From a virus, in IMG/VR virus record IMGVR_UViG_3300004807_000051, positions 1 through 39,285 of that record: a stretch of DNA of 39,285 nt; one strand, given 5' to 3'. The translations under genes were made by a program, and so were the position numbers. Positions 1 to 39,285 of this stretch are shown one piece after another. Position 1 is the stretch's first letter. Every line of letters begins with the position of its first letter. The notes beneath the pieces were generated by a model, which was given only the letters and a program-made list of their open reading frames with translations, was not told the origin of the DNA and did not search any database.

Positions 1-39
1 TGGGATATGTTTAGAATCTGGAAAAGGACAAGGAATTAA
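1..39 (+). CDS. possible 3' end of an upstream gene (partial)
   Basis: Reading from base 1 there are twelve sense codons followed by TAA at 37-39, two bases before the next start codon. This spacing fits the tail of a gene entering from the left, as in the tightly packed genes that follow. Too little sequence is present to assign a function, and a chance open stretch of this length is quite possible. Confidence 0.25.
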   Translation, partial: WDMFRIWKRTRN

Positions 40-40
40 A

Positions 41-259
41 ATGAACGAACAAGTTAATTGTATCAATTGTGGGTGTGAAATGAAAAAAGTTTCGATTGGA
101 ATTCCTTTATGCTCACGCTGTTCTAATGTAGGTAGACAATTTGAAAATCTCCTGAAACAAGGGCTTACTTTGGATTATTTTGATCCCAAAACAAAACAAC
201 GCAAAAAAGAAACTATCAAAATCGATACAGCAAAAGAACATTTCGGAGTTGAAGAATGA
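41..259 (+). CDS. small zinc-ribbon protein
   Basis: This 72-residue protein has two CxxC-type pairs near the N-terminus (CINC at residues 7-10, with another Cys at 12, and CSRC at 24-27), the pattern of a four-cysteine zinc ribbon. The rest is rich in Lys and polar residues, with no other motif. An AGGA-type ribosome site lies just before ATG 41. It overlaps the next gene by 4 bases (ATGA), so the two are probably translated together. Metal binding is inferred from the cysteines only; the partner, possibly nucleic acid or protein, is unknown. Confidence 0.7.
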   Translation: MNEQVNCINCGCEMKKVSIGIPLCSRCSNVGRQFENLLKQGLTLDYFDPKTKQRKKETIKIDTAKEHFGVEE

Positions 260-597
260 GCTTAGATGTAGATTTAATGGTCACCCAACCCACTAGTGTG
301 TACAGCGCAAACATTACACACAATTTGGGTAAGATGGCCGCAGAAGTTGTACTGAGCAATGGTCGTACATTGTACGAAGTATTGTGGCGTCCAGACGAAC
401 ACGAGATGAAGTTTGCCAAAGACATATCAGAATTGCTAGACGAAGGGTGGAATATCTTGTTAAGCGATCCTGATAAGTTTAAGAAGTTTAATCCTGAAAA
501 TGGATGGGGTAGCTACGAAGGACTTTGTGACTTCGTCTACAAATATCGTAACGCCTGTTGGGATCAACCTGACGCAGAATTGAGTATATCACGATGA
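256..597 (+). CDS. conserved phage protein of unknown function
   Basis: A 113-residue soluble protein. I recognise the general pattern from phage and metagenome proteins: an opening like MSLDVDL, a middle ITHNLGKMA, a WRPDE segment and a late NPENGWGSYE block. No function is known to me for the family, and no catalytic motif, membrane segment or signal peptide is visible. The start overlaps the upstream stop (ATGA at 256), and the stop overlaps the start of the next small gene at 594, placing it inside a coupled operon of small accessory genes. Confidence 0.75.
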   Translation: MSLDVDLMVTQPTSVYSANITHNLGKMAAEVVLSNGRTLYEVLWRPDEHEMKFAKDISELLDEGWNILLSDPDKFKKFNPENGWGSYEGLCDFVYKYRNACWDQPDAELSISR

Positions 598-761
598 AAA
601 TTAAATTTGATAAAGACACTATGCCCGATGAGCTGTATAATGCTCTACTACAACACTTTGTCAACGAAGCTGTTGGATTGGGAATTGAAGTAAATAAGTT
701 CACCGAGTTCAAGGATTGGATCGTTGAATGTACGGTGGATGCAAAGGAATCGGTGCATTAA
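594..761 (+). CDS. small protein of unknown function (55 aa)
   Basis: A short reading frame fills the gap exactly between its neighbours: ATG 594 overlaps the preceding stop as ATGA, and its TAA at 759-761 overlaps the next start as TAATG. This double overlap is the main support for it being a gene. The product begins MKIKFDKDTMPDELYNALLQ and is acidic and probably helical, with one Trp and one Cys near the end. I do not recognise a family. Confidence 0.6.
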   Translation: MKIKFDKDTMPDELYNALLQHFVNEAVGLGIEVNKFTEFKDWIVECTVDAKESVH

Positions 762-1234
762 TGCCTAAGTGTTATCAATTAATTGGTGTGCCTGCCTCAG
801 GTAAAAGTACTTGGTATAAAAACCAACTATGGCTGGGCGAGGATAAAAAGGATCACAAGTATGTTAGTACTGATCAGCATGTTGAAGGATATGCCAAGGA
901 TCAAGGAAAAACATACAGTGAAGTTTTTGAAGAGTATATGCCCACTGCTGTTAAACAAATGATGGTAAATGTAAACCTAGCCGCGGCACAGGACTTAGAT
1001 ATTGTTTGGGATCAAACCAGTACAACTTTATCTAGCCGTGAGCGTAAATTCAATGCATTACCAAACTATGAGCATATCGCTATTGTGTTTACAACACCGG
1101 ATATAGATGAGCTTAAAAAGCGTTTAGCTAGCCGCCCTGGTAAAGAAATTCCCTGGGCAGTTGTACAAGGCATGATTGATAATTTTGAAATGCCAACCGA
1201 AGACGAAGGTTTTACAGAAATTTGGAGAGTATAA
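761..1234 (+). CDS. P-loop nucleotide/polynucleotide kinase-like protein
   Basis: A 157-residue protein with a Walker A motif GVPASGKST at residues 9-17 directly after the first strand, then a DxxVxDQTSTTxxSR segment, a helical lid, and a C-terminal arginine region (SRPGKEIPW). This order matches the AAA_33 / T4 PseT-type kinase domain, which transfers a phosphate from ATP to 5'-OH ends of nucleic acids or related substrates. No phosphatase domain is attached, so it is roughly half the size of T4 Pnk; a phosphatase-like gene follows two genes later. ATG 761 is chosen over an upstream in-frame ATG at 728 because it forms TAATG with the preceding stop and puts the P-loop at the usual distance. 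The exact substrate is not shown by the sequence. Confidence 0.8.
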   Translation: MPKCYQLIGVPASGKSTWYKNQLWLGEDKKDHKYVSTDQHVEGYAKDQGKTYSEVFEEYMPTAVKQMMVNVNLAAAQDLDIVWDQTSTTLSSRERKFNALPNYEHIAIVFTTPDIDELKKRLASRPGKEIPWAVVQGMIDNFEMPTEDEGFTEIWRV

Positions 1235-1476
1235 TGAGAGAATACGAAAGCATACAAGGTGATAATTTAGAGGAAGCAGACATGGCTCAATTGCTTAGTG
1301 TCACTGCCAATGCAGATGCCGTAGCAAAGATTCGTGCCGCTATCCCTAAAGGTCCAAGCCTAAGTCATTGTAATGAATGTGGCGAAGAAATTCCTATGGA
1401 GCGACAGCGAGCAGTAGCAGGTTGCACAATGTGCATTGAATGCCAAAAATATTCAGAACGATTCAAACGAGATTAA
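1234..1476 (+). CDS. TraR/DksA-type zinc-finger protein
   Basis: An 80-residue protein ending in a C4 zinc finger: CNEC at about 46-49 and CIEC at about 71-74, with the linker GEEIPMERQRAVAGC that is typical of the DksA/TraR family. The short N-terminal helix and total size match TraR of F-like plasmids and lambda-like phages rather than full-length DksA. Known members bind in the secondary channel of RNA polymerase and change promoter choice without ppGpp, so a role in redirecting host transcription is likely. The N-terminus has an acidic EEAD stretch that could be the tip. Start at ATG 1234 (TAATG with the previous stop) rather than an in-frame upstream codon at 1222. Confidence 0.85.
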   Translation: MREYESIQGDNLEEADMAQLLSVTANADAVAKIRAAIPKGPSLSHCNECGEEIPMERQRAVAGCTMCIECQKYSERFKRD

Positions 1477-1482
1477 AGGAGG
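1475..1482 (+). promoter_or_regulatory. strong Shine-Dalgarno deciding the start at 1490
   Basis: AAAGGAGG lies 7 bases before ATG 1490. It overlaps the last bases of the preceding gene and shows that translation starts here, not at the in-frame upstream ATG 1436. Confidence 0.8.
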
Positions 1483-1489
1483 CATCATT

Positions 1490-1957
1490 ATGCCGTGGAT
1501 TCAAAATTGTGCGGCAGATGATATTCCAAAAGGATTCCATGTCGCAGTAGGAGAGAACAGTATGCTGATCCAAATTACGGATCCAGCAAGCTGGTTCCCT
1601 ACACCAAAACATCAGTTCAAAGAAGTGCATCGTTTTGAATTCCTCGATGTAGAGGAAAAGGACGAAGTATTGGAAGAAGCGATGAAGTGCAGTCAAGAAC
1701 AAGCCAATCAACTTGTGGCTCTTTTACAACATGCTTTGGCTAATCGCATGGATGTAATCGTGCATTGTTTCGCTGGTATTTGCCGTAGCGGAGCAGTATG
1801 CGAAGTGGGCGTTATGATGGGCTTCAATGATACAGAGCGGTTTAGAAGCCCTAATCTGCTCGTTAAGCACCGTATGATGAAAGCCTTGGGTTGGACCTAC
1901 GACCCAGATGAAAAGCCCAATCTCGACGATTGGCGCACATTTAGATCGGTTGACTGA
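1490..1957 (+). CDS. dual-specificity/tyrosine phosphatase-like protein
   Basis: A 155-residue protein with the cysteine-phosphatase signature HCFAGICRSG: H92, nucleophile C93, and R99 in the Cx5R loop. A general-acid Asp is probably one of those in the FLDVEEKDE region near residues 51-59. Size and layout fit small phage-borne dual-specificity phosphatase-like proteins that remove phosphate from proteins, nucleotides or RNA ends. With the kinase-like gene two positions upstream, an end-processing or phosphate-signalling pair is conceivable but not proven. The start is set by the strong ribosome site at 1475-1482. Confidence 0.8.
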   Translation: MPWIQNCAADDIPKGFHVAVGENSMLIQITDPASWFPTPKHQFKEVHRFEFLDVEEKDEVLEEAMKCSQEQANQLVALLQHALANRMDVIVHCFAGICRSGAVCEVGVMMGFNDTERFRSPNLLVKHRMMKALGWTYDPDEKPNLDDWRTFRSVD

Positions 1958-1978
1958 ATGTGATTTTGGTTGTATAAT
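1950..1978 (+). promoter_or_regulatory. sigma70-type promoter
   Basis: TTGACT at 1950-1955 and TATAAT at 1973-1978 are separated by exactly 17 bases. It begins in the last codons of the phosphatase gene and would start transcription near 1985, just ahead of the ribosome site AAAGGAGG at 1994-2001 and ATG 2007. It should give the metallophosphoesterase its own transcript, ended by the hairpin at 2628-2654. Confidence 0.85.
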
Positions 1979-2006
1979 TATAACTTAACTTAGAAAGGAG
2001 GCGAAT

Positions 2007-2612
2007 ATGCCAAGTGTATTCTTAGTAAGCGACACGCATTTTGGACACGCTGGCGTATGTCGCTTCACACGTAACGATGGTGTTACAAAACTTCGTCCAT
2101 GGACTGATCCAGATGAAATGGACGAAGCAATGGTTAAGGCGTGGAACGAACGGGTAAAGCCCACTGACAAGGTCTACCATTTGGGTGATGTTGTTATTAA
2201 TCGTAAAGCGTTAAAAATCTTATCCAGACTTAACGGCGACAAAGTTTTAATTCGTGGTAACCACGATATCTTTAGAGACGACGAATACCGTATGTACTTT
2301 AGAGAACTTAGAGCTTATCACGTTATGAACGGTATGATCCTTAGCCATATTCCTATTCACGCAGAAAGTCTTGGACGTTTTGGTGTTAACATTCATGGAC
2401 ACTTACACGCAAATCGTGTTAAAAAAGCCCGTGGAGTAGATGCTAGAACTGGTGAAGTACTATACAGCGATGAAAACGATGTTCGTTATCATTGTGTTTG
2501 CGTAGAACAAACTCCAGACTTTGCGCCCATACTGTTTGAAGATGTCATCAAGAACATCGAAGCAGAGGGCGGGAGTGTAGGATTTAAGAACGGAAACGGA
2601 CCTACTATGTAA
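2007..2612 (+). CDS. calcineurin-like metallophosphoesterase
   Basis: A 201-residue protein with the metal-binding blocks of this superfamily in order: SDTHFGH at residues 8-14, LGDVV near 58, GNHD near 84, SHIPIH near 112, and HGHLH near 130. Known members are two-metal phosphodiesterases or phosphatases acting on nucleotides, nucleic acids or phosphoproteins; the substrate cannot be read from the sequence. Preceded by a strong ribosome site and its own sigma70 promoter, and followed by a terminator, so it looks like a single-gene transcription unit in addition to read-through from upstream. Confidence 0.85.
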   Translation: MPSVFLVSDTHFGHAGVCRFTRNDGVTKLRPWTDPDEMDEAMVKAWNERVKPTDKVYHLGDVVINRKALKILSRLNGDKVLIRGNHDIFRDDEYRMYFRELRAYHVMNGMILSHIPIHAESLGRFGVNIHGHLHANRVKKARGVDARTGEVLYSDENDVRYHCVCVEQTPDFAPILFEDVIKNIEAEGGSVGFKNGNGPTM

Positions 2613-2627
2613 TAATAGTAGTACTTT

Positions 2628-2654
2628 AATAGGGCCTCAGGGCCCTATTTTTTT
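2628..2654 (+). terminator. intrinsic terminator
   Basis: A perfect 9-bp stem (AATAGGGCC / GGCCCTATT) around the loop TCAG, with the T-rich run extending to 2654. It lies 16 bases after the metallophosphoesterase stop and separates the left gene group from the fibre gene. Confidence 0.93.
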
Positions 2655-2676
2655 GGCTCTGCGTTCTGATCAATTG

Positions 2677-2684
2677 AATAAATA
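2677..2684 (+). promoter_or_regulatory. late-promoter-like box before the fibre gene
   Basis: AATAAATA differs in one base from the T4 late promoter TATAAATA. Transcription would start near 2690, leaving a leader of about 40 bases with GGAG at 2720-2723 before ATG 2731. A TATAAT at 2688-2693 overlaps this region but has only a poor -35, so the late-type reading is preferred. Confidence 0.5.
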
Positions 2685-2730
2685 CACTATAATGATCACA
2701 CGATTGATTACAGAATAACGGAGATAGCCC

Positions 2731-3960
2731 ATGTCGCTACGTATTAGACGCGGAACAGATGCCCAAAGAACTAACCCAGGAATTACGCCCGACCAAGGCG
2801 AATTGATATACACTACTGACACTAAAAAATTATTTATTGGTGATGGTTCAACCCTTGGGGGAGTAAATATTGGACAATCATTAGCTGGTACAGGGCTAGT
2901 TTTTGACTCAATTACACAAACCCTACAAGCTACTGCACCACAGAGTAGCGGTATTACATCAGTATCTTCAGACTTGAATCCAAGCCTAGGAGGCAACTTA
3001 AATCTTAACAATAAAAATATTACAGGTACAGGTACTATTGGTATTGTAGGAACCATGTATGCAAGTCAAGGTCTAGGCGGCGACTTATCTTTGAATACTC
3101 ATAGCATTACAGGTACTGGCGGTATTAACATTACAGGCACGTTAAGCGTTACAGGACTAGGATCAGATCTTTCATTAAATTCTCATAATATTACAGGCAC
3201 TGGTAATATCACTACAACTGGTACACTAAGTGTTACAGGCCTGGGTACAGATTTATCACTTAACGGACACAATATTACAGGCACTGGTAATATCACTACA
3301 ACTGGTACACTAAGTGTTACAGGACTAGGATCGGATCTAGTATTAAATTCTCAAAATATTACAGGTACCGGCAATATGAATATAACTGGTGCTATTACAG
3401 CATCAGGCGCTGTTACTGGTAGCACTTTTACATCTGGTAACTTAAATGTTAACAGTAATGTTTTAAGTGTATCAAGCGGAATACTTACAATCAAAAATAG
3501 CAATTTATCTATAGCTAGTTTTGTAGGTGTTAGCGACGGTAGTCAAACACATATTCCTGGAGCTAATTTTTACTCATCTAGAGGAACATTATCTGCTCCG
3601 ACATCAAGTCAAGCAGGCGACTATCCGTTTGTTATTAATCTAGGTGGTTACAATGCTAGTACTGGTTATCAGTCTATTGCTTCGATCACATGTCAGTATG
3701 ATCCAACAGCAACTATGTCTAATTCGAATCCAGGTTCTAATATAGGCATTATCACTAACAACAATAACGGTGGCGTTAACGTAGCATTCTTTGATAAGCG
3801 CGGTGCATTTGGTGCACCAATATTCTGGGCTACAAGTTATACAACAACAGCTATGAACGCAATTCCAAATCCAGCCGCTGGAATGATTATTTTTAATTCA
3901 TCAGTTAATCACTTCTATGGTTATAATGGTACCTCTTGGGTAGCGTTTACCGGACCATAA
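2731..3960 (+). CDS. repeat-containing phage tail fibre / receptor-binding protein
   Basis: A 409-residue protein. Residues 1-55 carry a pattern like the Mtd-type N-terminal domain of tail fibres (LRIRRGTDAQR, GELIYTTDTKKLFIGDGST), which anchors the fibre to the tail. Residues about 86-225 hold Gly/Thr/Ser/Asn-rich repeats of 28 residues with the core NITGTGN-TGTLSVTGLG-DLSLN. The C-terminal part (about 260-409) is unrelated and ends in the FYGYNGTSWVAF type seen at fibre tips. It lies directly before the oxygenase/radical-SAM island and shares its late-type promoter class, so it is both a plausible partner and a candidate substrate of those enzymes; that link is inference from position only. 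Confidence 0.8.
   Translation: MSLRIRRGTDAQRTNPGITPDQGELIYTTDTKKLFIGDGSTLGGVNIGQSLAGTGLVFDSITQTLQATAPQSSGITSVSSDLNPSLGGNLNLNNKNITGTGTIGIVGTMYASQGLGGDLSLNTHSITGTGGINITGTLSVTGLGSDLSLNSHNITGTGNITTTGTLSVTGLGTDLSLNGHNITGTGNITTTGTLSVTGLGSDLVLNSQNITGTGNMNITGAITASGAVTGSTFTSGNLNVNSNVLSVSSGILTIKNSNLSIASFVGVSDGSQTHIPGANFYSSRGTLSAPTSSQAGDYPFVINLGGYNASTGYQSIASITCQYDPTATMSNSNPGSNIGIITNNNNGGVNVAFFDKRGAFGAPIFWATSYTTTAMNAIPNPAAGMIIFNSSVNHFYGYNGTSWVAFTGP
3070..3405 (+). repeat. four 84-bp coding repeats in the fibre gene
   Basis: Four in-frame units of 28 residues (114-141, 142-169, 170-197, 198-225), preceded by one diverged unit from about residue 86. Units two and three share an exact 53-bp stretch (3187-3239 and 3271-3323), 84 bp apart, pointing to a recent unit duplication or gene conversion. 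Such repeats usually form the shaft of a trimeric fibre. Confidence 0.9.
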
Positions 3961-3984
3961 TTTATAATACATATCATGGCAGTC

Positions 3985-3992
3985 TATAAATA
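3985..3992 (+). promoter_or_regulatory. T4-type late promoter box, leaderless geometry
   Basis: An exact TATAAATA lies 5 bases before ATG 3998, and there is no ribosome site between them. In T4 the start site is about 6 bases after this box, which would put +1 on the A of the start codon. Confidence 0.65.
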
Positions 3993-3997
3993 TTGTC

Positions 3998-4693
3998 ATG
4001 ACAAAAATCGAATCAGTATTAGCATTTGGTGATAGCACGGCCGCAGGCTGTGAACTGGCCGGTCCTTTAGAACAATTTAGGACTAGGGCATATCTAACAG
4101 GAAAAAAAACAATTGAAGAATTGGATGCTCCTGGTAAGTTACTGACCTTCCCAAAAAAAATAGCCAACTACTTAAATGTACCTTGTCACAATTATGCCAT
4201 GAGCGGTGGCAGTAATGACAGAAGTATAAGACTATTGATCCAAGCTGTTAAAGAATATCCAAATAGCCTAGTATTGTTTAGTTGGGGTCGACCCGATCTA
4301 AAAGACATCTATTACCCGGATGGGGGTATAGGGTGTGACAAGGATAGTTTTTTCCAAGCAGGCACTGATAATTTTGAAACAGCCTTTAATAAACAATGGA
4401 TAGAAACATATCATTACTATAATAATCTCGAACAACAGATGTTTTGTGTAGATGCAATTTGTAGAACACATGCCGTTGATTTTTTACAAATACCTTTGTA
4501 TCTAAAACGAACCGAACCCGAGTACGTACCAACTGTTCCTAATCGTTTATTTTTTGGTAAACATGGTAACGCTGAAGATTGGGCTATTGAAAAAAATTGT
4601 ACTAAATTAGAAATACACTACGGTGAGGATTTTCATATTGCATTGTCTGATTTAATTATTCAAACCTTGAAAGAAAAAGGTACAATTGAATGA
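3998..4693 (+). CDS. SGNH/GDSL-family hydrolase
   Basis: A 231-residue protein opening with FGDST, block I of the SGNH family (nucleophile S13), and carrying SGGSND with block III Asn at about 73. At the C-terminus EDFH stands where the family has DxxH, so the catalytic acid may be Glu 210 or replaced; H213 is present. SGNH enzymes are esterases, deacetylases or acyltransferases, often on glycans. It heads the first + block of the island and overlaps the next gene by 4 bases. Two more SGNH genes lie at 8544 and 20975. The substrate is unknown. Confidence 0.75.
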   Translation: MTKIESVLAFGDSTAAGCELAGPLEQFRTRAYLTGKKTIEELDAPGKLLTFPKKIANYLNVPCHNYAMSGGSNDRSIRLLIQAVKEYPNSLVLFSWGRPDLKDIYYPDGGIGCDKDSFFQAGTDNFETAFNKQWIETYHYYNNLEQQMFCVDAICRTHAVDFLQIPLYLKRTEPEYVPTVPNRLFFGKHGNAEDWAIEKNCTKLEIHYGEDFHIALSDLIIQTLKEKGTIE

Positions 4694-5439
4694 TAAAAGG
4701 TCAACTATTTTTAGATCTAGAACAATACATAGATCTAAAAGAATTTGATTCTCTGCATCCTGAAATTTGCAAGGGAATAGCCACTGCAAATCATTTGGCT
4801 GTGTGCGGACTTCAAACTTATCATCCCGGCACTGTTAATCCATACGCACAGGATATTAAGATAAATCCACTATCACAAGTTTATAAAGATTGGAGTCTAT
4901 CACCAGATACAGATCCATTAAAGATAGCAGGTAAAGATTTAACATATAATCAATTAACAACCTACTTAAAATTTGCTTGTGGTGCATACGACCACTATGC
5001 TGTTTATAAGTTGCTTGAAGATGATGTTAAAATACATTTTCCTAAACTAATTACTTGGATTCATGGTTTACAAAACTCTGGTATTTTTAAGAGTCTGTAT
5101 AGTGCAACTATTATGGCATTAGATGCGGGAGGCATTCCTTGGGAACATCACGATCCGGAAGATCCTTCAACTGGAATATATGATCCGTCTGCTATAACAT
5201 CTGGACAAATTACAGAATTTTTTCATATAAAAACTGATTGCGATAGACCTTTTTATATTATAGATCCTATATCAAAAAATAAAGTTTATATAAACACAAG
5301 AGTAGCATGGTGGGATGAACGTGATTGGCACGGAGGAGAACCTATAAATCGTCCTACATACACAGTAAGAGTCAATGGACGGTTTACAGATGACTTTCGT
5401 AAACAATTAGGAATAGAGGGTTACGATGTTAAATTATAA
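4690..5439 (+). CDS. Fe(II)/2-oxoglutarate oxygenase-like protein
   Basis: A 249-residue protein whose C-terminal half fits a double-stranded beta-helix oxygenase: the HxD pair H153/D155 in WEHHDPED, distal histidine H214 in DWHGGE, and R227 in YTVRV to hold 2-oxoglutarate. It is a clear paralogue of the gene at 15395: both share a DTDPxKxAG segment, the AWWxxxDWHGGE block and the ending F(R)KQLGI. These resemble Asp/Asn beta-hydroxylase-like enzymes, which hydroxylate side chains, but residues 1-140 belong to no domain I recognise. The gene overlaps its neighbours on both sides (4 and 14 bases). Confidence 0.75.
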   Translation: MIKGQLFLDLEQYIDLKEFDSLHPEICKGIATANHLAVCGLQTYHPGTVNPYAQDIKINPLSQVYKDWSLSPDTDPLKIAGKDLTYNQLTTYLKFACGAYDHYAVYKLLEDDVKIHFPKLITWIHGLQNSGIFKSLYSATIMALDAGGIPWEHHDPEDPSTGIYDPSAITSGQITEFFHIKTDCDRPFYIIDPISKNKVYINTRVAWWDERDWHGGEPINRPTYTVRVNGRFTDDFRKQLGIEGYDVKL

Positions 5440-6262
5440 AATACATCCTAACGGTTGGACTGTTTTTGTTGATATTGATCTAAGAACTTGTACCCAAGAA
5501 GATATTAACTCAATTGCAAAACTTATTGCAACCAATGTAATAGTTGTTTTCAAAAAACAATTCTTGTCGGTAGATGAGGAATTGAGAATACTACACATGT
5601 TCAAAAATCCTACTCCACTGTACGATAAAGATGATCCGCTTTTCTCAGATTATGCTATCGATCCAGACGGACTGATATGCAGAGTTACAGCAGAACTGCG
5701 TAATGGTAAACCTGGAATGGCCGGAGCTAGGGAAACATTCGATTGGCATGTAGACAGTCCACAAGTTTTTAATCGGAACGCACTTCTATATCTACGTAGT
5801 GTTCGAGGATCAAAAGGATCGCGCACTAGTTGGAATAATAATTTACGTGCCTATGATGATTTAGATGATACTGTAAAAAGTTATATAGAAAATCTGCATT
5901 GTGTGTACGGAAATATCAGGGCATTATGGGCACCAGACTTTACGGGAGTAAAATACAATTATGATTGGACTCCTAATCTAGTTCATAAAAATAATACAGG
6001 AGAATATGGTTTATATTTTGATCCTGCAGAATTAGAAAAATTTGTTGAACTTTCGTATGACAAATCTAATGAACTCAAGGAAATTTTAAGTCATCACATA
6101 TTCAGTGATAAGTATGTTTACGACCACGATTGGGAGGATGGGGATTTAATTTTAGCTGATATGTGGAACGGTTTGCATAAAAGATGGGCATTCGATAATA
6201 TGGACATTAGGGTTATGCACAGAGCAACGATGGATTATCCCAAACAAAATTATGAATTATAA
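5426..6262 (+). CDS. TauD-like Fe(II)/2-oxoglutarate dioxygenase, intact facial triad
   Basis: A 278-residue protein with the TauD/TfdA layout: an N-terminal NGWTV start, WHVDS giving the metal ligands H108 and D110, a GSRTSWNNN segment, distal histidine H251 in GLHKRW and R266 in MHRAT. TauD-family enzymes hydroxylate small molecules, often next to an amino or sulfonate group. It is the first of three paralogues (with 6824 and 7687) and the only one of them that keeps the normal HxD. It overlaps the gene upstream by 14 bases and the one downstream by 11. Its substrate is not known. Confidence 0.85.
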   Translation: MLNYKIHPNGWTVFVDIDLRTCTQEDINSIAKLIATNVIVVFKKQFLSVDEELRILHMFKNPTPLYDKDDPLFSDYAIDPDGLICRVTAELRNGKPGMAGARETFDWHVDSPQVFNRNALLYLRSVRGSKGSRTSWNNNLRAYDDLDDTVKSYIENLHCVYGNIRALWAPDFTGVKYNYDWTPNLVHKNNTGEYGLYFDPAELEKFVELSYDKSNELKEILSHHIFSDKYVYDHDWEDGDLILADMWNGLHKRWAFDNMDIRVMHRATMDYPKQNYEL

Positions 6263-6824
6263 TTTAGAAAATGTTTACCATAGATATCTAAACGTACCCA
6301 TTGATCCTAATATTAATTTATTTGATCAAAGTGGATTTGATACAAATTCCCATCATCATATTAAATTTGATAAAGAAGAAATTAATCCTGACTTAATAAA
6401 ATGGCTTGATAATTTTTCAATAAAACCTTTTTGGTATGAGGCATTTTATACACCACCAAACGGGGGCAAACTTCCTATACACATAGACGGGTTTGAAGGC
6501 CCAGACTATATTAAAATTAACTGGACATACGGCGCACCTGGCAGTAGTTTGATTTGGTGGGAACCTAAATCAAAAGAATATATAAAAACTGTAGAGACAG
6601 TTTTTGGTATTCCTTACTATGCAGTTGATGAAGAAAATTGTAATAAAGTATACGAAATTGAAATTAACAAACCTAGTTTAGTTAACGCAGGATTATTTCA
6701 CAGTACATATAATCCAACACCCGAGGGTAGATGGACATTTAGCATACCATTGATAGACGCAGTTGATAGAAATAGGTTGTCTTGGAACGATGCTATAAAG
6801 AGATTTGAAGGATTAATAATATAA
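6252..6824 (+). CDS. small Fe(II)/2-oxoglutarate oxygenase-fold protein
   Basis: A 190-residue protein with LPIHIDG (H77, D79), an internal SLIWWEP strand, GLFHS (H150) and GRWTFSIPL (R160), the order expected of a minimal jelly-roll oxygenase. It is shorter than the TauD-like neighbours and unrelated to them outside the fold; the nearest relatives in this window appear to be the small proteins at 16195 and 16716. It sits between two TauD-like paralogues, with ATG 6252 inside the previous gene and TAATG at its own end. The target is unknown. Confidence 0.7.
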   Translation: MNYNLENVYHRYLNVPIDPNINLFDQSGFDTNSHHHIKFDKEEINPDLIKWLDNFSIKPFWYEAFYTPPNGGKLPIHIDGFEGPDYIKINWTYGAPGSSLIWWEPKSKEYIKTVETVFGIPYYAVDEENCNKVYEIEINKPSLVNAGLFHSTYNPTPEGRWTFSIPLIDAVDRNRLSWNDAIKRFEGLII

Positions 6825-7690
6825 TGATAGATTACAAACTACATGAAAACGGCTGGACAGTTATCATAGAAAACGTTGACATGCGCACGGCCACACAAGA
6901 TGATATCAACGATATAGCCAAACTTCTTGCCACTAACACTTGTGTAGTAATTAAAAAACAAATGTTATCTGTTGAAGATGAAGTTAGGATTGCTAAGATG
7001 TTTAAGGATCCTCAACAGTTCCATGTAGATGTTCCTGGAACTTATGATCACGATTGCTATCTAGGAGCCGAAGTTCCAGGTTCAGATAAGATAGCCTTAA
7101 GGGTTAGTGGTGAAAAGGATGAGCATGGACGTACAGGACTGGCAGGTTGGACTGACGAGATGGTATGGCACTGTAACGATCCGCATGACCCTAATAGAAA
7201 ACCTCTTATCTGGTTGTACGGTGTAAAGGGAACTAAGGGTTCTAGAACTACTTGGAATAATAACATATTATCCTATAATGAACTAGATGAAGAAAGACGT
7301 AAATCTTTGGAAAATCTAAAACTAGTTATGGCTAATTGGGCCAAAGATGCTATGGATCTAGGCGAAGATGCTCCTGATACTATTGACGCTTACAATCCTA
7401 ATCTTGTGATGGCAAACATAGCAGGCAAAAAAGGATTCTTTTTTTCTTTCTTACAAATAAGTGGATTCGTAGGACTATCAGAAGAAAAAAGTAAAAATAT
7501 TATTGCTTGGTTAACTGAACATACAACACAAGACAAGTATTGTTATCATCATGACTGGGAGGATGGCGATATTGTTATAGCAGAACAATGGTTAGGTATA
7601 CACAAGCGTTGGCCATTTGCAGAAATAGAAAAAAGAACATTGCATCGAATAGCGTTTGATTTTCCAGATCAGGATTATTCACAAATATGA
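6824..7690 (+). CDS. TauD-like protein with Asn in place of the metal-binding Asp
   Basis: A 288-residue paralogue of the 5426 product, and especially close to the 7687 product; both share the ending blocks DKYCYHHDWEDGD and EQWLGIHKRWPF. The position of the HxD pair reads VWHCND, so H116 is followed by N118 instead of Asp, while the distal His (GIHKRW) and the Arg (LHRIA) remain. A loss of the carboxylate ligand in this family can mean altered chemistry or loss of catalysis; which applies here cannot be told from sequence. Overlaps TAATG upstream and ATGA downstream. Confidence 0.8.
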   Translation: MIDYKLHENGWTVIIENVDMRTATQDDINDIAKLLATNTCVVIKKQMLSVEDEVRIAKMFKDPQQFHVDVPGTYDHDCYLGAEVPGSDKIALRVSGEKDEHGRTGLAGWTDEMVWHCNDPHDPNRKPLIWLYGVKGTKGSRTTWNNNILSYNELDEERRKSLENLKLVMANWAKDAMDLGEDAPDTIDAYNPNLVMANIAGKKGFFFSFLQISGFVGLSEEKSKNIIAWLTEHTTQDKYCYHHDWEDGDIVIAEQWLGIHKRWPFAEIEKRTLHRIAFDFPDQDYSQI

Positions 7691-8547
7691 AATATCATTT
7701 ACACGAAAACGGTTGGACTGTATTAGTAGACGATTTTAATTTTAATCTAGCCACACAGGCCGACATCAATCAAATTGCTTGGTTAATTGCAAATAACACT
7801 TGTGTAGTTTTTAAGAATCAGTCGTTGTCAGTCGAAGACGAACTTAGAATTGCCCACATGTTCAAACGCCCAAAACCATTGTTCAAATCTAAAGAAGAAG
7901 AAAATTTTAAGAATTGGGCAGTAGATCCTGACGGTATCATTGCACGAGTCACTGGGGAATTAAATGAACGTGGTAAGCCTGGTATTGCGGGACACGAGGA
8001 TGAAATGGTATGGCATTGTAATATGCCGCAGGATAGAGATCGTTGTCCTATTATTTGGTTATATGCTGTTAAGGGTTCAAAAGGATCACGTACTAGTTGG
8101 AACAATAACATACTATCCTATAACGACCTAGACCAATCTACTAAAGAACAACTTAAACAATTAAAATGTATATATGCAGGCGGAGCCATTGTAGATGAAC
8201 ATGGACAAAACAGTAATCTAGAATATACTGCTACAGTAGTTGAATCTTTTCAACCTCCGTTAGTATATACAAACAATGCCGGAAAGACAGGGCTTTACCT
8301 TTCATTCTTGCAATTAGATTCGTTTGTAGGCATGACCAAAGAAGAATCAATTAAACTTATAAAACCTATTTGGGAACATACAATACAAGACAAGTATTGT
8401 TATCATCACGACTGGGAAGACGGTGATGTGGTTATAGCAGAACAATGGTTGGGTGTACATAGACGTTGGCCATTTGAAAATATTGAAGAAAGATTATTAC
8501 ATAGAATAGCCATCGATTTTCCTGATCAAGAATACGGAGACATATGA
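7687..8547 (+). CDS. second TauD-like protein with HxN instead of HxD
   Basis: A 286-residue protein that looks like a tandem duplicate of the preceding gene. The metal site reads VWHCNM (H110, N112), with no Asp at the ligand position. The middle region 160-190 is different from its sister and holds a short insertion around DEHGQNSNLE. The distal HRRW and HRIAIDFPDQ blocks are preserved. Because both copies keep the same substitution but diverge elsewhere, selection seems to have kept HxN, which argues against random decay. It overlaps both neighbours by 4 bases. Confidence 0.8.
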   Translation: MKYHLHENGWTVLVDDFNFNLATQADINQIAWLIANNTCVVFKNQSLSVEDELRIAHMFKRPKPLFKSKEEENFKNWAVDPDGIIARVTGELNERGKPGIAGHEDEMVWHCNMPQDRDRCPIIWLYAVKGSKGSRTSWNNNILSYNDLDQSTKEQLKQLKCIYAGGAIVDEHGQNSNLEYTATVVESFQPPLVYTNNAGKTGLYLSFLQLDSFVGMTKEESIKLIKPIWEHTIQDKYCYHHDWEDGDVVIAEQWLGVHRRWPFENIEERLLHRIAIDFPDQEYGDI

Positions 8548-9347
8548 GCTTCAAACATCTAGTCACTTCTGGATGCAGTTTCAGCGATAACACAGAATCG
8601 CACTGGCCGCATTACCTTTCTAAAAAATTAAATTTAGAACTTCATAATAGAGGAATGAGTAGTGCCGGAAATAGTTGGATTTGTAAATCAACTATATACC
8701 AGATCCAACAATTATTAGAGTCGGGTATAACTCCTGAAGAAATTCTTGTTGTTGTTATGTGGTCAGATATTGGTAGACAAGATATGTTTATCGATTCTAA
8801 TAATCCATTTAATGTCTATAAGGACTTATTGAATAAAGATGGTGATCCTAATCCTGTAAACTTTATAGATAACTCTCCTAATATTGTATGTAGACAAAGC
8901 TCTGTAAAAGAAGATGGTTATCTACTTGGAGGTTTATATGCACCATTTACTAACCATAATATTATTAATTTCAAAAAAGATATTTGGAAATATTTTCCAT
9001 CACAATCTATGGCAATACAATCTTATGAAAATTTTCTAAGGTTACAATGGTTGTGCGAAGCAAATGGAATAGCCCTAGTCAATCTAACTATGATAGATAT
9101 AATGCATTATCCATCAGAAGAGCGCAGAGGCATGCTGACTAAAGACTATTTTAGAAATGTAGATCATTTATACAAAATGGTCAACTTGAATAAATGGATA
9201 TTCTGGGATTCAACTAAAGGATTGTATGAATATACTAGAGACAACGATCTTACATTCAATTCAGACGGCGAGCATCCGTCAACAGAAAGCCATGAGCATT
9301 ATGTTAATAACTTTTTAGTTGAAAAACTAAGGCAACTCATCTATTAA
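8544..9347 (+). CDS. SGNH/GDSL-like hydrolase
   Basis: A 267-residue protein with block I written as SGCSFS (likely nucleophile S12), a SSAGNSW segment for the block III Asn, and DGEHPS with D241 and H244 as the DxxH pair. All key positions of an SGNH esterase or acyltransferase are therefore present, though GDS is replaced by GCS. It ends the first + block, and its last 21 bases overlap the end of the gene on the opposite strand. It is a distant paralogue of the 3998 and 20975 genes. Confidence 0.75.
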   Translation: MSFKHLVTSGCSFSDNTESHWPHYLSKKLNLELHNRGMSSAGNSWICKSTIYQIQQLLESGITPEEILVVVMWSDIGRQDMFIDSNNPFNVYKDLLNKDGDPNPVNFIDNSPNIVCRQSSVKEDGYLLGGLYAPFTNHNIINFKKDIWKYFPSQSMAIQSYENFLRLQWLCEANGIALVNLTMIDIMHYPSEERRGMLTKDYFRNVDHLYKMVNLNKWIFWDSTKGLYEYTRDNDLTFNSDGEHPSTESHEHYVNNFLVEKLRQLIY

Positions 9348-9974
9348 TATATATTCGCCGGTAGCATTTTGTTTACTGGCTGCTTGCTCAATTAATTTTT
9401 TCCAACCATCAGTAGCATCATGCCGAGCAATAATCATATGCATACGATCTGTATTGCTATTGTTAATTAACGTATGATCATAGTGCAAGTTCATTGCATA
9501 CACGCCGCCTGGCTCCATAATTAATTCTTCGCTATCTCCCCAAATCCATTTGCAACCTATTGGGTTGTTTAGGGCAATATTGATATTTTCAACCAGTTTC
9601 ATACTGGAATCATTATGTCTAGAAATGTGTCCGCCGGCTTTTAATAACATAAATCTTACTCTACCATATCTGTTACAAGGAAAAACTTCTTTTAACCATC
9701 TTGTTGTAACAGGACACAAGTCTGCTATTTCTGTCCAGTGCATATCTTTGCTAGCATCTTTACCTTTAGCATAACCATATGTTTGATACCCTTCGTGCTT
9801 ATCCCAACCTAGCCCATGTATAGTTAAACTTTCCCAACCACTATGGGCATAGTCATCTCCCCTGTGGGGTGTAAACTTGTCAAGCAAAGCAAATGCCTCC
9901 CTACACATTTCATCATGGGGAAGATCGATATCTAATTTTAGACATTTGACATCAGATTGAAAATATTCTTTCAT
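9327..9974 (-). CDS. Fe(II)/2-oxoglutarate oxygenase, Asp/Asn beta-hydroxylase-like
   Basis: A 215-residue protein with ISRHNDSS (H120, D122), YDHTLIN (H167) and DRMHMII (R177), plus the NIALNNPIGCKW and WGDSEELIMEPGG strands common in Asp/Asn beta-hydroxylase-like enzymes. ATG 9974 is chosen because it makes an ATGA with the stop of the gene upstream; an in-frame TTG or ATG further up would run deep into that gene. Last gene of the second block; its end overlaps the + strand SGNH gene. Known relatives hydroxylate Asp, Asn or proline-like residues, but the target here is open. Confidence 0.8.
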   Translation of the reverse strand: MKEYFQSDVKCLKLDIDLPHDEMCREAFALLDKFTPHRGDDYAHSGWESLTIHGLGWDKHEGYQTYGYAKGKDASKDMHWTEIADLCPVTTRWLKEVFPCNRYGRVRFMLLKAGGHISRHNDSSMKLVENINIALNNPIGCKWIWGDSEELIMEPGGVYAMNLHYDHTLINNSNTDRMHMIIARHDATDGWKKLIEQAASKQNATGEYILIDELP

Positions 9975-10627
9975 AAATGTCCAAATGCCCATATACGTTC
10001 TTGGCACCACCAGCACTTGCCACAATGGGAGTCTGGGTGATCATCATTTTCACAACTTCTAGTAACAGGTAACAATGCTTGTTCTAAATCTAACGACTGA
10101 TATAACCTTGCTATATCTTTTTTGTTGTAGTTACGTAACGGAACGTAAGTCCTTTCATCTAACCTTAAAGACTCTATAGTTAAACCAAATAATGGATGTT
10201 CTACTTCGTCGCTTCTAAATTCATTGTGCCAGTCTTGTTGTTGTTGTTCAAATTGTAGATAAACTTCTTTGGGTGGGAACTTGGTCACACCCATGTACAT
10301 GATATCAACTTCTTTACTATCTAATGCTTGTGTTAGCAGATTAAAATAAAATTCAATTGTTTCTTTTGGTTCAACTTGAGCTTTGTGTACAACATAATTG
10401 GTGTTGCCTGTTAGTTTAGAACATGTTTCGATTACAGCATCTACGCTTTTAGCAAATGCAAATTTTCTGCTACTGGACCACATATTGTAAATGTGTATCG
10501 TCTCAGTGATATTACTCATTAGTATATACAGTAGCACAGCACTGTCTGCTCCGCCACTAATACCTACACCTACTGGTCCGTCATTGTAGATGCCAAGTGG
10601 TATATCGTCAATATTAATATAGTTCAT
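9971..10627 (-). CDS. PP-loop ATP pyrophosphatase, QueC-like
   Basis: A 218-residue protein with the PP-loop SGGADS at residues 24-29, which binds ATP and forms an adenylated intermediate. The C-terminus has C192, C202, C205 and C208 in the pattern CxnCGKCWWCxER, like the zinc site of QueC (7-cyano-7-deazaguanine synthase). No other deazaguanine gene is visible nearby, so a different adenylation reaction (amide, nitrile or thio transfer) in the island pathway is as likely. The gene overlaps its upstream neighbour by ATGA, and its own end overlaps the oxygenase start at 9974. Confidence 0.75.
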   Translation of the reverse strand: MNYINIDDIPLGIYNDGPVGVGISGGADSAVLLYILMSNITETIHIYNMWSSSRKFAFAKSVDAVIETCSKLTGNTNYVVHKAQVEPKETIEFYFNLLTQALDSKEVDIMYMGVTKFPPKEVYLQFEQQQQDWHNEFRSDEVEHPLFGLTIESLRLDERTYVPLRNYNKKDIARLYQSLDLEQALLPVTRSCENDDHPDSHCGKCWWCQERIWAFGHL

Positions 10628-12069
10628 ACAACTCCTAAAGGACGACTACTAGAATGTTTCCAGTCGTCCGTATGCCACTTGGGCATTTTTAATTCTGTAA
10701 TATCAGTATAGGCAAAATTATCAACTACTCCTGAATACTGTATGTTGTCTGACTTCCAAAAACCATCTGCGGCCCGTGCAGTTAACATAACCTCTACATT
10801 AGGATCTATATTTTTTAGTTGTTGCAATAATCTATTCTCACAACTGATACGATACTTTAGGCTATTCATAGCAATAAAAGGAGAATGGTTGTATAAATTA
10901 CTAAGATTTAATATTGTTTTACAGCCAACTTTTAACCAATCAAAGTTAAAAGATGCTGTGTAATCTATAAGAACATAATCATATGATAGTGCTTTAATTC
11001 GTGCCCAGACAGATTCCCAATCGTCGATCGTTGTTAAAAAATGTTCCCATTGTTTTTCTATTTGATGTTTATAGTCCTCTGGAATATACGGAGGGTTATT
11101 AGGTAGCATGGGTTTGTGTGCCCAATAGAAATCTGCGTAATTTTTACCATCCCATTCTTCAACCATTTTCTTCATAAACATTAAACAGTTATAGTTTATG
11201 TCTGTAAAAATTATTCGAGTATCTTGTGTAAATCCTACAAGTTCCAAATTCTTAATCCAGTTGAATCCTATTCCAACTGTAGCATATTGTTCAACAGGGC
11301 CGTTAAACGGCAGTTGACTTCTTAGTGTATCAGAGTTCCAACCAGCAAAGAAGTTAGTGGCAAAAAACTGATAGTGTTTTATATCGGCTAGTCTTGTTAA
11401 AAACACATGGTCGTACTCGTAGTATAGATATCTTTTACTTGACCTAACTTCTGAACTAATTTGAATTATAGACTTGTTGTGTGTTAGTCCTACATTTATA
11501 ATATTCCAACCGTGTAATTTAACTTGTGATGTTACAATAGCATCACCTTGTTTAATCCACACGGGTAACTTTGGATCGTTGTACAAGTATTCATTGCTAC
11601 GTAAATTTGAAACTTGCTCGTGTTCAATCCATAACTCTACTCCTATACTTGGACACCCCACTTCAGCGTATTCTAACAAATTTACAATATAAAATTGTTG
11701 ATGTAATTCAAATCCGGCATTTTCTTTATAGTAAGCATTGTTGTTTCTATCAATGATGTGCCCGGCTATAAAGAAATTGGTCTGGCATTGTGTTTCAACA
11801 GCATCAAATAATCTATCCGACAATCCTAGGCTAGTTCCTGATGATATAATTACAGCATGACTATAACCGTTTGATACGGCTGTACGTAGTAAAGAATCTT
11901 CATCTTTGTCAATAAGAATGTCGTAACCATATAAATCAAATCTGTGTATTAGAAAATCTGTTAGATTTACACATACCTCTTTTGCATATCCAGATAGACA
12001 GCTGTCTGTGATATCTAAAATACAGTACACTATAGATTTTTGATGTTTGGTTCTAAACTTAGTTACCAT
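10624..12069 (-). CDS. large two-part protein, possible glycosyltransferase-like N-part and methyltransferase-like C-part
   Basis: A 481-residue protein. Residues 1-200 have a Rossmann-like pattern (HAVIISSGTSL) and a GHIIDRNN…ELHQQFYIVNL stretch that I have seen in phage proteins of unknown activity, some described as glycosyltransferase-like. Residues about 240-460 look like a second alpha/beta domain: VGIGFNWIKNLEL, then IIFTDINYNC, then YDYVLIDYTASFN, similar to the glycine loop, acidic strand and later strands of a class I methyltransferase. Neither activity is certain. It lies between a PP-loop enzyme and a GNAT-like gene, overlapped on both sides. Confidence 0.45.
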   Translation of the reverse strand: MVTKFRTKHQKSIVYCILDITDSCLSGYAKEVCVNLTDFLIHRFDLYGYDILIDKDEDSLLRTAVSNGYSHAVIISSGTSLGLSDRLFDAVETQCQTNFFIAGHIIDRNNNAYYKENAGFELHQQFYIVNLLEYAEVGCPSIGVELWIEHEQVSNLRSNEYLYNDPKLPVWIKQGDAIVTSQVKLHGWNIINVGLTHNKSIIQISSEVRSSKRYLYYEYDHVFLTRLADIKHYQFFATNFFAGWNSDTLRSQLPFNGPVEQYATVGIGFNWIKNLELVGFTQDTRIIFTDINYNCLMFMKKMVEEWDGKNYADFYWAHKPMLPNNPPYIPEDYKHQIEKQWEHFLTTIDDWESVWARIKALSYDYVLIDYTASFNFDWLKVGCKTILNLSNLYNHSPFIAMNSLKYRISCENRLLQQLKNIDPNVEVMLTARAADGFWKSDNIQYSGVVDNFAYTDITELKMPKWHTDDWKHSSSRPLGVV

Positions 12070-12614
12070 CGAGGATACTTTCCTAACTCTTCTAAAAATT
12101 TTCTAGGATACAATTCCCACACAGTTTGTCTAGTACCTCGGTAGTCTATTTCCTTAATGCGTTTCATTTGTCCCGTAGCTTCCATTGCTGGACCAAATAT
12201 GTTATGTACTAAACGTTGTGTACCAACGCTGTTCTCATTGCTAGTAATGTATAAGTTAGCCCACGGTGGAGTCCATTCGATACATGTAGGTATTAGGAAT
12301 TGACTAGTAATGTGTTGATGCGTTACAATTTGATTACGTGTGCGTATACTGGGAATAGGTATATGATCTGAAAACACGCAAGTACGTGCGGCTATGCGAT
12401 AAGCATCTTCACCCATCTCTGGAAAACTGTGTGCGCCTACACTGCCTATGGCTTTATCATTGTAGTAAAGAATCCACACGCACCACTTGTCTTCCTTTGC
12501 TAAACTATCTACTAGCATTTTTTGGCTAGCGTTATTTTCAAATCCTTTAGCCTTAGCCGTGGCATAGAACTCTGTTAAGTCAAGGTCGGGTGTCCATTGT
12601 TTTATTTCAAACAT
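12063..12614 (-). CDS. GNAT-like acetyltransferase
   Basis: A 183-residue protein. The order WCVWILYYNDKAIGSVGAH (central strands), an RTCVFSDHIPI segment, a region around residues 105-130, and a late helix NSVGTQRLVHNIFG fits the GCN5-related N-acetyltransferase fold. The acetyl-CoA loop (R/Q-x-x-G-x-G/A) is not clearly readable, so acyl transfer is probable rather than certain. Its 3' end overlaps the next gene by 7 bases and its start overlaps the kinase-like gene by 13. Likely adds an acyl group to an amine made or exposed by the pathway. Confidence 0.5.
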   Translation of the reverse strand: MFEIKQWTPDLDLTEFYATAKAKGFENNASQKMLVDSLAKEDKWCVWILYYNDKAIGSVGAHSFPEMGEDAYRIAARTCVFSDHIPIPSIRTRNQIVTHQHITSQFLIPTCIEWTPPWANLYITSNENSVGTQRLVHNIFGPAMEATGQMKRIKEIDYRGTRQTVWELYPRKFLEELGKYPRW

Positions 12615-13282
12615 TTAACACGCTCAATAAAATCTGCAGGATAATTAGTACTAAAACTGTTCCAACATAGTTGATCCATGACTTCCCAAGGTTGCGGTTT
12701 GTCCCATTTAATTCTCAGTGTATCTAAATGTTTACGCATTTCATCTTGTCTTGTTGAATAGATATGACTTTCAACTTCTTGGATACTGATGGTGGGTTCG
12801 TCCTTGTGATAGGTAAAAAAGTAATTTATGCTTTTTAATTTACCATCCACTACAAAATAACTACTAGGGTGCATACTGTACTTGTGCCAGCCTCGTGCTT
12901 GATGTGCTTGGATGATTGCTATCATCTGCTCTTGCCAATCAGGCAACACACTATCATAATTTGCTTGATCGCACCCTGCTTGTTCCCAAAAGTCGGGCCC
13001 ATCTATTTCCAAATATATTTTACACTCTGGTATGTTTACTTCTACAATTTTTGGAACCATGTCAGGGTTATGCCAAGCCATGTTTGACAAATAGTGTAGT
13101 TCCCTATGAAACTTTTCTTTCATGAGTTTTGGATCAACCACTTGATTTTTGCCAGCATGGTATTCGGTATCATTATGATACCATTGACAAAACAGTTTTT
13201 CATCCTCGCTAATAAGACTTGTGTAAATTAAATTATTTCGGCAAGGTCCTTGCCCGGGTACATTGTTATAATAATATTTCAT
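12602..13282 (-). CDS. degenerate protein-kinase/APH-like protein
   Basis: A 226-residue protein paralogous to the 17200 product. The order resembles a compact kinase of the aminoglycoside phosphotransferase type: an ELHYLSNMA helix (possible alpha-C), KIYLEIDG (hinge-like), then WHKYSMHPSSYFVVDGKLK and SINYFF where kinases have HxDxxxxN and the DFG-like Asp. Here the catalytic Asp, the Asn and the metal Asp appear to be lost, so it may bind a nucleotide or a partner rather than phosphorylate. ATG 13282 is preferred to ATG 13315, since the paralogue begins at the matching place. First gene of its - block. Confidence 0.45.
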   Translation of the reverse strand: MKYYYNNVPGQGPCRNNLIYTSLISEDEKLFCQWYHNDTEYHAGKNQVVDPKLMKEKFHRELHYLSNMAWHNPDMVPKIVEVNIPECKIYLEIDGPDFWEQAGCDQANYDSVLPDWQEQMIAIIQAHQARGWHKYSMHPSSYFVVDGKLKSINYFFTYHKDEPTISIQEVESHIYSTRQDEMRKHLDTLRIKWDKPQPWEVMDQLCWNSFSTNYPADFIERVKCLK

Positions 13283-13297
13283 AGTATAGTAATTATC

Positions 13298-13305
13298 AAT
13301 AAATA
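13298..13305 (+). promoter_or_regulatory. late-promoter-like box, near-leaderless
   Basis: AATAAATA, one mismatch to TATAAATA, lies 8 bases before ATG 13314, with no ribosome site. It sits in the 31-bp gap between divergent blocks. Confidence 0.5.
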
Positions 13306-13313
13306 TTTGCCAC

Positions 13314-14351
13314 ATGACAACTTCAGAAACTATTTCCCTGTGCGAAACATGTTATCGGCACATACCAGCAAATCGATTTGAACGAGATGGGCAAATGATG
13401 TTGGGCAAAATATGCCCCAAGCACGGATATCAAGAAGCAATACTTGATATTAACATAGATTTTTACAAAAGTCAACAGTATCAAAGACGTAGACCTAGCA
13501 GTTATTGGTTAGACATTACTAATCGTTGTAACTTAGATTGCCCGCATTGTTATCAAATGCCCGATAACTCTAGCAAGGATCCTAGCATTGATTATTTGTT
13601 GTCCGAAGTTATGAGTTGGCCAGACAATGGATTGCCAGTGAGTTTGGTAGGCGCCGAGCCTACTGTTCGAAAAGACCTAGCCGACATAGTATTGGCAATA
13701 CATGCCTTGCCCATTAAACGCAGGAATGTTATAATAGTTACTAACGGTGTGTATCTAGCCAAGTGGGATTATGTCAGCAGGTTTGAAGGAATACCAAACT
13801 TAAAATGGACTTTTGGTCTTAACCATCCTGACTATAATGGCGGACAGATACGTGTCAAACAAATGGAAGGGTTGGAAAACTGTATCAAGCTAGGCCTAGA
13901 TGTTAAGACCTTGACCTATACACTGGCCAATTTAGAACAATTGACAGATGTAATGCACGAAGTACAAAAATTTAAGATCAATGCCAGGATACAGTTGGGT
14001 GTTGAAATTGGTCGTGTGCCTGAAGGTGATTTCAAAGAACTTTATTTGTCGGAACTTGTTGCTGTAGCAGAACAGTTTTGTCAAGACAATAGCTGGACCT
14101 GGGAGCCAGACTTAGAAGGCGGCAACCGTACACACTATGCTGTTCGTATAAACGGCATTGAACACAAGTTTATCAAATGGTGTGATGTGCGTACAATAGA
14201 CTTGGAAGAAGTACAGAGTGAATCATGGGCTAGTATAGTGCCAGGCAAGCCTATGAGTCCTCTGCTACATCAGGTCATACTGCGTGATCAAGCAGTAAAC
14301 AAAGGGCAGATGTTGTTGGATACAGTACCTGAAAAATATAGACATGAATAA
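13314..14351 (+). CDS. radical SAM enzyme, Tes/MJ0619-like
   Basis: A 345-residue enzyme. Residues 10-37 form a small N-terminal metal site (C10, C13, C34, H37 in CETC…CPKHG), seen in the radical-SAM group that includes tetraether lipid synthase Tes and MJ0619. The SAM cluster motif CNLDCPHC follows at 72-79 and VGAEP is the SAM-binding GGEP equivalent. Enzymes of this kind form difficult C-C bonds or methylate; the substrate here is unknown, and lipid or pterin chemistry is only a family clue. It heads the third block and its 3' end overlaps a close paralogue by 8 bases. Confidence 0.8.
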   Translation: MTTSETISLCETCYRHIPANRFERDGQMMLGKICPKHGYQEAILDINIDFYKSQQYQRRRPSSYWLDITNRCNLDCPHCYQMPDNSSKDPSIDYLLSEVMSWPDNGLPVSLVGAEPTVRKDLADIVLAIHALPIKRRNVIIVTNGVYLAKWDYVSRFEGIPNLKWTFGLNHPDYNGGQIRVKQMEGLENCIKLGLDVKTLTYTLANLEQLTDVMHEVQKFKINARIQLGVEIGRVPEGDFKELYLSELVAVAEQFCQDNSWTWEPDLEGGNRTHYAVRINGIEHKFIKWCDVRTIDLEEVQSESWASIVPGKPMSPLLHQVILRDQAVNKGQMLLDTVPEKYRHE

Positions 14352-15408
14352 AATACACGACACCACATCCGTATGTGAACATTGCTACAGACACATACCT
14401 GCTGTTCTTTTTGAGAGAGATGGTAGTATATGGTTAGGTAAAACATGCAAGTGGCATGGACAAAGTGAACACTTGGTAGAACCCAACGCAGACTTTTACA
14501 TCAACTACAAATACGAACGCCCTACTAATCATACCTACTGTCTAGACATTACTAATCGTTGTAACCTAAACTGTCCTCACTGCTATCAGATTCCCGATAA
14601 CATGAGCAAGGACCCTAGCATAGACAGTATACTAGATACTATTCGTGCGTGGGATGATGATGGATATGCTGTGGCCCTAATGGGTGCTGAACCTACTACT
14701 AGAAAAGACTTGCCCGACCTGTGTCGTGCTATACAGGCTCTGCCTGGGAAGCCACGTGCTATAATGATATTAACAAATGGTGTTTATCTATCTGACTATG
14801 AGTATTGTAAACAATTTGCCAATATGCCTAACTTGTTCTGGACCATAGGTCTCAATCATCCAGACTATCAAGGACACACTGTTAGAAAGAAACAGATGGA
14901 AGGAATTGACAACTGCATGAAATTAAACATGACCATTAAAAATGTCAGTTATACTCTTGAAACCATTGATCAGTTAGAATACTGTTTGGAAGAAATACAA
15001 GTGTTTGGCAAGACATTGAGTCCGCACAATTATAGAATTCGTGTAGGTACAGACATAGGACGTCATCCTGGTGAAGAAAAGATTTATTTGTCTGAGTTAG
15101 TTGATAGAGTTAAAGAGATTTGTGATAACAAAGGATGGACACACGAGTTTGTTCTATCTTACGGGATACGAGTCCATTACCCAATGCGTATAAACGGAAT
15201 TCTAGTTAAGATAATACAATGGCCAGATGTGCGCACTATTGATCTAGAAGAAGATCAAACTGAGTCTTGGGCTGACATGTTACCCGGTAAACCTGTAAGT
15301 CCACTAGTACACCAAGTTATCTTACGTGACGGTGCTGTGAATAAAAACTTACCCTTGTATGATACAGTACCAGAAAAATATCAAAGGAAATATGATGCGA
15401 GGGATTAA
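14344..15408 (+). CDS. radical SAM enzyme, tandem paralogue (Tes/MJ0619-like)
   Basis: A 354-residue paralogue of the previous product with the same plan: N-terminal C11, C14, C35, H38; SAM cluster C73, C77, C80 (CNLNCPHC); MGAEP; and matching C-terminal blocks KPxSPLxHQVILRD. The similarity covers the whole length, so this is a tandem duplication followed by divergence. Two such enzymes side by side may carry out consecutive or mirrored steps, or form a heterodimer. Its end overlaps the oxygenase gene that starts at 15395. Confidence 0.8.
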   Translation: MNKIHDTTSVCEHCYRHIPAVLFERDGSIWLGKTCKWHGQSEHLVEPNADFYINYKYERPTNHTYCLDITNRCNLNCPHCYQIPDNMSKDPSIDSILDTIRAWDDDGYAVALMGAEPTTRKDLPDLCRAIQALPGKPRAIMILTNGVYLSDYEYCKQFANMPNLFWTIGLNHPDYQGHTVRKKQMEGIDNCMKLNMTIKNVSYTLETIDQLEYCLEEIQVFGKTLSPHNYRIRVGTDIGRHPGEEKIYLSELVDRVKEICDNKGWTHEFVLSYGIRVHYPMRINGILVKIIQWPDVRTIDLEEDQTESWADMLPGKPVSPLVHQVILRDGAVNKNLPLYDTVPEKYQRKYDARD

Positions 15409-16195
15409 CGGACATGCTTACATAGACATGGCTCCATATTTAGACATGGAGACATTTGATCGTCTACAGCATGAGATACTATCAGGATTTGCTCTAGCTA
15501 GACCCTATGCTAAAGAAGGCACTTGGATGGCTCCGGGATTTAGTCTAGACCGCATGAGCTATAGACTCTGCTGGAAACCTATCTATCAGGCCATGACAGA
15601 GTTTATGGCCTTGCCCGATACAGATCCTATTAAGGTAGCTGGCATAAAGTTAATGCCCAAAGACTTTAAGAACTTTCAAGAACGCAACATATTCACACGC
15701 TATATCAAAATGGCCATGGGTGCCTATGATCCTTACATCTACTACTACTTGTGGGAAGAAGGGTCTTGGGATGATAGAACTGCTCCACGCAAGTTAACAC
15801 CCGAAGCTGAATACTTTCCAGGAGTAGTTGCTTGGGTCGAAAGACTAGTGGGTACAGTATTTGAAGACATAGGCCGTGTGATATTCTTTCACTGTGAAGC
15901 AGATGGTATTCCATTTGAACATAGAGACTTAGATGCTAAGAATGGTATAGATGTTGTTAAGCCACACCGAAACGAATTTATACATATACGTCCTAATACT
16001 AAGAAGGCCTTTTATCTATGGGATCCAGAAACTAAGGATAAGACATATCTAAACACTCGTGCCGCATGGTGGAATGATGTTGACTGGCACGGCGGTGAAC
16101 AGATTATGGAACAGAGTTATGGCCTGCGCATAGACGGTAAGTTTACAGAATCATTCCGCAAACAATTAGGTATTGATCATTTGGACACTTATTGA
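15395..16195 (+). CDS. Fe(II)/2-oxoglutarate oxygenase-like protein
   Basis: A 266-residue paralogue of the 4690 product. Metal ligands H176 and D178 are in PFEHRD, the distal H232 in DWHGGE, and R245 in YGLRID for 2-oxoglutarate. ATG 15395 was chosen because an AAAGGA lies at a proper distance (about 6 bases), and the paralogue begins at the same place; ATG 15392 is too close and ATG 15359 lies well inside the upstream gene. Compared with the 4690 protein it carries extra residues around 95-145. Probably a side-chain hydroxylase, linked by position to the two Tes-like enzymes. Confidence 0.75.
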   Translation: MRGINGHAYIDMAPYLDMETFDRLQHEILSGFALARPYAKEGTWMAPGFSLDRMSYRLCWKPIYQAMTEFMALPDTDPIKVAGIKLMPKDFKNFQERNIFTRYIKMAMGAYDPYIYYYLWEEGSWDDRTAPRKLTPEAEYFPGVVAWVERLVGTVFEDIGRVIFFHCEADGIPFEHRDLDAKNGIDVVKPHRNEFIHIRPNTKKAFYLWDPETKDKTYLNTRAAWWNDVDWHGGEQIMEQSYGLRIDGKFTESFRKQLGIDHLDTY

Positions 16196-16719
16196 TGAAG
16201 TATATAGGTAACTACTCCGATTGGATTAAGGAACAAGGTATCATGGAGCACCTTACGCAATGTCGGGGTGATCGCACACCTGTGTGGCAACCTGACAGAT
16301 GGAAAGGAAACGTTTTATTAGAGAAGTTTACTGAAATGGCTCGCCCAGGTTATTCCAACAATCAATATTTCTTCCATCAAGTAAATCCCAAGAGCAAGGA
16401 AATGCAAGACTTCAAGTTTACCTTGCCCAGTGTTCCTGAAAAGAGATCAAACGTAAACTGGTGGTTTGTCATGCTGTACCCTGGCGAGTTCCAAGCCATG
16501 CACATAGATCCTCAACTAACAGAAGTTAGTAATCCTGTACGTTATACAATGTTTTTACAAGATTGGGAACCTGGGCATATATTTGTATGGGATGACAAAT
16601 ACATAGCAAATTATAAAGCAGGTGATATGTATGAGTGGAGTGATCCTATGACAGTACATGGTCCTGCTAACATAGGTTACACTACAAGGTATACGTTACA
16701 AATAACTATGTACGATTAA
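16195..16719 (+). CDS. small Fe(II)/2-oxoglutarate oxygenase-fold protein
   Basis: A 174-residue protein with AMHIDP (H103, D105), a WEPGHIFVWDD strand, VHGPANIG (H155) and TTRYTLQ (R165): a complete set of metal and 2-oxoglutarate ligands on a minimal jelly roll. ATG 16195 shares one base with the preceding stop (TGATG), better than the in-frame TTG at 16192. It ends the block; its last 4 bases overlap the end of the opposite-strand gene, which is itself a related small oxygenase-like protein. The substrate is unknown. Confidence 0.75.
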   Translation: MKYIGNYSDWIKEQGIMEHLTQCRGDRTPVWQPDRWKGNVLLEKFTEMARPGYSNNQYFFHQVNPKSKEMQDFKFTLPSVPEKRSNVNWWFVMLYPGEFQAMHIDPQLTEVSNPVRYTMFLQDWEPGHIFVWDDKYIANYKAGDMYEWSDPMTVHGPANIGYTTRYTLQITMYD

Positions 16720-17207
16720 TAACCTAGCAAGTGGAACATATACTTGTTAGCAAGACTGCCGTTGATACCGTTGTGCCAAGCTCTATAGTCGTTCCATACT
16801 AGCACACTACCTTGTTCCATATTGTAGTAGTAATTACTGCCCATAATGAATAATTGTCCTATACTGGGCTCGCCGATAAACACACTGTATCTTTTTATCT
16901 GTCCTAACTTCAAGTATTCTTCTTCGTTGTCATCTATATCATAATGATAGCCGGTCATGTAACCAGGCTCCACGCAACTGATCCAACTGCGCAAGGGTGT
17001 TACAAAAAACTGTTCAGCTAGTTCTTTTTCAAGATCCTCGGTGTCGTAGTAGTTGGTCCATTTGACGCTGTCTGTGTTGAAGTTACTTGCCTTCCAAAGT
17101 TTTAGTATTTCTGCGTACTCAGGGTTGGCCATGTTCCACTTGCTAGGATCAACCGTGATATCTCTACCGTCTTTGAGATTGGCTATTACTTGATTCCAAT
17201 TAATCAC
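16716..17207 (-). CDS. small oxygenase-fold protein with Lys at the 2-oxoglutarate position
   Basis: A 163-residue protein with GYHYDIDD (H88, D90), a QLFIMGS strand, AWHNGING (H145) and then NKYMFHL, where K155 stands at the place of the Arg that normally binds 2-oxoglutarate. Lys does this job in some family members such as FIH, so activity is still possible. I chose GTG 17207 because AAGAGG lies 6 bases before it; a TTG at 17234 is the longer alternative. Last gene of the fourth block. Confidence 0.65.
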   Translation of the reverse strand: MINWNQVIANLKDGRDITVDPSKWNMANPEYAEILKLWKASNFNTDSVKWTNYYDTEDLEKELAEQFFVTPLRSWISCVEPGYMTGYHYDIDDNEEEYLKLGQIKRYSVFIGEPSIGQLFIMGSNYYYNMEQGSVLVWNDYRAWHNGINGSLANKYMFHLLGY

Positions 17208-17895
17208 AATAGACCTCTTGGAATAATTCAGCAAACACAGTATTGCCCCACGACTTTTCTTGTAAGTGTTTGGTCACTGTAATTTCAAAAAACTTCTTAA
17301 AGTCAATGAAACCATTTTCGTCAGTTGAATAGTTGAAACGATAAGCACCGTCTTTGCCTATAATACCTTCTATTAGATCACGTTTGATAAAACGTTCCTC
17401 ATAAGGTACTACAGCATAGTTGTCTATGGTTTTTAGTTGCCCTCCTTTACTAACAAAGAAACAGTTAGGATATAGACTCAGCTTCCAGAACTCACGCTCT
17501 TTAGTAGAGATGAAAAATGCTTTCATCTGCTCACGCCAATCAGGCACTTCCTCGTCTAAGTTACGGCCAGGAGTAAACAAGATCTGACTAAATGTTTCTT
17601 TGTTCCATTCCATAAAAATTCGTCTAGTGGTATGGTCAACATCATACAGTTTAGGAGTAGTGGCGAGATCGGCTAGCTCTGTTAAGAACTTGACGTCACG
17701 CTTAAAGAACCAATCAAGTAGTTCTTCCGATATGATGTTAGTGTCGTTGGGTCTATAGTTGAGGTCGGTACAGTAATGAGCACACATTACAGTCTGCTCA
17801 GAATTAATCCTAGGAGTATATAACATATTAGAGGACCATAGTGTTCCTGTAGGATTTAGTTTGTGATAATAGTTCCAAGTGCTAGTGTCTGTCAT
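17200..17895 (-). CDS. kinase-like protein, partly degenerate (paralogue of the 12602 gene)
   Basis: A 231-residue protein aligned along its length with the 12602 product. The pattern is KLYDVDHTTRRIFMEWN (hinge-like), WREQMKAFF, then LSLYPNCFFV and QLKTIDNY. In the APH/kinase comparison this keeps the Asn of the catalytic loop and the Asp of the metal site but not the catalytic Asp, so it is less decayed than its sister. ATG 17895 overlaps the upstream stop as ATGA, which sets the start; a TTG at 17907 is rejected. It sits between a B12-type radical SAM gene and an oxygenase gene. Confidence 0.5.
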   Translation of the reverse strand: MTDTSTWNYYHKLNPTGTLWSSNMLYTPRINSEQTVMCAHYCTDLNYRPNDTNIISEELLDWFFKRDVKFLTELADLATTPKLYDVDHTTRRIFMEWNKETFSQILFTPGRNLDEEVPDWREQMKAFFISTKEREFWKLSLYPNCFFVSKGGQLKTIDNYAVVPYEERFIKRDLIEGIIGKDGAYRFNYSTDENGFIDFKKFFEITVTKHLQEKSWGNTVFAELFQEVYCD

Positions 17896-19436
17896 TGTGG
17901 TGTCCAATTTAATTTTTTTGTTATATAGGATTTGACTTGATCCTTGAATTTTTGATCGCTAGTATCTATATCGGTAAGACGTTGATCATATATGTCTTCG
18001 TAATTGTTGGTCTCATAGTAGGCAAACAATCTGTCACTTAGGAAAGGATTACATCCACGCAGGCCTTGGAAACCTTGTGGGCTATAGAATTCCTGTACCA
18101 GTGACTGTGCTCGATACCAATCCATATCCTTATGACTCCAGATAACAATATCGTTTCTGGTACTGCCCACACCACCTCCTCGCGGTGTGGTGCTGGTAAA
18201 TTTAACCTCGCCCTTGCTGTCTCTGGTGACTTCATATCCTGGGTTATGCCTTGCTTCTAACTTAATTAATCCATTACTAACAAGTTCCTTAGTAAAGCGG
18301 CTTTGGTTAGTCAATGACTCGTCATAGTCTGGCACTTCCAATATGTGTGCGCTGGCACTTTGTCTTAGCCAATTGGTATTCAACCATTCAAGACTAGAAT
18401 ACCAAGACTCCTTAGTCTCCCCTGGTATACCACATATCATTTGTATGTTGGCTCTATAACGTCGGGGAGCGTATATATCTGTATAGGCTTGGAAGTCTAA
18501 CAAGCCTTGTTGCAGTTTGTCTGGGTCCATGCCCTTACGTACTAGCCGACCTGCTTCCTTGTTAAATGTTTCAATGCCCATGCTGTGTCCAAGGAATCCT
18601 AGTCTTACATAAGTGTCCCAATAGTCTCTATGATTAACCACAAGGTCACCCCTAGCAAATCCACACATCCAAGTATTGTATCCTAGTTCATCTACAGCTT
18701 CGGCATACTTCTCTAACTTATCTGGACGATCATTAAATGTTTCGTCCATCACACGCCAATTGACAATGCCCCACTTTTCGTAGCCTAACTGTAATTGTTT
18801 CTTAAATTCTTCTTTGCTGACACTGACATCTTTAGTTTGTCCTAGTAGGGGAAAGTTACAGTAGGAACATTTGAACATACAACCACGTGCTGTTTCGATC
18901 TGTGGGCACTCCCAAGGCATCATAAAATCACGTGCTTCATAGTCTACTAGGTAATTGTCTAATGGCGCACTAGGATAATGATACAAGCCACGAACAACAC
19001 TCTTGACTCCAAAGTACATAGGGTCACGCATCAAAGGTGCTCCTAGTGTGCCAGTAAGATGACGACATACAGCCAACACAGCGTTTTCGCCATAACTATC
19101 GACCCAGTAGTCTACGTGATTAGCAGGAGTAGTTAGAGCATTGTTGCCGCCTACTACTATAGCTACTAAGGGATATTCGTCTTTGAGCCAGGCTGTAAAT
19201 TCATTAAGGTATGGACTCCATGGATTCAAAAAGGCAGTGCCAAAACAAAACATCACAGTCTTACTAGTTGTTCTACTACGTACAAGCTCTTTAAGTTCTT
19301 CTAAAGCCCAGAAGGCTGTAAAGTCTACAACTTCACAGTCCCAGTCCTGCTGTCGTAAGAAAGTGGCCACACGATGTGTCCATAGAATACGTTCCCAGCG
19401 TTTGCCTGTTAGGCTAAAGAATATGGCGTGATTCAT
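17892..19436 (-). CDS. B12-binding-domain-type radical SAM enzyme
   Basis: A 514-residue enzyme. Residues 1-135 look like a Rossmann cobalamin-binding-type domain (VVGGNNALTTPANHVDYWV), although the DxHxxG motif is missing, so base-off cobalamin contact is uncertain. The SAM cluster is in RGCMFKCSYC (C186, C190, C193), followed by a TIM-barrel-like region with GHSMGIETFN and ICGIPGET. Residues 370-514 are an extra C-terminal part of unknown role. Family members perform methyl transfers and ring formation on unactivated carbons. Overlaps neighbours by ATGA on both sides. Confidence 0.8.
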   Translation of the reverse strand: MNHAIFFSLTGKRWERILWTHRVATFLRQQDWDCEVVDFTAFWALEELKELVRSRTTSKTVMFCFGTAFLNPWSPYLNEFTAWLKDEYPLVAIVVGGNNALTTPANHVDYWVDSYGENAVLAVCRHLTGTLGAPLMRDPMYFGVKSVVRGLYHYPSAPLDNYLVDYEARDFMMPWECPQIETARGCMFKCSYCNFPLLGQTKDVSVSKEEFKKQLQLGYEKWGIVNWRVMDETFNDRPDKLEKYAEAVDELGYNTWMCGFARGDLVVNHRDYWDTYVRLGFLGHSMGIETFNKEAGRLVRKGMDPDKLQQGLLDFQAYTDIYAPRRYRANIQMICGIPGETKESWYSSLEWLNTNWLRQSASAHILEVPDYDESLTNQSRFTKELVSNGLIKLEARHNPGYEVTRDSKGEVKFTSTTPRGGGVGSTRNDIVIWSHKDMDWYRAQSLVQEFYSPQGFQGLRGCNPFLSDRLFAYYETNNYEDIYDQRLTDIDTSDQKFKDQVKSYITKKLNWTPQ

Positions 19437-20098
19437 TCTAAAATAAATTCTTCTGGCAAGTAGTTTTTCAAATCCGATACTTTACTACTATCCATAATAA
19501 ATCTAACGTGTGCCGCAGAATGTTCAAAATTAGTTATCTGTCCAGCTTTGTTAGCTGAGTTAAGCCAAGGACTTATATAGTTGTCAAACATGTATCTAGC
19601 TTGATCTAAATTGCCTAACTTAGTTGTTATAGTAACTGTTGTAGGATCAGCTATTTGATTTCTTTTTAATAATTTCCTAATGACCAACTGTACTCTAGCA
19701 CGACGGCCAAAGTTAGCGGCAGTATGATGAAAGCCAGCATCCATGTCATACCATATACCGTCTTGAATTAGTCTATACATTTGTTCTTGTACTAGATTGA
19801 TAAGAAAACATTCGTCTCCCAAAATATTCAAATGGTACCTATCATCTATATCAGCATGACTAGTATAACATGTACCAGGATCCAAAATAATAATTCTTGC
19901 TTCACCTTTACTAACAGGCAAACTGTTGTATAGTGTTTCCCAAACTGTTCCTTTATACTCATCCTTTAGTACCCAAGGATCGTAAAAGAAATTGCCTGTG
20001 GGTTTATTGATAGTAGTTTTGATACCTGATTCAGGTAATTGGCTACAGGCTTCTTGAAATAATTTTGGATCTGTTGTATAATTGGTTGTAGAAAGCAT
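19433..20098 (-). CDS. Asp/Asn beta-hydroxylase-like Fe(II)/2-oxoglutarate oxygenase
   Basis: A 221-residue protein. Residues 66-140 carry the jelly-roll core: ILDPGTCYTSHAD (H81, D83), YHLNILGD, GFHHTAAN (H124 or H125) and RARVQLVI (R135). The ILDPG / SHxD spacing resembles the aspartyl/asparaginyl beta-hydroxylase family. Start at ATG 20098 is based on the late-type box 4 bases upstream and on the block head position; the in-frame region above it crosses the divergent promoters. Heads the fourth block, and its stop overlaps the radical SAM gene. Confidence 0.75.
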   Translation of the reverse strand: MLSTTNYTTDPKLFQEACSQLPESGIKTTINKPTGNFFYDPWVLKDEYKGTVWETLYNSLPVSKGEARIIILDPGTCYTSHADIDDRYHLNILGDECFLINLVQEQMYRLIQDGIWYDMDAGFHHTAANFGRRARVQLVIRKLLKRNQIADPTTVTITTKLGNLDQARYMFDNYISPWLNSANKAGQITNFEHSAAHVRFIMDSSKVSDLKNYLPEEFILE

Positions 20099-20102
20099 GA
20101 AA

Positions 20103-20110
20103 TATTTATG
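20103..20110 (-). promoter_or_regulatory. late-promoter-like box (minus strand), leaderless geometry
   Basis: Read on the minus strand this is CATAAATA, one mismatch to TATAAATA, ending 4 bases before ATG 20098. No ribosome site fits in between. It forms a divergent pair with the box at 20125-20132. Confidence 0.5.
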
Positions 20111-20124
20111 TGCTACTATAATGA

Positions 20125-20132
20125 TGTAAATA
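20125..20132 (+). promoter_or_regulatory. late-promoter-like box (plus strand), leaderless geometry
   Basis: TGTAAATA, one mismatch to TATAAATA, ends 4 bases before ATG 20137. A TATAAT at 20117-20122 precedes it but has no -35 match. Both directions of this 38-bp gap thus carry a similar box. Confidence 0.5.
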
Positions 20133-20136
20133 AAAC

Positions 20137-20982
20137 ATGAAGACAAAAATCGCACCCGAGTACGATCCAATTTATTTAGAAGTGGATAGGCCACAACCTT
20201 TAGTAGACAATTATATTGAATCCCTAATACAGGATGTATTATCTGGCCGATTGGATAGAGACATAAGTGATCAAGTTTATATTAATTTCAAAAAGGAAAT
20301 GACTGCTTGGTTATTACAATCTAAACTTAACACAATTACAGGATTGGATACATTTAATCGTGTGGACATAATTAACGGCTGTACTCAATTTATAGATACG
20401 GCTTATATGAATGGTCCTGTGCAGGTGCTGGCCGGCGACTATAGATATCATGCCAGACTGGGTAACTGGTATACATATCCAGGATACCTCAGCGAGGAGA
20501 AGCAACTAGTTGTAGCCATGCCATTTCCCAGTACAGGAGATACCCACGAGGCTATGAAGGAGATATTAGATGAAGCGGGAAACAAAGGTATTGGTGTACA
20601 TGTGGACGGCGCTTGGTTTACTTGCTGCCGCGGAATTGACTTTGATGTATCTCATCCATCAATTAGGTCTGTCGGGATAAGTCTAAGCAAGGGATTAGGA
20701 CTAGGATGGAATCGTGTGGGCTTACGTTGGACCAAGAGTACAACAGCTGATGCCGTTACTATACAAAATGACTTTGCCATGAACCTCCGTGCTCCCGTGA
20801 TGATTGGCCTACACTTCCTACGCAATATTGCTCCAGACTACTTGTGGACAACCTATGGCGATATTTACTATAAGATATGCGAGGACTTTGATCTCGCACC
20901 AACCAAGAGCATTTATCTTGCTCTCAAAGATAATCGACCAGTAGGACTTAGTCCTTTAATAAGGTATCTAGCTGATGTCTAG
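20137..20982 (+). CDS. compact PLP-dependent aminotransferase-like protein
   Basis: A 281-residue protein, well below the roughly 400 residues of normal fold-type I aminotransferases. The recognisable core is HVDGAW (D157, expected to pair with the PLP ring nitrogen) and SLSKGLGLGWNRVGLRW, where K185 should form the Schiff base and the later Arg the phosphate or carboxylate contact. The small C-terminal domain is reduced. The Asp and Lys are both present, so activity is plausible. It heads the fifth block, 8 bases overlapping the SGNH gene. It would supply or remove an amino group; the donor is not known. Confidence 0.65.
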   Translation: MKTKIAPEYDPIYLEVDRPQPLVDNYIESLIQDVLSGRLDRDISDQVYINFKKEMTAWLLQSKLNTITGLDTFNRVDIINGCTQFIDTAYMNGPVQVLAGDYRYHARLGNWYTYPGYLSEEKQLVVAMPFPSTGDTHEAMKEILDEAGNKGIGVHVDGAWFTCCRGIDFDVSHPSIRSVGISLSKGLGLGWNRVGLRWTKSTTADAVTIQNDFAMNLRAPVMIGLHFLRNIAPDYLWTTYGDIYYKICEDFDLAPTKSIYLALKDNRPVGLSPLIRYLADV

Positions 20983-21601
20983 ACTTATAGCATTTGGTGA
21001 TAGTTTTACCTACGGTCATGGACTAGCCGACTGTCATGTTCCTGTAAAAAATTGGGCAGGGCCTAACCCTAGTAAATTTGCTTGGCCGCAAGTCCTAGGA
21101 GACATGCTTGGATTAGAAGTAGTTAACAAAGCAATATGCGGATCTAGTAACGTTCAAATTCTAAAAGAAATATTAAATTTTGAAGATTTTGTGTCCTACG
21201 ACACAGTGATTGTAGGTTGGACTTTTAATATGAGAGACTGTATTTTCAATAAAAATATATTTGGAATTGAATCAGATTATCGAGTAAGTGCTTGGCATAC
21301 AGATATGAAACTTGTAAAAGAATATTTTAGTGTGCATAATGATCACGATCTTGCTGTTAGAACAGGATTATATATACATCATGCCGAATCCTATTTGAAA
21401 ACAAAAGGAGTTAAACAATTTCACTTCTCTGCTTTTCAACATAGATGGTACAATAAAATGCCATCCTTTATCAAAAAACCAGATCATTATATATCCAAAA
21501 GTATAATTGATCACAAATTAGATATAGCATTAGATAACAGCCATCCTGGACCGATAGCGCATAAACTAGCGGCTGAAAAATTATATAAGATATGCCAATA
21601 A
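20975..21601 (+). CDS. SGNH/GDSL-family hydrolase
   Basis: A 208-residue protein with the canonical block I FGDSFTYG (S10), CGSSN (block III Asn) and DNSHPG near the end (D187, H190). All SGNH catalytic positions are intact, making this the most standard of the three family members in the island. These enzymes cleave or move acyl groups on sugars, lipids or peptides. It is coupled to the aminotransferase upstream (8-base overlap) and to the radical SAM gene downstream (10-base overlap). Confidence 0.85.
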   Translation: MSRLIAFGDSFTYGHGLADCHVPVKNWAGPNPSKFAWPQVLGDMLGLEVVNKAICGSSNVQILKEILNFEDFVSYDTVIVGWTFNMRDCIFNKNIFGIESDYRVSAWHTDMKLVKEYFSVHNDHDLAVRTGLYIHHAESYLKTKGVKQFHFSAFQHRWYNKMPSFIKKPDHYISKSIIDHKLDIALDNSHPGPIAHKLAAEKLYKICQ

Positions 21602-22860
21602 ACATTAATCCTCCAACATTTTGTATGCACCCTTTTACAGGCCTGGCAACTAGAGAAGATGGAGCCATATGTGCATGTTGCCGTAGTCATCCTGTAGGTA
21701 ATATACAAGAACAAACACTCGAAGAAATTTGGAACAACGATACAATGAAACGTATCCGTTATCAAGTGTTGAATGGCTATCGTCCGCCAGAATGCGAACC
21801 TTGTTTTAGTTTAGAAGATCAAGGAGTTGAAAGTCTTAGACAAAGACATGTGCGAGGAAAGATTCCCGAAGCACGTATCAAACTATACCCTAATGCTGTT
21901 AGTAGTATGAACAGTGATTTCACAATGCCGTTTGAGATTCCTACCATGGAACTTAAACTAAACAACTTGTGTAATCTCAAATGTCGCATGTGCCATCCTA
22001 TGGATAGTACTAGCTGGAATGATTGGAGTGAGGTAAAAGAGTTCTACAAGAAAGAAGGCAACATTATGTATGCCATTATAGAAGAACACGACTTAGAAAA
22101 TAAACCACACTTGGATAACTTTCAAGACAATCCATCATGGTGGGCTAGTTTAGAAAAGCTCTTACCTTACTTCCGTCGAGTAGAGTTTGCCGGAGGCGAG
22201 CCCTTAATGGATCCTCAACACTATCGCATACTAGATATGTTGGCGCCTTATGGTAATCAAATAGAAATTAAATATGCTACTAATCTAAGTATGCTGGGCA
22301 AGAGCAATCGTACTGTATGGGAATACTGGCCTAAATTTAAGAGTGTGGCTGTCAATGTAAGCATTGATGGTATTGGTAGTAGTTATGAATATGTTCGCGG
22401 CAATGCTAGTTGGGCTGAATTGATTAACAACATTAAACAAATACAAACTATTCCTAACATCAGTCGCATAGTAGGTGCTGTTACTGTACAGGTTAGTAAT
22501 GTGCTAGTACTGGACAAGATTATTGAATATTTTTTAGATGACCTTGGCATTGTGTTTCATACGCACAGGGTGGAGTATCCTAAAGTATTATCGGCTCAAG
22601 TGTTGCCCAAGCCATTGCGTATGTTAGCGGTAGATAGATTAATTGCTATACAAGAAAGAGTTAAAGATTTCAAACTGGTTAAACTGCATCCAGAGCTGTT
22701 GTCTTATACATTAGGACAAATACAAGATAATATAAATTATCTAATGGCTCGAGATCAAAGCGACAAATGGCAGGACTGTATAGAATTTAATCAAAAATTA
22801 GATAGCAGTCGAAATCAAAGTTTTTTTGAAGTAACTCCGGAGTTCAAAGATTATGCTTAA
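21592..22860 (+). CDS. radical SAM enzyme with N-terminal twitch-type domain
   Basis: A 422-residue enzyme. The N-terminal part has C11, C27, C29/C30, C68 and C71 (FCMHPF, ICACC, CEPC), the pattern of a twitch/SPASM-type auxiliary iron-sulfur domain placed before the barrel. The SAM cluster is CNLKCRMC (C127, C131, C134), followed by FAGGEPL. Proteins of this layout are found widely in phages and bacteria without known substrate; many SPASM/twitch enzymes modify peptides. The 25563 gene is a paralogue. Overlaps on both sides (10 and 8 bases). Confidence 0.85.
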   Translation: MPININPPTFCMHPFTGLATREDGAICACCRSHPVGNIQEQTLEEIWNNDTMKRIRYQVLNGYRPPECEPCFSLEDQGVESLRQRHVRGKIPEARIKLYPNAVSSMNSDFTMPFEIPTMELKLNNLCNLKCRMCHPMDSTSWNDWSEVKEFYKKEGNIMYAIIEEHDLENKPHLDNFQDNPSWWASLEKLLPYFRRVEFAGGEPLMDPQHYRILDMLAPYGNQIEIKYATNLSMLGKSNRTVWEYWPKFKSVAVNVSIDGIGSSYEYVRGNASWAELINNIKQIQTIPNISRIVGAVTVQVSNVLVLDKIIEYFLDDLGIVFHTHRVEYPKVLSAQVLPKPLRMLAVDRLIAIQERVKDFKLVKLHPELLSYTLGQIQDNINYLMARDQSDKWQDCIEFNQKLDSSRNQSFFEVTPEFKDYA

Positions 22861-23659
22861 GGTAATATTAACTAACGGAAACGAAGACCTGATACTAGAT
22901 TTCAAATTAAGGAATACTGATATAGCAAACAAGTGGTTTACAGAATTATCTAAAAACTATCCTCTATACGAAACTGATAGATTTAGTAATTGGGGCTCTC
23001 ATGATTTTGTAAAACAACTTAATAATCAAATTAATATTATAAATGCATACCAACCAATAATAGATAAACAAGTATCAGAGTTTTCCACACAACAGGAACT
23101 AAATTATCTTCACAAATTTTTTGAAGACCTGCGGGGTGATATTATTAAAGGAACTGACTGGTATAATAGTGCGCCTGCACATATACAGGAAGCTGTTTGT
23201 CGATTTAATATATTAATACATCAATTAGAATCATCAATTAGAACAGGCAATACGCATCCTACTCTAGTAGTAACTTTTTCAAATACCCTGAGATTAAATC
23301 TTTCTGAAAAAGACATGCGTGAATTTACTTACAAATGGAAACAGAATACCGTATATATAAACTATTGTCAAAATGGAAAAACTGTTCTAGATGTTTTCAA
23401 AGATAATGATACTATGGCAGAAGCTATCAGACCGCAGATTTATTACAGTGCAGACTTTATGATTAAATTTGGTCCGAGCACTCACTGGTTGATTTATCTA
23501 ATACGATCTGTAATAATTAAAATATGGTTGTTACGGAAAAGGTTTCCATTTAAGAATCTAAACATAGGAATGATACCGGTGGCAGATCTAGTTACATCCG
23601 TAGATAAATCTACACTATTAAAATTTAATAAGGTTAAATCAGTTGTATGCTTAAAGTAA
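22853..23659 (+). CDS. unknown protein between two radical SAM genes
   Basis: A 268-residue protein that I do not recognise. It begins MLKVILTNGNEDLILDFKL, has long helical stretches rich in Asn, Gln and aromatic residues, and a late hydrophobic segment at about 214-226 (WLIYLIRSVIIKIWLL) followed by basic residues. No cysteine clusters, kinase, methyltransferase or oxygenase motif is seen. Overlaps of 8 bases (upstream) and 13 bases (downstream) with radical SAM genes make it likely to work with them, as substrate carrier, adaptor or target, but this rests on position only. Confidence 0.6.
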   Translation: MLKVILTNGNEDLILDFKLRNTDIANKWFTELSKNYPLYETDRFSNWGSHDFVKQLNNQINIINAYQPIIDKQVSEFSTQQELNYLHKFFEDLRGDIIKGTDWYNSAPAHIQEAVCRFNILIHQLESSIRTGNTHPTLVVTFSNTLRLNLSEKDMREFTYKWKQNTVYINYCQNGKTVLDVFKDNDTMAEAIRPQIYYSADFMIKFGPSTHWLIYLIRSVIIKIWLLRKRFPFKNLNIGMIPVADLVTSVDKSTLLKFNKVKSVVCLK

Positions 23660-24549
23660 CCAGTAGATATCCTCATCAGGGTACAATTAAGATCGAATGG
23701 AATCTTGGCAAACGCTGTAACTACGATTGTAGTTATTGTCCTAGCGAAATACACGATAACACAAGCCCGCATACTGATATTGAAATATTGAAAACATGTG
23801 TTGATAAACTAGTTACTCTTGGCAAACCTGTTCGTCTTAGCTTCACAGGCGGAGAGCCCTGTGTACATCCTAAGTTTGATGAGCTAGTTAAGTATTGTAA
23901 ACACGTTGGCATCAGTTGGATCAGTGTAACTACCAATGGAACTCGCCCTTACGATTTTTACGCTGGACTTCCTGTTGATCAATTTGTTTTTAGCATCCAT
24001 TTAGAATACGATTGGAAACGTGTATTCAATACTGTAGAAAGCATTAATAAATTGTCCACTGTAAAAGTTATAGCACAGATTATGGCACACCATGATCATA
24101 TGCCAGCAGCCATACAATTAAGAGCTAGATGCCAACTAGGTAATATTCCTAATACTGTCCGTCGTATACGCTGGACTAAAGGCGATCATGATTTGTTTGA
24201 TGACATGCGTTACAATACTAATGATTTAGATTTTATCAAATCTATGGAATCTACAGTAGAAGCAAATACGGTAGTATGGCTAAACAACGAACATGCACAG
24301 TTATTATATCATGCTAACGACATGATTAAGAATCATCAGAACCAATTCAAAGGATGGTCCTGTAGTGCTGGTATAGAAAGTCTAATGATTAACTGGGACG
24401 GAGATGTACACAGAGCAACTTGTAGAGTTGGAGGTAGTCTTGGCAACATATATGAAGATAACTTTATTGCACCCGGCGAACCTGTAATTTGCGACCGTAA
24501 TTTTTGTACCTGCGCGGCAGATATTCCGTTAACTAAGTCTAAACTTTGA
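23647..24549 (+). CDS. radical SAM enzyme with C-terminal SPASM/twitch-like cysteines
   Basis: A 300-residue enzyme with the SAM cluster CNYDCSYC (C24, C28, C31), FTGGEP near 66-70, and a C-terminal cysteine region GWSCSAG … ATCRVGG … CDRNFCTC that fits an auxiliary cluster domain. The same layout is seen in the 24529 and 29621 products. Such enzymes often modify peptide side chains. It ends the fifth block; its last 21 bases overlap the 3' end of the minus-strand paralogue at 24529, so related genes meet tail to tail. Confidence 0.85.
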   Translation: MLKVTSRYPHQGTIKIEWNLGKRCNYDCSYCPSEIHDNTSPHTDIEILKTCVDKLVTLGKPVRLSFTGGEPCVHPKFDELVKYCKHVGISWISVTTNGTRPYDFYAGLPVDQFVFSIHLEYDWKRVFNTVESINKLSTVKVIAQIMAHHDHMPAAIQLRARCQLGNIPNTVRRIRWTKGDHDLFDDMRYNTNDLDFIKSMESTVEANTVVWLNNEHAQLLYHANDMIKNHQNQFKGWSCSAGIESLMINWDGDVHRATCRVGGSLGNIYEDNFIAPGEPVICDRNFCTCAADIPLTKSKL

Positions 24550-25566
24550 TTGTTGTGTTTCGCAAGCACATAAACAATTCTTAATAGAACATATAGAAGA
24601 TTTGAATTCGGGATCAAATTTTTCTGTGAAGTCTTTATCAAGAATATTAAAGGTATAGTCTAATCCATAAATCTTCTGTGTGCAGGCTCCTTGTATCGAA
24701 CCTGTCCATTCAATGAAAACATTGTCTAATCCTATATCACAACTCCACCCTTCAAAACCAGTCCAGCCATTATTAATATAGGTATTAGATTTTGTTTTCA
24801 TGGTCTTACCATTTTCAAAGTGAGCAACGCTTTCGTAAAGTCTTATATGCCCGTCTGAAATTAATTTTCTATTTTTCCAGAACCATAATATGTTAGGTAT
24901 TCTTTTTAAGGAGTTTTTTAAGAAACTTTTTTGTTCCTTTGTTAGTTGAATATCATTGGCATCGATAACTCGTATACCTTTGATGTTTGCTACATCCGGT
25001 TCAATGACTTCGCAGGTGGTTATAAACCAGTTGTATTTGCTTTTTGTTTTCATGTATTCAATAACATCCAATCCTTCTTGCCAGTATTTCCTATCCATTA
25101 AAACCTTAACGGTGACCTTTTTACCTAACTCAAATAGTGTATCTGCCACAGCTATCATATGATCAGGATCCGCTTGGGAAATATGATATGACAATCCTGC
25201 ATTGTCTATTAAATGTCCGTATTCTTTCCACCATCGCAATGTTCTTGAACCATTGCTAATCAAAGTAAAGTAAACATTATTTTCTTTTTTGATTTCTTCT
25301 ATAAATTTACCAAGATCTTTCCATAAAGTAGGTTCTCCTCCTGCTAGACTAAGATGAACAACAGTTTTACCTAATTTAGTTTTGTATCTTTCAATCATGT
25401 GATTAAAATTTTTCACTATAAGATTGAGGTCTTCAGGAGATTTATAGTCGCCCTTATTACTGCCAGGCCAACAGTACTCGCATTTATAATTGCAAACGTT
25501 ATTAGGATTCCATCTTATCGCTAAAATATTAGGTTTTTGTGTTGATACAATCTTTATAGGTTTCAT
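24529..25566 (-). CDS. radical SAM enzyme with C-terminal SPASM-like region
   Basis: A 345-residue enzyme with CNYKCEYC at 25-32, SLAGGEP near 73-79, and a late region with GWSCDIG, GACTQ and CSIKNCLCAC, giving a possible second cluster. It belongs to the same group as the 23647 and 29621 products. ATG 25566 overlaps the stop of the upstream gene as ATGA. It is the last gene of the sixth block. The target is unknown. Confidence 0.85.
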   Translation of the reverse strand: MKPIKIVSTQKPNILAIRWNPNNVCNYKCEYCWPGSNKGDYKSPEDLNLIVKNFNHMIERYKTKLGKTVVHLSLAGGEPTLWKDLGKFIEEIKKENNVYFTLISNGSRTLRWWKEYGHLIDNAGLSYHISQADPDHMIAVADTLFELGKKVTVKVLMDRKYWQEGLDVIEYMKTKSKYNWFITTCEVIEPDVANIKGIRVIDANDIQLTKEQKSFLKNSLKRIPNILWFWKNRKLISDGHIRLYESVAHFENGKTMKTKSNTYINNGWTGFEGWSCDIGLDNVFIEWTGSIQGACTQKIYGLDYTFNILDKDFTEKFDPEFKSSICSIKNCLCACETQQSKFRLS

Positions 25567-26981
25567 AATAAATGTGATAGTTCCGGAAATGTATTCTTAA
25601 AATTAGTGTTACGTTGTTTATCCATAACACTAATATAGTCTTTGAAATCTAATAGTAAGTTGGTATGATCTTCTTTATCCATCCAATCTAGTATCCCTTC
25701 CCAACGTTTCCATCCATAGGGGTTAACTTCCCAGAATTCTTCATCTTGTGTATAATTTTTCCATAGCCATTCCTGAAGAGCAACAAACAACTTGCGCACC
25801 TCCAGTTTGTCTTCCTTGGGCAACACACGTAGACTTAGCCATGTAGGTATCCATAGCAAATGTACACCTACTAGTCCGCCACCCATTACATGACCTGCGG
25901 CATTCTTATCAAAATTAATTTTCTTAAAGTCCATACGCACTTTCCATTTAATGAAATCTGGAACGTGTTTGATATTTAATATCTGTACTGCCATGGCAAT
26001 ATTAGTTTGAATATTGTCTGGAGCATTATCTAATTTGATTAAATTTTCTTCCACCGTCTTCCACTCGAGGGGATAACGTATATACTCTCCCCTTGGCCCA
26101 ATACCATCTAAACTAACACCGACTTTGACTTTGCGGAATTGACTCCATATTTCAATGATCTCGTCGTTGACTAATATACCATTAGTATTATATCTTAAGC
26201 TAATTTGTTTAGCATAACCACGTTTTATAATTTCTAAAAGAAACACCTTGTGTTCTTTGATCAGTAGAGGCTCACCCCCAGCAAAATATAATTGTTTGAT
26301 GTTGGGAATTTGATCATATACTTCTTCCCAGAACTCAGGATTTTCGTGCCACTTGTTATTGAACTCGTCAGACTCCCAACTCATTTGTTTTTTAATTAAA
26401 GGGCTGGTAAAAATAGGGAATACTTTTTTATGTTCAGGTACCCACAAACTACTATCGTGTGGACTACACATGATGCATTTCAAATTACATGTATGCCCTA
26501 GCCTTAGATCTAGATATTGCAACTTGTAGGGAACAGTTCCGTCTATTTCTGTTTCTGCAATTAGTTCTTTAATATCAATTTTTTCGTTCAAGTGCCACGT
26601 ACCAGTTTCCCAAATACGTTTACTGGCAATACCTTCTGCTTCTTCTTCATAACACTTTACACAACTGGCAGGAACTTCGCCTGCCAACATAGTTTTACGC
26701 ACCGATTTCATATAGTCGTTATTAAATGCTTCTGTAGGTAAGTCCTTGGCAAAGTTAGCAGGATTGCCATTTTCTTTTTTTACAAGTCCTACTGTATAGT
26801 CTCCGCTATCGGCACCGCTTGCATTGGCAACACAACAAATACGCATATCACCATTGGGCCTTGTTGCTAAATGAATCCATGGTAAAACACAGAAACTAGC
26901 ACTACCGGTTAAATCTGTAATCTGTTGTTGCCAGTTACCTAATTGTGTTTCGGCCGGTTGTATCCAAAATGTTTTACTCAT
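25563..26981 (-). CDS. radical SAM enzyme with N-terminal twitch-type domain (paralogue of 21592)
   Basis: A 472-residue enzyme. The auxiliary-domain cysteines are C31, C49/C50, C107 and C110 (FCVLPW, ICC, CVKC); the SAM cluster is CNLKCIMC (C165, C169, C172), and FAGGEPL follows. It shares the ATRxxG segment, the VSLDGIG strand and the general order of the 21592 product. ATG 26981 is preferred to a GTG at 27014 further inside the upstream gene, and it places FCVLPW at a distance comparable to the paralogue. Overlaps 8 bases with the gene upstream. Confidence 0.85.
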   Translation of the reverse strand: MSKTFWIQPAETQLGNWQQQITDLTGSASFCVLPWIHLATRPNGDMRICCVANASGADSGDYTVGLVKKENGNPANFAKDLPTEAFNNDYMKSVRKTMLAGEVPASCVKCYEEEAEGIASKRIWETGTWHLNEKIDIKELIAETEIDGTVPYKLQYLDLRLGHTCNLKCIMCSPHDSSLWVPEHKKVFPIFTSPLIKKQMSWESDEFNNKWHENPEFWEEVYDQIPNIKQLYFAGGEPLLIKEHKVFLLEIIKRGYAKQISLRYNTNGILVNDEIIEIWSQFRKVKVGVSLDGIGPRGEYIRYPLEWKTVEENLIKLDNAPDNIQTNIAMAVQILNIKHVPDFIKWKVRMDFKKINFDKNAAGHVMGGGLVGVHLLWIPTWLSLRVLPKEDKLEVRKLFVALQEWLWKNYTQDEEFWEVNPYGWKRWEGILDWMDKEDHTNLLLDFKDYISVMDKQRNTNFKNTFPELSHLL

Positions 26982-28059
26982 TGATTGATGTCTCAGTTTC
27001 TTGTTCGTGAACACCTAAATATGGACTGTATGGCCCGCACATAATGATACAAGTAGAACTAGATCGATCTTTCCATTTTTGTTGCCACATGGTTTGCCAT
27101 TGTTTGGATTCGATGATATTTTGAAATCCTTCCTTGAGTACATTTAATCTAGGAAATGCTAATACTTGATTTCTTACTCTTTCACCTTCTTCAATAATAG
27201 AATCTTCTTGGAACAGATCATAAGATTTATATAAATCAACATCGTAGTTTGTGTATAAAAATGCACCAATCATACAACAAGGGCTTAGTTGATAATGCGC
27301 ATCTATAAACAAATCTTTATCTCGCATAGCCACACAATTAATCTTATCAGCGTTAGGCCAATTTTGATGTCCTTCTAAGTCTGATTTACTTACAAATTTA
27401 ATAGTACTGTCGCTAGGTTGTTCAAGATTATATAAAAATTTTCCATGCTCATCTACAACTGGAAAAGGTCTCCCATGTCGTCTACTGGTTTTCATGGTAA
27501 ATTGTTTGAAACCTAATTCTTTAGATAGCTGTTCTGCTTCTCTAACTTGATGTTCGTTATGTTTGAATCTAATAAAATGCCATTCGGCTGTTCCGCCTGC
27601 TTCTATAAAAGTTTGGGCATTTTTCAAAATCATACTATAATTAGTTCCAACACGATAAATGCTGTGTGTATCTTCTAGTCCATCTATAGCAAATATTACA
27701 TTATGATTATTAGGTAATGCAGATTTTAGTTCTTTCCACCAAGCTGTAGATCTTAAACTACCGTTGGTATGTATAGCTATTTCTATTTCAGGATTGCTGT
27801 TTTTAACATATTCACACATTTTAATAATATCATTGTTTATCAACGGATCACCAAAGTTTCCACAAAAATTTATTATTTTAAGTTGTTGTAATACGTCTAT
27901 AGGAAATATCTTTACAAAATCATCTATTGACCAATCATTTATTTCTAGCAAGGGATTATCGATTCCACCGTGGATATTTCTTGGACACATAGGACAAGAT
28001 GCTTGGCATCTATTGGTAATCTCCAAGTGAACACTTTTAAGTTCGGACATACTAAACAT
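26974..28059 (-). CDS. radical SAM enzyme, CQASCPMC type
   Basis: A 361-residue enzyme with the SAM cluster CQASCPMC (C18, C22, C25) very near the N-terminus, FCGNFGDP in place of GGEP, and later cysteines (CVAMR, CCMIG, CIIMC) that could bind a SPASM-type auxiliary cluster. It is a clear paralogue of the 28647 product (same ITN/S-RCQA opening and the GGTAEWHFIRFKHNEHQ block). ATG 28059 has GGAA upstream; an alternative in-frame ATG at 28050 lacks a ribosome site. The target is unknown. Confidence 0.85.
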   Translation of the reverse strand: MFSMSELKSVHLEITNRCQASCPMCPRNIHGGIDNPLLEINDWSIDDFVKIFPIDVLQQLKIINFCGNFGDPLINNDIIKMCEYVKNSNPEIEIAIHTNGSLRSTAWWKELKSALPNNHNVIFAIDGLEDTHSIYRVGTNYSMILKNAQTFIEAGGTAEWHFIRFKHNEHQVREAEQLSKELGFKQFTMKTSRRHGRPFPVVDEHGKFLYNLEQPSDSTIKFVSKSDLEGHQNWPNADKINCVAMRDKDLFIDAHYQLSPCCMIGAFLYTNYDVDLYKSYDLFQEDSIIEEGERVRNQVLAFPRLNVLKEGFQNIIESKQWQTMWQQKWKDRSSSTCIIMCGPYSPYLGVHEQETETSINE

Positions 28060-28657
28060 TTTTATTTCCTATGATCATCCAACGAGTATATAAGGGTAAC
28101 GCCAATTCACCGGCCCAGACAACATCAATTTTAGACTGAGCTTTGAATTCATCCAAGCTATTGGCAATCCTAATATGCTCAGGTATATTGTAGTTATTAC
28201 TTTGTAGCACCAGCAAACTGTCATTAGGCACTAGATCTAACCACTTGTGATACTGTGCTTGTGTGATATGTTCACAGCTAGTATTGATTACAATGTTGGC
28301 TTCACTCATAGTGCTACACATGTCTGCTGTAATGGCTGAGAATCTTCCTTGTATTTCTTCTCCCTTGTTCATCATAGTTGCTGTCTTTTCACAACTGGGA
28401 TCTATATCAATGCTACGAATCTTCCAAACAGGTATTGTGCTTTGAAATAGCATACTGGCCAACACACCCACCCAGCCGCCATAGATGTCTACATCATATG
28501 GTCCGGACTTGATAGAACAATGCATAGCTAAGGTTTCAATCAGCCACTCTTTACTTTTGAGTTGGCCGCTCCAAAAGGCATCCATAGTGCGCAAGGGATC
28601 TTCACTTTGTCTAATGGCCTGCATCCAGTAGTGTAAGTGTTCAGAGTCAATTAACAA
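28052..28657 (-). CDS. class I SAM methyltransferase-like protein
   Basis: A 201-residue protein with the order VDIYGGWVG (glycine loop position), IRSIDIDPS (acidic strand end), ADMCS, and NIVINTSCEH, which fits a class I methyltransferase. The start is a weak point: no ATG fits the block; a TTG at 28657 has GGGAG 6 bases before it and is chosen. A TTG at 28678 and an ATG at 28624 are the alternatives. It sits between two paralogous radical SAM genes, so a methylation step linked to their product is possible. An 11-base overlap with the gene upstream is seen. Confidence 0.65.
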   Translation of the reverse strand: MLIDSEHLHYWMQAIRQSEDPLRTMDAFWSGQLKSKEWLIETLAMHCSIKSGPYDVDIYGGWVGVLASMLFQSTIPVWKIRSIDIDPSCEKTATMMNKGEEIQGRFSAITADMCSTMSEANIVINTSCEHITQAQYHKWLDLVPNDSLLVLQSNNYNIPEHIRIANSLDEFKAQSKIDVVWAGELALPLYTRWMIIGNKNV

Positions 28658-29633
28658 ATTGTGCTCCCATCTTGTCAAAACTGCCGCACTGTTTACTGCA
28701 CTCCAATAGAGGTTTAATATTCCATGTATCCTCTATTTGTTGAAAATATCCAGAATCAAAGATATCTTCTAAAGATTGTGTATTTAGATTAAGAAATTTG
28801 CCAATAGTATCCATGTAGTCTACACGACTGTCTTGTCTTGGTACATACCAACTAAAGTCAAGCCAACAACAGGGGCTTATAACTCCGTTAGCAGAAACGT
28901 AAAATTGTTTACTTGTTTTTGCTTTACATTTAATAATAGGTTTGATTTCGGTAATAGACGATTTAACTTTTGGAATCATATCCAAACTATGCTGTGTGGG
29001 GTAAAGAATGTGTTTGGTTTTCCCACTATCGTCTAGCACATGCAATTTATTTTCTGAAAATCTACTAGTGTGTTTCACACTAAATTCTTTGAAGCCCAGC
29101 GAGTGAGACAACTGTTTGCAATCGTCAATTTGATGTTCGTTATGTTTGAACGCCAACATGTCCCATCTTGCTACTCCGCCTGCTTCTATAAAAGCCGTGG
29201 CATTTTTTATAATTTTGTTCCAGTCAGTATCCACTCTGTACAAAGAATGGGTGTCTGCAAGGCCGTCGATACCAAACACAACTTTGACATTATATTGAGC
29301 TAGTTCTTTCCACCAATGTATATTCCTTGCACTGCCATTTGTATTCATCTGTAATTGAATATGCGGATTTATCGTTTTTAGGTATTGTATTATTTCTAGA
29401 CAATCTTCTGCAATAATAGGATCTCCTAAATTACCACACATAAAAATTCGATCAAGCTGTCGAATAAAATCTGGATTAAACCATTTCTTAAAAGTATCTA
29501 AATTTATTTCTGTTATTTCAAACAACGGATTAATAATACCGCCATTAACACGTCGTGGGCACATGGGGCAACGTGCTTGGCATTTGCTGGTTAATTCTAA
29601 GTGGATTTCTTTTATATCTTCTAATTTATACAT
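28647..29633 (-). CDS. radical SAM enzyme, CQARCPMC type (paralogue of 26974)
   Basis: A 328-residue enzyme with CQARCPMC at 18-25, MCGNLGDP as the GGEP equivalent, and the paralogous block GGVARWDMLAFKHNEHQ. Late cysteines (CKAK, CCWLD, CSKQC) may bind a second cluster. The two sister genes flank the methyltransferase-like gene, so duplication around it, or insertion of that gene between copies, is likely. ATG 29633 overlaps the upstream gene by 13 bases. Confidence 0.85.
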   Translation of the reverse strand: MYKLEDIKEIHLELTSKCQARCPMCPRRVNGGIINPLFEITEINLDTFKKWFNPDFIRQLDRIFMCGNLGDPIIAEDCLEIIQYLKTINPHIQLQMNTNGSARNIHWWKELAQYNVKVVFGIDGLADTHSLYRVDTDWNKIIKNATAFIEAGGVARWDMLAFKHNEHQIDDCKQLSHSLGFKEFSVKHTSRFSENKLHVLDDSGKTKHILYPTQHSLDMIPKVKSSITEIKPIIKCKAKTSKQFYVSANGVISPCCWLDFSWYVPRQDSRVDYMDTIGKFLNLNTQSLEDIFDSGYFQQIEDTWNIKPLLECSKQCGSFDKMGAQFVN

Positions 29634-30580
29634 TTTGGTATTTTACTATCGGCGCTACTTACGCACCTTTCGGTTACGCATGGTCTAGGGGCGGAAAACA
29701 AAGTAAAGTTGTCTAACGTTCCCAGAGGTTGTTCTTTACAGCTATATGCTCTCTTGACCTCATTACCTCTTATTATAACACTCTGATAGCCTGCATTGCA
29801 AGTCCAATTGGCAAACTGATTAAAGCCCAATGCATTAAATCTCTCTGCTTGATCTATGTAATAATCTTGCTCACCATCAGTTAGACGAATTTGATAACCT
29901 TCCTGTTGTTCAAAATCATCTTGCATGATCTTAACCATATCAGGAGTATAGCCAGTAACAATGGATGTAGCGGTATCGTTGCTCTGTGGTTTGAGTGTTA
30001 CATTGATTCCACGGTCACGCAAACGGTTGCATCGTTCTAATGTTTCATAAAACAGTTCTGGCACCATAACTTGGTTGACTGTTACATGTACTCGTTCATA
30101 CATTAGTTGTAGGCATTTGTCACCAAACTCCTGCTCTTTGGCAAACTCAGCGTGAAAGCTGGCTGTGATACTACGACGCTGTAAACAGTCAGTGATATCG
30201 CACCAATTCTCCCACCATTTTGATCCTGGCGACAAATTGGTTGTCATATGTATGCTTTGATAGCTACTTTGGGTTTCATCCAAGTGTTTGATTAAATTGG
30301 GAAGCTCTTTATAAGCCGTAGGTTCGCCGCCACTAAAACTCCAGTGGAATTGGGTAAATCCGTTCAAACCAGCTTGACGCTTTATCTCGTTGACTGTAGA
30401 CTTATAAACTTCTAAAGTTTGGTAGTCCAACTTGTTACTTCGAGCATATGGCCAGCAATAGCTACACTTGTAATTACAAAATCTTCCCAATATCCAACTT
30501 ATGTTAAATAAAGGACGATCCAACATTGTTTGCTGTCCAAACCGTTGTATTTTTGCGAATGGGATAAGAGAGAAATTCAT
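29621..30580 (-). CDS. radical SAM enzyme, first gene of the sixth block
   Basis: A 319-residue enzyme with the SAM cluster CNYKCSYC (C35, C39, C42), SFSGGEP near 80-86, and C-terminal cysteines in NWTCNAG, YSCKE and CVTERC, the same plan as the 23647 and 24529 products. The block head is at ATG 30580, 6 bases after a late-type box, without a visible ribosome site. Five of the six genes in this block are radical SAM enzymes. The substrate is unknown. Confidence 0.85.
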   Translation of the reverse strand: MNFSLIPFAKIQRFGQQTMLDRPLFNISWILGRFCNYKCSYCWPYARSNKLDYQTLEVYKSTVNEIKRQAGLNGFTQFHWSFSGGEPTAYKELPNLIKHLDETQSSYQSIHMTTNLSPGSKWWENWCDITDCLQRRSITASFHAEFAKEQEFGDKCLQLMYERVHVTVNQVMVPELFYETLERCNRLRDRGINVTLKPQSNDTATSIVTGYTPDMVKIMQDDFEQQEGYQIRLTDGEQDYYIDQAERFNALGFNQFANWTCNAGYQSVIIRGNEVKRAYSCKEQPLGTLDNFTLFSAPRPCVTERCVSSADSKIPKCIN

Positions 30581-30608
30581 TGACAGTATTTACAAAGGAT
30601 GCTATAAT
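30580..30608 (+). promoter_or_regulatory. consensus sigma70 promoter for the tRNA-like RNA
   Basis: Perfect TTGACA (30580-30585), a 17-base spacer and perfect TATAAT (30603-30608). The start site is expected near 30615, which is exactly the first base of the tRNA-like element. The 5' end would then need no trimming. Confidence 0.93.
30587..30594 (-). promoter_or_regulatory. late-promoter-like box on the opposite strand, inside the sigma70 spacer
   Basis: On the minus strand this reads TGTAAATA, one mismatch to TATAAATA, ending 6 bases before ATG 30580. It lies wholly between the -35 and -10 of the plus-strand promoter, so the two RNA polymerase forms could not occupy both at once. Confidence 0.5.
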
Positions 30609-30614
30609 TACTAC

Positions 30615-30725
30615 GTGGACGTGAGTGTAACTTGGTAAACCTCCTCCTAGTAGCTTCGGCGAACGGAGGGAACGGGTCTAGCTCATTGAGTGACTTTGAA
30701 GGTTCGAATCCTTCCGTCCACACCA
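30615..30725 (+). ncRNA. tRNA-like RNA with no normal anticodon arm
   Basis: The ends are those of a tRNA: 7 of 7 acceptor pairs (GTGGACG / CGTCCAC), a 5-bp T stem (GAAGG / CCTTC) with loop TTCGAAT, discriminator A, and encoded CCA. The interior is unusual. A GG-containing D-loop-like stretch is followed by a hairpin CCTCC … GGAGG capped by an inner GC-TTCG-GC tetraloop, then a second weak arm (GTC … GAC with CTC/GAG). I searched this part for a 5-bp stem with a 7-base loop and found none, so no anticodon can be named. At 108 bases plus CCA it is longer than class II tRNAs. Five T residues follow. It may be a decayed or inserted tRNA or a regulatory mimic. Confidence 0.7.
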
Positions 30726-30754
30726 TTTTTAACTTAGGCACTGAAAGGCATTGT

Positions 30755-31081
30755 ATGAAAAAGGCACTGGTATTAGTTGTAATGTTAGCAACCACTAACG
30801 TGTTTGCATATTCTGAAGATCCACATCAACAATTTGATATGACTCATAATGAAGTAAATGAAACAAAGATTTCATTTATACAAGCGCCTGTCGATGTTAC
30901 CAAAACCTGTGACGAGGAAAGTCGCCGACGTGGTTTTAACGGAATGCCTTACAACGTCGATGCCTGTAGTTTTTACAATGGTTCTAAATCCGAGTGTACT
31001 ATTGTTACAGGAAGAACAACAAACTTTCATACCATTGGACACGAAGTCCGTCATTGTTTGCAAGGCCACTGGCACAAATGA
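30755..31081 (+). CDS. secreted HExxH zincin-like protein
   Basis: A 108-residue protein with a clear signal peptide (MKKALVLVVMLATTNVFA, cleavage expected after A18), so it should reach the periplasm. The mature part of about 90 residues has four cysteines, probably two disulfides, and ends with HTIGHEVRHCLQGHWH, where HEVRH fits the zinc-metallopeptidase signature and a later His could be the third ligand. Function may be cell-wall or protein cleavage, or metal binding. ATG 30755 has GAAAGG ahead of it; an in-frame ATG at 30632 lies within the tRNA-like RNA and lacks a signal peptide. Confidence 0.75.
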   Translation: MKKALVLVVMLATTNVFAYSEDPHQQFDMTHNEVNETKISFIQAPVDVTKTCDEESRRRGFNGMPYNVDACSFYNGSKSECTIVTGRTTNFHTIGHEVRHCLQGHWHK

Positions 31082-31611
31082 AAAAAGTAGCATCAAGTCC
31101 TGAACGTCATACCTTTCAAAAAGAAGGGTATATCAAGCGTTGTGAGAAAGAAGGCAAAGAACCCAATTCCGACTATGTTGCCATGTACAAGACTTGGCGT
31201 GAACAGGATGAGGAGAATCTAAAAGACCCTGTGTGGCAAAAGAACAATATGGAGTACGATCTCCGTAGTTCAAAAGAACTTTGCGACAAAGTTAAGGCCA
31301 GTGATGCGTATGCTCAAAACTTATATGCGGCCATGTGTAACATGACTTGGCAAAGCAGAGAGTTTTGGCAGGAAATGAAAGGTGAAACTTGGAGTTGCTC
31401 TTGGCGTCACTCTGGTGGTATAATTGCTGACATGCGTGAACAAGGTGATTACATCGATTGGTATTGTAGCGGTATTGGCGGTGGACTCGGCAATGGCGAT
31501 GAAGAAGGTAATAAAGGCTATGTGCCAGAAGGTGTAGTCACTGAAGAAATTGAGTTGGACTTAAACCGTTTAGGTTGGAGACCAATTCCTTATGAGGATG
31601 ACGAAGTTTAA
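31078..31611 (+). CDS. conserved phage protein of unknown function
   Basis: A 177-residue soluble protein. The second half, with AQNLYAAMCN, WSCSWRHSGGIIADMR and GDYIDWYCSG, is a pattern I recognise from phage proteins without known activity; the cysteines and tryptophans around it are probably structural. The first half is charged and helical. ATG 31078 overlaps the upstream stop as ATGA; an in-frame codon at 30994 is deep in the zincin gene. No signal peptide or membrane segment is seen, in contrast to its upstream neighbour. Confidence 0.75.
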   Translation: MKKVASSPERHTFQKEGYIKRCEKEGKEPNSDYVAMYKTWREQDEENLKDPVWQKNNMEYDLRSSKELCDKVKASDAYAQNLYAAMCNMTWQSREFWQEMKGETWSCSWRHSGGIIADMREQGDYIDWYCSGIGGGLGNGDEEGNKGYVPEGVVTEEIELDLNRLGWRPIPYEDDEV

Positions 31612-31625
31612 GGTTAAATATTAGC

Positions 31626-31796
31626 ATGACACATTGGACCGTAACAGTTGAAGAAGCAGAAGATGGTAGTGGGGACCTAGTACTGCCATTACCTCAAGAC
31701 TTATTGGATTTACAAGGATGGGTAGAAGGTGACACACTTGAGTGGACAGATAATAAGGATGGCTCGTGGAGCATAGCAAAAGTAACTAATGGCTAA
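31626..31796 (+). CDS. AbrB/MazE-like small protein
   Basis: A 56-residue acidic protein. The order WTVTVEEAEDGSGDLVLPLP, then LLDLQGWVEGDTLEW and a final WSIAKV strand is like the swapped-hairpin AbrB/SpoVT fold (… lP.ell..lgw..GD.l…). Such proteins bind DNA or act as antitoxins, but no toxin gene is next to it. It fills the gap between two genes and overlaps the IF-1-like gene by 8 bases, which supports it as real. The acidic charge makes direct DNA binding doubtful. Confidence 0.6.
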   Translation: MTHWTVTVEEAEDGSGDLVLPLPQDLLDLQGWVEGDTLEWTDNKDGSWSIAKVTNG

Positions 31797-32007
31797 AGAC
31801 GACACGTTAGAATTTACCGGAGAGGTAGAAGAAGTATTGCCTGGCAATATGTTTAGAGTTAGAGTAGAGGGATATGATAAACCGCTACTTTGCTATTTGG
31901 GTGGTAAGCTCAAACAAAACAAAATTAGAATCATATTAGGCGACGAAGTAAGATTAGAAGTCAGCGTATATGATTTGAGCAAGGGCAGGATCACTTATAG
32001 GTTGTAA
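31789..32007 (+). CDS. infA: translation initiation factor IF-1 homologue
   Basis: A 72-residue protein, the same length as bacterial IF-1, and alignable along its whole length: MAKDD at the start, G-V-E-LPG-MFRV in the first strands, GKLKQNKIRI in the middle, GDEV, and YDLSKGRITYR at the end, which is nearly identical to the IF-1 C-terminal signature. IF-1 is an OB-fold factor that binds the A site of the 30S subunit and works with IF-2 and IF-3 in start-site selection. The basic KLKQNK region and the YDLSKGRI block are intact. An infA in a phage-like accessory region is unusual. It overlaps the AbrB-like gene, so both are translated together. Confidence 0.9.
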   Translation: MAKDDTLEFTGEVEEVLPGNMFRVRVEGYDKPLLCYLGGKLKQNKIRIILGDEVRLEVSVYDLSKGRITYRL

Positions 32008-32008
32008 T

Positions 32009-32671
32009 ATGAACATCATTCTCGATCGCGTTAATCAAGTATGTAAACAAGTTCGAGAATCAAGTCCTGAACTAACAACTTTCAAAAAATTAATATCCTT
32101 AACTAGACGAACTTTCAAAAAACACGAGTTTGATCTAGTAATTAAAACTAAACGTATTAAGGACTGGGATCCTGACAAATGGTATGTAGAGGCATACTAT
32201 GACAGCGAAAACGATCTACATGGCGAAACTCCTATAGAAGTAGTTGTGCATCACAATCTAGTGGGAGATGAGGAATTTGGTCCTCACCAAGTGACCAGTT
32301 TCCTTATTGAAATATTCGATGCTGTGGTACACGAGCATCGTCATCAATATCAAAGTATGCGTAGGAATTTTCAAGACTACGTAGTTAATCCTATGAGTCC
32401 ATACGACGAGTATCTAGCCAATCACGACGAAATGGATGCCTATGCTGTCAGCATAGCAATTGAGCTATTAAGAACTATGGATAAAGATAGAGCTCGTAGA
32501 AATTTGAGCAGGATCAGCATTATGAGTAAAATGCGTACAGGTTCCAATTTATCTAGCCCAATGCTTAGGGCCTATATACAACACTTTGGTTTGAATGACA
32601 TAACCAAACGCATTGCCAAAAAAGTCTATCTGCATTTGGATCGACTTGACAAAGACCTAATATTCATGTAA
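32009..32671 (+). CDS. cytoplasmic HExxH metalloprotein
   Basis: A 220-residue protein with VVHEHRHQYQ at about residue 110, a zincin-type HExxH motif (HEHRH), and a later DEYLANHDEMDAYA acidic region whose Glu or Asp could be the third ligand, as in the gluzincin manner. No signal peptide. Similar HEYRH-type proteins occur in T4-like phages; they might process a phage protein or serve only a structural role. The gene starts 2 bases after the IF-1 gene and ends inside the promoter region at 32646-32674. Confidence 0.7.
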   Translation: MNIILDRVNQVCKQVRESSPELTTFKKLISLTRRTFKKHEFDLVIKTKRIKDWDPDKWYVEAYYDSENDLHGETPIEVVVHHNLVGDEEFGPHQVTSFLIEIFDAVVHEHRHQYQSMRRNFQDYVVNPMSPYDEYLANHDEMDAYAVSIAIELLRTMDKDRARRNLSRISIMSKMRTGSNLSSPMLRAYIQHFGLNDITKRIAKKVYLHLDRLDKDLIFM

Positions 32672-32674
32672 AAT
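32646..32674 (+). promoter_or_regulatory. sigma70-type promoter
   Basis: TTGACA (32646-32651), 17 bases, then TAAAAT (32669-32674, one mismatch). It overlaps the last codons of the metalloprotein gene and should drive the genes from 32705 onward. Confidence 0.75.
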
Positions 32675-32704
32675 ACTTGTATTGAAACTAACAAAGTGAG
32701 CAAC

Positions 32705-33379
32705 ATGAAAGAGTTTCCCACACAGCAAGTATTAGAATTGGCCTGTGCCGCACAGCGAGTTAATGGTGCTTATCTCAAAGATCAAGAATCGGTATATGCC
32801 GAGGACGGTGTCTTTATGTACGCCAAGCAACCAAATAAAATTCTAATGATGCTTACATTGGATGATCGAATGGTTATTCTTGATACCAAAGCACTTAAGA
32901 TTGAACCCGAAGATGTAGCCCGTGCTGAAGAAATCAAAGCCTACTACAAGCGACTAATGTTTGCCGCCATTGATGGAGAAAACGAATTTCTCACAACTAT
33001 TAATACTATTTTGAATAGTGACACAGTAAAAGAAAATCAATTTGGTTATGTAGCCTGTTTGCCCAGCGTACAGGCTAGAGATGCTGTACACAATCAAGTT
33101 AAGAAAGCCGCAAGGTCAGTTGAAGAAGGATTCTTGGGCAAGCCTGGAGATCGTTTGGCAGATTTAGACGGCGAAATACTCGAAGTAATTAAGTCTAAAA
33201 ACTTTACAGGTTGGAACATCTGTGCTATTATAAACAACAAGATGGCCAGTTGGATGAGCCAGACGGAATTGAAACGTGGACCATGCGTCATTGTCAAAGC
33301 TAAGGTCAAGGACAATAGCAAACATTGGAAGCATGGAAATGATGAAACTAGACTTAACTTTGTAAAGGTGGCCCAATAA
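32705..33379 (+). CDS. unknown phage protein with possible C-terminal OB-like domain
   Basis: A 224-residue protein. The N-terminal part, with LACAAQRVNGAY and helical segments, is unknown to me. The C-terminal 75 residues (LADLDGEILEV, GWNICAIINN, GPCVIVKAKVKD, TRLNFVKV) look like a five-strand OB-type barrel, so a nucleic-acid role is conceivable. ATG 32705 is preceded by GTGAG; a GTG at 32696 three codons earlier is the alternative. Its end overlaps the next gene by one base (TAATG). Confidence 0.55.
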   Translation: MKEFPTQQVLELACAAQRVNGAYLKDQESVYAEDGVFMYAKQPNKILMMLTLDDRMVILDTKALKIEPEDVARAEEIKAYYKRLMFAAIDGENEFLTTINTILNSDTVKENQFGYVACLPSVQARDAVHNQVKKAARSVEEGFLGKPGDRLADLDGEILEVIKSKNFTGWNICAIINNKMASWMSQTELKRGPCVIVKAKVKDNSKHWKHGNDETRLNFVKVAQ

Positions 33380-33552
33380 TGGCAGGTACAGCAAAATCGG
33401 TTTACTTAACTATCAATAAGATTGGTAGTTACAAAACAGAATTCACCAAAGTGTTTTTTAACGCTAAGGACTACAATGAATACATCAAGACAGAAGAATT
33501 CAAAGTCAAGTGGCCCAAAGAAGAATATGTGATACACAAAGAAGTCTACTAG
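33379..33552 (+). CDS. small protein of unknown function (57 aa)
   Basis: A short reading frame that fits exactly between the neighbours: ATG 33379 makes TAATG with the preceding stop, and the TAG ends one base before the next ATG. The product starts MAGTAKSVYLTINKIGSYKT and is basic with many aromatic residues, probably a small beta sheet. I do not recognise a family. Confidence 0.6.
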   Translation: MAGTAKSVYLTINKIGSYKTEFTKVFFNAKDYNEYIKTEEFKVKWPKEEYVIHKEVY

Positions 33553-33553
33553 T

Positions 33554-33808
33554 ATGAGCAAGGCAAAACACAAACCCTATCAGTGGATAGACGGCGAAAC
33601 AGCCGATCGCATTACCAGTCTTAATCTAAAAGACTATCGTGCATATCTTAAGAAAGAAATCAAACAATGGAAAAAGAATCCTAAAACGGAATCCAATCCA
33701 GACGGCTATTGGTTGCATCCAGAAGACATAGTAATCAACATGCGTACCATTGAAGCACTAGATTTAATTATCAGTCACTTTCCAGAAACATCAGACGAGG
33801 TCAAATAA
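33554..33808 (+). CDS. small basic protein of unknown function
   Basis: An 84-residue protein rich in Lys, with LKDYRAYLKKEIKQWKK forming a likely amphipathic helix and an IEALDLIISHF helix near the end. No catalytic motif, cysteine pair or signal is seen. It overlaps the next start by one base (TAATG at 33808). The position suggests the same early-type operon; no function can be given. Confidence 0.6.
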   Translation: MSKAKHKPYQWIDGETADRITSLNLKDYRAYLKKEIKQWKKNPKTESNPDGYWLHPEDIVINMRTIEALDLIISHFPETSDEVK

Positions 33809-34032
33809 TGTATCGCACAGTTTATAAAGAAGTTGAAATTGACGTTGAGTTGGACGACTTTGACGATGACGATCTTATTGAAGAATTGGAACGTAGAGGC
33901 AAGGGCTTTGAAGTTCCAGGAGTTACTCCCACAGAATTACTTACAGCTATTTGGCTCAAGCGCAGGACGGGTCAAGATTATCAACAAGAGTTAGATGAAC
34001 TGATTTATGTAGGCTTAGGAAAGATTATATGA
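33808..34032 (+). CDS. small acidic phage protein
   Basis: A 74-residue protein beginning MYRTVYKEVEIDVELDDFDD, with a strongly acidic stretch followed by LIEELERRG. I recall this opening from short phage proteins of unknown function. The acidic segment (residues about 14-25) may act as a DNA or RNA mimic, but that is only a thought. It overlaps its downstream neighbour by 4 bases. Confidence 0.65.
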   Translation: MYRTVYKEVEIDVELDDFDDDDLIEELERRGKGFEVPGVTPTELLTAIWLKRRTGQDYQQELDELIYVGLGKII

Positions 34033-34628
34033 AAAGAGAACTCGACGAATACCTATGTAAGGTATATCCAAAGATGATGGTTAACCGCAATGCACCTATG
34101 ACTGAAACTTGTATGTGTTGGGGCTTTGAATGTGGAGATGGTTGGTTCCAGATCCTCAATCAGCTTATGGCCAATATCCAACAGCACATAAATTGGCGCG
34201 AACGTCAGCGTGAAGTTGCTATTAGATTCAATAAAATTCGTGAAGCAGGTCAATCGGGCAATGCTGAATTGTTTGCAGACTTGATGGCAGAGCAATATGG
34301 TGATCGAGGATTGAGTGCGGACTTTGTCAAAGAACGTGCTAAAGAATATATGACCACTCCTTTACAACCAGTGCCAGAAGAAATTCCGCAAGTGGTACTA
34401 GATCAGGTAAAAGAAAAGTTTGGTACACTACGTTTTTACTATACAGGCGGAGATGATTATATCCGCGGTATGGTTACTATGGCGGAATCAATGTCAGGCG
34501 TTACTTGCGAAGAGTGTGGTAAACCTGGAACACAAACACCTGGCGGATGGATTAAGACTGTATGTGTAGAGCATGGCGGTGAAGATTTTGATACTCCGGA
34601 AGATGAATACTTAGCAAAGGAAGAATAA
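34029..34628 (+). CDS. conserved phage protein with zinc-ribbon-like pair
   Basis: A 199-residue protein. The C-terminal part has VKEKFGTLRFYYTGG, then CEECGKPG and a later KTVCVEHGG, giving three Cys and one His that could bind zinc. The N-terminal part has CMCWGFECGDGW. This order is common in phage proteins of unknown role. No enzymatic motif is visible. It is coupled to the preceding small gene by ATGA and is followed after one base by the next. Confidence 0.7.
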   Translation: MKRELDEYLCKVYPKMMVNRNAPMTETCMCWGFECGDGWFQILNQLMANIQQHINWRERQREVAIRFNKIREAGQSGNAELFADLMAEQYGDRGLSADFVKERAKEYMTTPLQPVPEEIPQVVLDQVKEKFGTLRFYYTGGDDYIRGMVTMAESMSGVTCEECGKPGTQTPGGWIKTVCVEHGGEDFDTPEDEYLAKEE

Positions 34629-34629
34629 A

Positions 34630-35238
34630 ATGATTACGATGAAAGAATGGATGGAATTGGTAGACTATAAGATCACCGAAGGTGCTGATTATGGTTGGCG
34701 TTGCTACGGACCAAATGCTTATCAATTGAGCAGTTGGAACGGACTTCACGACAAAGGCGGTTGGAGTTTTAATATTGTGTTCAGTACCAAAACTCAAAAA
34801 GTCTACGAAGTAACAGTATGCGACTATACTAAAGATCGTGCTTATCGCATGATTGCAGAGAACAAGCGAGACAAGCACAGTAAGGAATCCCAGTCTCGTG
34901 GAGTCAATCTAAACGAAGCGTGGGATAGTGTCGACTATGTAGATTTGGAAGTCGACGACGACTTTATTTCTAAGTGTCTAGCTATCAAAGCTGGCGAGGA
35001 TTATAGTACAGACGTAAGCGTTCCTTTGGATTTACCAGACGACTTGCTCATGTTTGCGTTCAAAGCCGCACACTCTGAAAACATGACATTCAATGATTGG
35101 ATGAACAAGATGCTCAAAGCATTTATTGACAAAGTTGAAAAAGGCCAGTATACTAAAGAAGATGCAGAAAAGTTTAAGAAAGAGCCCGGTCCTTATTTAG
35201 ACTATTCATTTTTAGACGAACACACCGAAGAAGAGTAA
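34630..35238 (+). CDS. unknown phage protein with possible ribbon-helix-helix-like end
   Basis: A 202-residue protein, acidic overall. The region LPDDLLMFAFKAAHSENMTF followed by a DWMNKMLKAFI helix resembles the strand-helix-helix of small DNA-binding proteins, but flanking regions are acidic, so the fit is weak. The N-terminal half has YGPNAYQLSSWN and GGWSFNIVFS strands of unknown fold. Start at ATG 34630; an ATG at 34639 is an alternative. Confidence 0.6.
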   Translation: MITMKEWMELVDYKITEGADYGWRCYGPNAYQLSSWNGLHDKGGWSFNIVFSTKTQKVYEVTVCDYTKDRAYRMIAENKRDKHSKESQSRGVNLNEAWDSVDYVDLEVDDDFISKCLAIKAGEDYSTDVSVPLDLPDDLLMFAFKAAHSENMTFNDWMNKMLKAFIDKVEKGQYTKEDAEKFKKEPGPYLDYSFLDEHTEEE

Positions 35239-35239
35239 A

Positions 35240-36100
35240 ATGAGAATCAAACTAGTCAGTGACCTACACTTAGAGTTCAGTGACATCAACATTCAAAATG
35301 ATCAAGACTACGATGTTTTGATCCTCGGTGGCGACATTATGGTTGCCCAGGATCTCCACGATCATCCCGAACCAAGCAATTCGAGCGATCAAGCGGCTAT
35401 TGCTAATGGTACTGGGTTGGGTCGTAGACAAGAAAAGGCACAACGATTCCGCGATTTTTTGAAGCGTTGTAGTTTTCAGTTTCCACATGTTATCTATATC
35501 ATGGGCAACCACGAATTCTATCATGGTAAGTTCTATGCGGCTATTGATTACATGCGTGAAGAATGTGCCAAGTTTCCCAACGTGTATATGTTGGAACAAG
35601 ACACAAAGATCATCGATGATGTAGTGTTTGTAGGCGGTACACTTTGGACCAATATGAACAAACGTGATCCATTGACTATGCATGCTATCGAAGGCATGAT
35701 GAATGACTTTCGTATCATCCGTAACGACTATAGAAGCTATGCTCCTATGAGTGCGTTGGATGTTGCACATCGCCACGACAAGACTCTTGCCTACATCAAA
35801 CATATTGTTCAAGAACACAAGGACAAGAAGTGTGTTGTAGTTGGACATCATAGTCCTAGTTTCCAAAGCTGTCATGAACAGTATGGCAATGATCATTTGA
35901 TGAACGGTGGCTATCACAGTGACTTGAGTGAGTTTATTTTGGATCATCCACAGATTGTGCTATGGACACATGGACACACTCATCATCCGTTTGATTATAC
36001 TATCGGTGAGACAAGAGTAGTATGTAACCCACGTGGTTATGAAAACGATGGTTACAGCGAAGACACTGGCTGGAACCCAAATATTTTATTGGAGATATAA
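35240..36100 (+). CDS. calcineurin-like metallophosphoesterase
   Basis: A 286-residue protein with SDLHLEF at residues 7-13, LGGDI near 30, GNHEF near 91, VVGHHSP near 202 and THGHTHH near 248: the full set of two-metal ligands. It is longer than the 2007 product and is not a close paralogue; the insert after GGDI (residues 38-65) is polar. Family members hydrolyse phosphodiesters or nucleotides such as cyclic or diadenosine nucleotides, which fits a role in removing host signals, although the substrate is not visible. Confidence 0.85.
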   Translation: MRIKLVSDLHLEFSDINIQNDQDYDVLILGGDIMVAQDLHDHPEPSNSSDQAAIANGTGLGRRQEKAQRFRDFLKRCSFQFPHVIYIMGNHEFYHGKFYAAIDYMREECAKFPNVYMLEQDTKIIDDVVFVGGTLWTNMNKRDPLTMHAIEGMMNDFRIIRNDYRSYAPMSALDVAHRHDKTLAYIKHIVQEHKDKKCVVVGHHSPSFQSCHEQYGNDHLMNGGYHSDLSEFILDHPQIVLWTHGHTHHPFDYTIGETRVVCNPRGYENDGYSEDTGWNPNILLEI

Positions 36101-36277
36101 ATGAAAGAAGTACCAAAAACAAATGGTGATATGTTGCGTGTTACCGCAGAGAATCTAAATGAATTTTTAGTTCAGGTAGCAGATCACTTGGAAGCATTGG
36201 AAGCAGAATTGGTAAGACTTCAATCTCGTGTAGAAGAATTGGAGGCCAGCAATGGCAACAATACTAAGGCACAGTGA
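36101..36277 (+). CDS. short coiled-coil protein
   Basis: A 58-residue protein starting directly after the metallophosphoesterase stop. Residues about 20-50 form heptads (FLVQVADHLEALEAELVRLQ, then SRVEELEA) typical of a coiled coil. It likely forms dimers or links to a partner; no other motif. Its last 26 bases overlap the next gene. Confidence 0.65.
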   Translation: MKEVPKTNGDMLRVTAENLNEFLVQVADHLEALEAELVRLQSRVEELEASNGNNTKAQ

Positions 36278-36485
36278 CACTTGTTTTATCAAAATGGCCA
36301 AAAGTGCTAAAATGACTGAGGCAGTTGTGCAGGACTTTGAGGACAAGGTCCTTCTCAATGTTGTTGTAGGCAAAGCTGTTAAGATAAACATGAAATGGAA
36401 TGGCAAGTGCTATGAAGGGCGCAATGCTGGCATGGACTTTGAAAGCTCGGGGCCCACTGTAACAAAAACACAGACTGGAAGATAA
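36252..36485 (+). CDS. conserved small phage protein of unknown function
   Basis: A 77-residue protein with ILRHSDTCFIKMAKSAKM, FEDKVLLNVVVGKAV and WNGKCYEGRNAGMDF segments. I see a likely small beta structure with two cysteines, but no known function. The ribosome site TTGGAGG is 6 bases before ATG 36252, inside the coiled-coil gene, which supports the overlap of 26 bases as real. Confidence 0.65.
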   Translation: MATILRHSDTCFIKMAKSAKMTEAVVQDFEDKVLLNVVVGKAVKINMKWNGKCYEGRNAGMDFESSGPTVTKTQTGR

Positions 36486-36486
36486 A

Positions 36487-36906
36487 ATGAAAATTGGTCT
36501 AAGTTACAGTCGTTGTGTTAGAGACATTGTTGATGGTATAGTAGACATTGACGATGTTCTCGTCGTTATTAGCCGTACAGATTTCGATCCGCGAAATGAT
36601 ATACAGTGGGCAGAAATTTGGGGAGGATACCATGATCCTTATGGACTGAGTAATCCAGAATGGGCGGCATATCCGGATGGTGATGAGGATCGTTTTCGTA
36701 GTGTCAGTATCGAATTACTAGAAACTGGTAAGCTACACCAGCCACGCCAATTCGGCGCACACCCAAAACGCCGTCCAGAAATTTGGCTAGAAGCTGTATT
36801 GCCCAACAGTGAATTGGAAAAGAATCCCAGTGCCAAAAAGGCTTTTGAAAAGTTCAAAACTATAGCTGGACTTTCGAACGTCGAATTGAATGACAAATAT
36901 CGTTAA
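36487..36906 (+). CDS. conserved phage protein of unknown function
   Basis: A 139-residue protein that begins MKIGLSYSRCVRDIVDG and has SRTDFDPRND, IWGGYHDP and NPEWAAYP segments. I recognise the pattern from phage and metagenome proteins with unknown function. The late part is basic and helical. No signal peptide or membrane part. It holds the promoter at 36890-36918 in its last codons. Confidence 0.7.
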   Translation: MKIGLSYSRCVRDIVDGIVDIDDVLVVISRTDFDPRNDIQWAEIWGGYHDPYGLSNPEWAAYPDGDEDRFRSVSIELLETGKLHQPRQFGAHPKRRPEIWLEAVLPNSELEKNPSAKKAFEKFKTIAGLSNVELNDKYR

Positions 36907-36918
36907 TGACTGTACAAT
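36890..36918 (+). promoter_or_regulatory. sigma70-type promoter
   Basis: ATGACA (36890-36895), 17 bases, TACAAT (36913-36918); each hexamer has one mismatch. The predicted start near 36925 would serve the lipoprotein gene at 36950. Confidence 0.65.
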
Positions 36919-36949
36919 ACTAATATCGTAACTACACACAGAGTTCATT

Positions 36950-37369
36950 ATGAAGTATGCACTATTGCTGTCAGCACTATTACTTACAGCCTGCGATCAA
37001 GCACCTATCCCATCTGCACAATCTGCCACTGTTGAAGATACAGTGGCTCTTGGACCGGACGGGTGTAATATAGATACCAGAAGCAATTTGGTTACTGAAC
37101 ACAAGGTTGGTCCTGTTCAAAATTTGGCTAGAGAAGAATATGAGCTTGGTGCCAAAAATGAATGTACTGTAAGATTTGATATGACTGTAGATGGTGAAGT
37201 TTATCATTTTGAACAGACTGAAGTAGGACTAGAGCAAATGGCAAGTATTTGTTACTATGCCCAAGAAAGAGCTCGTAAAAATTTCCTTTTGGATTTGGGC
37301 GGTACATTCAAAAGCGAATCCAATATCACTTGCCGCCATTCGGATAAAATTGGTAAATCTAATAGTTGA
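36950..37369 (+). CDS. predicted lipoprotein of unknown function
   Basis: A 139-residue protein with a lipoprotein signal: MKYALLLSALLLTAC, so Cys 15 is the likely lipid anchor; the following DQ may favour inner-membrane retention by the +2 Asp rule. The mature part has three more cysteines (GCNID, ECTV, ICYYA, plus TCRH near the end). No known domain. It begins the envelope-directed gene block and has its own promoter. A role in changing the host envelope during infection is inferred. Confidence 0.75.
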   Translation: MKYALLLSALLLTACDQAPIPSAQSATVEDTVALGPDGCNIDTRSNLVTEHKVGPVQNLAREEYELGAKNECTVRFDMTVDGEVYHFEQTEVGLEQMASICYYAQERARKNFLLDLGGTFKSESNITCRHSDKIGKSNS

Positions 37370-37394
37370 CATTTGATTATTATTACGCTATAAT
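37366..37394 (+). promoter_or_regulatory. consensus sigma70 promoter
   Basis: Perfect TTGACA (37366-37371), a 17-base spacer, and perfect TATAAT (37389-37394). Starts near 37401, where an ATG stands; should drive the envelope genes from 37430 on. Confidence 0.93.
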
Positions 37395-37400
37395 AATAAC

Positions 37401-37433
37401 ATGTTCAACAACATCACAGAGGCACACAAATGA
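37401..37433 (+). CDS. possible 10-codon leader peptide
   Basis: ATG 37401 lies at the expected transcription start of the promoter above, without a ribosome site. It encodes MFNNITEAHK and stops in an ATGA with the start of the next gene at 37430. This would couple translation of the next gene, but chance is possible for such a short frame. Confidence 0.3.
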   Translation: MFNNITEAHK

Positions 37434-37558
37434 AGGCATTCATAGCAGGCACTATCTTTGGATTGGTACTAGCAACCGTTGGATTTTCCGGCATTGCTCG
37501 TATGCTTGATAAAGGTGTAGACACAGTTAAAACACAAAGTCAGGAGTTGGCAAAATGA
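37430..37558 (+). CDS. small membrane or exported peptide (42 aa)
   Basis: A 42-residue product with a hydrophobic segment at residues 4-22 (FIAGTIFGLVLATVGFSGI) and a hydrophilic tail. It is probably a single-pass inner-membrane protein, since no clear cleavage site is present. GAGG lies 7 bases before ATG 37430, and its stop overlaps the entericidin-like gene as ATGA. Its role is unknown; it may pair with that peptide. Confidence 0.65.
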   Translation: MKAFIAGTIFGLVLATVGFSGIARMLDKGVDTVKTQSQELAK

Positions 37559-37677
37559 GAATCTTAGCATTGATCATTTTGGTTTCAGCCCTTACCGCTT
37601 GCTCGACCGTAGCAGGTATTGGTAAGGATATTCAATCGTCCGCAGAATGGACAAAAGAACAGATGGGTGGCAAATAA
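37555..37677 (+). CDS. entericidin-like lipoprotein
   Basis: A 40-residue product with signal MRILALIILVSALTAC and a mature part CSTVAGIGKDIQSSAEWT. The stretch after the lipid-bearing Cys (C-T-G-G-DI) matches the entericidin A/B family (CNT…GVGEDI). In E. coli the entericidin pair acts as an antidote/toxin pair of small lipoproteins promoting lysis under stress. Only one clear member is seen here. A contribution to lysis, membrane stress or superinfection exclusion is plausible. Overlaps: ATGA upstream and TAATG downstream. Confidence 0.75.
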   Translation: MRILALIILVSALTACSTVAGIGKDIQSSAEWTKEQMGGK

Positions 37678-38240
37678 TGAAAAAAGCTCTATTACTAATT
37701 CCTGTGGTTGCCATGCTGGCGGCTTGTGGTACAACTCGTGATGCCTATGAGCGTAGAGCAGACAACGAACGTGAAATGAGTGTTCGCACACAAGAACGTA
37801 TTTTGGATAAAACTCCTGACTGGTATAATAAAATTCCTATCAGTAACAGCGCAGTTTATGAATCCGGTTTTGGTAGTTCTTACAACATGGCTGATTCGGA
37901 TGCCTATGCTAAGAATGATGCCTACGGCAAATTGTGTATGGCGGCTGGCGGTAAAACTAGTCAAATGACCAAGACTTATTCTAGCGAAGGTGCTAGTTCA
38001 CGTACACAATTGAATGAACGTGCTACTAAGAGCTACTGCCCTGGTGTAGATTTAACTGGTGTTGAGCAAAATGCAATCAAACGCATTGTTACTCCAGATG
38101 GCAGAGTCAACACTTATGTATTGGTAGTGTTGCCCACAGGTGATGCTAACATTTTACGCAAGGCCAAAGAAGCACATGCCGAACGAGAAATCGCTATGCG
38201 TCGTGCTCCAGAAGCTTTCAAAGAAATAGACAAACAGTAA
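37677..38240 (+). CDS. LPP20-like lipoprotein
   Basis: A 187-residue protein with signal MKKALLLIPVVAMLAAC, lipid Cys near 17. The mature part starts with a charged helix, followed by PDWYNKIP, YESGFGSS, DAYAKNDAYGKL and a last strand YVLVVLP, the order of the LPP20 lipoprotein fold. Bacterial members sit in the outer membrane. ATG 37677 overlaps the entericidin-like stop (TAATG); an in-frame start at 37647 lies in that gene. Function in a phage is unknown; it could mask a receptor or change the envelope. Confidence 0.65.
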   Translation: MKKALLLIPVVAMLAACGTTRDAYERRADNEREMSVRTQERILDKTPDWYNKIPISNSAVYESGFGSSYNMADSDAYAKNDAYGKLCMAAGGKTSQMTKTYSSEGASSRTQLNERATKSYCPGVDLTGVEQNAIKRIVTPDGRVNTYVLVVLPTGDANILRKAKEAHAEREIAMRRAPEAFKEIDKQ

Positions 38241-38249
38241 AGGATAAGC

Positions 38250-38567
38250 ATGTTTAAGGAAATCTCGGCAATCGTAGTAGGTTGGATCGCTTTCATTGTT
38301 TTGGCAATGTTCGGTAGCTTTTGGGCTTATCAATACTTTGCTCCAAAGTATCGTGCAGTGGATAATCAAGTGTTCAAACAAAGTGAACAGTACAATGATG
38401 GTATGATCCGTGATTTGGAAAATCTCCAAATGGATTATATCAATGCGGACAAGGATCATAAAGATGCAGTCCGTGCTATAGTGTTACACCGTTTCTCGGT
38501 GTATCCAGAGGATAAAATGCCTCCCAACCTTCGTAACTTCTATAACGACTTGCGAGCAGGAAAATGA
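38250..38567 (+). CDS. single-pass membrane protein of unknown function
   Basis: A 105-residue protein with one transmembrane helix at residues about 6-28 (ISAIVVGWIAFIVLAMFGSF) and a soluble, charged tail with an NLQMDYINADKDHKDAV helix. Topology is probably N-in, tail in the periplasm. It lies between envelope-directed genes, so a role at the inner membrane is likely. ATGA overlap with the next gene. Confidence 0.7.
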   Translation: MFKEISAIVVGWIAFIVLAMFGSFWAYQYFAPKYRAVDNQVFKQSEQYNDGMIRDLENLQMDYINADKDHKDAVRAIVLHRFSVYPEDKMPPNLRNFYNDLRAGK

Positions 38568-38761
38568 TTTTAGATGATCTAAAACATATTTTTCAACCGC
38601 AAATCGATGAAGGTACAACCAAGTTGTATTTTATGTTAATAGACGATGACCATAAAGTCATAGAACGTCACCCAGCATCTGATTTGGAATCATTGGTTCC
38701 AATGTTAGATAATTTTCAATATCATGGCACTGAAGCCAGAATCCCGAGGTTTGTAAAATGA
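38564..38761 (+). CDS. small protein of unknown function (65 aa)
   Basis: A 65-residue soluble acidic protein, beginning MILDDLKHIFQPQIDEGTTK, with no signal peptide. It overlaps both neighbours by 4 bases (ATGA at 38564 and 38758), so it is certainly part of the same operon. No motif is recognised. Confidence 0.65.
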   Translation: MILDDLKHIFQPQIDEGTTKLYFMLIDDDHKVIERHPASDLESLVPMLDNFQYHGTEARIPRFVK

Positions 38762-39243
38762 AACGTATCCTAGCCCTTGCCGCTGTCGCAACACTTTTGA
38801 CAGCATGTGATGCTCCGCATGAAACATCAACTCAGATCGAGCGCCGTAAGCAGGAAGAATTGAGCCTGCAGGCTGTACAGTCAGTTGGTATGCCAGCAAT
38901 CACTAACTTTGCTGAAAAGCGTATGTTCAAAGACATTCTTGAATTGCGTGACCGTAGTGTACCTACTACAACCTATTTGGTCGGTATGAACAACCAATTG
39001 ACCAAATTGTGTGATTCGGTCGGATATGGCTTGCCTTATGCTACACAGTATACCAACCCAATGCGTGTCGGCGGTGACGGTACTCACGGTTATGTAACAC
39101 TACCACAAGCAGATCCAAACGGCCTGTATAGCCCAGCATCGGCTGAAGGCACTTGGATCTTGTGCGTGGATCATAAAGACGGCAAGGCTAAACCAATTTA
39201 TGTCGAGCCTCGTGTTATTGTAAGCCCAATCGCTCTACAGTAA
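38758..39243 (+). CDS. predicted lipoprotein, conserved phage family
   Basis: A 161-residue protein with signal MKRILALAAVATLLTAC, so the lipid Cys is residue 17; the +2 residue is Asp, which in enteric bacteria favours the inner membrane. The mature part has NFAEKRMFKDILELRD, a GYGLPYATQYTNP block and LPQADPNGLYSPASAEGTW, a set I recall from phage-encoded proteins of unknown role; most of those seem to lack such a clear lipobox. It may bind a host envelope component. ATGA with the gene upstream. Confidence 0.75.
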   Translation: MKRILALAAVATLLTACDAPHETSTQIERRKQEELSLQAVQSVGMPAITNFAEKRMFKDILELRDRSVPTTTYLVGMNNQLTKLCDSVGYGLPYATQYTNPMRVGGDGTHGYVTLPQADPNGLYSPASAEGTWILCVDHKDGKAKPIYVEPRVIVSPIALQ

Positions 39244-39244
39244 T

Positions 39245-39285
39245 ATGAAACTGTTTGCTCGCTCCGGAGGACACTGGCTCTTCTG
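39245..39285 (+). CDS. start of a further gene, cut by the window end
   Basis: ATG 39245 follows the stop at 39243 by one base and stays open for 13 codons (MKLFARSGGHWLF) to the window edge. The tight spacing fits the operon. No function can be given. Confidence 0.4.
   Translation, partial: MKLFARSGGHWLF

Follow-up and report, generated by a model that had tools for sequence, protein, structure and literature searches.

The window, which is the whole 39,285-base virus record IMGVR_UViG_3300004807_000051 of IMG/VR, carries two adjacent genes for TauD-fold proteins with asparagine at the position of the metal-binding aspartate, and a paralogue with the canonical residue. We refer to genes by their first coordinate:

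5426 to 6262, plus strand: TauD-fold paralogue, 278 aa (PF02668, E 2.4e-21), WHVD motif with H108-x-D110
6824 to 7690, plus strand: TauD-fold protein, 288 aa (PF02668, E 8.4e-24), H116-x-N118, distal H260, R275
7175 to 7177, plus strand: codon AAC of N118 in 6824, the Asp-to-Asn metal-ligand position, as read from the codon
7687 to 8547, plus strand: second TauD-fold protein, 286 aa (PF02668, E 3.9e-25), H110-x-N112, distal H258, R273
8020 to 8022, plus strand: codon AAT of N112 in 7687, equivalent to N118 of 6824, as read from the codon

Genes 6824 and 7687 overlap by 4 bases and match PF02668 with 85.3 and 89.7 bits against a curated cut-off of 27, and 5426 also scores above that cut-off. 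The motif WHCN spans residues 115–118 in 6824 (H116 codon CAC) and 109–112 in 7687, and D110 of 5426 is encoded by GAC at 5753–5755. An initial sequence-only reading had set H116-x-N118 and H110-x-N112 against H108-x-D110 of 5426, and its residue numbers are exact at the codon level (AAC, AAT and GAC). It was also right that the distal His and Arg are retained (H260/R275 in 6824 and H258/R273 in 7687) and that the two copies keep Asn while having diverged, their identity being 55%; 6824 and 5426 are 43–45% identical. The HxD...H triad of two histidines and one carboxylate is thus absent from 6824 and 7687, and the 2OG-anchoring Arg after the distal His is present in both.

A phmmer search of the PDB pairs WHCN with WHSD of the putative 2,4-D dioxygenase 5j92, and in multiple alignments the Asn column is the metal-binding Asp column of cellular TauD homologues. 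The AF2 model of 6824, made without metal, has a mean pLDDT of 94.2, and its closest solved structures are TfdA/AAD-type and TauD enzymes (Foldseek E 2.7e-18 to 6d1o, TM 0.7–0.8). On sequence and model, both proteins are full-length members of the predicted TauD fold, a double-stranded beta-helix. The HxN motif is no sequencing or coding artefact, because other oxygenases of the same cluster, the 4690/15359 family with H188 and D190, keep HxD.

Relatives were sought in viral contigs with a single protein as query, with an alignment of 53 rows and with the homologues from P-HM1 and Mosig; the alignment scan by itself gave 222 relatives, and its best 80 were carried forward. A survey of homologues for the HxN form had been named as a check in the sequence-only reading. 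In the combined alignment of 225 proteins, the 184 distinct full-length phage relatives comprise 168 with HxN, 15 with HxD and 1 with HxA, and retention of Asn on this scale is not a product of chance. HxH occurs in the alignment only in one MAG protein from this family, which is entered twice. Cellular TauD proteins, sampled from Pseudomonadota and the phylum of a Saccharothrix genome, had HxD in 39/39 cases in a first set and in 60/61 in a second, the remaining one being the HxH MAG protein; as the sets share at least one gene, they amount to about 98 distinct HxD proteins. Close relatives were not found in cellular genomes with a single-sequence query, and an alignment query gave only one family member (HxH, from a betaproteobacterial MAG) and two remote proteins. 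The HxH gene (DWHTHH; positions 3371–4183 of L052) lies on a 17.7-kb contig of the TMED41 MAG, possibly a phage contig binned with it. The HxA protein (GELDWHSAEAG, an Fe/2OG halogenase motif) is identical at 3001–3825 of L190 and L191, the only two contigs in which it was found.

Genes annotated as "taurine catabolism dioxygenase" in the phages P-HM1, P-HM2 (a match to PHROG 24590) and Mosig belong to the same phage clade as the window pair. They are annotated by fold only and are 22–24% identical to 6824. Read directly, the proteins of P-HM1, a cultured cyanophage, and Mosig, a pelagiphage, are HxN, which is likewise the form of the P-HM1-type and Mosig-type proteins whose sequence includes the motif, environmental relatives among them. 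In the cyanophage MED4-213 (L051, 5968–7037), the P-HM1-type gene is spread over two overlapping, separately annotated ORFs, possibly through a frameshift.

To place the change in the tree, we inferred two maximum-likelihood trees with the motif column left out, rooted on different cellular TauD sets. In both, phage HxD proteins nest within HxN as two separate clades, one of them containing 5426, and a single clade for the 13 HxD rows is rejected (AU test, P value about 3e-56). The simplest reading is that the window's phage clade descends from an HxN ancestor, with a change from Asp to Asn at or near its base and later returns to Asp. P-HM1-type HxN proteins share a side group near the base with one HxA and one HxD protein of phages and with an HxD protein of Erythrobacter, so that HxN may have arisen once or twice. 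On these trees, the aspartate of 5426 is a secondary reversion from Asn. The suggestion that HxD has become HxN therefore holds in comparison with cellular TauD but not with 5426, for which the direction is the opposite.

The residues around the presumed active site are deeply conserved. In the numbering of 6824, W115, H116, N118, T142, Y241, W245, H260, R262, R271 and R275 are invariant in 99/99 close full-length HxN relatives, and W115, H116, H260, R262, R271 and R275 are kept in 97–100% of the 168 HxN proteins (97.6% for the R275 column). Between the window and L004, dN/dS was 0.018 for 6824, 0.058 for 7687 and 0.069 for 5426, rough values as synonymous sites are near saturation; judged from these rates, the HxN genes are under strong purifying selection. 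A working metal and 2OG site is supported because both His and the Arg are kept at depth and because two returns to HxD would be unexpected after loss of the metal site; such a loss in the HxN ancestors is hard to square with HxD having re-arisen twice, the rest being intact. While conservation thus favors a working site, binding of the metal by Asn is a separate matter, and the His and Arg could also have been retained to hold 2OG or substrate in a protein that carries out no oxidation.

The genes around the pair were compared across 75 loci. In about 30 of them we observed a recurrent order of an Mtd_N tail protein, a canonical HxD 2OG-like protein, one to four TauD proteins, an AspH-like protein, a PP-loop protein, proteins of 481 and 183 aa, a weakly kinase-like 237-aa protein, two HMPTM-type radical SAM proteins and a second 2OG-like protein. 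The corresponding features of the window are:

2731 to 3960, plus strand: protein with major tropism determinant (Mtd) N-terminal domain, likely tail or receptor-binding (PF18454, E 1.3e-10), upstream, in 23/75 loci
4690 to 5439, plus strand: second 2OG-oxygenase-like family, canonical HxD, paralogue at 15359; conserved neighbor, no Pfam match
6252 to 6824, plus strand: small putative 2OG-type oxygenase with HID motif, from its translation, between the TauD genes; in 4/75 loci, no Pfam hit
9327 to 10025, minus strand: aspartyl/asparaginyl beta-hydroxylase-like protein (PF05118, E 1.2e-11), in 31/75 loci
9971 to 10627, minus strand: PP-loop (QueC-like) ATPase (PF06508, E 4e-9), in 15 loci
10624 to 12069, minus strand: 481-aa protein with weak methyltransferase-like fold (AF2 pLDDT 87; NNMT/PNMT-type matches, E about 4e-4 to 6e-3), in 29 loci
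12063 to 13315, minus strand: 183-aa protein without match and weakly kinase-like 237-aa protein, conserved neighbors
13314 to 15408, plus strand: radical SAM pair with HMPTM zinc ribbon (PF04055 and PF23545), in 30 loci

For the 481-aa protein, family and phage-database matches were not found, and comparison of four neighbor families with the PDB was uninformative except for a weak kinase-like match of the 237-aa protein. The 237-aa family has paralogues at 12602–13315 and 17200–17907, which are 24% identical and match a protein-kinase profile weakly (E about 3e-5). About nine radical SAM genes are densely packed into positions 9327–30580, together with AspH-like, PP-loop, kinase-like and 2OG genes. 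The Mosig HxN gene sits amid AspH, desaturase, aminotransferase and acetyltransferase genes and adjoins tail fibers, and the P-HM1 gene lies near gp59 and gp32. A P22-type portal was not found in the nine contigs searched. Host-recognition regions with radical SAM cassettes have been reported earlier from pelagimyophages (PMC7029224). The genomic context of the window pair does not suggest taurine use, and we infer that the cluster encodes a pathway that tailors a component of the virion or of the host surface.

Our preferred reading, to which we give a probability of roughly 55%, is that 6824 and 7687 have catalytic activity as 2OG-dependent Fe(II) enzymes whose site consists of two histidines and one asparagine, and that they act in this phage tailoring cluster. 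Iron would be held by H116 and H260 of 6824 and 2OG anchored by R275, whereas N118 would either serve as a neutral amide ligand to the iron or yield its place to water or another anion. The HxN enzymes would act with the radical SAM, AspH and methyltransferase-like proteins and the other 2OG oxygenases, and the cluster would put oxidized groups on a virion or host-surface component.

With TauD/TfdA Fe(II)/2OG dioxygenases (PF02668; PDB 6d1o, 5bk9, 1os7 and 5j92) the pair shares the fold, both His, the 2OG Arg and the WHx[D/N] position, but it differs in having Asn for the metal-binding Asp, in its identity of only 14–20% in structural alignments and in its setting in a phage tailoring cluster. 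Methylphosphonate synthase belongs to a different cupin family and is not known to depend on 2OG, and its ligand is Gln, whereas the window pair has Asn, matches the TauD family and keeps the 2OG Arg. It nevertheless provides a natural carboxamide iron ligand, in a 2-His-1-Gln site where the carboxamide replaces the carboxylate as proposed here for HxN (PMC11978286). Published ligand exchanges point both ways: in favor of the proposal, TauD with His255 replaced by Gln retains 81% of its activity, and against it, in prolyl 4-hydroxylase the Asp is replaceable by Glu only (PMC2767507).

The earlier reading had left two options, altered metal chemistry or a non-catalytic partner role such as heteromers with 5426. 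The former gains indirect support from a motif that is old, conserved and strongly selected, with His and Arg intact; the latter finds no support. That the proteins are non-catalytic, with the fold and perhaps 2OG or metal binding kept, and act as structural or regulatory partners of HxD paralogues such as 5426, is in our view unlikely, though it is the strongest of the competing explanations. It agrees with the finding that losing the metal-binding Asp abolished the activity of prolyl 4-hydroxylase (PMC2767507) and with the arrangement of the genes, as an HxD member of the family never occurs without an HxN gene beside it. However, 88 locus entries (duplicates included, in the fetched stretches) have HxN only, in one to four copies, and an HxD partner is unlikely to be required because most HxN loci show none in these stretches, a copy outside them being possible. 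HxN is moreover the ancestral state from which HxD was derived twice, and the HxN copies, whose His and Arg are invariant, are under selection no weaker than that on the HxD copy. A halogenase-like site, with Asn off the iron and the open place taken by an exogenous anion (halide, azide, nitrite or substrate carboxylate) for group transfer rather than hydroxylation, seems still less likely. The Fe/2OG halogenases SyrB2 and CytC3 have lost the ligand at this same position and work with two His and no carboxylate (PMC2767507), and, as described above, one related phage protein has HxA and one family member HxH. Yet these halogenases carry Ala or Gly with a bound halide, and the side chain of Asn would occupy the halide site. 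Asn, present in both window proteins and 168 phage relatives, is invariant within the class and not mixed with Ala or Gly; Ala occurs in one relative only, and that protein falls in the side group with HxD relatives.

Two further explanations would restore the carboxylate, and we regard both as improbable. In one, another acid, for example four or two residues before the His on the same strand, completes the 2-His-1-carboxylate site; a different conserved Asp or Glu as second ligand was what the sequence-only reading had named as evidence against itself. Asp or Glu does occur at His-4 or His-2 in 165/168 HxN proteins against 8/39 of the first cellular set, and E112 at His-4 is the acid column most enriched in HxN (86%, compared with 47% in HxD and 18% in the first cellular set), D247 being less so. 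The same acid is nevertheless found in 14/15 phage HxD paralogues, three HxN proteins have it at neither position, and the exchange between -4 and -2 does not reach significance in independent pairs, which correct for relatedness. Both acids precede the His in sequence, and the ligand position known for this fold is elsewhere. Because the nearest cellular relatives carry Glu at His-4 beside a canonical HxD (GEVVWHSDFS), the acid is best seen as inherited and not as a substitute ligand, and it belongs more probably to the substrate pocket. The other explanation, that Asn in the mature protein has been deamidated to Asp, either spontaneously or by an enzyme, invokes a possible protein change but is the least credible of all: Asn has been kept though Asp is one base away and has arisen twice, and the next residue, where a constant Gly would favor deamidation, differs between proteins (G, E, D, Q, K or another).

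Textbooks identify Fe/2OG oxygenases by the triad of two histidines and one carboxylate, whose Asp is often regarded as indispensable except in halogenases and AspH. We found nothing specific on a natural 2-His-1-Asn, HxN or Asn-ligand 2OG enzyme in the open-access literature, and a review from 2013 on atypical non-heme iron sites makes no mention of asparagine; a natural enzyme of this kind is thus likely new to the literature. More tentatively, and with the odds against it, the pair may represent a natural 2-His-1-Asn Fe(II)/2OG class that is widespread in aquatic phages, in which the neutral ligand steers the reaction away from hydroxylation, towards anion transfer, desaturation or the oxidation of hard substrates, and Asn and Asp interconvert in evolution. 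Marine phage genes labeled "taurine dioxygenase" should not be taken as evidence of taurine metabolism. A large and conserved phage clade with Asn at this position, inside which Asp has come back two or more times, amounts to a natural experiment on the triad rule, and as the proteins are small and confidently predicted, with homologues in cultured cyanophages and a pelagiphage, the question is open to direct testing.
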